DNA from: a virus | DNA: 47,332 nucleotides | IMG/VR virus record: IMGVR_UViG_3300037963_002696 | Location: 1-47,332 of that record | Direction: 5' to 3' (one strand) | In this document: positions 1-47,332 of the stretch, piece by piece | How positions within the stretch are numbered: position 1 is the stretch's first letter | How the letters are laid out: every line of letters begins with the position of its first letter | The notes under the pieces: generated by a model | The model's database searches: none | What the model was told of the DNA's origin: nothing | What the model saw: only the letters and a program-made list of their open reading frames with translations | Position numbers and translations under genes: made by a program

Positions 1-1212
1 GTGTTTGAGCAAACGGCAGAGCACTACGACACCAGCGGGCTAACGCAAAACCGCAACGGCCAGTGGTCATCTGTCACCGTCGATGCCGCGTTTGTTGGCC
101 GTGGGCGCAAGACCAGCGCTATCGTGGCTGACATTGTAAACCAATCTCAGAACCGATACGGGGTAATGATATTTGCTGCCACGGTGCAGCACGCCCAAGA
201 GATCATGGAATCGTTGCCGCCGTCGCTGTCGCGCATTGTGACGGGTGGTACTGACAAAAAAGAGCGGCGGCAAATACTGACGGACTTTAAAGCGCAGCGG
301 GTTAAATATCTTGTCAACGTGTCAGTGCTAACCACAGGATTCGACGCGCCGCACGTTGATGTGGTGGCGATTATGCGCGCTACGGAATCGGTCTCGCTGT
401 TGCAGCAAATTATCGGTCGTGGACTGCGACTGCATGACGGCAAAAAAGACTGCCTGATTTTGGACTATGCTGAAAACATCGAACGGCATTGCCCGGGTGG
501 TGACGTATTTGAACCGGATATTCGCGCTAAGCGGGCAACGCCTAGCGAGCCGATGAACGTCAAATGCCCGATGTGTGCCTACACCAACACCTTTGGCGCA
601 CGCAAAAACGATGAAGGGTTTGGCGTCGATGAAGAAGGATACTTTGTAGACCTAGCAGGCCAACGCATTGAAGTAGCCGAAGGGCAGCCATTACCAGCGC
701 ATTATGGCCGTCGATGCCAGGGTGAAGTTTTGATTGCAGGGCATCACAGCCAATGCGGGCACAAGTGGAGCTTCAAGCAGTGCCCAGAGTGTGGGGGCGA
801 GAATGACATTGCTGCGCGGTACTGCACAACGTGTAAAGCGGAAATCATAGACCCGAATGAGAAGCTACGCGAGGAAGCCATTAAAATGGCCTCCGACCCG
901 TACCGCTTACGCATTGCGCCCGTAACAGGCTGGTTCGCGGTAGAGCATACCAGTAGCTCGGGCATCCCTATGATTAAGGTGCGCTATGATGTTGACGAAC
1001 ACCCGCATCACTTGTACGACTACATTGCACCCGAGCATAACAGCCACTGGATGCGTAAACGGGCGGCTGATTGGTGCCAAGCGGTGTTTGGCGAAGTGTT
1101 GCCGGATAACCAAGCCATTATCGATAGCTTTAGCGATGCGACACGACCAACCACCATTGCCTTCGCCAAAAAGCGCGGAAGCAAGTTTTTCGAAGTGAGG
1201 GGGATTGAATGA
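1..1212 (+). CDS. DEAH-box helicase, C-terminal part (gene continues at the right end of the window)
   Basis: C-terminal half of a superfamily 2 helicase whose N-terminal half lies at 46750-47332. The window starts inside the gene, so the GTG at base 1 is not a real start. Visible: the second RecA-like domain with VMIFAATVQHA, motif V-like TGFDAPHVD and motif VI-like QIIGRGLRLH (residues about 55-140), then a zinc region with CPMC, CGHKW, CPECGG and CTTCKAE (about 190-280). The family unwinds nucleic acid using ATP; here it probably acts in phage replication or recombination. It overlaps the next gene by ATGA. The reading frame is intact from base 1. Confidence 0.9.
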   Translation: MFEQTAEHYDTSGLTQNRNGQWSSVTVDAAFVGRGRKTSAIVADIVNQSQNRYGVMIFAATVQHAQEIMESLPPSLSRIVTGGTDKKERRQILTDFKAQRVKYLVNVSVLTTGFDAPHVDVVAIMRATESVSLLQQIIGRGLRLHDGKKDCLILDYAENIERHCPGGDVFEPDIRAKRATPSEPMNVKCPMCAYTNTFGARKNDEGFGVDEEGYFVDLAGQRIEVAEGQPLPAHYGRRCQGEVLIAGHHSQCGHKWSFKQCPECGGENDIAARYCTTCKAEIIDPNEKLREEAIKMASDPYRLRIAPVTGWFAVEHTSSSGIPMIKVRYDVDEHPHHLYDYIAPEHNSHWMRKRAADWCQAVFGEVLPDNQAIIDSFSDATRPTTIAFAKKRGSKFFEVRGIE

Positions 1213-1625
1213 AATTTCCAGAATGGCTACCCATCTATGGAGACACCAGTTTTCGGGGAAAGTGCCCGCTTGAGTCTGCCGAACAGATTACATTTTTCAA
1301 CCAGTTGCGCGCTAAACACCCTGACAACTATGGGCGAATAGCACTGCATCCACGCAATGAAGGGCAGCTAATCGGCGGGCAGCATAGCAGTATTGACAAG
1401 AAAAAAGCCGAAGGGATGTCGGTAGGCGCGTCGGACATCGTTATTCCAGGCGCGCCCGCATTTGTGTGTGAGCTAAAGCGCCGCGACCATACCAAGTGCA
1501 GTTGGCAAGATGGGCAAATTGAGTACCTTGAGGCAGCGCATAGCGCCGGGGCTTTCGTCTGTGTCGCACTAGGATGGGAAGCTGCATGGCAAGCGTTTAG
1601 CGAATGGCTATCAACCCAATCATAA
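1209..1625 (+). CDS. VRR-NUC domain nuclease
   Basis: 138-residue protein with the layout of stand-alone phage VRR-NUC proteins (PD-(D/E)XK superfamily). It has an N-terminal helix with E and Q (SAEQITFFNQLR), the core GASDIVIPG followed by FVCELKRRD (the D...ExK catalytic set), and a C-terminal QIEYLEAAHSAGA helix. The family cuts branched or flapped DNA, often beside helicases, and this gene is coupled by ATGA to the DEAH helicase and followed by an SNF2-like helicase. Full length for the family. The substrate is an inference. Confidence 0.85.
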   Translation: MKFPEWLPIYGDTSFRGKCPLESAEQITFFNQLRAKHPDNYGRIALHPRNEGQLIGGQHSSIDKKKAEGMSVGASDIVIPGAPAFVCELKRRDHTKCSWQDGQIEYLEAAHSAGAFVCVALGWEAAWQAFSEWLSTQS

Positions 1626-1709
1626 CGATAGAAAAAACCAATTATACGCCACGCGCTAGGGGTGGCATTATTTGACAGGCAAGGCAACACGACACAATCA
1701 GGAGTGGTT

Positions 1710-3077
1710 ATGGAATATCACGAATTTATACAGGCCAAGCGCCACAGTATAGGCAACCAGGGGTTTGACCCTGTGTGGATGCCTGACTGTGCGTTTGATT
1801 TTCAGCAGGAGATTATCAGTCGCATTGTCAAAAAAGGCCGCGTCGGACTGTTTGCCGATACGGGCCTTGGCAAAACGCTAATGCAGCTCGCGTTTGCTTA
1901 CAATGTGGTTAAGAAAACTAACAAGCGCGTATTGATCCTCACACCGCTAGCCGTGGCGTTTCAGTTTATCAAGGAAGCCGAAAAGCTAGGCATTGACGAC
2001 ATTTGCCACACGAAAACGGGCAAATTCGACAAGTCCATTGTGGTGTGCAACTACGAACGTCTGCACCTGCTAGACCCTGCTGATTTTGAAGCGGTGCTGC
2101 TAGACGAATCCAGTATTCTCAAAAACTTTGATGGCAAAACCAAAGAGCAAATTATTGGTTTTATCAAGCGTGTCCGCTATCGCTTATTGTCTACTGCCAC
2201 CCCATCACCTAACGATTTTATCGAGCTAGGCAATAGCTCAGAGGCTCTGGGGTATATGGGCTACATGGATATGCTCGGCAAGTTTTTTCGCAGCAATCAG
2301 AACAGCGTTGACAGCAATAACCGCAACATTGGCGAGAAGTTTTACCTAAAGCCGCATGCCGAGCGCGATTTTTTCGCCTGGGTGAATCAGTGGTCAATCA
2401 TGGTTAAGCGCCCTAGCGACTTGGGTTTCAGTAACAAGGGCTACGAACTGCCAGCGCTGCACACCAACCGCCACATGGTTTACAACCGCGAGGCGTGGGT
2501 GGCAGACGGGCAAGCGTCACTGTTCGCCATGCCTGCTAAAACGATGACCGAGGTTCGTGCTGAGCAAAAGAAAACCGTCACAGAGCGCTGCGAACGCGCC
2601 ATAGAGTTAGCCGCCGGAAAAACATCGGTTTACTGGTGCAACCTCAACGAAGAATCGGCGCTGCTAGCTGAGCTTGACCCCGAAGCGGTAGAGATTAAAG
2701 GCGGCATGAGCATTGACAAAAAAGAGGACATCCTTCTGGCGTTTGCGGATGGCGACATAGACCGCTTAATCACTAAAGCAAAAATGACCTCAATGGGCCT
2801 TAACTGGCAGCACTGCAACCACACGGTCTATTTCCCAACGTGGAGCTATGAGCAGTATTACCAAGCCATACGCCGCTTCTGGCGTTTTGGACAAAAGCGC
2901 GAAGTCACCTGTGACCTAGTAATTAGCGAAGGGCAAGAGCGTGTTATCCAGGCGTTGCAGGAGAAAACGCAGAAAGCTATTGACCTTTACGAAAACCTAG
3001 TCGCTAACGCTAATCGCACGTATGACGATGTAAGAAAAGGCAACACACAAGCCGTACAACTACCCTCATTTTTATAG
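1710..3077 (+). CDS. SNF2-like / DEAD-type DNA helicase
   Basis: 455-residue superfamily 2 ATPase. The chosen start (MEYHEFIQ) has GGAG six bases upstream; an open frame further upstream has no ribosome site. Walker A is ADTGLGKTLMQL (about residues 50-61), the Walker B position reads LLDES, motif III is STATPSPND, and the C-terminal RecA domain ends with motif VI-like QAIRRFWRFGQ, a form typical of SNF2-related phage helicases. Likely a DNA translocase or helicase in replication or recombination. It follows the VRR-NUC gene after about 85 bases and precedes a methyltransferase. Confidence 0.88.
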   Translation: MEYHEFIQAKRHSIGNQGFDPVWMPDCAFDFQQEIISRIVKKGRVGLFADTGLGKTLMQLAFAYNVVKKTNKRVLILTPLAVAFQFIKEAEKLGIDDICHTKTGKFDKSIVVCNYERLHLLDPADFEAVLLDESSILKNFDGKTKEQIIGFIKRVRYRLLSTATPSPNDFIELGNSSEALGYMGYMDMLGKFFRSNQNSVDSNNRNIGEKFYLKPHAERDFFAWVNQWSIMVKRPSDLGFSNKGYELPALHTNRHMVYNREAWVADGQASLFAMPAKTMTEVRAEQKKTVTERCERAIELAAGKTSVYWCNLNEESALLAELDPEAVEIKGGMSIDKKEDILLAFADGDIDRLITKAKMTSMGLNWQHCNHTVYFPTWSYEQYYQAIRRFWRFGQKREVTCDLVISEGQERVIQALQEKTQKAIDLYENLVANANRTYDDVRKGNTQAVQLPSFL

Positions 3078-3088
3078 GAGCAACACCC

Positions 3089-4111
3089 ATGATTAAAGAT
3101 CAAGTTATCACCGACCAGTACGCTATCTACAACGCTGATAGCATGGAAGTTCTGCCGCAAATACCGGACAACTCTATTGGGCTTTCGGTGTACTCTCCCC
3201 CGTTCGCCGGGCTTTACCAATATTCCAGCGACGAAAGGGACTTCTCGAACTGCGAAAGCAAAGAGCAATTCCTGCAACAATACGAATACATGATTCAACA
3301 GATTGCCCGCGTTACACAACCTGGGCGAATTACAGCGGTTCACGTTACCGATGTACACGACAACGCCTGTTACCTGTGGGACTTCCCCGCCGAGGTTATC
3401 AAGTTGCATGCTAAGTACGGTTTCCACTACCGTTGCCGTGTGGGAATCCGCAAAGAGCCGCTAAAAGTGCGTATGCGCACGATGGTCAAAAGCCTGATGC
3501 ATAAATTGGTAGTTGAGGATATGAGCCAATGTTTCCCGGCCATGCCAGACTACCTGCTGATTTTCACTAAAAAAGGCGATAACGAAAACCCGGTAACGCA
3601 CCCGATGGGCCTAGTGGAATTCCCGTATTTTGGAGAGACGCCAATCCTTCCCCACTTCGTGACCGCCTGGAATAACGAGCACGGCACCGACTGGAATGCG
3701 GACGACCTATGGCAGCACCTTAAAAGCGCCTACGCGGATCACGACGACGCCAAGACCAACAAGCTTAGCCACTACATTTGGAGGCGTTACGCTGATTATA
3801 TGTGGGACGACATCCGCATCGACAACGTTCTTCCTTACCGCGACAGCAAAGAAGAAGATGACGAAAAGCATGTTCACCCTTTGCAGCTCGATGTTATTGA
3901 CCGCGTGGTCTATATGTACAGCAATCCAGGCGATACGGTGCTGACACCGTTCATGGGCGTGGGTAGCGAGGTGTACAGCCCGGTTAGCATGGGTCGTAAA
4001 GCTATCGGAATCGAATTGAAAGACAGCTATTTCAAGCAAGCGCGGATTAACCTAACGCACGCTGATAGCCGCTTTCATACCAACGCTGTTGAGCAGATGA
4101 AGATGCTGTAA
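3089..4111 (+). CDS. DNA methyltransferase (N4-cytosine/N6-adenine type)
   Basis: 340-residue SAM-dependent DNA methylase. The catalytic motif IV reads YSPPF near residue 35, and the SAM-binding region TPFMGVGSEV lies near residue 290 followed by GIELKDSYF. Having the catalytic motif before the SAM motif is the beta-class order, and SPPF/Y is common in N4-cytosine enzymes. AGGAGCAACACCC precedes the ATG. Phage-borne copies usually modify phage DNA against host restriction. No restriction partner is seen, so it is likely an orphan methylase. The target site cannot be read from the sequence. Confidence 0.88.
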   Translation: MIKDQVITDQYAIYNADSMEVLPQIPDNSIGLSVYSPPFAGLYQYSSDERDFSNCESKEQFLQQYEYMIQQIARVTQPGRITAVHVTDVHDNACYLWDFPAEVIKLHAKYGFHYRCRVGIRKEPLKVRMRTMVKSLMHKLVVEDMSQCFPAMPDYLLIFTKKGDNENPVTHPMGLVEFPYFGETPILPHFVTAWNNEHGTDWNADDLWQHLKSAYADHDDAKTNKLSHYIWRRYADYMWDDIRIDNVLPYRDSKEEDDEKHVHPLQLDVIDRVVYMYSNPGDTVLTPFMGVGSEVYSPVSMGRKAIGIELKDSYFKQARINLTHADSRFHTNAVEQMKML

Positions 4112-4113
4112 CC

Positions 4114-4476
4114 ATGCACCGAACCACCTACTACAAACGCCTAGCGGCTGGCTACGACCACAACCAGGCGCACACGCTACCCAAACACTGCCCGCGATGG
4201 ATGCGGGCAATTGAAGAGCAGGAAGGCCAGCCGTTGCGCGAAATACTGGCAGCGGCAGCCAAAGCAGCACCACACACAGGATATACATGCGCAGACTTAG
4301 CCCGAGAATGGGGGCTGCATAAAGACACGCTGGGCCACTGGTGTCGCAAGTGGGATATACGGTTCCCCACTGGTGCCAGCGCTCGGCAAAAAGAGGCCGC
4401 GAAGGCTACCATTGATAGGGTTAATCAGAGGAAAACAAATGATCACCGTAAAAATCACAAAAACGCAGCGCATTGA
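4114..4476 (+). CDS. HTH-containing small phage protein
   Basis: 120-residue basic protein that starts two bases after the methyltransferase stop. Residues about 55-85 (YTCADLAREWGLHKDTLGHW) read as a helix-turn-helix, suggesting DNA binding. The C-terminus is Lys/Asn/His-rich and overlaps the next gene by 38 bases in another frame. Function unknown; phage regulators of this size are common in such operons. No specific family is recognised. Confidence 0.65.
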   Translation: MHRTTYYKRLAAGYDHNQAHTLPKHCPRWMRAIEEQEGQPLREILAAAAKAAPHTGYTCADLAREWGLHKDTLGHWCRKWDIRFPTGASARQKEAAKATIDRVNQRKTNDHRKNHKNAAH

Positions 4477-4600
4477 CGACCGTTCGGTTACTGACACCAC
4501 CGAGCTAAAAGGCGATGCAGGCGAAGTGCTGGCATTGCTTGATGAGCTGGGGCATACCGAGCCTATGCCGGATAATGAAAAAAACGATACTGTTCACTGA
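4439..4600 (+). CDS. Small hypothetical protein
   Basis: 53-residue reading frame starting MITVKITKTQ, with AGAGGAAAACAA before the ATG. It overlaps the end of the upstream HTH gene and ends just before the dCTP-deaminase-like gene. It is acidic at its C-terminus. A longer frame starting further upstream lacks a ribosome site. No family recognised; accepted because it fills the gap with good spacing. Confidence 0.6.
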   Translation: MITVKITKTQRIDDRSVTDTTELKGDAGEVLALLDELGHTEPMPDNEKNDTVH

Positions 4601-4609
4601 GGAGTCAAT

Positions 4610-5152
4610 ATGAGTCTAATCACCTACACTGAGCTATGCGCGCTAGTCCACCAAGGAGTTATCGAAAACGTGAAGCATGATCAGATTAACGGCGCGTCGA
4701 TTGATTTAACGCTAGCCGATGGCTACTTGTTTGAAGATAGGCCATACGGCTGTAAGGAGTACGTTTTCCTGGGCAACAAAGAAACGCCAAAAATGGTTAA
4801 ACATAGCGGCGATTTAGTGCTAAAGCCCGGCGCTTTCGCACTGGCTTCAACCGAGCAAATATTCAATCTGCCGGATGACATTGCCGCCATCTACGTACTC
4901 AAGAGCAGCATGGCACGGGCCGGGCTTAACCACTTGAACGCCGGATACTGCGACCCCGGATGGCACGGCAGCGCCTTGACGATGGAGTTTCACAACACGC
5001 TGCGTCACCACACACTAGTTATGCGCCCCGGCGACAAATGCGGGCAGATGTATTTCTTCCGTGGCGAGATGGTGCCAGAGTTGGCAAGCTATGCAGTGCG
5101 GGGACAATACAACGGTGATGGTGGCGTTCAGGCTAGCAAGGGTGTTCGATAG
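4610..5152 (+). CDS. dcd: dCTP deaminase / dUTPase family protein
   Basis: 180-residue trimeric dCTP deaminase-fold protein. Diagnostic features are the IDLTLADGY strand, LKPGAFALASTEQ, the conserved KSSMARAGL motif carrying the catalytic Arg, and GSALTMEFHN with the Glu that activates water in dCTP deaminases. The family converts dCTP to dUTP or hydrolyses dUTP, feeding thymidylate synthesis and keeping uracil out of DNA. A GAGG site lies upstream. The member could be bifunctional, which cannot be settled here. It is the last gene before a terminator. Confidence 0.85.
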   Translation: MSLITYTELCALVHQGVIENVKHDQINGASIDLTLADGYLFEDRPYGCKEYVFLGNKETPKMVKHSGDLVLKPGAFALASTEQIFNLPDDIAAIYVLKSSMARAGLNHLNAGYCDPGWHGSALTMEFHNTLRHHTLVMRPGDKCGQMYFFRGEMVPELASYAVRGQYNGDGGVQASKGVR

Positions 5153-5195
5153 CCAAAACCTAACGAATAACCGCAACCCTATTGAGAGAATCAAT

Positions 5196-5220
5196 TAGCC
5201 CCGCTAGTGTGCGGGGTTTA
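5196..5220 (+). terminator. Intrinsic terminator after the dcd-like gene
   Basis: Stem CCCCGC / GCGGGG with loop TAGTGT, followed by TTTATATT. It lies about 45 bases after the stop of the dCTP-deaminase-like gene. The T-tract is short, so termination may be partial. Confidence 0.65.
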
Positions 5221-5269
5221 TATTGGGTACATACACAGAACGCAGTAACCAACCGCCAGGAGATAGGCA

Positions 5270-5485
5270 ATGGGCATCGCATATTTGGCATTCGTAGCTG
5301 CAAGCTTTCACATGGGCTATAAAAGAATGAATCGAAAAATGATGGCAAGCGTTGAATCTGATGATCGTCAAATGGCAGTACCTGCAAGCATTTTTTCAGG
5401 AATCATTGTTTCGTTAACTTGCGTTACTGCATTAGGAGCAGTAATAGCAATATCAAAGATGCTATACATGATTGTTACTTTTTAA
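5270..5485 (+). CDS. Small membrane protein
   Basis: 71-residue protein with AGGAG eight bases before the ATG. An N-terminal hydrophobic stretch (MGIAYLAFVAAS) and a second, longer one (about residues 42-68) suggest two membrane passes around a short charged loop. The base composition is more AT-rich than its neighbours, which hints at a separate origin. Function unknown. Confidence 0.6.
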   Translation: MGIAYLAFVAASFHMGYKRMNRKMMASVESDDRQMAVPASIFSGIIVSLTCVTALGAVIAISKMLYMIVTF

Positions 5486-5524
5486 GCAGCTAGTCGATAA
5501 GATATGAGACACAAGGAGCAACAC

Positions 5525-5701
5525 ATGACCAACGAACAACCCCAACTCAACCCCGACATCATTATCGGCAACGCTACTGTCGTCGGCACCGAATCAGGCT
5601 GGGCACTCCCCGGCGGGCGCATTGTCCGCGACAAGACACGCGCTAGAATGTATGCGCGCCGGATGGCTAACTTGATGACAGGTTTGGAGGTGGTGAAATG
5701 A
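5525..5701 (+). CDS. Small hypothetical phage protein
   Basis: 58-residue protein starting MTNEQPQ. The start was chosen because AAGGAGCAACAC lies directly upstream; an earlier in-frame ATG would put that site inside the gene. The C-terminus is basic (RMYARRMANLM). It overlaps the next gene by ATGA, so the two are probably translated together. No family recognised. Confidence 0.65.
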   Translation: MTNEQPQLNPDIIIGNATVVGTESGWALPGGRIVRDKTRARMYARRMANLMTGLEVVK

Positions 5702-6084
5702 GCAATGAAACGAAGTTTACGGATGCCCCGTGGATGGTAACGCTAACAGCAGACGGCGACTACAGCATCAACACGCACACGCATACCGCTGTCTCCGTTG
5801 CTGAGTCCCGTGTAAGTGATAGAGATGTAGTGGTTAAGGATGATGATGGGTATCCGCAATTTGGCGAAGGCGTAGACTACATCGAACACCACCGTTACAA
5901 CGCCCACCTAATCGCCGCCGCGCCTGAGCTTTATGAGGCGCTTGATAAGCTAAAATTGAGCTATGAGGCGCTGGCGCATGATTATGAGTACGCGGTAGGC
6001 GCAGGTGATATTCATCCATTGCACGCTGAGCATATCCAGCGTTGCGACGCCGCCCTAGCCAAAGCCCGAGGAGAACAATTATGA
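5698..6084 (+). CDS. Hypothetical phage protein
   Basis: 128-residue protein. The segment YNAHLIAAAPELYEAL followed by a helical region and a C-terminal ALAKARGE is a pattern seen in many small phage proteins of unknown function. The N-terminal part (FTDAPWMVT) is typical of the same group. It overlaps the genes on both sides by ATGA-type junctions, indicating tight co-translation in the early operon. Confidence 0.75.
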   Translation: MSNETKFTDAPWMVTLTADGDYSINTHTHTAVSVAESRVSDRDVVVKDDDGYPQFGEGVDYIEHHRYNAHLIAAAPELYEALDKLKLSYEALAHDYEYAVGAGDIHPLHAEHIQRCDAALAKARGEQL

Positions 6085-6371
6085 GCGCAGCTTACGACGT
6101 ACCCGACCACATGCTAGACGACATCGACGCAGACGCCCGCGACGCCCGCGACCTAGCGCAAGAAGCACAGCGCCAAGCCGCATGGGATGAAATGCTGAGC
6201 GATGACGGCGACATCAGCGAGGTGCTAGAGCGGCTAACCGAGCATCCGCTTGAAGCGCTAAACCTGCTGCGCGATTACCACCACGGCAACGACCTGCGCA
6301 CAGCCGGGTACGAGCTAGCAGCGCGGCTGCATGAGTTAGCGGATGGGGTTATTGGGGAGCGTATCGCATGA
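6081..6371 (+). CDS. Hypothetical acidic protein
   Basis: 96-residue protein; start at ATGAGCGC overlaps the upstream stop, with GAGGAGAAC upstream. It is strongly acidic and helical, with an Asp/Ala/Arg-rich stretch (DIDADARDARDLAQ). Function unknown. It overlaps the following small membrane gene by four bases. Confidence 0.65.
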   Translation: MSAAYDVPDHMLDDIDADARDARDLAQEAQRQAAWDEMLSDDGDISEVLERLTEHPLEALNLLRDYHHGNDLRTAGYELAARLHELADGVIGERIA

Positions 6372-6544
6372 CCAGTTTTAACCCACTCAAAGACATCACC
6401 AATACCATCATGGCCCATGTGCCCGATACCATTTTCGGGCAAGGACTGGCGATTGGTGCGGGGCTGTTAATTTGTATTGGCGCGCTACTGGGGATTGCAG
6501 CGCTGGGCGTTTGGATTTGTGAGAAGATGGGGTATACGTTATGA
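6368..6544 (+). CDS. Very small membrane protein
   Basis: 58-residue frame (MTSFNPLKDI...) with one long hydrophobic helix (about residues 24-51, GLAIGAGLLICIGALLG) and a short basic tail. It overlaps both neighbours by ATGA, which strongly supports that it is translated. It could be an inner-membrane accessory protein; no family recognised. Confidence 0.65.
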   Translation: MTSFNPLKDITNTIMAHVPDTIFGQGLAIGAGLLICIGALLGIAALGVWICEKMGYTL

Positions 6545-7479
6545 ATCGTGATGAATTGTTAGATAAGCTGGCGATGGAGTTTCCAGAGTGGCCTGTTTTC
6601 AAAGCAGGTGAGATTCCCAGCCCTCAAGCGCCAGGGATGTGGGGAACGCACCAAAAGGAATGGGAATGCTTTGCAAAGGGCGATACTACCCCAATCCATC
6701 GTCAAGACTGGCTAGACCGCCGCACCGAACTCATCAACGAACCAGATGATGCGGATGCGCCGGAGTGGGCGCGGTGGAAGGCGCAGGATGGCGAGGGCGA
6801 ATGGTGGTGGTATGAAAAAGAGCCCTACATCTATGGAAATATCTGGGTAGAAACATCGCCGTCAGGGAAGGTATCCCAGGGCAGCGAAGGCATACTACCA
6901 AGCGGCCACAACTGGCGAAAAACACTAAAACCAGTGAATCAATATATGAGCAATAATGAGCCAGTTAAGAGCCGGAATGAGCCGCACGGCATAACAGGCG
7001 TAAAGCATCGCGTTGACCGCCAGCTAAACCCAAACACCAGCAGCTTGACCGACTCTCAGGCGCGTGAATATGCTGAAGAATTAAAAACCTGCAGTGACGG
7101 CCAGCCTTGCGGCCAAGATGATTACTGCGACGACTGCCCAAACGCGCAGCACGCCCAAGATGCGCGGCTGCTGGATGAGCAGCTAGCCAGAGATATGCAC
7201 AACGCGATTACCGCTAACAGCATACTCAACGCCGCCGCACAGCACATGCAAGACCGTGCCAGCACATACGACAAGCCGCAAGGCGAGCGCAGCATGGTGG
7301 CTACGGTTAACGCCTTTCGCGCCACCACAGGCATTGCACTCACAGAAGAGCAAGGCTGGCATTTTATGGCATTGTTGAAATTAGTGCGTAGCCAGCAGGG
7401 CGATTTGCGGTTAGACTCGTATGAAGATGGCGCGGCCTATTTTGCCCTAGCGGGTGAAGCGGCAGCCAAACACCGATAA
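6541..7479 (+). CDS. Hypothetical protein with C-terminal DUF6378-like domain
   Basis: 312-residue protein. The N-terminal 130 residues are Trp/Glu-rich (EWWWYEKEPYIYG) and of unknown role. A middle stretch has clustered Cys (CSDGQPCGQDDYCDDC) that could bind metal. The C-terminal 85 residues (ILNAAAQHMQDRASTYDKPQ ... YFALAGEA) match the pattern I know as DUF6378, common in phages next to nucleotide-metabolism genes. A fusion of unrelated modules is possible. It is the last gene before the structured region at 7480-7650. Confidence 0.75.
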   Translation: MNRDELLDKLAMEFPEWPVFKAGEIPSPQAPGMWGTHQKEWECFAKGDTTPIHRQDWLDRRTELINEPDDADAPEWARWKAQDGEGEWWWYEKEPYIYGNIWVETSPSGKVSQGSEGILPSGHNWRKTLKPVNQYMSNNEPVKSRNEPHGITGVKHRVDRQLNPNTSSLTDSQAREYAEELKTCSDGQPCGQDDYCDDCPNAQHAQDARLLDEQLARDMHNAITANSILNAAAQHMQDRASTYDKPQGERSMVATVNAFRATTGIALTEEQGWHFMALLKLVRSQQGDLRLDSYEDGAAYFALAGEAAAKHR

Positions 7480-7650
7480 AGCGCCAGCCCTGGGGCGCTA
7501 TGCAATACCAGGGCTTACCCAAGCGCGGATCTAGAGGGGCAGAATATCATCCGCAGTGGTCATGCACCGACCTCCTCCGTTTCGACGGCACTGCTATTGC
7601 AGTAGGTGTGGGAAACCACCGTTCGCCCCTACGATACAGGGGCTTTTTTA
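7480..7650 (+). ncRNA. Candidate structured RNA or leader ending in a terminator
   Basis: A 170-base non-coding stretch with a run of stem-loops on the + strand: AGCGCC/GGCGCT right after the stop; CCG-TTTCGA-CGG (7577-7588); ACTGC-TATT-GCAGT (7590-7603); GTGG-GAAA-CCAC with a GNRA tetraloop (7608-7619); then a terminator stem GCCCCT/AGGGGC with six Ts (7625-7650). It could be an independent small RNA, a processed 3' end or a leader of the gene at 7673. The function is unknown. Confidence 0.45.
7625..7650 (+). terminator. Intrinsic terminator
   Basis: Perfect six-pair stem GCCCCT / AGGGGC with a seven-base loop and a run of six Ts. It closes the structured stretch before the gene at 7673. 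Confidence 0.8.
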
Positions 7651-7672
7651 CACCCCAAAAAAGGAGCACAAC

Positions 7673-7906
7673 ATGCGACTGAGTAAATACGAACAGCAGC
7701 TATTTGATGAAAATCGCAAACAGGCCATAGCGTTGCGTGCCGTGGCAGGCGCAAAGTCTATCAAGCGTCAGATACGCGAATATCCGGGGCGAGTGGTCAA
7801 TGTCGTGACTGCCGAACAGCGCATCCGGTACCAGGGCGTATCGCTGCACGACGCCTGCACGCAGCCCGTGGGGGCGTATCGGCATTTGCAAGGGGCGCGG
7901 CAATGA
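7673..7906 (+). CDS. Small basic hypothetical protein
   Basis: 77-residue protein starting MRLSKYEQQLF, with AAGGAGCACAAC just upstream; an earlier in-frame ATG is rejected because it lies across the terminator. The middle is rich in Arg/Lys. Its stop overlaps the start of the next gene. No family recognised; it may work with the HTH-like protein that follows. Confidence 0.65.
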   Translation: MRLSKYEQQLFDENRKQAIALRAVAGAKSIKRQIREYPGRVVNVVTAEQRIRYQGVSLHDACTQPVGAYRHLQGARQ

Positions 7907-8283
7907 GACGGCTAGACAGTACGGATATTGCGTTTATCAGCGAGACCTACCCGGCGTACACGAAAGCTGAAGTGTGCGACAAGCTGGGCATATCGGGGCG
8001 CGAATACAGCGCGGCCCTGCGCGGACTGGGGCTGACTGACCCACGGCTACAAGGTGTGCGATGCCCGCGCCTAGACTGGCCAAGCGTCTGGTACGCCTAC
8101 ACGCGCTGCGGCGATGTTATCAACACAGCGCTGGCCACCGGGTACTCACGCGAAGCAGTGCGTTACGCGCTGGAATCCATGCTCAACATGCCCACAACTC
8201 GACGCGCTGCGTACTGGAACCGCTGGGCGCACAAAAATGGGCGGGAAGAGTATGCTGACGATGATTTGAGTGTTATAGTTTGA
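7903..8283 (+). CDS. Putative HTH regulator at the end of the rightward operon
   Basis: 126-residue protein. Residues about 15-45 (AYTKAEVCDKLGISGREYSA) form a helix-turn-helix-like unit, and a second helical unit (VINTALATGYSREAVRYAL) resembles another. The position as the last rightward gene, before a terminator and facing the lysis genes, is where late regulators often sit. That role is inferred from position and HTH content only. Confidence 0.6.
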   Translation: MRRLDSTDIAFISETYPAYTKAEVCDKLGISGREYSAALRGLGLTDPRLQGVRCPRLDWPSVWYAYTRCGDVINTALATGYSREAVRYALESMLNMPTTRRAAYWNRWAHKNGREEYADDDLSVIV

Positions 8284-8305
8284 GCGCACATAGTTTCGCA
8301 CCACT

Positions 8306-8330
8306 AAGCCACCTTGCCGGGTGGCTTTTT
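8306..8330 (+). terminator. Terminator between convergent operons
   Basis: Stem AGCCACC / GGTGGCT followed by TTTTATTT on the + strand. It ends the rightward operon and overlaps the 3' end of the leftward holin gene. On the minus strand the stem lacks a good T-tract, so it works mainly rightward. Confidence 0.75.
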
Positions 8331-8820
8331 ATTTGCGCCGCGTTAAGATATTATCCAGTAGTCCGCCACCCGTGGCTATGCGTGTCACCTTCTCGGCACT
8401 ACGCCCTATGATGTAGCCCGACAGGCCATACTGCACGATGTCAAAAAGCGCCGTGACGGTCTCTTGTGATAGGTTCTCAGGCGTAAAGCCGAACCAATAT
8501 CCGCCTACCAGTCCCGCGAACCAAAGCATGACCAACGGACGCCAATTTCTCTGAAGCCACGACTCGCCATTGGCTTCCGCCGTCACTACGCTGCCGCGCT
8601 GTTGTATAAGCGCCTGCGTCAGCGATGCTTCGACTTCACGCAACTTAATAGCCGTTTGCGGGTCTGCCTGCATAGCCGCTTGCACCGCCTGGGGGTTATC
8701 GTCCACGCCCAATGCGCGAGCGATGAGAGTCCCAGCACCAGCACCAGCCGGGCCAGCAAGCACGCCGCCCAAAGCGGGCGCAGCTTTCGCCACCGTTTCT
8801 GCGACATCTCTCCAGTTCAT
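8329..8820 (-). CDS. Holin (three-transmembrane type)
   Basis: 163-residue protein matching the 3-TM phage holin pattern: an N-terminal Gly/Ala-rich hydrophobic segment (APALGGVLAGPAGAGAG), a helical region (AVQAAMQADPQTAIKLREVE), then two hydrophobic segments beginning at NWRPLVMLWFAGLVGGYWFG and ALFDIVQYGLSGYIIGRS, with a basic tail. Holins form holes in the inner membrane and time lysis. Its start overlaps the stop of the GH19 endolysin by ATGA, forming a classic lysis cassette. Confidence 0.85.
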   Translation of the reverse strand: MNWRDVAETVAKAAPALGGVLAGPAGAGAGTLIARALGVDDNPQAVQAAMQADPQTAIKLREVEASLTQALIQQRGSVVTAEANGESWLQRNWRPLVMLWFAGLVGGYWFGFTPENLSQETVTALFDIVQYGLSGYIIGRSAEKVTRIATGGGLLDNILTRRK

Positions 8821-9440
8821 CCAAGCACCTCAATGCAGCGCTCATAGCGCCGCTGTCTGTCATCTAATCCATTAGTACCGCCGTTAATGCGCCGCGTAGC
8901 GGTCACAATGTCAGCGCCAACGGGCACGTTGGTCACGTAAAACCAGCACGCAGCTAGCGCGCCCACGCCCGGCTCTAGCAGCGAATCGGGGTGCAGCAAT
9001 GGCTCACGGCTGTTGATGGCATCGGCAAAGCGTGTGTAATTGTAACGCCCGGTTAACTGAATAGGGCCACGGCCACGGAATAGCCAGCCATCGCCGTCTT
9101 TGTCGTTGCCCATGCGCCCGCCGTACACGTTATTGGCGAGCGCCTCGGGATTGCGCGCGTACTGCGATGCGATGCGGTCGTTAGGGAAGCGCGACGGCCA
9201 CACCTGCATTAATCGCCTGGCGCTGTACGATAGGTTTTCTTCTAGCGTATTGAGGTCTTGGCTTTCATGCCCAACCTGGGCAAGCAACATCGCACGGTCG
9301 TCTCGGCGCACGTCGAAAAACTCAATGGCGTCATCGAATGCCACCGCCCACTGAGTAGGGCTAGGGCATCCAGGCATACACGTGGCTAGTTGTTCAGGGG
9401 TGATATGGCGGTAGGTTTCTGCGTTTTCGTAGATGCTCAC
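8817..9440 (-). CDS. Endolysin, glycoside hydrolase family 19
   Basis: 207-residue peptidoglycan hydrolase of the chitinase-like GH19 type. Family signatures: the catalytic Glu region LLAQVGHESQDLNTLEENLSY, the second acidic region after YGGRMGN, FRGRGPIQLTGRYNYTRF, and the C-terminal TRRINGGTNGLDDR. It lacks a signal peptide, so release depends on the holin. It sits between a small membrane protein and the holin, each overlapped by four bases. GH19 endolysins are typical of Gram-negative phages. Confidence 0.92.
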   Translation of the reverse strand: MSIYENAETYRHITPEQLATCMPGCPSPTQWAVAFDDAIEFFDVRRDDRAMLLAQVGHESQDLNTLEENLSYSARRLMQVWPSRFPNDRIASQYARNPEALANNVYGGRMGNDKDGDGWLFRGRGPIQLTGRYNYTRFADAINSREPLLHPDSLLEPGVGALAACWFYVTNVPVGADIVTATRRINGGTNGLDDRQRRYERCIEVLG

Positions 9441-9700
9441 CGTTGTACCTCCATCAGCTCATCAAACTTGCTGAGCAGCTCTCCATACTGACGGTTGCGA
9501 CTTGCATTGCTTGACGCCAGAGAGTCTCTGATTTCCTGCTTTAGTTCGCGCATCTCTAATTCAACAGGGGCCACACGCTGATTAATGCGGTCATCCACCC
9601 AAGACTGAACGCCAACAACAGTTGCGACCAGCGACAGTATCCCGATGGCGAACGCAACGAGCGTCCCGGCATCGATATTGGTTTCTTTCCAGTTGGGCAT
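9437..9700 (-). CDS. Small membrane-anchored coiled-coil protein of the lysis cassette
   Basis: 87-residue protein with one membrane helix (about residues 12-31, TLVAFAIGILSLVATVVGV) followed by a charged helical region likely to form a coiled coil (ELEMRELKQEIRD). The layout resembles inner-membrane spanins or accessory holins, and it is the first gene of the lysis cassette, but no lipoprotein partner or Pro-rich spanin is visible. A spanin role is plausible but unproven. Confidence 0.65.
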   Translation of the reverse strand: MPNWKETNIDAGTLVAFAIGILSLVATVVGVQSWVDDRINQRVAPVELEMRELKQEIRDSLASSNASRNRQYGELLSKFDELMEVQR

Positions 9701-9743
9701 GTCATAGCGTTCCGGTTCTCAGTATTTAACTTGACAGTATAGC

Positions 9744-9764
9744 AAAAAAGCGCCACGAGGGCGC
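9744..9764 (-). terminator. Terminator between the tail and lysis genes
   Basis: Minus-strand stem GCGCC / GGCGC followed by TTTTTT. It separates the tail-fibre operon from the lysis cassette, so the lysis genes need read-through or their own promoter; no convincing promoter is visible. Confidence 0.8.
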
Positions 9765-9772
9765 TTTGTGTT

Positions 9773-10276
9773 TTATAGAGTGCTAGCGGTTTTGAACAAG
9801 TCATCAATGCCCGCTTCGTCTAACCCTAGCGCTCCACCCAACTGATTTATCCACTCGCTTGATCGCTCAATTGACGTAGCGTATTCCCACTCAATTTGAG
9901 CCTGCTCTTTAGCCGGGCTTTCGAGTGAGGCAATAGCGGTGTCTACTTGTGAGAGCAATCCTGCCTGTAACAGCGCTAGGCGTGCTTGACGAGGGCTGAT
10001 AGAGTGAGGGATAGATGCTAAGCGTTGTTGCTCTAGCTCCTCATCTGTAAAGGGGCGCGTATTCCACACCTGCCGCCATGTATCGTCTGTCTGCTTCTTT
10101 GGCGCACCCTCGGTTACTACGTCGCCTGTGGGGCGCTCTGCGGGATGCACGGTGGCAAAGCCGAGTGCGTTTAGCGTGGCCTCGCCAGGTTTTTTAGGCA
10201 GACTGACATTAGGATTCGCTTGACGCACTTGGCGTAGCGTTAGCGGGTATTCGAGTGTTTCTGTGTTGATGTACAT
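9773..10276 (-). CDS. Putative tail fibre assembly or host-specificity accessory protein
   Basis: 167-residue protein. The N-terminus (MYINTETLEYPLTLRQVRQ) and a C-terminal helical stretch (SPRQARLALLQAGLLSQVDTA) match small phage proteins encoded just after the fibre gene and often labelled tail fibre assembly. It follows the fibre gene by nine bases. Such proteins help fibre folding or attachment. The family is recognised only by pattern and position. Confidence 0.7.
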   Translation of the reverse strand: MYINTETLEYPLTLRQVRQANPNVSLPKKPGEATLNALGFATVHPAERPTGDVVTEGAPKKQTDDTWRQVWNTRPFTDEELEQQRLASIPHSISPRQARLALLQAGLLSQVDTAIASLESPAKEQAQIEWEYATSIERSSEWINQLGGALGLDEAGIDDLFKTASTL

Positions 10277-10285
10277 ATGTTCTCC

Positions 10286-11272
10286 TTATTCGGGGGCTTT
10301 TATTGCCATGTAGATGTAGATGCCGCTGTAGGTCGTATCGAACTTGAATCCCGTTGCCGTGGGGGTCAATGAAGACGCGCCGACTCCTCCAGATTCGCCC
10401 TGAGATGAGTTTGGAAATAGATACCTGTCGTCGTTTTCAGAAAATCCGCGAGCGGTGTCAATCACAACCCAGTTATCAGCCCCATCCGTCCGCTTAACCA
10501 TGATATACTGCGGTTGCCACCCTAGGTTCACGGTCTGTCCAGGGGACATGTTTACGAAACTCCCACACTGAATAATCCCGCTATCGCTCGGGTCGTGGGC
10601 GAAGAGGTAGGCGATGTATGAGCCGCCGGGTGCGTTATTTACGCCTCGCGTTGTAAATTCGGATTTTGAAGGTGGGATATACGACGATCCGTCCCCCCAA
10701 ACTGTCCCATCGTCAGGAGAAGTGAATTGTCCTGAGTCATTCAGTGCAGCACGTGCGTTACCGTCAATTCCGTTATTACCTTGGCGGTGCCAAACGTACC
10801 AATTATCCGCGCCATCCAACCGCTTAACCACAATCATCCCCGGCTCAGCACCCAAATCATGCGCTATCTGCCGCCCTGCAACCCCATCCCCCGTATACTG
10901 CACAATGTCGAAAAACTTGGGGGCTTGGCGGAAGGTCCAGGAGACGTAGGTTGATCCACCTGCGTTACTTTGATTAGTAGTCCCGGTAACTTCAAACCCA
11001 GATTCAAAAAACTGATTAACTGCCTCGTCCCGGTTTTGAAGTTCAGGATCAGTACGATCAGAAATTAGGATATCCCTGGCGCCTCGTCGGGTATCTGTTA
11101 GTGAATGATTGGCGACGGCATACCTGTTCTTAATCCAAACCAAACCCCCTTCACCCGCCAGATCAATCCCGTTATTGATCGTCTGCGTAGCACCGTTTCC
11201 CGTATATAGTGTAGTGCTAAAAGCGTCCTCAACTTGTAGCCCGCCCGCCGCCGTTAACATCGCTTCAATCAT
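10286..11272 (-). CDS. Tail fibre / receptor-binding protein with DUF7483-type repeats
   Basis: 328-residue protein; start MIEAMLTAAG overlaps the previous stop by ATGA. It contains repeated beta units characteristic of DUF7483-type phage fibre domains: GGLVWIKNRY, FDIVQYTGDGVAGRQI, GMIVVKRLDGADNWYVWH and again YIMVKRTDGADNWVVID. The repeat of KR(L/T)DGADNW about 120 residues apart shows an internal duplication. Likely the distal fibre that touches the host surface. The lectin-like fold is an inference. Confidence 0.8.
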   Translation of the reverse strand: MIEAMLTAAGGLQVEDAFSTTLYTGNGATQTINNGIDLAGEGGLVWIKNRYAVANHSLTDTRRGARDILISDRTDPELQNRDEAVNQFFESGFEVTGTTNQSNAGGSTYVSWTFRQAPKFFDIVQYTGDGVAGRQIAHDLGAEPGMIVVKRLDGADNWYVWHRQGNNGIDGNARAALNDSGQFTSPDDGTVWGDGSSYIPPSKSEFTTRGVNNAPGGSYIAYLFAHDPSDSGIIQCGSFVNMSPGQTVNLGWQPQYIMVKRTDGADNWVVIDTARGFSENDDRYLFPNSSQGESGGVGASSLTPTATGFKFDTTYSGIYIYMAIKAPE

Positions 11273-12057
11273 TTCGCCACCCTCGTAAATCCAGACCATT
11301 CGATGCCGTCCCAAAACAGCACGACCTTGGTTTCGTTATCGCCCAACTCCGGCGCGGCATCGCTGTCCCAATCAATCCCGGCGGGCCACGTCACGGCGCT
11401 ATTACCGGCGATATGCACCACCACGGTCATTGCTCTATCCGCGCCCGGCGCGTTGGCAAAGGCTAGCGTTCTAGGGCTGCTGGCATCCACTCTAAAGACC
11501 TGCCGAACATCTAAGTCTAGCGTGTCCGTTGTTGCACCACTTGAGAGGTCATATCTTGGAAAGCTTGTGTCTGTTATGTCACGTTTTAGATCTAGCTCGT
11601 CGCTGATCTTCTGAGACGACCAAGTATCTGTCAGCGTTGTGATAGCATCGTTAATAGTGCCCTCAGGGATTGTACCAACGGTTGCGGCGGCTTCCTCCGC
11701 ATATCCTTTGGCGCTTTTTAACCCGCCCGACACAATACCATCAGCAGTGGCCCATTGCTTGGCACTGTAATCAGCACCCGCTACCAACGATGTGGACACC
11801 GCCCACTCCTGAGACAGCGCCGCACTATCAGCAGACTCACCCGCAGATGTTGCCGCGTTGGTCTCGCTTAGCGCTGCTGATGCAGCGTCACTCTCCGCTG
11901 ATAGCGCGTTACTCTCAACCTCAGTTGACAGCGCGTTAGCTTCGCTAACAAACGTATTCGCCAAAAACAAATTAAACGACACCGCCTTGGGGTCAAACAC
12001 CTCTGGCGTATCCGTCAATAATGGAACGGGTGGAAACGCACTGATTTGCTGTGCCAT
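11269..12057 (-). CDS. Tail fibre stalk-like protein
   Basis: 262-residue protein. The N-terminal third is a long Ala/Ser/Glu-rich helix (SEANALSTEVESNALSAESD), probably a trimeric coiled-coil stalk; the C-terminal half is beta-rich and ends with FWDGIEWSGFTRVAK, as in phage fibre and appendage proteins. It lies between a tip protein and the DUF7483-type fibre and is coupled to both by overlapping stop and start codons. Probably connects the tail tip with the receptor-binding domain. Confidence 0.75.
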   Translation of the reverse strand: MAQQISAFPPVPLLTDTPEVFDPKAVSFNLFLANTFVSEANALSTEVESNALSAESDAASAALSETNAATSAGESADSAALSQEWAVSTSLVAGADYSAKQWATADGIVSGGLKSAKGYAEEAAATVGTIPEGTINDAITTLTDTWSSQKISDELDLKRDITDTSFPRYDLSSGATTDTLDLDVRQVFRVDASSPRTLAFANAPGADRAMTVVVHIAGNSAVTWPAGIDWDSDAAPELGDNETKVVLFWDGIEWSGFTRVAK

Positions 12058-12971
12058 TATACTAATCCCTCAATTTTAAATTGCGCTTGCACTACCTTAT
12101 ACGTATTGTGCGCTGGAATGAAATCCGAATAAAACCCGTAAATAATACCACTGGCGTATTTGTCGGCAATCCACACGACTTTTTGTGACGCGAGCGACTG
12201 GATTTTATCAAAAACCGTGTCAGCGCGGTTTTCATCAATCATCGTCGTAATGCTCAACCGCCGCCGCGTCTGCCGAACGACTAGCACATTATAGCCGAAC
12301 GTTGCGTTAAATTCGTTAGTGCTATAATCCTTAATGCGCGGCTCCATGCCTAGCACATCTTCGCCAATCACAAACTCTTTGCCGAATACTAACTCGCCAA
12401 TCATTGCTTGCCCGCTAGCGGCTGCCACCGTGACCGTAATCACCATGTCTGGATACGGTGGGATACCGAAAAACTGGAATCGTGTGCGAACCGATACGCC
12501 ACCAAAGTAGAAATTCCAGTAACCTGGGCCGCGTGTGCCTAGCGATTGCTGCGTCTCATTGTAGACCTCGCCACCGCCCAGCGTGCTAGTTACGGTTACA
12601 TTAACCGACGATCCAAGCACGTTAAAAATAGCGAGCGCGTTTATCGCCGTGCCAGGGGTGTACGTAACGGCAATATCCGTCGTATCGGTGCTAGGGCTTC
12701 CCACGCTGCCGTCAAACATGGCCCAGCGGTTCGTACTGCCAGTGGCTAGCCAATACGGGTCGCCGTTGCCGTCTGCTGGGTCTGTCGTCGGGTCTTCGCC
12801 CGTGCTTGCAATCAGCGCTTCGTAAGTTCGGTACGCGCCATCGCTAAAGATACGCACCTCGTCGCCCACCGAATACGCAGTGCCGGAATCCCACACGGGC
12901 AACGTTGACTCGTCCAGCGACGACGCGGTTAACGTCGTCAGGTTAGGCTGTAGCGGTTCGATAATCTTCAT
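12057..12971 (-). CDS. Putative tail tip protein with carbohydrate-binding-like N-terminus
   Basis: 304-residue protein starting MKIIEPLQPN, its ATG overlapping the tape measure stop (ATGA). The N-terminal VWDSGTAYSVGDEVR ... YRTYEAL ... YWLA pattern resembles small chitin-binding-like modules found in tail tips. The rest is beta-rich (MVITVTVAAASG, NVTVTSTLGGG). Its position directly after the tape measure suits a distal tail or hub protein. The binding role is inferred. Confidence 0.65.
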   Translation of the reverse strand: MKIIEPLQPNLTTLTASSLDESTLPVWDSGTAYSVGDEVRIFSDGAYRTYEALIASTGEDPTTDPADGNGDPYWLATGSTNRWAMFDGSVGSPSTDTTDIAVTYTPGTAINALAIFNVLGSSVNVTVTSTLGGGEVYNETQQSLGTRGPGYWNFYFGGVSVRTRFQFFGIPPYPDMVITVTVAAASGQAMIGELVFGKEFVIGEDVLGMEPRIKDYSTNEFNATFGYNVLVVRQTRRRLSITTMIDENRADTVFDKIQSLASQKVVWIADKYASGIIYGFYSDFIPAHNTYKVVQAQFKIEGLV

Positions 12972-15900
12972 GCAGTTATGTTCCTCTCGCCCGGCTGGCC
13001 TAGCGTATCCCAATCATCCATAATAGAGGCGGTTTCCTGACTCGCTTCTAGTATACCACGCAGCACGGCCTCAAGGTTTTGGTTCATCTGGTCAACAGAC
13101 TCCTTGACCTGCGAATTATCCATCATCGCCCGCGTGTCGCTATTCGACATGATGCGGCTCGGGCCTGTGTACTCAAGCTCTGGCCCACGCTCGCCCACTA
13201 TGCGCCACCCGCCAGCGTGTGCGCCGCCGTTGGCGAAGCCGGGGATGCCTGAGTTTTGATACCGCTCGCCCTCGGGGCTAGCGGCCAGCTCTCGGCGTAT
13301 CTGCTCAGCGCTGCGCCCGCTGATTTCGTAAAATGCCAGGCCCGTATCGTCTGGGTCTCGCCCGAGAATCTCGCGATACGCATCAGCAATCGCGCCCGTT
13401 GCGCCGCTCAGCAGCGGATCCCCTTCCGCGTCATAGCCCTCCGCAACATTTCCGGCCCGTGTTTCGGTCGGCCCACCTGTTGATGGGAATCCGCCCGCTG
13501 ATACCGAAGCAGATTTGAGGCTAGCAATCGCATCGGCTAGGCTCAGCACGCTGTCATTGACAGTTGACAACCAGTCCTGCGTCCCGAATATCGCCTCTAG
13601 TGTTTCCGCTTGCTGTTCGCGATCTTGCTCAAGGGCTTGCATCTCAAGCTGATAACCGCGCTCTGCGTTTTCTAGCTGCCGCTCCAGCGCTCGCAGGCTG
13701 CGATCTTCGGTTGTAAGCTGGCCTTCTGCCCTCTCGTTTAGCTGACTGATAACCCCAGCCGTAGCTAGAAAATCACGCTGATAATCTTCCAGGGTTTCAT
13801 AAGTGGCTTCGCTAGGGTTAGCGACCGCTGCCAACGCTGACTCAATCGCCGCCGGGTCGCCTAGCCCGCCGCCTACTAGCACGCTCTGCAGGTATGCTTG
13901 GCCGCTAGCAAAGCGCGCACTCTGGTTAATCGCCAGTTCATTGCTCGCCATTTGCCCTAGCGCGCTGCTGAACCGTTGCGCCATGGACTCAGTGTCACGA
14001 ATGCCGTTTTGGATGGTGCGAATATTAGACTGAATGCTGCCGCGCTGCGCATCGTACGCACGCTTTAGAATTTCTTGCTCAGCATCAATAGAGCGCGAGA
14101 ACGCATCCCACGCTCTCTTGACGCCGGATAAATCAAGCTCAGACGATAACGAATCAGCCGCGACGCTAGTGTTTTGCATGCTTGTTTGTAGCTGGTCAAA
14201 GCTGCCAGCGAGTTGCAACAGCGTTGCAAAATTGCGCTGTCCAGCTTCAGTGCTCAGATCTTGCGCTTCAACCAGCGCCCGGAAACCGTCTCGACTTTGC
14301 GGTAGCTCGGCACCCATTGCCGCTAAGGATTTCGTCAGATCATCTTGCAAGTTTGCGGTGCGCTCGGCATCGGTAAAAAACTGCTGATAGTACGACTCTT
14401 GCAGCGCCGCCATTTGCTGCACACCGCCCACTTGATTGGCGATAGCGTCGGCGTAACGTAGCGCTCCATCAGCCCCGGCGTTCCACTGCAAATTGAGGCG
14501 CTCGGCCACGGCGCTTAGCGTCTGCATGGCAGCGTCAGCATTCACAAACCGCAGCGTTATCTCCTCGGCTGTTGCGCCTGCGTCCACTAGCGATTGGGTG
14601 AACTCTGCGTCGATAACGTTAGCGGCGGCGGCTGTGCGTTTTGCTAGCTGATCCTGAATGCCAGCGGCGTCGTTAGCGTTGAGGCGAACGGCTTGCACAG
14701 CATCGGCCATTGCGTTTAGCTCTTGCTCGCTGCCTGCAACACTTGCTAGCGCGTTATCCATTGCGGTAATTTGATTAAGGAAAGCAGTGGCATTCTCAAA
14801 TCCGCCAAACGATTCTTCAAGTCGCGCCGTTCCTTGATCTGTAAAACCAACGGCACCAAACGCCCCACGGGCTACTACGCCTGAGCCGTAGTCCTCGAAA
14901 ACACCGTGTCCTGGAGTATCTGCATTGACAGTGGCTAGCTCAAATTTAGGGGCTGTTTTACCGCCACCAAACAGGCTGCTAACCGCACCCACAATGCCAT
15001 CAACAATGCCCAGCCCTAGCACGTTATCAATCAAAGCGCCGCCTGCAAGCCATGGCATGGCGGCGCTGATACCGGACGTAATACTGCTCATTAGGCCGCC
15101 ACCAGCGGCGTTACCCAGCGCGGCACCAGAGGCGGCACTTCCCGCCCATCCGCCATAAGCGGCACCGTTTGCCACTTGGCTGGCACTGGCCAGCGCGACA
15201 GACGATAGACCGCCTTGCATGGCGAGAGAAGGCGCTGCTGCGGAGCCACCAAAACCAAACAGCGATTTAGCGCCGTTGACTAGGCTGCCAATGCCGCCGA
15301 GCCCACCGCCCTGGCTACCCACCATGCCACCGGATAGGTTAAAACCCAGACTGGCGGTAATTTTCTGAGTCGTATAGGCGTGAATAACCTCGGCTAGCGT
15401 GTTAATAGCGAGGCGCTTAAATGAGCCAAACACATCTTCCGCGCCCGTCAGGAATGAACGCCACGTTTCAACCCCCGCTGCGTCCATGCGCTCCATGCGC
15501 TGTTCCCATACTTTGACCATTTCATCAGTCGCGGTGTCGGTGGCCTCTTCGACGTTGTACAACTCTTCCTGCAACGCCACCATCGCCCGCTGGTAGTCGC
15601 CAAAATTCAGCGTGCCAGTAGCAAGCGCGGTATTCAGCAGTCCAACGCCCTGCGCATACGCCTGGGTGCGTGCGCGGGCGGGATCAAGGCGGTTGAGGAG
15701 GGTGTTTAGAGAGTCTGACAGGTTGCCAAAATTACCCGCCGATGTTTCCGCCGTGTCGTTTAACGTCTTAGTAACCTCGTCGGCTAGCGCTGTTTCTTCA
15801 CGTGTGCGCTCTAACCGGTCGGCATACACAACAAACGCATTAGCATTATCCTCAATGCGCTGTGCGGTTTCGCCACGCGCTACGTTGATTTTTTGGTTTA

Positions 15901-17851
15901 GCTCAACGATGCGCTCTTGGGCTTCGGCCACAGCCTGCATTCCGCGCACTTCTGCCCCAAAATTATCTACCCCCAGCACACCGCTACCACGGTTCTCACT
16001 TCTCAGCCTAGCTAATTCTTCGCGCGCCGTGGCGGCCTTAACAGTGGCCGCATCTAGCGCGGTATTCAGCGACGACAGCGACTGACTAAGATCCTCTTGC
16101 GACATTTCCTGCATTTCATCGCGCAGGTCTGCAATTTGATCTTCGGTTAACCCGGCGCGGTGGCCTGTTAGGTTTAGTTCGTCGCGGAATACGTATAGTA
16201 GCCCGCCCGCGCCAATCATCAACCCAATGGGGCCGCCAACCAGTGCCAGTGCCGTGCTTAATCCGCGTGCTGCAACGCTTGCCCTGGCGGCAGCGGCTGT
16301 TGCTGTGTTCATGGCAGCGGTGTGAGCGCCTGCTGCTGTGGCCGCTCGCGTACGAGCAACGCTTAGCTGCTGAAGTGCGAATGCGTGAGCGTTGGTGCCT
16401 CTCGTTGCAGCAACCTCTAGCTTGGTGGTGCTCAGTAACGCGAAAGCGGCTTGGCGCTCGGCAGCGGTGCGCCTAACTGTAGCAGCGGCAGCGGCAGCGC
16501 CCGCTTTCAGATTGGCGTTAAGAGCAACCGTGTTTTTAACATTAGCAATGGTTGCAGCGCCAATCGACGTAACGAGATTAGTGGCATAAATGGCTGCCAG
16601 CGCGGTTACGGCGGTTGCAGCGTTATTTATCATCCCTGCGAGCGATTGCAAACGCTGAGATTGTTCTGCTGTCAAATCGTTTGCGTCGGCAAATTCATCG
16701 AGCAGGCCGTTGTAAACGGATACCACGCCTGCCGCGATACCGACTAGGCTCTCAAGATTAGACGCTAGGCCTGTGTCGCCAAGTTGTAGGGTAGCTTCGC
16801 TAATGGCGCTGCCCAAGGCTTTGAATGCTGGGTTAAGCCCCTGCCCGAGAATTAGCGCCATTCTATCGACAGCACCTTCGGAATCGTTCAGGTTTCCAGT
16901 AAACTCACTCACGCGCCCGCTTGCATTAACCAGCACCTGTGCCGCCGCGCCCGCCTCAGAGCCAAATATCGTGATGGCCTGAGCGGTATTCATCGACGTG
17001 CCAGAAAGCGTATCTAAGACCGCCTCAAGCCCGTGCGTTTCAATATTTACGTCAGCAGCGCTAAGCCCCAGCTCGGCGAGTGCCCCGGCGGCATTTGGCG
17101 TAATGTTGGATAGCTGCCGAATAACACCAACCAAACCAGTACCAGCGCGACTGGCTTGTATGCCCGCGTCAGACATAACGCCAATGGCGGCGGATGCTTG
17201 CTCAATGCTAATGCCAGCGGATGCGGCGAAGGGGGCAGCGAACGATAGCGCTTGCCCCAGTTGTTGAATATCGGTGTTTGCGCCCGCCGCTGTAGCGGCA
17301 AGCACATCATTGACCCGGTTGAGTTGATCGACCTCCAGTCGCATGCCGCCTAGTACGTTAGACGCAATATCGGCAGCGCTAGCGAGGTCTAGCTGTCCCG
17401 CCGTTGCGAGTTTTAATATGCCCGGCGTAGCGCCAAGCACTTCATTTACCTCAAGCCCTGCTTGAGCTAAAAACCTCTGAGCCTCGCCTGCCTGCTGTGC
17501 GCTAAACATCGACGTAGCGCCTAGCGTGCGTGCCTGCGCTTCTAGCGTTTTCATTTGCGCGGCAGTTGCGCCCGATACTGCCGCCAGCCCGTTCATTGCC
17601 TCTTGAAAGTTGGCTATCTCGCGAACAGCGTTTGAAACCCCCATGCCTACGCCTATGGATGCGAGCGCTGCCGTTGCTAATGCTGCCGTTTTAGCAAGGC
17701 CATTTAGTCCGTTGTTCATTCGTTCTGTGGCGGTAGTAACACGACGTTGAGCCACCTCTGACTCGCTGCCCATACCATCCATCTCGCGCTCAGCGCGTGA
17801 TAAATCAGAGGTATCTACTTCAACCGACCAATTTAATGTGCCTAAATCCAT
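12968..17851 (-). CDS. Tail tape measure protein
   Basis: 1627-residue protein, the largest in the genome. The N-terminal region carries the TP901-type tape measure core (FQEAMNGLAAVSGATAAQM, GATSMFSAQQAGEAQRFLAQ, LGGMRLEVDQLNRV), followed by hydrophobic Gly/Ala-rich segments (LALVGGPIGLMIGAGGLLYV) and long coiled coils. Near residue 1500 is a DUF4214-like unit (YREILGRDPDDTGLAFY). The C-terminus WRIVGERGPELEYTGPSRI is typical of these proteins. It sets tail length, helps DNA ejection, and by length implies a long flexible tail. It is coupled by ATGA to the next gene. Confidence 0.95.
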   Translation of the reverse strand: MDLGTLNWSVEVDTSDLSRAEREMDGMGSESEVAQRRVTTATERMNNGLNGLAKTAALATAALASIGVGMGVSNAVREIANFQEAMNGLAAVSGATAAQMKTLEAQARTLGATSMFSAQQAGEAQRFLAQAGLEVNEVLGATPGILKLATAGQLDLASAADIASNVLGGMRLEVDQLNRVNDVLAATAAGANTDIQQLGQALSFAAPFAASAGISIEQASAAIGVMSDAGIQASRAGTGLVGVIRQLSNITPNAAGALAELGLSAADVNIETHGLEAVLDTLSGTSMNTAQAITIFGSEAGAAAQVLVNASGRVSEFTGNLNDSEGAVDRMALILGQGLNPAFKALGSAISEATLQLGDTGLASNLESLVGIAAGVVSVYNGLLDEFADANDLTAEQSQRLQSLAGMINNAATAVTALAAIYATNLVTSIGAATIANVKNTVALNANLKAGAAAAAATVRRTAAERQAAFALLSTTKLEVAATRGTNAHAFALQQLSVARTRAATAAGAHTAAMNTATAAAARASVAARGLSTALALVGGPIGLMIGAGGLLYVFRDELNLTGHRAGLTEDQIADLRDEMQEMSQEDLSQSLSSLNTALDAATVKAATAREELARLRSENRGSGVLGVDNFGAEVRGMQAVAEAQERIVELNQKINVARGETAQRIEDNANAFVVYADRLERTREETALADEVTKTLNDTAETSAGNFGNLSDSLNTLLNRLDPARARTQAYAQGVGLLNTALATGTLNFGDYQRAMVALQEELYNVEEATDTATDEMVKVWEQRMERMDAAGVETWRSFLTGAEDVFGSFKRLAINTLAEVIHAYTTQKITASLGFNLSGGMVGSQGGGLGGIGSLVNGAKSLFGFGGSAAAPSLAMQGGLSSVALASASQVANGAAYGGWAGSAASGAALGNAAGGGLMSSITSGISAAMPWLAGGALIDNVLGLGIVDGIVGAVSSLFGGGKTAPKFELATVNADTPGHGVFEDYGSGVVARGAFGAVGFTDQGTARLEESFGGFENATAFLNQITAMDNALASVAGSEQELNAMADAVQAVRLNANDAAGIQDQLAKRTAAAANVIDAEFTQSLVDAGATAEEITLRFVNADAAMQTLSAVAERLNLQWNAGADGALRYADAIANQVGGVQQMAALQESYYQQFFTDAERTANLQDDLTKSLAAMGAELPQSRDGFRALVEAQDLSTEAGQRNFATLLQLAGSFDQLQTSMQNTSVAADSLSSELDLSGVKRAWDAFSRSIDAEQEILKRAYDAQRGSIQSNIRTIQNGIRDTESMAQRFSSALGQMASNELAINQSARFASGQAYLQSVLVGGGLGDPAAIESALAAVANPSEATYETLEDYQRDFLATAGVISQLNERAEGQLTTEDRSLRALERQLENAERGYQLEMQALEQDREQQAETLEAIFGTQDWLSTVNDSVLSLADAIASLKSASVSAGGFPSTGGPTETRAGNVAEGYDAEGDPLLSGATGAIADAYREILGRDPDDTGLAFYEISGRSAEQIRRELAASPEGERYQNSGIPGFANGGAHAGGWRIVGERGPELEYTGPSRIMSNSDTRAMMDNSQVKESVDQMNQNLEAVLRGILEASQETASIMDDWDTLGQPGERNITA

Positions 17852-17859
17852 AGATACCC

Positions 17860-18692
17860 CTACTTTTTATCGCGTTTTGCGCTGATTTTACCCAATATGC
17901 CGCGCATACCTTTGGCGATAGCCTCTTTATCGAATCCCTGAATTGGCATCCATGGCTGCGGGTGTTGCGGTTTTCTTGCGGCGTGATGCTCTGCCACGTA
18001 TTCGTCGGATAGGCGCTTTAGCACCGACGCTTCCCAGCTTGTTAACGCTACGCCCACCATCCGCATCCATGCGTCTATCTCACTAAACGTCAGTGGCACA
18101 ACCCCTTGCCCCGTGTTTAGCGCTGGCCCTACTTCCTGCAGGTAGCCAATGACATGCTCGCCAAACTCTAACTCCGGCATGGGTGGTGGCCCATGATTTC
18201 GGTTGAGGTAATCCTTGTACCGCGTTTCGTTGCGCTTATCCGGGGTGGCCGATAGCCACCCCATCATGCGAGCGTAGAGGACTAAATCATCCTCTACGCA
18301 TTGAAAAAATTACGGCGGTCGCCTACAAACTCATCGAGTTGCTCACGAATGCTGCGATATTTGAGCAGGAATTGTTCGGCGTTTTTGGGTGTCATTTCGT
18401 CGTCGCCAAACTTCAGGTTATGGCAACGCACCACGCACGCGGCTAAAAGCTCAGCGCCTTCCTGCTCTGCTTTTTCCAGCGTGGGGTTTTTCTGACGCTT
18501 GCCCATCTTGCGGTTCGCCATTTGCGATACTTTTCGGCGATATTGCGCACTATCCACGCCTACCGCGTCAATCCCGATGGCTTTACCGTCTTCGGTGTAG
18601 AGCTTTTCGCCAGTAACCGGATGTTCAAGATGCAGGAATGCGCCTTTATCGGCACCAGTTTCTAGGTCAAATACGTTCGTTAAATCAGTCAT
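17860..18692 (-). CDS. Tail assembly chaperone, long frameshifted form (G-T type)
   Basis: Two reading frames, 18294-18692 and one ending at 17860, are joined by a likely -1 programmed frameshift at T TTT TTC (18303-18309). The shifted frame continues without a stop as QCVEDDLVLYARMMGWLSAT into the second frame, giving about 277 residues. This mirrors lambda G/GT, where the short and long forms load tube protein onto the tape measure in a fixed ratio. The second frame lacks a good ribosome site for its own MMGWLS start. Confidence 0.85.
18272..18309 (-). promoter_or_regulatory. -1 programmed ribosomal frameshift signal
   Basis: Minus-strand heptamer T TTT TTC in the correct phase, followed after three bases by a perfect ten-pair hairpin (GCGTAGAGGA / TCCTCTACGC, loop of eight). 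The zero-frame stop TAG lies inside the hairpin. Both elements are standard for -1 frameshifting; the three-base spacer is shorter than usual, so the lower pairs may open when the ribosome arrives. Confidence 0.85.
18294..18692 (-). CDS. Tail assembly chaperone, short form (G type)
   Basis: 132-residue protein starting MTDLTNVFDL. It lies between the major tail protein and the tape measure, the conserved place of tail assembly chaperones. The middle (YRRKVSQMANRKMGKRQK) is basic and the C-terminal helical part (NAEQFLLKYRSIREQLDEF) precedes the slippery run. It ends normally at TAG unless the ribosome slips. It should bind tape measure and tail tube protein during assembly. Confidence 0.8.
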   Translation of the reverse strand: MTDLTNVFDLETGADKGAFLHLEHPVTGEKLYTEDGKAIGIDAVGVDSAQYRRKVSQMANRKMGKRQKNPTLEKAEQEGAELLAACVVRCHNLKFGDDEMTPKNAEQFLLKYRSIREQLDEFVGDRRNFFNA

Positions 18693-18717
18693 GCTAGGTA
18701 CTCCGCCAGTTAAGTAT

Positions 18718-18768
18718 CCCCGCCAGTCTTTGGTTTAACGTCCGGGCGCTGGCGGGGCCACCCGGACG
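18718..18768 (-). promoter_or_regulatory. Potential H-type pseudoknot between the major tail and chaperone genes
   Basis: Four segments on the minus strand in the order a, b, a', b': CGTCCGGG (18768-18761), CCCCGCCAG (18757-18749), CCCGGACG (18746-18739), CTGGCGGGG (18726-18718). Stems a-a' (8 pairs) and b-b' (9 pairs) are perfect and interleaved, so they form either a pseudoknot or two mutually exclusive hairpins. It lies after the major tail protein stop and may adjust downstream expression or protect the upstream message. Confidence 0.55.
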
Positions 18769-18786
18769 GCTTAGCCGAAGCTATGC

Positions 18787-19251
18787 TCAGGGAGCTGGGA
18801 CTGGCTCAACAGTAATAACCTGCGAGTCAATCTCAAGCATTGCCTCAGCAGACAGAATTGAATCAACGCCATCTCCCGCCGTGGTGAATGACATTACCAG
18901 GGCCGTGAAATATTCAGTGGTGCCATCGGGGTACGCGACCTCACAGCTAACGACGGTATCAACCTCTGCACCGTCGGCATGATCGCGCATAATGTCCTGA
19001 CCTTCGTCTGAAACGTCCAGGGCCATAGGGATGGTGATGCTGCCGTAATTCACCGAGCCTTTGAGCTTACGAGTCACTCGGTCGGCAATGGGGTTGTGCG
19101 TTACCAGGGCGTACTCAGCACCGTGTGACGGCACGCTAGTCACTTCGCCAACGAGAGAGTAGGTGTTCGCCTCAAAACCAGCGGCGTCAAACGTTGCGGG
19201 TGCCCCAGTGGCAACGCTTAGCGTTGTGCCTGCTGCTGTAAAATATGCCAT
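18787..19251 (-). CDS. Major tail (tube) protein
   Basis: 154-residue protein. The start MAYFTAAG was chosen because GAGG lies nine bases upstream; an ATG six bases earlier is too close. The sequence is beta-rich (YSLVGEVTSVPSHGAEYALV, VNYGSITIPMALDVSDEGQ, EYFTALVMSFTTAGDGVD) as in siphovirus tube proteins, and the gene sits just upstream of the chaperones and tape measure. A strong promoter lies upstream, fitting the high copy number of tube protein. Confidence 0.85.
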   Translation of the reverse strand: MAYFTAAGTTLSVATGAPATFDAAGFEANTYSLVGEVTSVPSHGAEYALVTHNPIADRVTRKLKGSVNYGSITIPMALDVSDEGQDIMRDHADGAEVDTVVSCEVAYPDGTTEYFTALVMSFTTAGDGVDSILSAEAMLEIDSQVITVEPVPAP

Positions 19252-19289
19252 GCTCATTACCTCAAATTGGTTGGATATATCCGCCCACT

Positions 19290-19318
19290 ATTATAGGTTA
19301 AAGCAATTGCGTTGTCGA
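19290..19318 (-). promoter_or_regulatory. Strong sigma70-like promoter for the major tail gene
   Basis: Minus strand: TCGACA (five of six matches to the -35 box), 17-base spacer, perfect TATAAT. It lies about 40 bases upstream of the major tail protein start in an otherwise empty gap. Confidence 0.7.
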
Positions 19319-19342
19319 TTGTGATATGGAATTACGATTTGA

Positions 19343-19741
19343 CTAGGCGGTTCTGATTATGCCAGTAATGCGAATGCGCGCTGTGCTGCGGTTAATCGTC
19401 TGGCCTGTTTGTTTTCCGCCAATCAGCGGGATAGCCTCGCAGAACGCATCGAATGACAGCGTGGTGCCGTCCTCTAGCGTTAGCACGCATGGCTCTACTG
19501 TGCGTGTTGCCTGAGATAGCGCCATTCTCTGCTGCCCTGGGTCGGCATGGTTGCGGTATAGCTGTAGCGTGGCGGTGCCGTAGTCAGGCTGTGCGGGTAG
19601 GTATTGGCGTGCAGGGGCAGATAACGACTGATGACGGATCACGGTGGGCGATCCGTTGAAAAACTGGTACTGGTAGACGTTGCCTACCAGCTCGCCGCCG
19701 AACGTCAGCGTGGCGCTTTGGCCGTCGATTATTTCCGACAT
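19343..19741 (-). CDS. Tail protein, possibly a second tube-like protein
   Basis: 132-residue protein starting MSEIIDGQSATLTFGG. It is beta-rich and carries short strands similar in style to tail tube proteins (GTATLQLYRNHADPGQQRM, TTLSFDAFCEAIPLIGG, STARIRITGIIRT). It lies between the tail terminator-like gene and the major tail protein. It could be a minor tube protein or tail completion factor. Its start overlaps the previous stop by one base. Confidence 0.65.
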   Translation of the reverse strand: MSEIIDGQSATLTFGGELVGNVYQYQFFNGSPTVIRHQSLSAPARQYLPAQPDYGTATLQLYRNHADPGQQRMALSQATRTVEPCVLTLEDGTTLSFDAFCEAIPLIGGKQTGQTINRSTARIRITGIIRTA

Positions 19742-20121
19742 TAATTCCCCTCCGTATAGCACCGAATATCAGCAACCCATACAGGCCGCCCGTTCTCTAA
19801 ATACATCGGCCCCGCAGGTTCCGACAACACCTCGAAGCGCAGCACATCCCCGTAGCCGCCGCCCTCACGGATACGCCGTACAATCGCTGCCATGGTGTCG
19901 TGACCCGATACCGCCCCGGCTGGCTGTTGCACCAGGGTTAGCAGTACGTCAATGCGCTGTAGTAGTGGGTCGCTGTTACCGCTACCTGGAAAGCGCATCA
20001 TTACAAACGGGCTTTCGCTTGATTCGTCTGCGTCCGTCCAGCGGAAATATTTGACCGCATAACCCTGTATCAGGTCGTCAATGTAAGCGCGCAGGTCGGT
20101 CAAAATCGTGCGTGTGGTCAC
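19741..20121 (-). CDS. Tail terminator-like protein
   Basis: 126-residue protein. Size, position (after the HK97 gp10-like gene, before tube genes) and content (RAYIDDLIQGYAVKYFRWTD, LLQRIDVLLTLVQQPAGAV, VRRIREGGGYGDVLRFEV) match tail terminator or completion proteins that cap the tube and join it to the head. The fold assignment rests on position and pattern only. Confidence 0.65.
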   Translation of the reverse strand: MTTRTILTDLRAYIDDLIQGYAVKYFRWTDADESSESPFVMMRFPGSGNSDPLLQRIDVLLTLVQQPAGAVSGHDTMAAIVRRIREGGGYGDVLRFEVLSEPAGPMYLENGRPVWVADIRCYTEGN

Positions 20122-20504
20122 TCGCTATACTCCTCGCGCAGAATTTGGGGCAGCAACGGGATGGTGGCCTCGATGCCTTTTTCTAGGAACTTAGGCTCAC
20201 CACCCGGTGCCCAGTACGTCCCACGATTCTTCGGCCTGGGCTGCCCAGCAAGCTTGCCAGATGCCTCATGCACAGCAGCGGCATAGCGTGCGCCGTATCC
20301 CGTTTCGCCTTTCCATCTGCCTGGTGTTTGCTCGACGCGCCGGAACTGGCTGTTAATCAGAAAAGACGTATCACGCGGCGTTAGCGCGGCTGACTGAGTG
20401 CTGACTGAAAACAGTATCTTCGTCACCGCCCTTTCACTATCACGCACGCCAATACCGCGCAACGCCTCTTGAAACCGCTGGTTAATGTCGTCAAACGTAC
20501 TCAC
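20118..20504 (-). CDS. HK97 gp10-like head-tail joining protein
   Basis: 128-residue protein with features of the HK97 gp10-like group: a helical N-terminus (FDDINQRFQEALRGIGVRD), TPRDTSFLINSQFRR, and a Gly/Tyr-rich segment GYGARYAAAVHEASGK close to residue 70, as in proteins of the neck. It overlaps both neighbours by ATGA. It probably helps connect the head to the tail tube. Confidence 0.75.
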   Translation of the reverse strand: MSTFDDINQRFQEALRGIGVRDSERAVTKILFSVSTQSAALTPRDTSFLINSQFRRVEQTPGRWKGETGYGARYAAAVHEASGKLAGQPRPKNRGTYWAPGGEPKFLEKGIEATIPLLPQILREEYSE

Positions 20505-20881
20505 GTCATCACCTCATAATCAGGCAGACCGCCCGGTTCTAGCTCGTCAATCGGCCAAAAACGGATAGCGCGGATACGTTCAGCAGTGGCGGGCGCGGTG
20601 GCTAGGTCGGTGTGGTCGCCTAGCTGGATATACCACTCGCGCTCTGGCACCAGCGGCGAACCCAACGCAGCCTCAAAGCGAAACGTTTGATTCGGCACAA
20701 ACTCAGTCCCGTTATCGTCACGCGCTACATCGCCGCCGCCCTCATAGCCAACGCGGGGGATTAGGTAAGGCGTCCCGCCGATAGGTTGCCCCCATTCATC
20801 GGTGCCACCTGCGGGCCACACGGTCGCGGGGCCGTGTGCGTATGACCAGCTCGCTATGTTTGACACAATAAAAAGCCCCAT
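20501..20881 (-). CDS. Head closure-like protein
   Basis: Up to 126 residues. Content (GPATVWPAGGTDEWGQPIGG, VPNQTFRFEAALG, EWYIQLGDHTD) and position before the gp10-like gene fit a head closure or neck protein. The ATG at 20881 lies inside a terminator stem and has no ribosome site; a GTG at 20866 has GGGG nine bases upstream, so the protein more likely starts MSNIASWSY (121 residues). Confidence 0.7.
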   Translation of the reverse strand: MGLFIVSNIASWSYAHGPATVWPAGGTDEWGQPIGGTPYLIPRVGYEGGGDVARDDNGTEFVPNQTFRFEAALGSPLVPEREWYIQLGDHTDLATAPATAERIRAIRFWPIDELEPGGLPDYEVMT

Positions 20882-20896
20882 AAAAGATTATGGGGC
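20870..20896 (-). terminator. Terminator ending accessory cassette 1, overlapping the next ribosome site
   Basis: Perfect nine-pair stem GCCCCATAA / TTATGGGGC with a four-base loop, followed by TTTTTA on the minus strand. The 3' arm carries the GGGG that is the only Shine-Dalgarno-like sequence for the head closure gene. Confidence 0.85.
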
Positions 20897-20922
20897 AGTA
20901 TAGCATAGGGCGGCGGGGTGTG

Positions 20923-21144
20923 TTATGAGTGCGCTATCTCAATCCTGCCTTGCCGAATCTCCCTTTTTATGTACTCTATCATGCTCCTAATCCTCTCTTT
21001 TGACAGCCCCAAATCATCTCCAATTGATTTAAGCGTCCTACCTTTCTCCCTTTCTTTATAAGCAAACTGCATGTTTTTGATTGTGTTTTCAGAGTGGTTA
21101 GTAAATACATTAGATGTAAAAATTAGCTTTATATCGTTGCTCAC
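20923..21144 (-). CDS. Sigma-region-4-like HTH protein
   Basis: 73-residue protein, GTG start overlapping the previous stop (GTGA). The second half (RTLKSIGDDLGLSKERIRSM) reads as the helix-turn-helix of sigma70 region 4 or a response-regulator output domain, followed by a basic helix. The gene is more AT-rich than its neighbours, suggesting separate acquisition. As a lone region-4-like domain it could act as an appropriator or local regulator. Last gene of accessory cassette 1. Confidence 0.65.
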   Translation of the reverse strand: MSNDIKLIFTSNVFTNHSENTIKNMQFAYKEREKGRTLKSIGDDLGLSKERIRSMIEYIKREIRQGRIEIAHS

Positions 21145-21398
21145 GTCACCACCTCCACCTGCTCAACCCGCTTGTAATACGCCTTGCTCCGAAACAGCAA
21201 CACCAACGCTTCAATGCATAACAGCGCGGTAATCACAACCATCGCGCCGGATGCCAAGCACACAATGGTAAGTAGAATCCAGCTGCAGGCAAGCCAGGGA
21301 TGGCCTAGGTAGAATCGATGCGCGCCAATGCTACCCAGGGTTAGGCATAGCAATACGGCAACTGTTTTTGACTTATGCGTTACGATGTTGTGGGTCAT
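21141..21398 (-). CDS. TM2-domain membrane protein
   Basis: 85-residue protein starting MTHNIVTHKSK. It shows the TM2 domain signature: a basic start, a first membrane helix, then GSIGAHRFYLGHPWLA and a second helix (GAMVVITALLCIEALVLLF). TM2 proteins occur in bacteria and phages with unknown roles in the membrane. It overlaps the upstream gene by ATGA. Here it is a cargo gene in cassette 1, possibly affecting the host envelope or superinfection; this is speculation. Confidence 0.8.
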   Translation of the reverse strand: MTHNIVTHKSKTVAVLLCLTLGSIGAHRFYLGHPWLACSWILLTIVCLASGAMVVITALLCIEALVLLFRSKAYYKRVEQVEVVT

Positions 21399-22033
21399 TG
21401 TGTTTTCTCCGGTGTCGGTAGCTCGCCGCTGGCTAGGGCGTCGTGGATGGCTTCTATTCCTGTTTTCCCGCTCAACGGCCCCATTATTAACTTTTTGGCC
21501 GCATGTACCCACTGGGCACGAGGTGATGGTAGGGGGCGAATACCACCGGCAATAGCCCACTTGTAACCGTGATCCGTTGTTGCTGGGTCGCGGTAAATAA
21601 TGCCCCCGTCGTCATGTGCGACCACCTCGACAGTTAGCCAGTCGTTGTCATTTTTTCGTACCAAAATCTTTTCGCCTATAGGCGGCAACCCATCCTCCGG
21701 CCCACCCCACTCACTCGGTCCCTCGATGGCGGGCTGGTTGATGATGGGGCGGTAGGCCACTACCGGATCAGATAGTCCTCGCCAGTGGGCCCCAAATGTT
21801 TGCGGCATGCTGCCGTTAAAAAACGAACCGCTCTTGTGTTTTGTTTTGTAGGGTTGGTCATCCGGCAACGGGCACTCCCCGCCACTCCAATCAACCCACC
21901 CATCGGCGTCGGCTTGGATGTAATCCCACCCTTTACCAAGGTTTGGATTGCGGCACGGAAGTCGCATTCCACCCGAATACCGCTCTTCAACCACCCGATG
22001 TTCTTTAGTTAGCCTATTCACTGCATAAATCAT
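21395..22033 (-). CDS. Hypothetical protein of cassette 1
   Basis: 212-residue Trp/Gly/Pro-rich protein (GKGWDYIQADADGWVDWSGG, AHWRGLSDPVVAY, GIIYRDPATTDHGYKWAIAGG). The central VRKNDNDWLTVEVVAHDDGG followed by YKWAIAGGIRP resembles small modules in other phage proteins that list plausible surface or regulatory functions, but I do not recognise a family. Coupled to its neighbours by overlapping starts. Confidence 0.6.
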   Translation of the reverse strand: MIYAVNRLTKEHRVVEERYSGGMRLPCRNPNLGKGWDYIQADADGWVDWSGGECPLPDDQPYKTKHKSGSFFNGSMPQTFGAHWRGLSDPVVAYRPIINQPAIEGPSEWGGPEDGLPPIGEKILVRKNDNDWLTVEVVAHDDGGIIYRDPATTDHGYKWAIAGGIRPLPSPRAQWVHAAKKLIMGPLSGKTGIEAIHDALASGELPTPEKTQ

Positions 22034-22236
22034 GGTTGATTCTCCTCATTCCAAATAACACGAAACAGCGTCTGTTCCGCGAATGTGGATCCGACATCGC
22101 CTGTGCTGATGTCAATAAGCCGTATTTTGTCGATACCCGTGCGCTCGCTTAATGCAGGCCATGTACTGCGCTGTTTGAGCGCAATCAGCAATGCGCGGGC
22201 GCGTGATTCGTCGTGGTGGTGTTGGGCGTGGGTCAT
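22030..22236 (-). CDS. Small hypothetical protein
   Basis: 68-residue protein with a His-rich start (MTHAQHHHDES) and a helical middle (WPALSERTGIDKIRLIDIST) that could be a minimal helix-turn-helix. ATGA overlaps on both sides place it firmly in the cassette 1 operon. Function unknown. Confidence 0.6.
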   Translation of the reverse strand: MTHAQHHHDESRARALLIALKQRSTWPALSERTGIDKIRLIDISTGDVGSTFAEQTLFRVIWNEENQP

Positions 22237-22463
22237 TCCTTAAAACCCCGCGTAGCAATAGCAATAGGGTTGTCTTTTGGGTAGATAACACCCTGCGGGT
22301 CAACATAAGATCCATCTTCCTGAATGCCGCCATTGCCTAAGAGCTGGTTGTATTCGTCACACTCGCTCCAGCCGCAAGGGCAGCCCCAAGGCCCGTAAAT
22401 AATACCAACACCTACATCAGCTTCATCTCGATAGCATTCGTGGCCGCAGTTTTCGCAATTCAT
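22233..22463 (-). CDS. Zinc-ribbon-like small protein, first gene of cassette 1
   Basis: 76-residue protein; start MNCENCGHEC chosen because AGGAG lies eight bases upstream, whereas an ATG six bases earlier is too close. Cys pairs (CENCGHEC and CPCGWSEC) around DVGVGIIYGPWG suggest a zinc-binding module. The same pattern, C..CG...C, GVG, GP..C, occurs in the first gene of cassette 5 (39648-40010), so the two look like diverged paralogues. Confidence 0.65.
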   Translation of the reverse strand: MNCENCGHECYRDEADVGVGIIYGPWGCPCGWSECDEYNQLLGNGGIQEDGSYVDPQGVIYPKDNPIAIATRGFKE

Positions 22464-22485
22464 GTTCATATCTCCTGTCGTGTTT

Positions 22486-22555
22486 GCACCCCCAAACAAT
22501 AGCCCACCCCGCAGCCTCGCAGCTAATGGTATTTTTCTATCGACTCACGCCACTC
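22486..22555 (-). promoter_or_regulatory. Cassette-start element E1
   Basis: Intergenic element shared with sites at about 30815, 35604 and 40030. On the + strand it reads CCCCAAACAATA, a short imperfect GC-rich stem-loop, then CAGCTAATGGTATTTTTCTATCG. It lies just upstream of the first gene of cassette 1. Probably a promoter or other start signal for the minus strand; the exact -10/-35 boxes are unclear. Confidence 0.5.
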
Positions 22556-22579
22556 TATAGCCACCACCTATAAACGGCA

Positions 22580-22603
22580 ACGCCCCGGTAGGTGCCGGGG
22601 CGT
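22580..22603. other. Strong hairpin in a non-coding gap
   Basis: Perfect nine-pair inverted repeat ACGCCCCGG / CCGGGGCGT with a six-base loop. It lies in a non-coding stretch (22556-22739) between element E1 and the tRNA. It lacks a T-tract on either strand, so it is not a standard terminator; it may be an RNA processing or stability element. The rest of the gap shows only the terminator at 22697. Confidence 0.5.
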
Positions 22604-22696
22604 CTGGTACACGGGTGTCGCTTCACAGCGCCGTGCCTGTTGTAGATAGATCACCCCCTTATGTCGGCGTGGCCGTATCTGATTTTAGTGTAGCAC

Positions 22697-22722
22697 AAAA
22701 AAAGCCCGCTATATGAGCGGGC
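22697..22722 (-). terminator. Terminator downstream of the tRNA
   Basis: Minus-strand stem GCCCGC / GCGGGC with a seven-base loop and a run of seven Ts, directly after the tRNA 3' end. It ends the transcript that carries the tRNA. Confidence 0.8.
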
Positions 22723-22739
22723 AATCGGTCTAAGGTGTT

Positions 22740-22824
22740 TGGTGCCACAATGACGGAATCGAACCTCATAGCGTTAGCGCCGGATTTACAGTCCGGTGAG
22801 CGTCCCAGCGCTCGGTATTGTGGC
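22740..22824 (-). tRNA. tRNA-Tyr (GTA anticodon), with a bulged T-stem
   Basis: 85-base tRNA on the minus strand. Acceptor stem GCCACAA/TTGTGGC is perfect, followed by ACCA, so CCA is encoded. Anticodon stem CCGGA/TCCGG holds loop CTGTAAA with anticodon GTA (22787-22789). A long variable region fits class II tRNA-Tyr. The T-loop TTCGATT is normal, but the T-stem TGAGG pairs with CCGTCA only with one extra base bulged out. The D-arm uses GAGCG/CGCTC. The insertion may weaken it, so it could be a decaying copy. Confidence 0.8.
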
Positions 22825-23015
22825 GAAACTGGGGCAGTCTTTCCTGCCAGTCATATGCTATAACGTACATAAAGCGGGCGGTCTTTTCGGCGCATTGCCA
22901 CTCCATTACTAGATTGCTGCTGTTGGCTCTAGTTGCCTCATTGGTATTCACCACACCGCCAATACTATCCCACACCGGGCAGCGGGTCAATTATCCACCG
23001 GCATAAATAGCACCC
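22825..23015. other. Non-coding gap beside the tRNA
   Basis: About 190 bases with no convincing gene. A minus-strand frame starting at a TTG near 22990 could encode about 74 residues (MTRCPVWDSIGG...) but it runs through most of the tRNA and has a weak ribosome site, so it is not accepted. No clear promoter for the tRNA is seen; it may be transcribed with the upstream head genes by read-through. Confidence 0.4.
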
Positions 23016-23042
23016 AAAAAAAAGACCGCCAGAAGGGCGGTC
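23016..23042 (-). terminator. Terminator after the head connector genes
   Basis: Minus-strand stem GACCGCC / GGCGGTC with a five-base loop and eight Ts. It lies about 60 bases after the stop of the connector gene at 23104. Confidence 0.85.
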
Positions 23043-23103
23043 AATAGGAGGAGCAACACACAACAAGGAGTGGGTAGAGTATGGCAGCGTTAGGCCGTGG
23101 TGT

Positions 23104-23487
23104 CTAGCACCTCGTTCCCTTAACCACCATAAAACCAGTGCTCCCGCCGGGTTTAGCAGGCACTAACGCAGTCGCACAGCCGTACCTATCAACGACGTCT
23201 AGCGACCCTAGCAACTGGTCGTATAGGTCGCCCAGTGCGCTGTATTCGAACGACTGCGATGCCCCAGACGGCGCGGCCTGTGACTTCACACGACGACCCC
23301 CACCCGAAATGGCAAGTAGACCCACTAAGTAGTAATAAATGAGCGCTTGGTCGGTGGTGTCTACGCCGTTAGCATCCAGGCACGCCTGAATGCCCTGAGA
23401 TTTTGCGACCACCAGCGACAGTAGTGGGGCGGGCATTGTGATGCCCAGCTCGCGTAGGTAGGCGGCGGCTTCATCAGTCGTTATCAT
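23104..23487 (-). CDS. Head-tail connector-like protein
   Basis: 127-residue protein. The helical N-terminus (TTDEAAAYLRELGITMPAPL) followed by IQACLDANGVDTTDQALIYY and the RRVKSQAAPSGASQSFEY segment fits the small adaptor proteins that bind the portal ring in siphoviruses (gp6/gp15-type). It lies downstream of the capsid genes and before the neck genes, as expected. It overlaps the upstream gene by 14 bases. Assignment from position and pattern. Confidence 0.7.
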   Translation of the reverse strand: MITTDEAAAYLRELGITMPAPLLSLVVAKSQGIQACLDANGVDTTDQALIYYYLVGLLAISGGGRRVKSQAAPSGASQSFEYSALGDLYDQLLGSLDVVDRYGCATALVPAKPGGSTGFMVVKGTRC

Positions 23488-23725
23488 CAGACGCTGCCTC
23501 AGTGTCTAAGCTAGGCTGTTCCGGCTCTTGTTCCTGCCTAGGCTCGCGTTTCTTGCGCGGGCGCTTGGGGGTGGCGACTTCCAGAGTCTTGCCCTTGTTG
23601 CTAGAGACAACGCGGTATTTGTTCGCCCATCCGGTAAAATCGTCCGGCACTTCAACCTGCGTACCAATGGGTAGCATTTCGCCTGTGCTGCGATAGACGC
23701 CACGACGGGTAATTTCGATTAGCAT
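23474..23725 (-). CDS. Small head-region protein
   Basis: 83-residue protein. The first 50 residues are beta-rich (MLIEITRRGVYRSTGEMLPI), then a Lys/Arg-rich patch (PKRPRKKREPRQ) and an acidic end. It lies between the Gp49-like protein and the connector gene, with a tight junction on each side. Small proteins here often are head completion or decoration factors; no family recognised. Confidence 0.65.
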   Translation of the reverse strand: MLIEITRRGVYRSTGEMLPIGTQVEVPDDFTGWANKYRVVSSNKGKTLEVATPKRPRKKREPRQEQEPEQPSLDTEAASDDND

Positions 23726-23726
23726 A

Positions 23727-24029
23727 TTATTTGGCCTCGCTTAACTGTTGCTGCAATAAGTAACCTTCCATCTCCCACACTTTGCTGCGTGCGTTTTCAC
23801 GAGAAATGCGCTGTCCGATCTCTTCGTCAAAGTTCGCCTTACTGACGGTTGCCGCCTCGCCTCGCACGGTGAAACCGTTGCGCAGGGTTAGCTCGCACAC
23901 CATTACTTTGCCGCTAGGTAATGTGGTGAACGTTTCGCCCACAATAACCGCATCAATGGAATCAGGCGTAAGGCGAGGGGCGTTTAATCCCTTGTCTTGA
24001 ATCGCCTGCTCAATAGCTTGATCTTTCAT
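23727..24029 (-). CDS. Gp49-family phage protein
   Basis: 100-residue protein matching the phage Gp49 family pattern: AIQDKGLNAPRLTPDSIDAV, TFTTLPSGKVMVCELTLRNGF, GEAATVSKANFDEEIGQRIS and a C-terminal KVWEMEGYLLQQQL. The family is widespread in tailed phages; its function is not established. It follows a terminator, so it may start a new transcript or depend on read-through from the RAMP unit. Confidence 0.85.
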   Translation of the reverse strand: MKDQAIEQAIQDKGLNAPRLTPDSIDAVIVGETFTTLPSGKVMVCELTLRNGFTVRGEAATVSKANFDEEIGQRISRENARSKVWEMEGYLLQQQLSEAK

Positions 24030-24064
24030 AATTGACTCCTAAGATGTTTCCCTGATTTTAGCAC

Positions 24065-24088
24065 AAAAAAGCCCGCGCTGTGGCGGGC
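24065..24088 (-). terminator. Terminator closing the pentamer-repeat/RAMP transcription unit
   Basis: Minus-strand stem GCCCGC / GCGGGC with a six-base loop and a run of six Ts, ten bases after the stop of the helical partner gene. Confidence 0.85.
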
Positions 24089-24097
24089 TGCGGCTGG

Positions 24098-24559
24098 TCA
24101 TTTGCTAGGCGAGAAAAGAGCGAAAACATCACGCTTCTGGCGTTTTATCATTTGACCTATTCCAGACAACTTAACCTCGGTGTCAGTATGCTGCCTGCGC
24201 TGCTCGTCCGATAGCTCTGCAACCCTAGTATGCGTGAGTATTTTACTTCCCTTTTGCAATCCTTTTGCCACCTGGGCCATCGCCTGCTCGGCAGCATAAC
24301 GCGCCTGTTCGCTGGGCGGGACAATCCTATAACCTTGGCCCCTAACGTTTTGCAGTGCAACTTGCCGCTCTACTAGCAAATAATCCCTCAGAGCGTCCAC
24401 GCGGCTCATGGCCTGCCACTGCTTTTCCTGTACTTCATCCAAATGGCGCGGTTTTTCTAATTGCAGGGCATATGCTAGCCAGTCATGGGATAGCAAATCT
24501 CCATCTCGGTGATTAGTCCTGTCGTACTCATTGATTGCGTGCTCCAGCCATGCGTCCAT
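24098..24559 (-). CDS. Helical partner protein of the RAMP-like gene
   Basis: 153-residue, mostly helical protein. The middle NVRGQGYRIVPPSEQARYAA looks like a winged-helix wing or a short beta hairpin, followed by a long basic helical end (LSGIGQMIKRQKRDVFALF). Its ATG overlaps the stop of the RAMP-like gene by one base (TAATG), so the two are probably made in a fixed ratio and act together. It may bind nucleic acid. I do not recognise a characterised family. The gene is followed at once by a terminator. Confidence 0.7.
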   Translation of the reverse strand: MDAWLEHAINEYDRTNHRDGDLLSHDWLAYALQLEKPRHLDEVQEKQWQAMSRVDALRDYLLVERQVALQNVRGQGYRIVPPSEQARYAAEQAMAQVAKGLQKGSKILTHTRVAELSDEQRRQHTDTEVKLSGIGQMIKRQKRDVFALFSPSK

Positions 24560-25128
24560 TACTTCACCTCCTCAACGTCGAATCGGCCAAATTTTGGGCG
24601 GTAGTCACCAATGCCGCAGTACATTCCTGCTTCTTCCAGCATTTGCTTAACCTCAGAGCGGTTAATAAGTGCCGGGTCATACATTATAGTGAACTGGCAG
24701 GCCCACTGCTTGAAGATAGGACGATAGCGCATTAAGCGGCTGGTGGTGACTTTTACCGAACGGGCGTCATACATGCCAGCGGCCCACATTCCCTCAAGGT
24801 CACGCGGGCCTTTGTATTCAACCGCAGCCTCAGGCTCTACCACTTCGATAGCCCGCTTGAAAACCTTGCCCAGGCGACGCAGCTTGGCCGACTCATATAA
24901 AGCGCCTTCGATAACCTTGTCCGGTATGCAAGGCCCTAGATCATCTGTTCGATACATGCCGCCCGCCCATTCGCTTTTGGCGATAGCTTCATGATCTTCG
25001 TCTGTTTTTTTACGCTTACCTGTCAGCTCCTTATGCGCTTTTGTGGCAGGGTGAAGCGGATCAGCGAACTTGTCGCTGTGCATGAGTAGCGGGCGGTTGC
25101 CTGTAATTCGTACTTTGATAATTTCCAT
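24559..25128 (-). CDS. RAMP/Cas7-like protein (putative RNA-binding subunit)
   Basis: 189-residue protein; start MEIIKVRITG chosen for GAGAAGG six bases upstream. Features that resemble the RAMP (Cas7-type) fold: first strand IKVRITGNRPLLMHS, the segment GPCIPDKVIEGALYESAKLR that parallels the IPGSSLKGALR motif of Cas7/Csm3-type proteins, and a C-terminal glycine-rich GIGDYRPKFGRF. RRPIF-type residues (RLMRYRPIFKQW) add basic surface. No CRISPR array or other Cas gene is present. It lies immediately downstream of the pentamer-repeat modules on the same transcript. RNA binding is inferred; I know similar proteins only as phage hypotheticals. Confidence 0.6.
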   Translation of the reverse strand: MEIIKVRITGNRPLLMHSDKFADPLHPATKAHKELTGKRKKTDEDHEAIAKSEWAGGMYRTDDLGPCIPDKVIEGALYESAKLRRLGKVFKRAIEVVEPEAAVEYKGPRDLEGMWAAGMYDARSVKVTTSRLMRYRPIFKQWACQFTIMYDPALINRSEVKQMLEEAGMYCGIGDYRPKFGRFDVEEVK

Positions 25129-25164
25129 GATATGCCTTCTCTGAGTTGGTGTTGGTGCTTGCAC

Positions 25165-25502
25165 CGGAGGGCACCCGAACCGGATGCCAACCGCTGTAAA
25201 CAGCCCTTGCGTTGCCTTTCCTCGCCAGAGCAGGCCTCGCCACGCCCGGCCTCACCCTTCCACTTGGTGGCTACCCACCGCCTAACACCTGAAACAGATG
25301 CTAGACGCTTTGCAGCCCTTGCCTTGCCAAGCCCGGCTATGCCACTCCATGTCCAGCCATGCCGCGCCACGCCAAACCTCGCCTTGTGGCAGCTATCGCC
25401 ACCCGGATCAACACTGTTACCAATGTATCACCGGCTGATTACAGCCCTTGCGTTGCCCGTCCGAGCCCGGCCTAGCCAAGTCACGCCTTGCCCCGCCATG
25501 CG
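25165..25502 (-). repeat. Three modules of a degenerate pentanucleotide (GGCNN) repeat
   Basis: On the minus strand three blocks of five-base units with consensus GGCNN: C 25448-25502 (11 units), B 25319-25383 (13 units) and A 25207-25261 (11 units); about two thirds of units keep GGC exactly. Each block ends GGCAA-(C/G)GCAA-GGGCTG, followed by a shared stretch (AGCG..T.GCATC.G.TTC.GGTG) and a stem-loop such as GTGGC/GCCAC (25386-25402) or GGTGG/CCACC (25266-25279). Module length is 112-129 bases. Five-base phasing rules out protein coding; a frame that runs through it is Arg/Gly/Lys-rich and meaningless. Confidence 0.85.
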
Positions 25503-25506
25503 GGCA

Positions 25507-25606
25507 CAAAAAAGCTGCTCATTTAACCGGGTCAGAGAAGGGCTTGGGCACCCACCGGATAAAATAAGCAGCTCATTTATTCCCAATTTCTTAGCGGCTC
25601 TGACCC
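25507..25606 (-). promoter_or_regulatory. Attenuator-like leader of the pentamer-repeat unit
   Basis: Two interleaved inverted repeats on the minus strand: GGGTCAGAG (25606-25598) with CTCTGACCC (25537-25529), nine pairs, and AGCTGCTTATTT (25573-25562) with AAATGAGCAGCT (25524-25513), eleven of twelve pairs, the latter followed by six Ts. The order is c, d, c', d', so forming one stem disturbs the other. This resembles a terminator/antiterminator switch upstream of the repeat modules. Confidence 0.55.
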
Positions 25607-25620
25607 CGCGTTATGTGTTC

Positions 25621-25649
25621 AATTTAGCGCGTCTATGTTCGCGCGTCAA
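25621..25649 (-). promoter_or_regulatory. Promoter of the pentamer-repeat/RAMP unit
   Basis: Minus strand TTGACG (five of six matches), 17-base spacer, TAAATT (four of six). The spacer region holds a direct repeat of GACGCGC and an inverted repeat GCGCG/CGCGC, possible operator sites. It lies after the capsid terminator, so the unit is transcribed independently. Confidence 0.6.
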
Positions 25650-25661
25650 TACCTACGCAAT

Positions 25662-25688
25662 AAAAAACCCCAGCCTAAGCCGGGGTTT
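25662..25688 (-). terminator. Terminator after the major capsid gene
   Basis: Stem AAACCCC / GGGGTTT with inner pairs and a minus-strand run of TTTTTTA. It is symmetrical enough to work on both strands. Lies about 20 bases after the capsid stop. Confidence 0.85.
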
Positions 25689-25706
25689 CTGTTTAGCGCC
25701 TAGCGG

Positions 25707-26717
25707 TTAGGAGCCAACACCATAGAAAACTGCGGATCGGCCATTTGCGTCTGCAATAATTTCAAAACCCATCGCCCCGGCGATAAGCATATTGTAGTCT
25801 GCCATGGGGTAGTCGCGCGGCATCATCTGCGTGCCAACGGGCATACCCACAACCGGGCGAATGTAGCGGCGGTTAGGAACAAACGCCGTCCACTCGTTAC
25901 CAGAAAGCGCATAATCAACCTTGATTTCATTGATTCGGCGGTTAGTGGCAAGCCGCTGGAAGCGTGTACCAGACAGGTACTCATCCTGGTTGTAAGGCAG
26001 GTCTAGGTTGCGCGCAATTTCGGGCGAAACATAGAGGTTCATCGGCTCGGTAACGAGGTTATCGTCAGCCGCGCCGCCCAGCGTGGTCGCCAGGAAGCTT
26101 TCCCATTCTGCGGTAGTTGCGGTGGTTAGGTCGATGCCCGTCATATCGACAGATTGAGTATACGGCGAGTTACGAATGCCGTAGCCCTGGTAGCCATCAA
26201 ACTGGATAGTAGGATCACCGTCCAGTAAGTAGTTAGCCATATCAGTGCGCATATCGTACGTGGCCTTTTCTACATCTTCGGCCCATGCGTCAAAGTCGTC
26301 GTTTTGCAGGACGTTCCACTCGCGGAAGCTGCGCCCGACGCCATTAGTGAAGATAGGAACCGGCACGCCACGGAAGTCGTAGTTGCCTTTATCCATTGGC
26401 TGTGGCTTCTGGCCACTGATAGAGCGCTGAGTCGTGTTCGCGCCATCAGAGTTGAAACGGTAGCCGTGAACGACCTTGCCGATATTCACAGTAGTAGCCA
26501 GTGGCATCAGGTCGCCCATGATGACTTGACCAGCGTTGTCGCGCATTACGCGAGCGGTCACGCTGTCTAGCTGTAACCATGGCTGCGGCTTGGTGATGGC
26601 ATTGCCAACAAGCTCTTGCTCACGCTGGGCAAAGTAGCGGCGGTTGAGTGAAAGCTCCTGCCACTTTTGCGCGTGCAGCTTGCTGTTAGTGATTAACTGC
26701 TTGTCAAAATGTAGCAT
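25707..26717 (-). CDS. Major capsid protein
   Basis: 336-residue protein. Position (after the DUF2213 and decoration genes, before a terminator), length and content fit an HK97-fold capsid: N-terminal helix (HAQKWQELSLNRRYFAQREQ), an E-loop-like region around YDFRGVPVPIFTNGVGRSF, spine helix DFDAWAEDVEKATYDMRTDM, and C-terminal ADYNMLIAGAMGFEIIADA. The gene has no separate protease; a scaffolding or maturation role likely falls to the DUF2213 protein. It is expressed before a strong terminator. Confidence 0.88.
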   Translation of the reverse strand: MLHFDKQLITNSKLHAQKWQELSLNRRYFAQREQELVGNAITKPQPWLQLDSVTARVMRDNAGQVIMGDLMPLATTVNIGKVVHGYRFNSDGANTTQRSISGQKPQPMDKGNYDFRGVPVPIFTNGVGRSFREWNVLQNDDFDAWAEDVEKATYDMRTDMANYLLDGDPTIQFDGYQGYGIRNSPYTQSVDMTGIDLTTATTAEWESFLATTLGGAADDNLVTEPMNLYVSPEIARNLDLPYNQDEYLSGTRFQRLATNRRINEIKVDYALSGNEWTAFVPNRRYIRPVVGMPVGTQMMPRDYPMADYNMLIAGAMGFEIIADANGRSAVFYGVGS

Positions 26718-27160
26718 TACGCAATCGCTCCTGTAGCTTTGCGAACACGCAGTAAGTCTGCCTCTGCGAGTGTCACGGATTCTTCTGAATAGAACAGCAC
26801 TTCTTGCCCAGTGGTGGCTGCGGCTAGCGTACCATCGCCAGCGGATGCTAGTTCAGTAAACCCCTGCACGTAAGTCCCAGCGGCTACGCGGACATTGAAG
26901 AACTGTTCATCAAGTGGGCGGGCGGCAACCACGGTATCACCAGCTGGGATAACATCGTCCGCGCCTTCCAGCTTCATGTAGTTCTCTTGGGCCACCAAGT
27001 AAGTTCCGCGCGCACCAGCGGTGCCATGTGGCTCAAATTCATCACTGGCGTTAACCGTAACGATAGAGCCGGGGGTGATGTCCACAGCCGACGGGCGCTC
27101 CATTACCTGCGGCAACAGCTCGGAGACCGGGCCTGCGTAGATTTTGCTATAACGAGCCAT
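26717..27160 (-). CDS. Capsid decoration or cement protein
   Basis: 147-residue beta-rich protein directly upstream of the capsid gene (stop and start overlap). The pattern VDITPGSIVTVNASDEFEPH, then GTYLVAQENYM and VPAGDTV-like loops (VIPAGDTVVAARP) is typical of small beta-barrel proteins that stabilise expanded capsids. The composition (Ala, Gly, Thr) suits a surface protein present in many copies. Confidence 0.78.
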   Translation of the reverse strand: MARYSKIYAGPVSELLPQVMERPSAVDITPGSIVTVNASDEFEPHGTAGARGTYLVAQENYMKLEGADDVIPAGDTVVAARPLDEQFFNVRVAAGTYVQGFTELASAGDGTLAAATTGQEVLFYSEESVTLAEADLLRVRKATGAIA

Positions 27161-28302
27161 TAGATTGCCTCCGGTGCTTCAAATTCAAGTTTATCCGCAT
27201 TGGTGCTCAACCGCCCACCATTCAGCGGATGATCCGCGCCCTTCGGTGCCTTGCAGTTGCGGGCCATGATGCGCAGCGCGTTAACGTCGAGCGCTTTGGC
27301 TTCGTCTTCGGTTGCTAGCTTAGCTTCTACCACGGTTTCAACCAGCGTGGTTTTTTCGGCTTCGGCAGCGGCTTCGGCTTCGGCGTTAATCGCGTCGAGC
27401 TTTTCTTGCAGGGGTTTGACTGCGTCAGACACGGCAGACGCGATAGCTTGCGCCTGATTCGCTTGCAGTGTTTCGGCCTGCTTATCGAGCATGGCCTGTA
27501 GCTCTTCAGTCGTCATTTGCGGTTCCTCGGTAGACGTTTGAGAGTTGGTTTGCAGGCCAGCGGCCTCTTCGGGTTTATCGCCGTTCAGCACGGCGCGTAC
27601 TGCGTTTTTGATGCGTTCGACTAAGCCGCCGTTGCGCTGCCGCTTCTCGGCCCGGTCATATTCGTTGACCATCTCCCACGCCATCATGGTGAATAGGTCA
27701 TCGTCCATCTCTAGCTCTGAGTTAACGACCTCGACTTGCTCGCCCGCGCTGTTGACCATCATGCCAACACCGTCAGCGGTGCCAATGGCGGGCGTTTCAG
27801 AAATCAAAATCGCATCGTGGTCGAATGCAAAGCTATTGCCTACCCACTCATAATCAGCGCCTTCGGGGGCTGGTTCGCGCTGCATTAGCAAGCCAGTGCT
27901 GGTGCTGATTGGCTTGCCTTCGTTAATCGCTGCCAGCAGCTTGCGCCCGTTCTCGCTGTTCTGGGCAAACTCAACGTCGATAACCTTATCGGCAAATACG
28001 CGGTCGCCCTCGATGCGCGGATTAGTGTTCCACGCGCCCGCCCAGAAACCATTGATAGCCTCTGGCGTGCGTGCGCTAACAAACTGGTTATTCACCACCG
28101 GATGCCCTAGCGGCGCGGGCAAGCCTTCCAACTGCTGGTAGCTCGCCTCTAGCTCAGCGCGTGGGTAGAAAATATTGTTTAACACCGTGTCGAACTTCGC
28201 CACAGCGCTAGGCACCACGATAACGTCACGGCCATTGCGCTTTTCGCGCTTGATAGCAGCGTTGTTGACGCGGTGCTTAATGTTGACGCGGATTTGGCTC
28301 AT
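27160..28302 (-). CDS. DUF2213 protein (probable capsid scaffold/maturation protein)
   Basis: 380-residue protein. The N-terminal 200 residues match DUF2213 (GRDVIVVPSAVAKFDTVLNN, LEGLPAPLGHPVVNNQFVS, KPISTSTGLLMQREP, FDHDAILISETPAIG). The C-terminal half is a Glu/Ala-rich coiled coil (MLDKQAETLQANQAQAIASA) like a scaffolding domain, separated by a charged linker. In related phages this protein precedes the capsid and is thought to combine protease and scaffold functions; the protease role here is inferred. Confidence 0.85.
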   Translation of the reverse strand: MSQIRVNIKHRVNNAAIKREKRNGRDVIVVPSAVAKFDTVLNNIFYPRAELEASYQQLEGLPAPLGHPVVNNQFVSARTPEAINGFWAGAWNTNPRIEGDRVFADKVIDVEFAQNSENGRKLLAAINEGKPISTSTGLLMQREPAPEGADYEWVGNSFAFDHDAILISETPAIGTADGVGMMVNSAGEQVEVVNSELEMDDDLFTMMAWEMVNEYDRAEKRQRNGGLVERIKNAVRAVLNGDKPEEAAGLQTNSQTSTEEPQMTTEELQAMLDKQAETLQANQAQAIASAVSDAVKPLQEKLDAINAEAEAAAEAEKTTLVETVVEAKLATEDEAKALDVNALRIMARNCKAPKGADHPLNGGRLSTNADKLEFEAPEAI

Positions 28303-28330
28303 AAATTTAGCCTATCGAAACAATGCTCGC

Positions 28331-28360
28331 AGTATAGCACAAGGCTATCTGCGCGTGCAA
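28331..28360 (-). promoter_or_regulatory. Possible promoter of the capsid operon
   Basis: Minus strand TTGCAC, 18-base spacer, TATACT (five of six matches to the -10 box), about 30 bases upstream of the DUF2213 start. The -35 match is weak. Confidence 0.45.
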
Positions 28361-28399
28361 AGTGGTGCAAGCGGCAATGATGAATCCAAAGGGTATGGG

Positions 28400-28640
28400 C
28401 AGGATAACGGCTGGATAGTAAAAACCTTACTAAGCAGCTAATCGAAAATATAATCATTCTCACTCTATAAGACATTGATTTATATATATTTTTTTATATA
28501 TATCTCTTTAAGAGTCTCTTAAAGGGCTTATTTTACGCGCAGGATAGCAGAATAGCAGCTTAGTAGGGTTGGGTTGTCAATTTATCGAAAATTCGATTTC
28601 TAATTGACCCGTCTACTATTCTGCTATCCTGCTAAGAAGT
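28400..28640. repeat. AT-rich repeat locus A (candidate replication or partition site)
   Basis: Non-coding region of about 440 bases. It has CGGCTGGATAG (28408-28418), an AT tract TTTATATATATTTTT (about 28479-28493), then a near-perfect 20-base inverted repeat: GCAGGATAGCAGAATAGCAG (28539-28558) and its complement at 28613-28632, around an inner inverted repeat GTCAATT/AATTGAC (28576-28608). Nearly the same components in the same order occur at 40120-40350. No ORF. The remainder of 28641-28755 shows nothing else I can name. Confidence 0.75.
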
Positions 28641-28757
28641 TGTTTTGTATGGGTTTTTTTGACTATTCAGCGTGCTATTTAGCGTTACTCTGCGTTGCTA
28701 ACATGCTGTTTCTGGTGGGATTTATCTAGTCTAGCCTCGGCTGCGCCTAGATGCAAC

Positions 28758-28782
28758 AAAAAACCCGCCGGGGTGGCGGGTT
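28758..28782 (-). terminator. Terminator ending accessory cassette 3
   Basis: Minus-strand stem CCCGCC / GGCGGG, five-base loop, six Ts. It lies about 20 bases after the last gene of cassette 3. Confidence 0.85.
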
Positions 28783-28803
28783 AGGTGCACGAATGGCGTA
28801 CCG

Positions 28804-29019
28804 CTAATCGCTTGCCAGCCATTGGGCATGGTGCATTGCATCCTGTATCTGCTCGGCCAGCGTGCTATCAACGCACTCTGGCAACTCAATATCACTACCG
28901 TCCGGCCCATACATGTTGAGCGATGCCGCGCCGCACTCAACATTAACTTCAATCACGTACCCGTCTGGCAGGCTCTCTGCCGCTTCTTCAATCGCTTGAT
29001 CTACGCTAAGTTCACTCAT
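28804..29019 (-). CDS. Small acidic hypothetical protein
   Basis: 71-residue protein starting MSELSVDQAI; its ATG overlaps the previous stop (ATGA). An in-frame GTG nine bases earlier is an alternative start. It is acidic throughout (GPDGSDIELPECVDS) with a helical end. Last gene of cassette 3. Function unknown. Confidence 0.65.
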   Translation of the reverse strand: MSELSVDQAIEEAAESLPDGYVIEVNVECGAASLNMYGPDGSDIELPECVDSTLAEQIQDAMHHAQWLASD

Positions 29020-29447
29020 CCCAAGCACTCCATCACGTAGAATTTATCCCAAACATACCGCCCATTAGCAGTACGCTCCAAGTCCTTCATCAGCTCGTTA
29101 CGCGCCTCTTGTAGCTCGCTGATAATCTGCGCTTGGCCCACCTCCGCATCAGCCTCGCGTGTCTCCATGCTACCGTCATCATAGCGCAGCACTAGCCGGG
29201 CAATGACGCGCCACCGCAACGGCGCGTGCGTGGCATACTGCGCAATGTCATGGTATTTATACGCCGGAACATGCGCCGGAAACGACCACTCACCCTCAAA
29301 CTCCCCGCCGATATGTCTTCCGGTGGCGCGTAGACCCACACACCAGCGGCGGGCGTTCGTCTGGTAGTGCTGATACTGCTTCTGGCTTACCAGCCGCTTA
29401 CGGCGCTTAATTTCGCGCGCCTGGGCGCGTTTTTGGGCGCGGTTCAT
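29016..29447 (-). CDS. Hypothetical protein of cassette 3
   Basis: 143-residue protein with a very basic N-terminus (MNRAQKRAQAREIKRRKRLV) and a helical C-terminal part (AQIISELQEARNELMKDLER). The basic start suggests nucleic-acid binding. Overlaps both neighbours by ATGA. No family recognised. Confidence 0.65.
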   Translation of the reverse strand: MNRAQKRAQAREIKRRKRLVSQKQYQHYQTNARRWCVGLRATGRHIGGEFEGEWSFPAHVPAYKYHDIAQYATHAPLRWRVIARLVLRYDDGSMETREADAEVGQAQIISELQEARNELMKDLERTANGRYVWDKFYVMECLG

Positions 29448-29593
29448 TTCCTGGCCCCCAATAAAACAACAGCGACTGCCAGCCAGATATTTACCACAAC
29501 GTAAGCTGCTGCTTCCCCAACGCTTTCATTAGGTAGAATTAACCCTGCAAAAAACCACAGAAAAGCAAGGAACATCGAAAAACAAATTACCAC
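29444..29593 (-). CDS. Very small two-helix membrane protein
   Basis: 49-residue frame with a GTG start preceded by GAGGAG. Two hydrophobic segments (FSMFLAFLWFFAGLIL and YVVVNIWLAVAVVLLG) separated by a short polar loop indicate two membrane passes. Longer starts further upstream overlap the previous gene and lack a ribosome site. Function unknown. Confidence 0.6.
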   Translation of the reverse strand: MVICFSMFLAFLWFFAGLILPNESVGEAAAYVVVNIWLAVAVVLLGARK

Positions 29594-29594
29594 A

Positions 29595-29882
29595 TCAATT
29601 CTCCTCTGATTCACCCGGCGCATAAACAATCGCCGCCTGTATCGCGAGCGCCATATCACCAAACGGCATGTACATTTCGCTGGCTGCGTCGACCATTTCG
29701 GTAGTTGGCTCGACGGGTACGCATTGCCACCCCTCCGGGCAGCGCGCCTGCCATGCTTGCCAAGCGCTGTATGTTGAATCATCGATATAATCGCCGCGTG
29801 AATTTTTCATAGTTAAAAGCCAGCATCCATCCTTGTCCTTATTCTTTCTCGCCCACGCCTCAAATCTCTTACGCTCTGTCAT
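29595..29882 (-). CDS. Hypothetical phage protein
   Basis: 95-residue protein with RFEAWARKNK, then TYSAWQAWQARCPEGW and VPVEPTTEMVDAASEMY, a pattern found in many small accessory phage proteins. It overlaps the following gene by four bases. Function not known. Confidence 0.72.
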   Translation of the reverse strand: MTERKRFEAWARKNKDKDGCWLLTMKNSRGDYIDDSTYSAWQAWQARCPEGWQCVPVEPTTEMVDAASEMYMPFGDMALAIQAAIVYAPGESEEN

Positions 29883-30061
29883 AACTCCATATCCTTCAGT
29901 TCTCGTTGCAGTCGGCGCTCTTCCAGACGGCGATCAATATCCAACCGCCGTGAATACCGACTGCTGGCGTATAGGTCGTTGCGGATGCGGCTTTGGTGTT
30001 TGGTTTCGCTGGATCCGCCTTGGATTTTGCCGGTGAATTGGGGGATGGTTTGGGTGGTCAT
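29879..30061 (-). CDS. Small basic hypothetical protein
   Basis: 60-residue protein starting MTTQTIPQFTG, with GGAG eight bases upstream. It is Arg-rich with a C-terminal charged helix (RRLDIDRRLEERRLQRELKD). It overlaps both neighbours by ATGA. May bind nucleic acid; no family recognised. Confidence 0.62.
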   Translation of the reverse strand: MTTQTIPQFTGKIQGGSSETKHQSRIRNDLYASSRYSRRLDIDRRLEERRLQRELKDMEL

Positions 30062-30369
30062 TGTGGTGGCTCCGTAGGTAGCCAATAAGTAGGGTTTGCA
30101 GCGACCTCAAATTCACTGCCTTTAACAAACCACCAGTCTGGTAAGTTGCCACCCCCATCTTCCCACGTGTCCTCAAAAGCACCGCCCCAGCAGACGACTT
30201 GAAAACCTTCCTCGCAGGAGCTAAGGCCTTCGGCATGCGCGTGGTAAAGACAAAGCGTTTTTGATTCTGGATTTTCGCAAGCACAGCCATCATGGCTGCA
30301 TTTATCTTCACACCAAACCACAATGTCTCTATTTTTTGGTGCTGTACTTATTGGCTGCCATTTATTCAT
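30058..30369 (-). CDS. DUF551 family protein
   Basis: 103-residue protein; start MNKWQPIST chosen for GGAGG eight bases upstream. It has the DUF551 signature at both ends: WQPISTAPKNRDIVVW and YWLPTEPPQ. A Cys-rich insert (CSHDGCACENPESKTLC) lies between. DUF551 proteins are common in prophages and lytic phages and have no established function. The gene is separated by 39 bases from its upstream neighbour. Confidence 0.85.
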   Translation of the reverse strand: MNKWQPISTAPKNRDIVVWCEDKCSHDGCACENPESKTLCLYHAHAEGLSSCEEGFQVVCWGGAFEDTWEDGGGNLPDWWFVKGSEFEVAANPTYWLPTEPPQ

Positions 30370-30408
30370 CACGCTTTCCTCCATGCCCGCGCTAGGCGGG
30401 CGGGTTGG

Positions 30409-30795
30409 TTATCTTCTCTGCTGAATTGCTTCTTCAATAGTAGGGTGGCGCTGATAAAGCCTGCCCTCTCTCCTATCTCTTTGATGCATTAGTATCTCAA
30501 TATGAGTAGGCGAACAGGCGCTTAACTCGACTCTTATACACATATCGTGCGCGCCAATTACTAGGGCCGTAAGCCCATCGCTGTCATAAGTGGCAATACC
30601 ATGCCCTGGAATGCGAAAACGAACCCAGCGGCCATATCCCCATTCTGCTTTTCTGAATGTACTAGCGAAGTCGTAAGGCCCGCGCCGCATTGTTTTGCAT
30701 ATTAGCACCACAGCGTTGGCTTCAAATTCAGATAGCTCTCTTTTTAAATAAGCTTCGACCCATTCGACGCGGCCATCTTTTTTATCATCAGACAT
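30409..30795 (-). CDS. Hypothetical protein, first gene of cassette 3
   Basis: 128-residue protein starting MSDDKKDGR, with GAGGG seven bases upstream. Mixed charge, with VEAYLKRELSEFEANAVVL and RWVRFRIPGHGIATYDSDG. No family recognised. It lies directly downstream of element E2, as expected for the first gene of a cassette. Confidence 0.62.
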   Translation of the reverse strand: MSDDKKDGRVEWVEAYLKRELSEFEANAVVLICKTMRRGPYDFASTFRKAEWGYGRWVRFRIPGHGIATYDSDGLTALVIGAHDMCIRVELSACSPTHIEILMHQRDRREGRLYQRHPTIEEAIQQRR

Positions 30796-30814
30796 ATCAA
30801 TCCCTCTCCAGTGG

Positions 30815-30888
30815 TACCCAAACAATAAACCCCAGCGGCTGCCGGGGCTAATGGTATTTTTTAATCGTGTAGCGGTTGGTGATAGGGG
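30815..30888 (-). promoter_or_regulatory. Cassette-start element E2
   Basis: On the + strand: ACCCAAACAATAAACC, a stem-loop CCCAGCGGCTGCCGGGG, CTAATGGTATTTTTTAATCG, then GCGGTTGGTGATAGG. The closest relative is E3 at 35604. Upstream of the first gene of cassette 3. Confidence 0.55.
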
Positions 30889-30921
30889 TTATCTATCAGG
30901 ATTGAAGGCGGCGCGTTGTTT

Positions 30922-30950
30922 TTGACTATCTGCATTTTCAGTGAGATAAT
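30922..30950 (+). promoter_or_regulatory. Strong promoter for the plus-strand HNH gene
   Basis: TTGACT, exact 17-base spacer, GATAAT: five of six matches in each box. It lies about 28 bases upstream of the HNH start and is the only strong rightward promoter inside the leftward block. Confidence 0.75.
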
Positions 30951-30977
30951 GCAAGTGCACACGAATAGGAGATGAAC

Positions 30978-31691
30978 ATGAAAATTTGCACAAAATGCGG
31001 AGCAGAAAAAGACTTTGACCAATTTTACAAGCAGGCGAAAGGTAAGGGTTATAGGGGTGCGTGCAAGTCATGCCTAGATGAAGCAAGGAGGAAGAGGTAC
31101 AAAAAATCATACAAAGGTGGCATGGGGCACAACCAAGGCCGTGTTGAGCTTCCTAGCGCCGATTTGTTAAACGAGCTTTTTATGATCGACGGCCCCAACC
31201 TTGTCAGAAAAGTTGCGCGAGGAAGGTGTACAGCAGGCGAAGTTGTTGGAAAAGTTAGAAAAGACGGATACTCAAGAGTTTGGGTTGAAGGCGCTCATGC
31301 GCTTGTGCACCGCGTGGTTTGGAAAATGCGCACCGGCCAAGAGCCGCCTAAATATTTAGATCACATCAACGGTGATAGGTCTGATAATCGGTTTGAAAAC
31401 CTCAGAGAAGCAGACCATTTTATGAATATGTGGAACAGGTCTGAACACAAGCTAAACACCAGCGGATTTACAGGAATAAGATGGCACGATTATGAATCAA
31501 ATAGATCACGTCCATCATGGGTGGTGAAGCTAGGCTTCGAGGGAAAAGTTATACACGTTGGCTACTTTTCAGACATTAAAGATGCGCTGCGTGCTTTTGA
31601 AAAAGCCGTAATTGAAAATCACGGCGATTTTGGTAAAAGAAAAATAGAGCACAACAGAAAAATGGCAAAAGCAATGGGGATTGATTTTTAG
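30978..31691 (+). CDS. HNH homing endonuclease with AP2-like DNA-binding domain
   Basis: 237-residue protein; start MKICTKCG chosen for AGGAG seven bases upstream. Order: N-terminal zinc motif (CTKCG ... CKSC, residues 3-40); HNH core around LVHRVVWKMRTG and YLDHINGDRSDNRFENLRE (about 110-150); AP2-like beta sheet SGFTGIRWHDYESN through HVGYFSDIKDALRAFEKAV (about 165-215). Such genes cut unoccupied sites and spread. It lies opposite to the surrounding structural genes, overlaps the MuF 3' end by four bases, and is AT-rich compared with them, signs of recent insertion. Confidence 0.92.
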   Translation: MKICTKCGAEKDFDQFYKQAKGKGYRGACKSCLDEARRKRYKKSYKGGMGHNQGRVELPSADLLNELFMIDGPNLVRKVARGRCTAGEVVGKVRKDGYSRVWVEGAHALVHRVVWKMRTGQEPPKYLDHINGDRSDNRFENLREADHFMNMWNRSEHKLNTSGFTGIRWHDYESNRSRPSWVVKLGFEGKVIHVGYFSDIKDALRAFEKAVIENHGDFGKRKIEHNRKMAKAMGIDF

Positions 31692-32593
31692 CCATCTTTT
31701 ATGAATGCCGCTCGTTGTTTTTCAAGTCTTTCCTCTAACGGCCCAAGGATGGGCCTTCCGTTATCATCGACCAGCACGCTAACCTGCGAGCAACGGCAGT
31801 TAATGCTTTCACCCCCCTGGCTATAAAACTCTGCCACCTCTTGGGCTGTCAGCACCTGCGAGTGCTTACGTGCATGGCTCGCTCGGGTAGTCGGACTCAA
31901 TGCGCTCAGCCAAAGTAGCTGCGTGTTAATCCCCAGCCGCTCCCGTGCGTCCTGGGTCTCATCCCTGGTGGCCCGCCTCAACGCGCTACCTATCTCAGTC
32001 CTGGCAATGGTCTCTGCCCTACGCTCCGCAATGCCGAAACGCTTGCGAATATCCTTCGCCACCGTACGCGGATTCAGCCCATCCTCAACGCCCTGGCTAA
32101 GAACGCGCCCCAATTCCGTGGCCGTATCGCCATTGAATGAGTCCATTTGCTCAAACACCCGCGACCTAATCAACGCCACCCGCCGCTGCCACGGCTCAGA
32201 CGCCAGCACCTGGGTTATCTCCCGCGTATAGTCATCCGTCAGCGCTGCAAGCTGTGCTACGGCGGTTCCCGTGCCTGCCTCATACGCTAGCACCGTTTGC
32301 GCGGCCATGTAATCTGGCGGCACTTCAATACCCAGGCGGCGCCGTATCTCTTCGACGATCAAGCGCAGCTCTTCAGCGCTAATCAGGTATTCGTAGCGCG
32401 TTTCGTTGGCCACGTAGCCCGGCACCTGGGAATTAATCGTTACCTTACGCTTAGGTATCTCCTCAAACCGCTTTAGCACCCATCGGCGCACGTCCCGCAA
32501 GCCGCGCTTTAGGCGGCTGACGGTTTGCTGTTGGAGTCGTGCGTGCCCGATTGGATTCTCAGTGTTGCGGGGTAGGGTGGGGTATTTAGGCAT
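31688..32593 (-). CDS. MuF-like minor head protein
   Basis: 301-residue protein. The C-terminal part is the MuF domain (DGLNPRTVAKDIRKRFGIAE, RAETIARTEIGSALRRATRD, ALSPTTRASHARKHSQVLT, ESINCRCSQVSVLVDD), with its conserved Cys/Arg end. It lies after the portal gene. MuF proteins join portal and capsid assembly and may travel with DNA. The N-terminal 100 residues are basic and helical. Confidence 0.9.
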   Translation of the reverse strand: MPKYPTLPRNTENPIGHARLQQQTVSRLKRGLRDVRRWVLKRFEEIPKRKVTINSQVPGYVANETRYEYLISAEELRLIVEEIRRRLGIEVPPDYMAAQTVLAYEAGTGTAVAQLAALTDDYTREITQVLASEPWQRRVALIRSRVFEQMDSFNGDTATELGRVLSQGVEDGLNPRTVAKDIRKRFGIAERRAETIARTEIGSALRRATRDETQDARERLGINTQLLWLSALSPTTRASHARKHSQVLTAQEVAEFYSQGGESINCRCSQVSVLVDDNGRPILGPLEERLEKQRAAFIKDG

Positions 32594-32696
32594 TGTGTCC
32601 CCGCATATCCAACCACTTCATCTGCAAATACCACTGAAACGCAGCCACCTCTTGGTATTTTGCGGTTTCGTACCAGTGTTGGTGTGTTTCGGTCAT
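32586..32696 (-). CDS. Very small protein between portal and MuF genes
   Basis: 36-residue frame (MTETHQHWYETAKYQEVAAF...) that overlaps the MuF start by eight bases and the upstream gene by ATGA. Aromatic and His-rich. The tight overlaps on both sides argue that it is translated. Function unknown. Confidence 0.55.
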   Translation of the reverse strand: MTETHQHWYETAKYQEVAAFQWYLQMKWLDMRGHNA

Positions 32697-32887
32697 TGAT
32701 ATGCGCTCCCTGGTTGTCCAGGCTCATTGCTGTTAGTGCATTCATAAAGATGATTCGTAGACCTTGGACACCGTTTATTTCCACATTCTGGGCATAAGTT
32801 AATTCGAATATTTAGAAACGGATCGCCAGCAATGGCGCGATTAATCTCATCACATGCCATACACCAGCATTCTTTTAAATCACTCAT
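32693..32887 (-). CDS. Small zinc-binding phage protein
   Basis: 64-residue protein starting MSDLKECWCMACD. The Cys/His pattern CWCMAC, CPECGNKRCPRSTNH, then EC and the end SNEPGQPGSAY is one I have seen in many phages next to portal or early genes. Probably a zinc ribbon. It overlaps the portal 3' end by eight bases. Function not known. Confidence 0.75.
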   Translation of the reverse strand: MSDLKECWCMACDEINRAIAGDPFLNIRINLCPECGNKRCPRSTNHLYECTNSNEPGQPGSAYQ

Positions 32888-34262
32888 CGCCGCCCTCCTC
32901 ACTATCATCATCCGCAGGCAACTCAGGCTCTACTAACGCCTCCCAACCCATGATAGCCCGCAATTCGTCACCTGTCGCGATAATCTCCCCGGTGCCTGCC
33001 ATATTCCGCACGGCTTCGGTCGCGGTTTTGAGCATCGCCAGTTTGTCAGCAAGCGAGGCGTCATTAAGCTCAGACCACATTACCTCATACTCATCACCCG
33101 GCACGGGCGGGATGATGCGGTATTCCATCAAGCGGTCAATCAGTCGGCGGATGTCCGTTTGCAGGTCGCCCGCCCGGCGCGCTTGGCAGCGGTTGTTGAA
33201 GTCGTTTTGGTCTTCAGTCGATGCCCGCTCGCCTTGCTGGTTGCCAATCAGAACCTTGGTCGGAATTTCCAACGATGCCGCGATGCACTGCACCTGCACC
33301 TCGAAATGCTCTTTCGGCTGCGGAACGTTGGCGACCAGCGGGTTAATCTTCCCGCCCGTGGTAAACGCTGCTGCGTCAATGCCCGAGTTAAGGTCGGCCA
33401 TCATCTCGTTCAGGCGCTCGTTCAGCTCGTCCATACCGACGCCATACGACCGGGCAAGCTCTGGCAAGCTCTGCGAGTCGCTGTACTCAACACTTAGCTG
33501 CCGTGAAGCATTCTTCAAAAACCCTTCACCCGAGCCGCCAGTGATCTTAACCACTGAGACAAAATCGTTATACGCCGCTTCCAGCTCGCTCACGCCTTCG
33601 CGATAATCACCCACAATCACCACTCGGCTATGGTGAATCGTCACGCTACGCGCAGGCGGTGGCGTGTCAGCCGTCTGTACATTGCCCTCGTTGTAGTTCC
33701 ACGTTGTCGGCTGGCCGTAACGCGGGCTATTGGGGTTTTCGTCCCATGTTCCGGGCGTTAACTGCCCTTCCCAAGCGGGGATAACCTCAATTAGGTCGCC
33801 GCCCGGTTGTAGCTCTTCATCCCATCGCGCATTGTCTGCCACTCGCAAAATAAGTCCCGAATACGCGCCCACCATCCGGCGGCGGTCGGCATCCTGGAAT
33901 TTCTGCCAGACGTTCAGACGTTTGAACAGCTTGCGAACGTCACGTTCCCATGGCTTCTCTGTGGTATTTTCGTCGGTGGTGTCGCCTTGGATAATCCACG
34001 GGTTGTCCTGCCATGTCTTGCGGCAAATCCTGTTAATGCCTGCTTTGGCTAGGCTGTTGCGCATGTACAGCGCTAAGAAGTCGTAGAAGTTCAGCGTGTT
34101 GGGGAAGCCGAACTCAGCCCAGCTCCTAGAACGCTTGGTGTCAATGCTGGCTGCATAGTTGCCGCCATACCCTATCGCTTGCCGCATCGACGCCAACCGG
34201 CGCTCGCTCATGTACTGATTAACGGCCATCGTCAGCCGCGTTTCTTTGTCTTGCTGTGCCAT
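32880..34262 (-). CDS. Portal protein (DUF1073 type)
   Basis: 460-residue protein with the DUF1073 portal pattern: LNFYDFLALYMRNSLAKAGI, ICRKTWQDNPWIIQG, the WNY...ARSVTIHHSRVVIVGDYR region, the wing/stem region VEYSDSQSLPELARSYGVG, FEVQVQCIAASLEIPTKVLI and GNQQGERASTEDQNDFNNRC. It forms the DNA entry ring. The ATG directly follows a terminator hairpin whose 3' arm provides AGGGG as ribosome site. It is followed by two small genes and MuF. Confidence 0.92.
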   Translation of the reverse strand: MAQQDKETRLTMAVNQYMSERRLASMRQAIGYGGNYAASIDTKRSRSWAEFGFPNTLNFYDFLALYMRNSLAKAGINRICRKTWQDNPWIIQGDTTDENTTEKPWERDVRKLFKRLNVWQKFQDADRRRMVGAYSGLILRVADNARWDEELQPGGDLIEVIPAWEGQLTPGTWDENPNSPRYGQPTTWNYNEGNVQTADTPPPARSVTIHHSRVVIVGDYREGVSELEAAYNDFVSVVKITGGSGEGFLKNASRQLSVEYSDSQSLPELARSYGVGMDELNERLNEMMADLNSGIDAAAFTTGGKINPLVANVPQPKEHFEVQVQCIAASLEIPTKVLIGNQQGERASTEDQNDFNNRCQARRAGDLQTDIRRLIDRLMEYRIIPPVPGDEYEVMWSELNDASLADKLAMLKTATEAVRNMAGTGEIIATGDELRAIMGWEALVEPELPADDDSEEGGDE

Positions 34263-34290
34263 AAAAAAGCCCCTATGGTGGATAGGGGCT
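34263..34290 (-). terminator. Terminator ending cassette 4, overlapping the portal ribosome site
   Basis: Minus-strand perfect nine-pair stem AGCCCCTAT / ATAGGGGCT, loop of five, six Ts, then directly the portal ATG. The AGGGG of the 3' arm is the only Shine-Dalgarno-like sequence for the portal. Confidence 0.88.
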
Positions 34291-34313
34291 AGTTTAGCAT
34301 ATCAACGGAAACC

Positions 34314-34709
34314 TTACTCTACACGGATGTCAACCGATTCCGAGTAATAGCCGTTACTTGAGCCTACCCAGCGCAGGCTTACTGAGCCTTTTGCGGTGCC
34401 TAGTTTGTAGTACGTCCATGTTTCGCTGTCGTCGTACTCAGACTGATCGCCAGCATCCTTCCAAGCCTTTTCAGCTTCTAGGATTGGTGAGCCTAGTAGG
34501 TCATCAAGCTCTCCATCAATATCTTCAAGTGTTACGCTTTCGCAGCAATCTTGGCAATGGTACATAATGACCTTTTTGCCGTCATCGCGGACGAAGTGAA
34601 GCTCTTCGCCCGCACCTCCATATGCGCCACAGTCTTCTTTGGACTTCTTGATATCAGTCAGCGTAAAGCCTTTTAGCTCTTCAATGGTTCGCCATTGCAA
34701 TTCGTTCAT
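34314..34709 (-). CDS. DUF7448-like protein
   Basis: 131-residue protein starting MNELQWRTIE with GGAGAGAG upstream. Pattern GFTLTDIKKSKEDCGAYGGA, FVRDDGKKVIMYHCQDCCES and SVSLRWVGSSNGYYSESVD matches what I know as DUF7448, a phage protein of unknown function. The CQDCCE cluster may bind metal. Last gene of cassette 4, followed by the terminator before the portal. Confidence 0.78.
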   Translation of the reverse strand: MNELQWRTIEELKGFTLTDIKKSKEDCGAYGGAGEELHFVRDDGKKVIMYHCQDCCESVTLEDIDGELDDLLGSPILEAEKAWKDAGDQSEYDDSETWTYYKLGTAKGSVSLRWVGSSNGYYSESVDIRVE

Positions 34710-34766
34710 TTTCTCTCTCCTCAAAACCGCCCTTTCGAGCGGCTTAGTATTTAGTGCGCTGTGGTG

Positions 34767-35576
34767 TTATGGGCGGCGGACGAAGCGGAAGTTTTCACCA
34801 GCGGGGGCAAAATCCCAAGCATGTATATCGCCATCGTCATCAATTAAATCAAAATCATCATCATCAGGGTCTCTCGGATCACGAACAATGTACTCCTCAC
34901 CATGCGTAAAGCATCCTCCATGCGAAATAAATTGAATAACATCCCCCGCCCGCCAATTCGCCGGATCAGACATATCTTCTGTCGGCACCACCTCGCCATG
35001 GATCTTCGGATACGCGGCGCGGTATTCTGCTTGCAGGCGGTCAACCTCATACTGCGCATGTTCGAGCGCTGATAACGCAGCTTCCAGTTGGTCGGCTAGG
35101 TGTTGTTGTGGCATGTGCTGCTCCTCTGTTGTGGGTTCTGTTGTGGTGTCATGTTCTACAGCACCACCCGCATTCGTCGCGCTCAGGATTTGGGATAGGG
35201 TGAGTTGGCGCTCTCCCCATCCTGAACCGTTATATCCATGGTACAGATTATCGATTTTCTCGCGCCATCCAAAATAAGGATAAAACTGTCCATCCGACGG
35301 ATACTCCCCCTTCCCCGCCCCCGCCGCCATAAACGCCTCTGCCACGGCGTGATAGTCGTCTTCGGTCAGGTCTTTGGTGGCGATGTAATCGCCGGGTTGC
35401 AATGTTACTGCCGAGCCATCCTGATTCGCATCACTCTGCTTCTCACGCAGCACCCACCCGCCGCCATGCTGAATAACCTCGTGCGTATGCGTCAGTCCCT
35501 TCCACGTGCGTGCCCACTTGGCGTTACCTTCGGTGTCGAACGGGTCGCCGTTGGTGCGTGTGATTAGGTTTATCAT
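34767..35576 (-). CDS. Hypothetical protein, first gene of cassette 4
   Basis: 269-residue protein starting MINLITRTNG, with AGGAG nine bases upstream. A Tyr/Asp-rich N-terminal half (GWREKIDNLYHGYNGSGWGE), a short Glu/Gln coiled coil (ALSALEHAQYEVDRLQAEY), and an acidic end with a long Asp run (DDDDFDLIDDDGDIHAWDF). The C-terminal part (GDVIQFISHGGCFTHGEEYI) resembles small modules in other phage hypotheticals. No overall function recognised. Confidence 0.62.
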   Translation of the reverse strand: MINLITRTNGDPFDTEGNAKWARTWKGLTHTHEVIQHGGGWVLREKQSDANQDGSAVTLQPGDYIATKDLTEDDYHAVAEAFMAAGAGKGEYPSDGQFYPYFGWREKIDNLYHGYNGSGWGERQLTLSQILSATNAGGAVEHDTTTEPTTEEQHMPQQHLADQLEAALSALEHAQYEVDRLQAEYRAAYPKIHGEVVPTEDMSDPANWRAGDVIQFISHGGCFTHGEEYIVRDPRDPDDDDFDLIDDDGDIHAWDFAPAGENFRFVRRP

Positions 35577-35603
35577 GGTTGGTTGCTCCTGTTGTTTACT
35601 GAC

Positions 35604-35672
35604 ACCCAAAACAATAAACCACCCATGACAGGGTGGCTAATTGTAATTTCTAATGGCGTGGCGTGGCGGTGA
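35604..35672 (-). promoter_or_regulatory. Cassette-start element E3
   Basis: On the + strand: ACCCAAAACAATAAACC, a stem-loop CCACCC-ATGAC-AGGGTGG, CTAATTGTAATTTCTAATGG, then GTGGCGGTGATAGG. Matches E2 in order and spacing, including the CAATAAACC and GGTGATAGG blocks. Confidence 0.6.
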
Positions 35673-35682
35673 TAGGTTTTCC

Positions 35683-37080
35683 CTAACGCCGTTTTTTCAG
35701 TAGCACGGCGGGGCCGCTAACATTGCCGCCTAACATATCTGAAAGCGCATCCATCATTGGATCAACCGTATCGTCGTGCTTGGCATTAGGAAAAGAGCTG
35801 GTTTCTGCCAAAAGCTCAGACAGCCACGGGGCGTCTTGTGGCAAGTACACATTACCGGATTGGACTAACGGGGCCGCATCCATCGCCCTGGTGATTTTGT
35901 CGCGGTCTCGCTGTATATCCACCACTGGCACCCCTTCGCGCTTTAGCGTTTGTATTAGCCCGGTGCCAGAAACCTTATCCTCAACCTTCATTGACCGCAA
36001 AAAACCCGCATCCCGAATGGCATTGTGCTTGTTCCAGAATGCACGGGCATGCGTTAACAGCTCAGGGGCTTCCCACTTTCCTCGGATCATATCAATTAGA
36101 TACGCTTGGCCGGATTTTGACTTACCCCAGCACTGAAAAACGCTGTAGTCGTTATGCTCTTTTGTCTTTTGAGCCGTGTCTGCGTATATGCCGCGCCACT
36201 CAATTTGCGGTAGACGTTGATAATACTGCCACCAGGCATCTTTGAATATGCCGCCACCAATCGGTGCCGGGCGCTGCATATATTGGCCTGCGAAGCGATA
36301 GGCGTCTGAGCTTTCCATGCGGCGCAAGTCCTCTAACGGGAACTGCTCAGGCCAGAATGACGTATCCGCATCATTGATAGCGGGAATGTTCAAGTGCTCC
36401 CAATGCTCGCCATTACCGCCGTTAAGCAAGTACCCGGATAAATCCTCTTCATGCAGCCGCTGCATGATAACGATGATAGGTGTGTCCGGGCTGTTTTTCC
36501 GGCTTTCCATTGTTGTGCTAAACCAGTCCAGCACGTTTTGGCGCATCGTGTCACTATTGCCTTCCCCGGCTTTGTGCGGATCGTCAATTATGATTGCCCC
36601 GCCAAAGTGGTCGCGCATTTTACCCGCTCCAAAGCCAGTTATGCTCCCTTCCGCACCAGTGGCGTAAACAACCCCGCCCTCCATAGTTCTAAATTCGTCT
36701 TTCGCATTAGAGTCGTTTTGAAATGCAGGCCTGCCAAATATATTGGCATGCATTTCGTGCTGCATGATTGAACGAACATTATAGGTGTTATTTGTTGCCA
36801 GCCTTTTTGAATAGCTAGCATGAATAAATTCGCTATCAGGAAAATTCCCCATACACCAAGCTATAAAATTAATGACGGCTAACTCTGTCTTTCCAGACCT
36901 TGGCGGTATATTGATTATTAACCGCTTGGTCTTTCCAATAACAACCTTCTCCAATGCTGAGCATATAGCATCTTGGTGCCAATTATGCTTTAAATTTGCC
37001 CCCTTCCTGGCTTTAAACATAACCTTAGTGTATGCCAAAAGGTCAGACCTGCATTCTGCAATATCATCAGCGCTCAACAT
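35683..37080 (-). CDS. terL: Terminase large subunit
   Basis: 465-residue packaging motor. ATPase part: Walker A PPRSGKTELAVI near residue 60, Walker B GGAIIIDDPHK near 165. Nuclease part: GIYADTAQKTKEHNDYSVF and the late acidic HDDTVDPMMDALSDM. The start at ATG (MLSADD) overlaps the GIY-YIG stop by seven bases; a GTG twelve bases upstream is possible. It cuts concatemers and pumps DNA. The terminase genes are split by the GIY-YIG gene. Confidence 0.95.
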   Translation of the reverse strand: MLSADDIAECRSDLLAYTKVMFKARKGANLKHNWHQDAICSALEKVVIGKTKRLIINIPPRSGKTELAVINFIAWCMGNFPDSEFIHASYSKRLATNNTYNVRSIMQHEMHANIFGRPAFQNDSNAKDEFRTMEGGVVYATGAEGSITGFGAGKMRDHFGGAIIIDDPHKAGEGNSDTMRQNVLDWFSTTMESRKNSPDTPIIVIMQRLHEEDLSGYLLNGGNGEHWEHLNIPAINDADTSFWPEQFPLEDLRRMESSDAYRFAGQYMQRPAPIGGGIFKDAWWQYYQRLPQIEWRGIYADTAQKTKEHNDYSVFQCWGKSKSGQAYLIDMIRGKWEAPELLTHARAFWNKHNAIRDAGFLRSMKVEDKVSGTGLIQTLKREGVPVVDIQRDRDKITRAMDAAPLVQSGNVYLPQDAPWLSELLAETSSFPNAKHDDTVDPMMDALSDMLGGNVSGPAVLLKKRR

Positions 37081-37787
37081 GACAGCTTCCACCTGTATCC
37101 GTATGCTGTGTAATCTTCTCTTTTTGTTGCCCGGATTATTTTTGAATGGTTAGCTTTCGGGTATTTGCCTTGCGACCTAACCCACTGTACAGCGTCTGCT
37201 ATTGCTTCAAACTGCTCACCTGTGTCTACGCAGGTTACCTTCCTAGCCCTTGCCTTTCTAAGAGACGCGACGTGCTCCGGCGTTTTTTTAACTCCTCGCT
37301 GCCTTGCACCAGTAGCCTCTCTTACCTCCGGCCTTGCCATTGCTTCTTTTATTTTTTCAATTCGACTAGCACGAACCTCAGGGTTTGACCATGCGTTCCT
37401 CAGTCCCTCTTTGTTTTTTTCAGACATGGGCAACCCTTTCAGTCTTTGAGACATCTTCATCCTTGTCGATTCAACGAATACGCCAGCGTCTCCACCGTCT
37501 GTCAGATTGTATCCAGATGGCGACATAGTATTAAATGACTTTATCCAATAGCGCTCTCTCGAGTTCATTTCCTCGAAGCTTGAACATTGCTCAACTAGCT
37601 CAACCGAAAAGCAGTTAGCACCATGCTTGCGGATGGCAGAATAAAGGGCCGAGCAATTGCCGCTATTTTTGCGAGAATGCCATAAGTGATTTGCAAACCT
37701 GTTTTGGTAGCCGCGAGTTGTCACTCCGACATATTTCTTGCCGTTCTTGCTGTTCGTTATTACATAGACTTCGTATGTTTTTTTCAT
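37074..37787 (-). CDS. GIY-YIG homing endonuclease
   Basis: 237-residue protein starting MKKTYEVYVITN. GIY-YIG domain: YVITNSKNGKKYVGVTT, RFANHLWHSRKNSGNC, SRERYWIKSFNT and GYNLTDGGD (residues 5-100); then a modular Arg/Lys-rich DNA-binding part with repeats like those of I-TevI relatives (MSEKNKEGLRNAWSNPEV, KTPEHVASLRKARARKV) and a C-terminal VTCVDTGEQFEAIADAVQWV helix-turn-helix-like unit. It sits between terS and terL. AT-rich relative to its neighbours. Probably mobile. Confidence 0.93.
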   Translation of the reverse strand: MKKTYEVYVITNSKNGKKYVGVTTRGYQNRFANHLWHSRKNSGNCSALYSAIRKHGANCFSVELVEQCSSFEEMNSRERYWIKSFNTMSPSGYNLTDGGDAGVFVESTRMKMSQRLKGLPMSEKNKEGLRNAWSNPEVRASRIEKIKEAMARPEVREATGARQRGVKKTPEHVASLRKARARKVTCVDTGEQFEAIADAVQWVRSQGKYPKANHSKIIRATKREDYTAYGYRWKLSC

Positions 37788-37813
37788 AAAAAAAGCCACC
37801 TGTGCAGTGGCTT
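37788..37813 (-). terminator. Terminator upstream of the GIY-YIG gene, overlapping its ribosome site
   Basis: Minus-strand stem AAGCCAC / GTGGCTT followed by TTTTTTT and then at once the ATG. AGGTGG, spanning loop and 3' arm, is the only ribosome-site candidate, with a spacing of eight. Thus folding of the hairpin should hide it, as in hairpin-controlled homing endonucleases. Confidence 0.85.
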
Positions 37814-37844
37814 AATTGTACCCTGTAATAGTTCCCTTTGCTAG

Positions 37845-38225
37845 TCATTCCCGGTACTTTGCTTCCAATGCCTTAAGCACGGCGTCTTGGGTGGATTGCA
37901 TTGGTTTTCCAGCAGTAGTGTGGTCGCTGTCAATCTTATCGTGATACCCGTGCTTTCCAAGCAACAGCTTAACAATCTGCGCATTAAACGTGTTGGTAAG
38001 TCCGCCGTTCATGGCTTTAAACTCTTGCATTTCGTTAACAGCGTCTAATATGTCACTAAACTCAGTATTTTCAGACGCCCATCGATGCAGGGTGCCGCGT
38101 GCCACACCTACCACAACCGCCATGCCTGCGACCGATGGCACTGCGTGCCCGTGCATCTCATAATCCTGCACGTAAGCGAGGCAGGCCGCTTTTAACTCCT
38201 CTGTCATCTTGGTTGGCCTAGCCAT
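37845..38225 (-). CDS. terS: Terminase small subunit
   Basis: 126-residue protein starting MARPTKMTEE. The N-terminal helix-turn-helix (MAVVVGVARGTLHRWASENT) and the helical QEFKAMNGGLTNTFNAQIVK region followed by KLLLGKHGYHDK match small terminases that recognise the packaging site. It lies upstream of the large subunit, separated by the GIY-YIG gene. The start lacks a strong Shine-Dalgarno; its translation may depend on the overlapping upstream gene. Confidence 0.85.
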   Translation of the reverse strand: MARPTKMTEELKAACLAYVQDYEMHGHAVPSVAGMAVVVGVARGTLHRWASENTEFSDILDAVNEMQEFKAMNGGLTNTFNAQIVKLLLGKHGYHDKIDSDHTTAGKPMQSTQDAVLKALEAKYRE

Positions 38226-38227
38226 AA

Positions 38228-38455
38228 TCAAAACCCATCGTTTTCGTCAATCTTGAGTAAGCCGCGATCTTCTTCGTAAACGCCCCAATCTTCGTCAGCA
38301 TTGCGCGCCCAAATAGGCGTCTTGTTTAGCAGCTCGGCAAACGACTCACACTCAGCAGCGGGCTGACTAACAATCTTATCAAATGCGGCAATTTGCTCAG
38401 CATTTAGGTGATAGGTGATATGGCCGCTCTCATCGACCGTTTGCGGAATTGGCAT
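38228..38455 (-). CDS. Small protein resembling the C-terminal part of DUF1778 antitoxins
   Basis: 75-residue protein starting MPIPQTVDES; an ATG six bases earlier lies directly on the AGGAG site. The segment LNAEQIAAFDKIVSQPAAEC...LLNKTPIW resembles the end of DUF1778 (TacA-type) antitoxins, but the DNA-binding ribbon-helix-helix part is missing and no toxin partner is seen. Also possible: an unrelated small protein. It is followed by terS with only two bases between. Confidence 0.5.
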   Translation of the reverse strand: MPIPQTVDESGHITYHLNAEQIAAFDKIVSQPAAECESFAELLNKTPIWARNADEDWGVYEEDRGLLKIDENDGF

Positions 38456-38494
38456 AGTCATCTCCTCTGGTTTCTATTGTGTCCATACTAGCAC

Positions 38495-38528
38495 AAAAAA
38501 CCCCTCAGTACGCAGTACGCAAGAGGGG
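38495..38528 (-). terminator. Terminator ending accessory cassette 5
   Basis: Minus-strand stem CCCCTC / GAGGGG around a 16-base loop holding a small inverted repeat (GTACTGCGTAC), followed by six Ts. Confidence 0.8.
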
Positions 38529-38547
38529 CCGTGTTGGGGTGATTATA

Positions 38548-38649
38548 TCACTTAGCAATCAAAATATGCAGCGGAATCGTAATCAGCAGCGCCGGGAAGA
38601 AAAACAGCAGTGCTAGCAGGTGGATAACTATCATCGTGAAGTGGATCAT
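38548..38649 (-). CDS. Very small membrane protein
   Basis: 33-residue frame, nearly all hydrophobic (MIHFTMIVIHLLALLFFFP...), that overlaps the upstream gene by ATGA. A single membrane helix. Last gene of cassette 5 before the terminator. Function unknown. Confidence 0.55.
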   Translation of the reverse strand: MIHFTMIVIHLLALLFFFPALLITIPLHILIAK

Positions 38650-38855
38650 TTCATCTCTCCTAAATTAGCCGATACTGGCCCCTCATTAACATTACTCATC
38701 AGCGTATACCCGCCACGTGTGAGCGCGCAATAGTTGTTCATCGTCATGGCATAGTACGCCACTTTTGCCCGTGCGAGCGTTTCAAACGTTAGATCATCCG
38801 TCATCGTGTCGCGGGTTTTGCCGTAGATTATGGTGAACGGTCTAGGGGCGATCAT
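38646..38855 (-). CDS. Small hypothetical protein
   Basis: 69-residue protein (MIAPRPFTIIYGKTRDTMTD...). The middle LARAKVAYYAMTMNNYCALT is helical. Junctions with both neighbours are ATGA, so it belongs to the cassette 5 operon. No family recognised. Confidence 0.62.
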   Translation of the reverse strand: MIAPRPFTIIYGKTRDTMTDDLTFETLARAKVAYYAMTMNNYCALTRGGYTLMSNVNEGPVSANLGEMK

Positions 38856-39367
38856 GGAGTTAGCTCCTGGGCGCGTTGGCGCAGGTTTGCGGCTACACTA
38901 TCTGCCGTGTAAATGCACTGGCGGTAACCCGAGTTATCAAATTTCGGATATATGGCATTTGCCTTCTCAATACGCATCTTGGCGTCTTCGGATACCATCT
39001 CCGCGCCCTCCGCCTGCTTAATCAGGTCGCGGCGGGTGAGGCTAGTTTGATGCGTGGAATCATCAATTACCGCGCAGATATTAGCCAGCGTGTCGCCGCG
39101 CCTACTGTTTCTGGCCGCGATTATTCGCTCCAAATGCGCCGCCAGCGCCGCCTCGCGCTCAAGGGCGGCGTCTAGCTGCTGCAAGGCGTCACGCTCTGCC
39201 CGTAACCGATCCCCATCCCCTCCCCGCTGCCGCAACGCAACCTGCAGCTCCTCTCCTAGCCGGTACACCTCAACATCATGCTCTAACCGGATCACCATGA
39301 GCGCCAACTCATGTGCACCCATGGCGGTTAACTCGGCAAGGCGCTCTGCGTGTTCAAAATTGTTCAT
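38852..39367 (-). CDS. Coiled-coil hypothetical protein
   Basis: 171-residue helical protein. A long Arg/Glu/Leu-rich stretch (DRLRAERDALQQLDAALERE) should form a coiled coil, followed by a C-terminal domain (KMRIEKANAIYPKFDNSGYR). No signal or membrane segment. Function unknown; in cassette 5. Confidence 0.65.
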   Translation of the reverse strand: MNNFEHAERLAELTAMGAHELALMVIRLEHDVEVYRLGEELQVALRQRGGDGDRLRAERDALQQLDAALEREAALAAHLERIIAARNSRRGDTLANICAVIDDSTHQTSLTRRDLIKQAEGAEMVSEDAKMRIEKANAIYPKFDNSGYRQCIYTADSVAANLRQRAQELTP

Positions 39368-39651
39368 ACCTCCACCCCCAGCCGTTGCAGTTGATCAATA
39401 ATGGCGGTTAATTCAGTGATAGGGTCGCACCAGTGTCTATCGAGATAAACACTTTCGTAAATCAGCGGTTCAGGCCACGTGGCAACAGGCGCGCTGTAAT
39501 CCATTATTGAATCACGCACGCAAACGGTCAATTCTTTCGTATGCGCCGCGTAATTAACAAACACGTGGTAAGTGTCGCATTTTATCGCAGCGGCCTGTAT
39601 GCGGGCGCATAGGGCGCGCGCGGTGTCTGATTTGATGTTGGTTGTGGTCAT
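39364..39651 (-). CDS. Hypothetical protein
   Basis: 95-residue protein (MTTTNIKSDTARALCARIQA...) with alternating strands and helices. ATGA overlaps on both sides. Part of cassette 5. No family recognised. Confidence 0.62.
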   Translation of the reverse strand: MTTTNIKSDTARALCARIQAAAIKCDTYHVFVNYAAHTKELTVCVRDSIMDYSAPVATWPEPLIYESVYLDRHWCDPITELTAIIDQLQRLGVEV

Positions 39652-40010
39652 TGGTTTAACTCCTTACTGTCAAGTAGGCCATTAACGTACATAGCCTTAG
39701 CTGTTTTATGATCTACCAGCATCCCGCCCACCGTATTGGCGTTTTCGCTTACCGGGGACTCTGGCTCATACCAGCCTGTTTCTTTTTCTCGGTTTGAAAG
39801 CTCTCTTGTATCCAAATAGCTGGCTTCGCTAGCGTGGCATTCTGTGCAGTAATACGGGCCACACTGAACCATACCAACACCAGCATCTACATAATCTGCT
39901 TCGCAGCCGTCATAGCCACAATAAGGGCATATTGCCTTCGGCGTGCTGTACGCACTGCGAGCGTATTCGTCACCACCTACAAACTTATGCCGTCCGATTC
40001 CTGTGCTCAT
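39648..40010 (-). CDS. Zinc-ribbon-like protein, first gene of cassette 5
   Basis: 120-residue protein starting MSTGIGRHKF, chosen for AGGAGG seven bases upstream. A Cys-rich core (CPYCGYDGC ... CGPYYCTECHASE) with DAGVGMVQCGP between parallels the first gene of cassette 1 (22233-22463). Probably zinc-binding. Directly downstream of element E4. Confidence 0.65.
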   Translation of the reverse strand: MSTGIGRHKFVGGDEYARSAYSTPKAICPYCGYDGCEADYVDAGVGMVQCGPYYCTECHASEASYLDTRELSNREKETGWYEPESPVSENANTVGGMLVDHKTAKAMYVNGLLDSKELNQ

Positions 40011-40029
40011 GCCCTGACCTCCTCCGTTG

Positions 40030-40088
40030 TGATACCCAAAGTATGCACCCGCCGTGGCGTGGTGGCTAATTTGTTTTTTTAATCGCAT
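40030..40088 (-). promoter_or_regulatory. Cassette-start element E4
   Basis: On the + strand: GATACCCAAAGTATGCACCC, a short GC-rich stem, GGTGGCTAATTTGTTTTTTT and AATCG. The most diverged of the four elements; keeps ACCCAAA, the stem position, GGCTAAT, the T-run and AATCG. Confidence 0.5.
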
Positions 40089-40119
40089 CTACTGAAATTT
40101 AAGGTTTTTGCTATGGTTG

Positions 40120-40350
40120 CTAATTAGCGGCTGGATAGCGGGCTGCTTAGTAATTAAAACAATCGTTTAAAACAAGCGTTTGATAGGCCTATAAGATACT
40201 GTTTTATATATATTTTTATATATTTCTTTCACTTCTTATAGACATAAAAAAACCGCACAATAGCAGGATAGCAGCTTAGTAGGGGCTGCTTTGCTATTTG
40301 CGGTAATTTTGATTTTGAAAGGGGGTGGCTGCTTAGTTGCTATCCTGCTA
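40120..40350. repeat. AT-rich repeat locus B (candidate replication origin)
   Basis: Non-coding region downstream of the primase-polymerase gene. It has CGGCTGGATAG (40128-40138), the AT tract TTTATATATATTTTT (about 40203-40217), then TAGCAGGATAGCAG (40261-40274) and its near-complement at 40337-40350. It shares AGCAGCTTAGTAGGG (40270-40284) exactly with locus A (28554-28568). No ORF. Bases 40351-40444 also hold GTAGCAGG and a T-rich tract but nothing else I can name. Confidence 0.75.
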
Positions 40351-40444
40351 TCCAGTTGATTTAAAAGGGTTATCAGCCTAGTAGCAGGTTAGCACGTTAT
40401 TTGCGGTTTTTGTTTAAAAACAAGCATTTAACGCCATTCACCAA

Positions 40445-42736
40445 CTATACACCTGCGCGGTAGAATTTAGCAACCGTTCTACCGTTTCCCGCGTGGCTGT
40501 ATTCGCGTTTTTCAATGCGCCCGGTGGCAACCAATCGCTCAACCGCTTGCTCTACGTCATCTCGCGCCCACTTGCGACAACGGTTAGCAATCACGCCGAT
40601 GGTCTCGCCGTCTTTATCATCAACCAGCGAATAGATGCGCGCCATCAATGCCTCCCCCTGGCTGCTGGCGTCCGTGCGCTTTTCTAATTGGTTGGAGTGC
40701 GCCAGCATGATTTTTTCGTCAATGTCCTGGCGAACAAACGCATAAGCCCATCGAACGTGGTTGGGTGTTCTCACACCTTCCGGCCCGGCCAGTATCAGCG
40801 ACACCTTAGACACCTGTTCATATGCGCGCCTAACAATGGCTTCAAGCCCCGTTCGCCCCTTATGCTCCTCTGCGTACTCTTCCACCCAGTCGGCCACTTG
40901 CTCAAGCATATCGAGCGCCTTGGCCTCAGTGGGCACTCGCGTCGGTTCGTTGTAGTTTTCAATACGCCCACTCTTGCTATCAAACCCGCCGGGGCTGTAC
41001 AAGTTTTGTAGCGCAGACCGAAGCCCCATACTCATGGGCTGCTTTTTAAAGCCACGCTTGCGCTTCGGGTTGGTTTCACGCTCACGCACCAATACCGCCC
41101 GGCCAATAAAGCCATTGGTGGCCTGCTCTGCTGTCACCAGCTCGTCAAACGTCACTGGGGTGGTGAAACCGATTAACGACAGGAAAGGCCGTTCTAGCCC
41201 GGTATCAATCATATCGAGTGCTCGCTCTATCTCTTTTGTGCGTGCTGCCATACGCCCGCCCGGATCGTCGCCTTCATCAATAGCCTTTTTCGCTTGCGCA
41301 TATTCGCGCAATAGCAAGCCGCGCACCTCCTCTTTCATGTCGCCTGTTAGCAGCATGAAGCCGTTGGCTTTTGAGTATGCGGACATAAGCAGGCCAATAA
41401 TGCCATCCAGGTAGGCAGCGCCGCCGTTTTCTTGCGCCTTGGTAATCTTGCGCAGTAGGTAGCCCAATTCGTCAATGATGTAATAGGCGCTCTGCTGCCG
41501 GACTAGGTTGCGGGTAATCTCTTGCTCTGACTTGATAGAGCCATGCACCGCCGATTGAATACCAGCGGCTTGATGCACTGCCGATGTAGCTTGCAGAACC
41601 GCCTCTTTCCCCGTGGCCGATGCGGAAACACAGAACATGAACAGGTTGGCGGTCACGCCGTCTTTATCGTCAATCATGCGCAGGCCAATGATATTACCCA
41701 CCGCCACCAGCGACGCGGCTACGGCTAAACGCTCACGCGGGAAGCGCGATTGACCGTTAATCCATTCCGTGACTTTACCGACAAAGCCCGGTGGCCTTAG
41801 CAGGTCAATGCTATCAATGGGGAAGGGGTGGCCGTCAGGTGTGGGCGCTTCATCTTCCACCACCGGGAACGTGACCGGGCGCTGATACCCATTGGCCTCC
41901 GCTTTAGCGATAAGCGTGCCCAATGTGATAGGGTTGGGGGACTTGCCGAAGCTATGCCACTTTTTATCCATGCCCCACGGGTTGTACTTTTGCGAACGTT
42001 GCGCCCACTCTTGCCACAGCGCGAAGCCGTCATTATCGCCCCCGGTGGTGTGGTGGATGCCCATGCCTACCGATACGTAGTCATCATAATGAGCGTCATC
42101 GTTAGGCACTGAGCGCAGTATTTCGCGCAATTCGTCTAGTGACACGTCCACCGATTCGCCTGATACGCGCCCCCGGTGGTGGTCTGGCCTGCGTAGCAAT
42201 GCAATCAATGCCCCTGGGGCGTCTGTTAAATCATCGGGGTTGCCTTTTTCGGTTTCGTAAAAGTTTCCTGATTTATGTAGAGAACCGGCACCAATTACGA
42301 ACCCACTGGATTTAAAGTCAACGCCAGGGTATTCGTCTAGGTGCTGAACAAGCGGTATATCTGTAGGGATTTTAAAATACAAGTGCTGGCTTCCACCGCC
42401 CGAACCTGTATTAACAACAAAGCCTGCATCCAATACTTCGGGGATTTTTTCAGCCAGCCTATTGAATGAATCGACACCTGCGTTCCTAGCATCCACATCG
42501 ACTATCAAAAACCCCTCGCACAGAACGCCAAATCCCGTATCGAATTGACCTGACTCGTCCATTGCTTGCAGTTGCTCATCAGACCAGCGGGGGGTGTGTT
42601 GCCAGTTGCTAATTCTTGGGTGCTTATATTGAGCGCGGCATTCCGCATTTCCGCACTCGCAATTACCATCTTTGTCCGCCCCATATACACCAAAAACCCT
42701 AAACCCTGCCTCTGAGTAGTCGTATTGGTTAGCCAT
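40445..42736 (-). CDS. Primase-polymerase / helicase (bifunctional Prim-Pol with DUF3987-like ATPase)
   Basis: 763-residue replication protein. Residues about 10-170: archaeo-eukaryotic Prim-Pol domain with the metal-binding IVDVDARN and the TGSGGGSQHLYF motif; about 190-290: a primase C-terminal-like region (YDDYVSVGMGIHHTTGG...GFALWQEWAQRS); about 330-700: an ATPase of DUF3987 type with Walker A SASATGKEAVLQ and Walker B AYYIIDELGYLL. Combined primer synthesis and unwinding at an origin is known for P4 alpha-like proteins. The gene abuts the HNH stop. Confidence 0.88.
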   Translation of the reverse strand: MANQYDYSEAGFRVFGVYGADKDGNCECGNAECRAQYKHPRISNWQHTPRWSDEQLQAMDESGQFDTGFGVLCEGFLIVDVDARNAGVDSFNRLAEKIPEVLDAGFVVNTGSGGGSQHLYFKIPTDIPLVQHLDEYPGVDFKSSGFVIGAGSLHKSGNFYETEKGNPDDLTDAPGALIALLRRPDHHRGRVSGESVDVSLDELREILRSVPNDDAHYDDYVSVGMGIHHTTGGDNDGFALWQEWAQRSQKYNPWGMDKKWHSFGKSPNPITLGTLIAKAEANGYQRPVTFPVVEDEAPTPDGHPFPIDSIDLLRPPGFVGKVTEWINGQSRFPRERLAVAASLVAVGNIIGLRMIDDKDGVTANLFMFCVSASATGKEAVLQATSAVHQAAGIQSAVHGSIKSEQEITRNLVRQQSAYYIIDELGYLLRKITKAQENGGAAYLDGIIGLLMSAYSKANGFMLLTGDMKEEVRGLLLREYAQAKKAIDEGDDPGGRMAARTKEIERALDMIDTGLERPFLSLIGFTTPVTFDELVTAEQATNGFIGRAVLVRERETNPKRKRGFKKQPMSMGLRSALQNLYSPGGFDSKSGRIENYNEPTRVPTEAKALDMLEQVADWVEEYAEEHKGRTGLEAIVRRAYEQVSKVSLILAGPEGVRTPNHVRWAYAFVRQDIDEKIMLAHSNQLEKRTDASSQGEALMARIYSLVDDKDGETIGVIANRCRKWARDDVEQAVERLVATGRIEKREYSHAGNGRTVAKFYRAGV

Positions 42737-43432
42737 TTATATCAATCTCCCGTTTTCCTTTGCCCAATCCTCTGGCGTCTTGGATGCCTTTTTTAAATTG
42801 CACTGAGGGCATAGTATCTGTATGTTGTCGGCGGAATTGCTGCCGCCAAGGCTTATAGGCATAATGTGGTCTATATGAAATTCAGATTCACAGCAAGCCA
42901 TGCAGTTTGCACACTTTTTTTTCTGCAACCGCATTATTCTATTCACATCATTCTCAGTGTAGTGTGAATTGCTTTCATTTCTTCTGGCCCTTCTTTTTGC
43001 GCCATAAGACCTAATCTTGATCAGGTTTTTCTTTTTCCACTTGCGGATGGCCGCGTTCATGTAATCCCTGTTATTTTCGGCTCTGACCCTGTTTTTCTGT
43101 TTGAGGCACTCCCTGCATTTTCCATCTGAAGCCCTTCTGTATGCAATGTGGCCTCGAACACAGGGCTTTCCGGTATAACAGTCAACCAGGCCAAGCAATC
43201 TTGCATCGGATGCAGAAAATATCCCAGTAGAAAACCGCTTGATGATTCCAAGCGCGGCCTTATTTTTCTCGCGCTCATTTTGAAGCGCGTTGGCGCATGC
43301 CATGCATGTTCTATTTCTTGTGTTTCTTTCGTCAATGTGCCCGTTCTTACACGGCTCTCCTGTGAAAAACCTGCGCAACCCTAAGCGCATCGCCACTGGC
43401 CGACTTATTATGTGCAAGCAATGATGCGCCAT
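42737..43432 (-). CDS. HNH endonuclease with tandem zinc knuckles
   Basis: 231-residue protein; ATG overlaps the HTH stop (TGATG), with GGAGGGG upstream. Two N-terminal zinc motifs of the form C..GH...C..C (CKNGHIDERN...CMAC and CVRGHIAYRR...CREC), a basic linker, then a classical HNH core CANCMACCESEFHIDHIMP...NIQILCPQCNLKK. Probably a homing endonuclease inserted between a regulator and the primase gene. AT-rich relative to them. Confidence 0.9.
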   Translation of the reverse strand: MAHHCLHIISRPVAMRLGLRRFFTGEPCKNGHIDERNTRNRTCMACANALQNEREKNKAALGIIKRFSTGIFSASDARLLGLVDCYTGKPCVRGHIAYRRASDGKCRECLKQKNRVRAENNRDYMNAAIRKWKKKNLIKIRSYGAKRRARRNESNSHYTENDVNRIMRLQKKKCANCMACCESEFHIDHIMPISLGGSNSADNIQILCPQCNLKKASKTPEDWAKENGRLI

Positions 43433-43662
43433 CACTTACCCCTCCGCGTATCTTCCATCCGCGCCAAGCGAAACATCTTGGCCTCTAATGCAGGCTGGCA
43501 CATCGCAAAGCGCCACACTGCCGCTTTTTCATCACTCGATAGCACGCCACCCTTGTTTAGATGGCGATACAGCCCAAAGTAGCTAACGCCGGATTGCGCC
43601 GCCATTAGCGTCAATGGGTAGCCTTGCTCTTTCATAAATTGCATCATTTCTTTAGTGGTCAT
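43432..43662 (-). CDS. Small HTH regulator (Cro-like)
   Basis: 76-residue protein starting MTTKEMMQFM, with perfect AGGAGG five bases upstream; longer starts overlap the control region. Helix-turn-helix at residues about 18-40 (LTLMAAQSGVSYFGLYRHLN). It lies next to the divergent control region with a palindromic operator and is first in the leftward operon, so it probably controls the early switch between blocks. A lytic-phage regulator is more likely than a lysogeny repressor as no integrase is present. Confidence 0.75.
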   Translation of the reverse strand: MTTKEMMQFMKEQGYPLTLMAAQSGVSYFGLYRHLNKGGVLSSDEKAAVWRFAMCQPALEAKMFRLARMEDTRRGK

Positions 43663-43712
43663 GGTGGCCTCCTGTAGTGTGCTTATAGCATGGCATAAAA
43701 AAAATTGTTTGC

Positions 43713-43734
43713 ATAGCACTCGATGCAGTGCTAT
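43713..43734. promoter_or_regulatory. Palindromic operator in the divergent control region
   Basis: Perfect eight-base arms ATAGCACT / AGTGCTAT separated by CGATGC. It overlaps a possible rightward promoter (TTGCAT, 17 bases, TATCGT). A minus-strand -10-like TATAAG lies at 43682-43687. A good candidate binding site for the adjacent HTH protein. Confidence 0.65.
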
Positions 43735-43790
43735 CGTTTCCCATGTCAGCACAAAACACGTTTCGCAACACACAACAAGGAGCACAACAC

Positions 43791-44561
43791 ATGAGCATCT
43801 TAGACCGCATCAGCAAGCCCCAGAGTAAGCCTGTTATTATGACGATCCTGGGTGAGCCGGGCGTAGGCAAAACATCTTTGGCCGCTGCGTTTCCATCCCC
43901 GGTATTCATCAAGGTGGAGGACGGCACCGAAGGCATCCCGGCGTCACTGAAAGACAACATCGCAGAGCTTCCAGAGGTCAAAAGCGTTGACCAGCTATGG
44001 GCAGACTTGCACGGCCTGGTTAGCGAGGAACACCACTTTAAGACCGTAGTTATCGACAGCGTGACCGCATTGGAGCGCTTGTTTCAGCAGCACATCGTTG
44101 ACAGCGACCCCAAGAAACCGAAAAGCATCACCACGGCGATGGGCGGTTATGGCGCTGGCTTCATGGCCGTGGGTGGCCTGCATCAGCGGGTACGGCGTGC
44201 TGCAACATTGCTGCAAGATAAGGGCATCCATGTGCTATTCTTGGCGCACGTTGAAATTGACACGCTCGACCTGCCAGACCAAGACCCGTACAGCCGCTAC
44301 TCACTACGCCTTAATAAGCGCAGCATGGCCCCGTATGTCGATGACGTTAGCGGCGTGGCACTGGTACGCCTGGAAACCTTCACGATGGGCGACGATGAAA
44401 AGCGCAAGAAAGCCGTAGGTAATGGCAACCGCATTATCACGATGCACGCCACGCCCGCCAGCATCACAAAAAACCGCTACGGCATCACTGACAACATCGA
44501 CTTTGCTATCGGCACTAATCCGCTGGCACCGTACATTGATAGTTTGAAGGAGCCTCACTAA
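43791..44561 (+). CDS. Sak4-like RecA-fold ATPase
   Basis: 256-residue ATPase. Walker A GEPGVGKTSLAAAF near residue 20, VFIKVEDGTEGIPAS, Walker B-like FKTVVIDSVTALERLF near 90, and VLFLAHVEIDTLD. These are features of the Sak4/AAA_24 group, phage single-strand annealing or RecA-like recombinases that work with SSB and a nuclease. CAAGGAGCAC precedes the ATG. It leads the rightward recombination operon. Confidence 0.87.
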   Translation: MSILDRISKPQSKPVIMTILGEPGVGKTSLAAAFPSPVFIKVEDGTEGIPASLKDNIAELPEVKSVDQLWADLHGLVSEEHHFKTVVIDSVTALERLFQQHIVDSDPKKPKSITTAMGGYGAGFMAVGGLHQRVRRAATLLQDKGIHVLFLAHVEIDTLDLPDQDPYSRYSLRLNKRSMAPYVDDVSGVALVRLETFTMGDDEKRKKAVGNGNRIITMHATPASITKNRYGITDNIDFAIGTNPLAPYIDSLKEPH

Positions 44562-44842
44562 TGGAAACCCGCAATGACATGGCGTGGCGAGAAGCCGCTA
44601 GCGCCTACATGAAAGCAAAGCACGCGATGCAAGATGCGCAGCAGGCAGAGCAAGAAGCAAAGCTCACGCTGTTAGAGCTCACCGATGTTGACGCACGCGG
44701 AGCAGGCGTCGCGGTCAAGTTTATCGAACGCAAGGGCAGCGTTGACTATAAAAAGGCGCTATCCGATGTTGCGCCGGATGTTGACGTTGAGCCGTACCGT
44801 AAAAAATCCACTAGCGTCACCAATATCACCACCGCTGAATAA
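44561..44842 (+). CDS. Hypothetical protein of the recombination operon
   Basis: 93-residue protein with a helical N-terminal half (AYMKAKHAMQDAQQAEQEAK) and VKFIERKGSVDYKKALSDV followed by EPYRKKST. It is commonly found beside Sak4-like and exonuclease genes in phages. One-base overlap with the upstream stop. The role is unknown. Confidence 0.75.
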   Translation: METRNDMAWREAASAYMKAKHAMQDAQQAEQEAKLTLLELTDVDARGAGVAVKFIERKGSVDYKKALSDVAPDVDVEPYRKKSTSVTNITTAE

Positions 44843-44863
44843 ACCCGAAAAGGAACCAAGATT

Positions 44864-45445
44864 ATGTCATTTTTCAAAATGTCCGACGGCACTGCACCAT
44901 CCACTAACGGCACCGCTGAAATGGGTGGCGGCAACCTTCCACCTATCCCGGCAGGCACGCAGCTAAAAGCGATGATTGTGGAAGCCAAATGGGATGATGG
45001 CGGCCAATATAACAACCGCCATATCAAACTCCGCTGGGACGTGGTAGACGGCGAATACAAAAAGCGCGTTGTTTTCCAGAAGGTGCAGGTGTGCGAAACC
45101 GACGCTAACAAGCGCGATAAGGCTATCCGAATGTTAGCGGCGATTGATGCCAACTGTGGCGGCAAGATCATGCAGCTCAACGCAGAACCCACCGATATGG
45201 ATCTGATGTCCAATCTCTGCAATAAGCCGATGGTCATCAAGGTTGAAGTGTGGGAGATGGAAAACGACCAGGGGCAACCAATGTCAGGCAACTGGGTGCA
45301 AGCTGTATCTAGCGGCAAAGCCCAAGCGCCCGCACAACCTGCGCCGCAACAACCAGTCCAGCAGCCAGCCCAACAACAGGCGGCTCCGCAAACAGAAATG
45401 AATAACCCCGATACCAATGCTATGAATGGCGATATTGGATTCTAA
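44864..45445 (+). CDS. ssb: DUF669-type single-stranded DNA-binding protein
   Basis: 193-residue protein. N-terminal OB-fold-like domain with LPPIPAGTQLKAMIVEAKW, NRHIKLRWDVVDGEYKKRVV and MVIKVEVWEME, matching DUF669 proteins used as phage SSBs. A Pro/Gln-rich linker (PAPQQPVQQPAQQQ) leads to an acidic tip ending NGDIGF, like the interaction tip of SSB proteins. It lies between Sak4-like and exonuclease genes, which fits a recombination role. Confidence 0.85.
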   Translation: MSFFKMSDGTAPSTNGTAEMGGGNLPPIPAGTQLKAMIVEAKWDDGGQYNNRHIKLRWDVVDGEYKKRVVFQKVQVCETDANKRDKAIRMLAAIDANCGGKIMQLNAEPTDMDLMSNLCNKPMVIKVEVWEMENDQGQPMSGNWVQAVSSGKAQAPAQPAPQQPVQQPAQQQAAPQTEMNNPDTNAMNGDIGF

Positions 45446-45458
45446 GTCATGCCAGCAC

Positions 45459-45482
45459 AAGGCCGCTACGGCGGCCTTTTTT
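45459..45482 (+). terminator. Terminator after ssb
   Basis: Perfect stem GGCCGC / GCGGCC with TACG loop and six Ts. It lies between ssb and the exonuclease gene, so the latter may be expressed by read-through at a lower level. Confidence 0.85.
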
Positions 45483-45503
45483 ATCCCCGTTATTGGAGCA
45501 TTT

Positions 45504-46517
45504 ATGGACACACTCACAATAGACAAGGCGATGGCATCGAACCAAAAACACCGCGCAATTAAGAGCATCAGCGCTAGCATGTGGAGTGAATGTGATAGAC
45601 GCATGTGGTTATCACTACGCCGCGCTAGCCCGCAATGGGTGGAGCCACAAACGCAACGCACATTTGACATAGGCCACGCGCTTGAGGAGTGCATAGTCAA
45701 GTGGCTGGAAACAGCGGGCGTGAAAATTGGGATGCGCGAAGCGGCGCTGAAAAATAGCTACGGCACAAGCTTGGGCCACATTGACGGGATTGCAGTGCTA
45801 CCCGATGGCTTTCAACTGCTGGAAATGAAAACGGCCAATGACAGCCGCTTTAAGGCATGGCTGAAAACAGGTGTGCCGGACAACTACTTTGCCCAGGTGC
45901 AGTTATACATGCACCATAGCGCTCAATTGAGCGCCAAAGGCAACCATCTGACCAAAGCACTGTTTGTCGTTATCAACAAAAACACCAGCGAGCTACATAC
46001 CGAGGAGGTGCATTACGAAAAACCATACGCGCAACTGCAAACGGATCGCATCGAGGGGTTGATTGCCAGTGATGCTTACCCGCCACCGACGACATCGTAC
46101 AAGTGCCGTTTCTGCCAGCACCAGAGCGTATGCGAAGGTAAGACGCTACCGGAAATTGATTGCCGTACCTGCGCTAACGTCAGCGTCAACGATGGAAAAT
46201 TTGAATGCCCGTACAGCAGCGACGGATGCGAAACGCCATGTGATAAGCATATTATGCACCCGCAGTTGATGGAGGGTATGGGATTCACGATGGTCAACGT
46301 GGACGGTAGCGTGCCGATGGTCGAATATGAGCATTTTTGCATGGCCGCACCAGGCGCAACGCATCCAACCAAGCCCGTCTTTAACAGCTATGAGATGAAG
46401 CGCTCTCTCGATGACGACATGCTGAATGATCCGACCTACATGGCGATTGCTAAGGCGTTCGACGCAAAGCCGATTGATGCGCCCGCAAACGGCGAAGAAG
46501 TGGAGGCACCGTTTTGA
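45504..46517 (+). CDS. PD-(D/E)XK exonuclease (RecB/Cas4-like)
   Basis: 337-residue nuclease; start MDTLTIDKAM chosen for GGAG six bases upstream. Nuclease core: TFDIGHALEECIVKWLE, GHIDGIAVLPDG (catalytic Asp), QLLEMKTAND (ExK), FAQVQLYMHHS. A C-terminal Cys cluster (CRFCQHQSVC, CRTC, CPYSSDGCETPC) suggests an iron-sulfur or zinc site as in Cas4 relatives. Probably resects DNA ends for the Sak4-like/SSB annealing pathway. Confidence 0.87.
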   Translation: MDTLTIDKAMASNQKHRAIKSISASMWSECDRRMWLSLRRASPQWVEPQTQRTFDIGHALEECIVKWLETAGVKIGMREAALKNSYGTSLGHIDGIAVLPDGFQLLEMKTANDSRFKAWLKTGVPDNYFAQVQLYMHHSAQLSAKGNHLTKALFVVINKNTSELHTEEVHYEKPYAQLQTDRIEGLIASDAYPPPTTSYKCRFCQHQSVCEGKTLPEIDCRTCANVSVNDGKFECPYSSDGCETPCDKHIMHPQLMEGMGFTMVNVDGSVPMVEYEHFCMAAPGATHPTKPVFNSYEMKRSLDDDMLNDPTYMAIAKAFDAKPIDAPANGEEVEAPF

Positions 46518-46750
46518 AAAGTAAAGCTAAGCAGCTAAGCGAAAAGCTCGGCGGAATCTGGACTTATGACGGTATGTCGTCGTGGTGGTGTGATGACAAT
46601 CAACGGCACGTATCCAAAGTTCACACTGGCGGATTCGACATCAACGGAGAGGCGATGCCCGGCTATGGATACTTCCTGTATGGCGATGGCGCGCCTAAGC
46701 GTGTTTATTTTAGCGGCGTGACGATTAAATCCTTGCTCGGAGTCTTTTGA
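46514..46750 (+). CDS. Small hypothetical protein
   Basis: 78-residue protein with a TTG start overlapping the nuclease stop and GGAGG eight bases upstream. Pattern WTYDGMSSWWCDDNQRHVSK and GYGYFLYGDGAPKRVYF recurs in other phage genomes near recombination genes. Its last base overlaps the helicase start. Function unknown. Confidence 0.7.
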   Translation: MKSKAKQLSEKLGGIWTYDGMSSWWCDDNQRHVSKVHTGGFDINGEAMPGYGYFLYGDGAPKRVYFSGVTIKSLLGVF

Positions 46751-47332
46751 TGTATACCCTAAGACCCTACCAACAATCAGCCCATGATGCCGTCATCGAC
46801 TGGATTAAGACCTGCTTAGACCCGTGCCTAGTAGAAGCGGCCACCGGGTCGGGCAAAAGCCTGCTGGTGGCCGCGCTGGCTGCCAGTATCCACGGCATGA
46901 GCGGCAAAAAAATACTGTGTATTGCGCCTTCGAGTGAATTGGTAGAACAAAATTTTGAGAAATATCTAGCCACTGGGGAGAAGGCGAGCATATTTAGCGC
47001 CAGCCTCGGCAAAAAAGACATGCGCCACAATGTCATCTTCGGGACTCCGGGAACAATCAGCAATCAGGTTCGCAAATTCGGCAAGCAATTTGCCGCCGTG
47101 GTAATTGATGAAGCGCATGGCGTCACGCCCACGCTAATGAAAATCGTGGATCACATACGAAGCCAAAACCCTAAGCTGCGCGTGATAGGCCTATCAGCCA
47201 CGCCGTTTCGTCTCGGCACGGGTTACATTTATGGCAACCACTACCAGCATGGCGCGATTGACGAAACGCAGGCGATTGACCCATTTTTTCACTCGCTGGT
47301 TTACAGTATTGGGGCGCGGGAGCTAATCGACG
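46750..47332 (+). CDS. DEAH-box helicase, N-terminal part (gene runs off the window)
   Basis: First 194 residues of the helicase whose C-terminal part is at 1-1212. Q-motif-like start MYTLRPYQQSAH, Walker A EAATGSGKSLLVA (about residues 29-41), DEAH motif AVVIDEAHGV, and SAT motif VIGLSATPFR. The window ends at SIGARELID plus one base. Homologues carry only a few residues (often GYLTPP-like) before the region that starts at base 1, so little is missing. Confidence 0.9.
   Translation, partial: MYTLRPYQQSAHDAVIDWIKTCLDPCLVEAATGSGKSLLVAALAASIHGMSGKKILCIAPSSELVEQNFEKYLATGEKASIFSASLGKKDMRHNVIFGTPGTISNQVRKFGKQFAAVVIDEAHGVTPTLMKIVDHIRSQNPKLRVIGLSATPFRLGTGYIYGNHYQHGAIDETQAIDPFFHSLVYSIGARELID

Follow-up and report, generated by a model that had tools for sequence, protein, structure and literature searches.

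What is the unit of five-base repeats and two overlapping genes that lies on the minus strand of an uncultivated virus? The DNA under study, hereafter the window, is the 47,332-nucleotide stretch of IMG/VR virus record IMGVR_UViG_3300037963_002696. The first-pass annotation had proposed that the repeats form an RNA bound along its length by several copies of a RAMP-like protein, and had known of no described system of this type. The latter statement is superseded by VIPR, which was presented in a preprint of April-June 2026, first out in April 2026, with the PDB entry 36pp (PMC13142463). VIPR is composed of Vipr, an ancestral RAMP protein of about 20 kD, vap accessory genes and vrRNAs, each vrRNA having 9-16 YNNGG units with a constant GGY, hypervariable NN letters and a structured 3' tail (PMC13142463). 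The vrRNAs recognise double-stranded DNA via NN with one skipped base, and the system represses rival phages, prophages and satellites (PMC13142463). We propose, with a probability of about 93%, that the window unit is a VIPR locus with three guide RNAs that would be coated by the RAMP protein, read through their NN letters and used to silence rivals.

Architecture of the unit

The unit is located on the minus strand between the major capsid gene (DUF6260, 26717-25707) and a gp49/66-type gene, and comprises a leader, three repeat tracts that each carry a tail, two genes of 189 and 153 codons, and a terminator-like hairpin (Table 1). The RAMP-like gene and its overlapping partner are placed as had been described, and they share one base. 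The promoter and the end terminator that had been read at the two borders are both present as motifs, but neither exceeds chance: the promoter match is not above the shuffled-sequence expectation of the consensus scan, and the count of terminator-like sites in the region is not above that of shuffles. Elsewhere in the window, a phage-borne tRNA-Tyr with anticodon GTA occurs at 22740-22824 (minus), and three ORFs (30972-31691, plus; 37074-37799, minus; 42737-43435, minus) resemble free-standing homing-type (HNH/GIY-like) endonucleases when their translations are judged by eye.

Table 1. Features of the unit in window coordinates.
Feature	Position	Strand	Details or basis
Possible sigma-70 promoter, TTGACG-17-TAAATT	25621..25649	-	9/12 consensus
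Leader: 5' hairpin and long terminator-like hairpin ending in T6	25508..25612	-	conserved in L003, L005, L014
vrRNA 1 repeat tract, 11 units	25448..25502	-	NN = AT GG AA GT TT TA CG TC CG AA AA
vrRNA 1 tail, three stems	25386..25447	-	covariation over 23 tails
vrRNA 2 repeat tract, 13-14 units	25319..25388	-	NN = (AA) GA TT GT GC AT TG AT GT AT CG TT AA AA
vrRNA 2 tail, first stem atypical	25266..25318	-	tail covariation
vrRNA 3 repeat tract, 11-12 units	25207..25266	-	NN = (GT) AG GA CG GT GA CT CT GA AA AA AA
vrRNA 3 tail, three stems	25154..25206	-	tail covariation
vipr gene, RAMP-fold protein, 189 aa (+ stop), P0001, phrog_4652	24559..25128	-	homology and fold
Accessory gene, 153 aa, P0002, phrog_5926, homologue of SUSP1 vap1	24098..24559	-	homology
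Intrinsic terminator-like hairpin closing the unit	24070..24089	-	7-pair stem, then T5

The three modules of GGCNN units, counted before as 11, 13 and 11 with a common end, were confirmed. Throughout all three tracts GGC is constant and two letters are free in five-base phase, apart from deviating units, GACTT, GGACG and GCTCT among them, and each tract finishes with (G/C)GCAA GGGCTG. Tract 2 spans 25383-25319 with 13 units, or 14 if CACAA is counted, and tract 3 spans 25261-25207 with 11 units, or 12 if CAAGT is counted. The array detector scored the tracts at 28, 37 and 28, against a threshold of 14 that shuffled sequence passes 0.06 times per 47 kb strand. Within ±1.5 kb of vipr, period 5 scored 30/33 where the maximum of 100 shuffles was 25, and periods 4, 6, 7 and 8 scored 19-21.

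The stem-loop noted after each tract proved to be a structured tail. When 23 tails were compared over 21 pairs, 90.4% of the cells were paired and 15 pairs showed double-sided changes, the compensatory changes including G-U pairs, whereas sliding the partners by 1-3 columns reduced pairing to 33-56%. Shuffle counts in this test overstate significance for related sequences, so the argument rests on the slid controls.

Relation of the two proteins to Vipr and its accessory protein

P0001 aligned with the Vipr protein of Escherichia phage SUSP1 from end to end, with 42% identity and 63% similarity over 190 columns. Its family profile had a single match in the PDB, namely 36pp ('SUSP1 Vipr protein', six chains; E = 4.7e-64), and its AlphaFold2 model (pLDDT 90.8) showed a RAMP-type fold, with Csm3 and other Cas7-type subunits as the best Foldseek matches (E 1.6e-5, TM 0.41-0.56). 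P0002 was 24% identical to vap1, which follows vipr in SUSP1 (E 5e-14 in a single comparison). No entry of Pfam, NCBIfam or PADLOC matched either protein. The N-terminal half of P0002 is predicted to be winged-helix-like, with long helices in addition, on fold matches that are weak (E above 0.1). In Gordonia phage MakoManhole the neighbouring gene carries a DNA binding annotation, and DNA binding is predicted for type II accessory proteins (PMC13142463); the winged-helix-like prediction agrees with both.

Two kinds of altered vipr were seen among homologous loci. In L016 (3850-4452) the Vipr homologue is devoid of its C-terminal part and its end resembles the C-terminal sequence of the accessory protein, which would fit a fusion of vipr and vap by deletion. 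In L014 and L015 (from 5001 each) the vipr frame is broken (119 and 111 codons) with the arrays intact, which is either decay or sequencing error.

Compared with the published description of VIPR, the window unit has a small RAMP homologue of 189 aa, unit numbers (11, 13-14 and 11-12) inside the range of 9-16, a vap homologue beside vipr and a structured 3' tail, the latter judged by its three stems. The closest characterised relative is SUSP1, which is type II, and vap is homologous; judged from these sequences, the locus probably falls with SUSP1 and P. fulva in type II. As for CRISPR-Cas, no cas gene was present in the searched neighbours and PADLOC gave no match for P0001 or P0002. For SUSP1 and P. 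fulva the preprint demonstrates transcription, the ribonucleoprotein, binding to DNA and repression (PMC13142463). The idea of an RNA bound by several RAMP copies is borne out there, considering that SUSP1 Vipr co-purifies with five-base-repeat RNAs (PMC13142463) and that the 36pp structure has six chains.

Phased arrays accompany vipr homologues

The search with P0001 yielded 19 viral loci, 4 genomic loci, 132 phage records and 8 plasmid records. In 36 of the 36 loci inspected, a phased five-base array stands within 1.5 kb of the vipr homologue, and periods 4, 6, 7 and 8 never beat period 5. These loci come from phages, prophages, plasmids and MAGs; actinophages are among the carriers, as are a Vibrio phage, a Nostoc plasmid and plasmids of Azospirillum and Bradyrhizobium. 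The loci are partly non-independent (for example L006/L007/L033 and L009/L034); in L036 and L078 the array score exceeds the best shuffle by a narrow margin. Homologues without repeats and relatives that lose the five-base phase, either of which would have counted against the earlier reading, were thus not encountered among them. Most loci have GGC as the constant triplet, whereas Felixounavirus and some others have GGT; L017/L018 have AGC, the Nostoc plasmid GTC and phiHSIC GCA.

Several of these loci have features of their own. In L017 and L018 the unit AGCNN replaces GGCNN, with arrays on both sides of the Vipr homologue, and the uninterrupted arrays of L018 have 35 and 29 units, above the 9-16 stated for VIPR. 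The Nostoc plasmid (L085) and Listonella phage phiHSIC (L086) carry distant homologues with 30-40% identity in the matched stretches and array triplets of GTC/GTT or GCA; in the Nostoc plasmid an HNH endonuclease gene comes next.

Variation of NN was evident in the sister phage L003, which shares 65-91% nucleotide identity with the window in matched blocks. Its tails are 96% identical to those of the window, whereas the NN letters, aligned from the 3' end, are only 32% identical. Near-identical tails with unrelated guides in two sister phages point to guides being exchanged or rewritten quickly. A nucleotide search of phage records with the unit and the left half of the window gave no match.

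Reading of the NN letters in homologous loci

We examined the published code on homologous loci with well-sampled hosts, decoding their guides with a one-base skip. A guide of a P. juntendi prophage (L034), decoded over nine of its units, matched seven viral contigs in this way. In five of them, 22-23 of the 24 letters fell in the same phage gene (phrog_12894, antisense) with differing skipped bases, while the other two were chance matches (19/24). Among 299 Pseudomonas genomes, the same guide matched six with no more than 2 mismatches, and its reversed control matched 0. Guides of L033 and L010, which had been used in no search, fell in the same contig region with 18/18 and 18-20/20 letters. 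When all guides were compared with all loci at up to 2 mismatches, 30 matches were found at skip 1 and 0 at skip 0 or 2. These 30 include contigs fetched with the L034 guide and two weak matches of window guide 3 (L030, L031), and count one guide twice (L009 and L034), so that the unselected evidence among them is given by the L033 and L010 guides.

Sites of the three Pseudomonas prophage guides (L010, L033, L034) lie within a stretch of about 1 kb in one prophage region in L042 (2691-3668), L044 and L068, one of them in phrog_12894, a function-unassigned gene of the targeted prophage region. In agreement with this, the preprint describes many vrRNAs that are directed at a single prophage locus (PMC13142463). 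The published one-base-skip code is replicated on homologous loci of closer relatives, and it gains independent support in that unused guides from other prophages fall on the same target region. The suggestion that NN could carry information, left as one of two options before, is thereby answered for SUSP1, which reads NN with a one-base skip, and for these homologues.

Targets of the window guides and alternative readings

Guides 1 and 2 of the window had no matches in IMG/VR beyond chance level. The first ten units of guide 3 matched with 20/20 letters both in RecT (antisense; L025/L027/L028) and in the DUF2213 head protease (L026/L029/L030/L031); in the latter the skipped base falls on the wobble position of the codon. 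However, a permuted control with the guide 3 units in reversed order gave three nine-unit matches. Because permuted unit order also matches, we do not claim a target for guide 3, and consider it rather unlikely, with about one chance in four, that RecT or the DUF2213 head protease is a true one. Against 369 Gammaproteobacteria genomes, none of guides 1-3 scored above its own reversed control. The window guides are thus without a target clearly above controls.

This outcome would speak for a locus that is VIPR by descent but whose RNAs regulate the phage's own genes or replication instead of rival elements. We regard this as improbable, since no site with up to 5 mismatches to guides 1-3 was present in the 47 kb window, and the guides of homologues point to prophages, as the preprint also reports (PMC13142463).

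Still less credit is due to a repeat RNA that is only a scaffold coated by Vipr, its NN letters merely free to vary. Although the near-maximal variability of NN (entropy of 3.85 of 4 bits over the pooled guides) would suit such a scaffold, silencing in SUSP1 is lost when the NN pairing is disturbed (PMC13142463). The scaffold is already contradicted in homologues, because their NN strings match DNA (22-24/24, or 17-20 of 18-20 letters) at exactly one skip, with zero matches at skips 0 and 2.

A similarly slight chance is given to phased GGCNN tracts that act as DNA, as a protein-binding cluster (operator or iteron) with no transcribed RNA, for which one could invoke the weak promoter call and the fact that repeats upstream of genes are often operators. 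The tails fold as RNA with compensatory changes that include G-U pairs, the arrays lie on the coding strand of vipr whether upstream or downstream of it, and homologous arrays are transcribed and RNA-bound (PMC13142463), all of which argue against such DNA sites.

The leader as a possible switch

The leader had been described as having alternative stems, and these are present. About 100 nt long, it is nearly identical in four loci (the window, L003, L005 and L014), even though L005 and L014 have different DNA on its upstream side. Both stems are kept through paired changes between two groups of loci. The loop of the 5' hairpin, GGUCAGAG (25605-25598), is complementary to CUCUGACC (25537-25530), which lies in the loop of the long hairpin. 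The alternative folds have energies of about -26 vs -27 to -31 kcal/mol, and the fold energy is unexceptional by itself (z -1.5). Rfam gave no match, the leader included, at gathering thresholds and sub-threshold noise only at a loose setting, and a nucleotide search of phage and plasmid records with the leader gave no match.

Because the loops are complementary and the stems change together, the leader may have three states, in which either the terminator forms, or the 5' stem excludes the terminator, or both form with a loop-loop contact. From its sequence, the element looks like an attenuator ahead of the guide array. We tentatively raise the possibility that it is a regulatory RNA switching the VIPR of this sub-clade on and off, through terminator vs antiterminator or through the loop-loop contact, and that perhaps free Vipr, guide RNA or a rival phage is the trigger. 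The main text of the preprint describes no such leader element (PMC13142463). If the leader is a switch, the locus would be a regulated VIPR variant and, judged by that main text, the first case of regulation for VIPR.

Proposed working of the locus

As to the expression, activity and target of the window locus, we infer the following. The minus strand would be transcribed, perhaps under control of the leader, to give three vrRNAs and the mRNA of Vipr and the accessory protein. Several Vipr copies would coat the repeat tract and hold the constant GGC of each unit unpaired, and the NN dinucleotides would pair with target DNA that has the form NNxNNxNN. Once bound, the complex would keep a competing phage, prophage or satellite of the same host from being transcribed, and the winged-helix-like accessory protein may strengthen the block.

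Comparison with known systems

VIPR is known as a kind, while this uncultivated member, its guides and possibly its leader are new. The VIPR of SUSP1 (NC_028808 28031-29061) shares with the window a homologous Vipr, an accessory gene directly downstream, tracts of NN plus a GG-pyrimidine triplet, a conserved structured tail and about 11-14 units per guide. In the window all three guides precede the gene, whereas SUSP1 has one upstream and three downstream; the triplet is almost always GGC in the window and GGT in SUSP1, the tail sequences differ, and a terminator-like leader precedes the first guide only in the window. Closer to the window are the Pseudomonas loci L033, L034, L009, L010 and L015, which presumably correspond to the preprint's P. 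fulva clade and in which Vipr is 56-60% identical where the frame is intact and the three-stem tail, the upstream arrays and the vipr/vap overlap are the same. Unlike the window, they have three to six guides, findable prophage targets and no such leader.

The Cas7-type proteins of CRISPR Class 1 (Csm3 of type III-A and the type VII Cas7) resemble VIPR in their RAMP fold, in coating guide RNA with multiple copies and in the periodic interruption of pairing. The window differs from CRISPR Class 1 in that it has no CRISPR array, spacers or cas genes and its guide letters are non-contiguous, with a period of five bases in contrast with the six of the Cas7-type systems. VIPR is a candidate ancestor of the CRISPR RAMP proteins, one that reads DNA with a gapped code.
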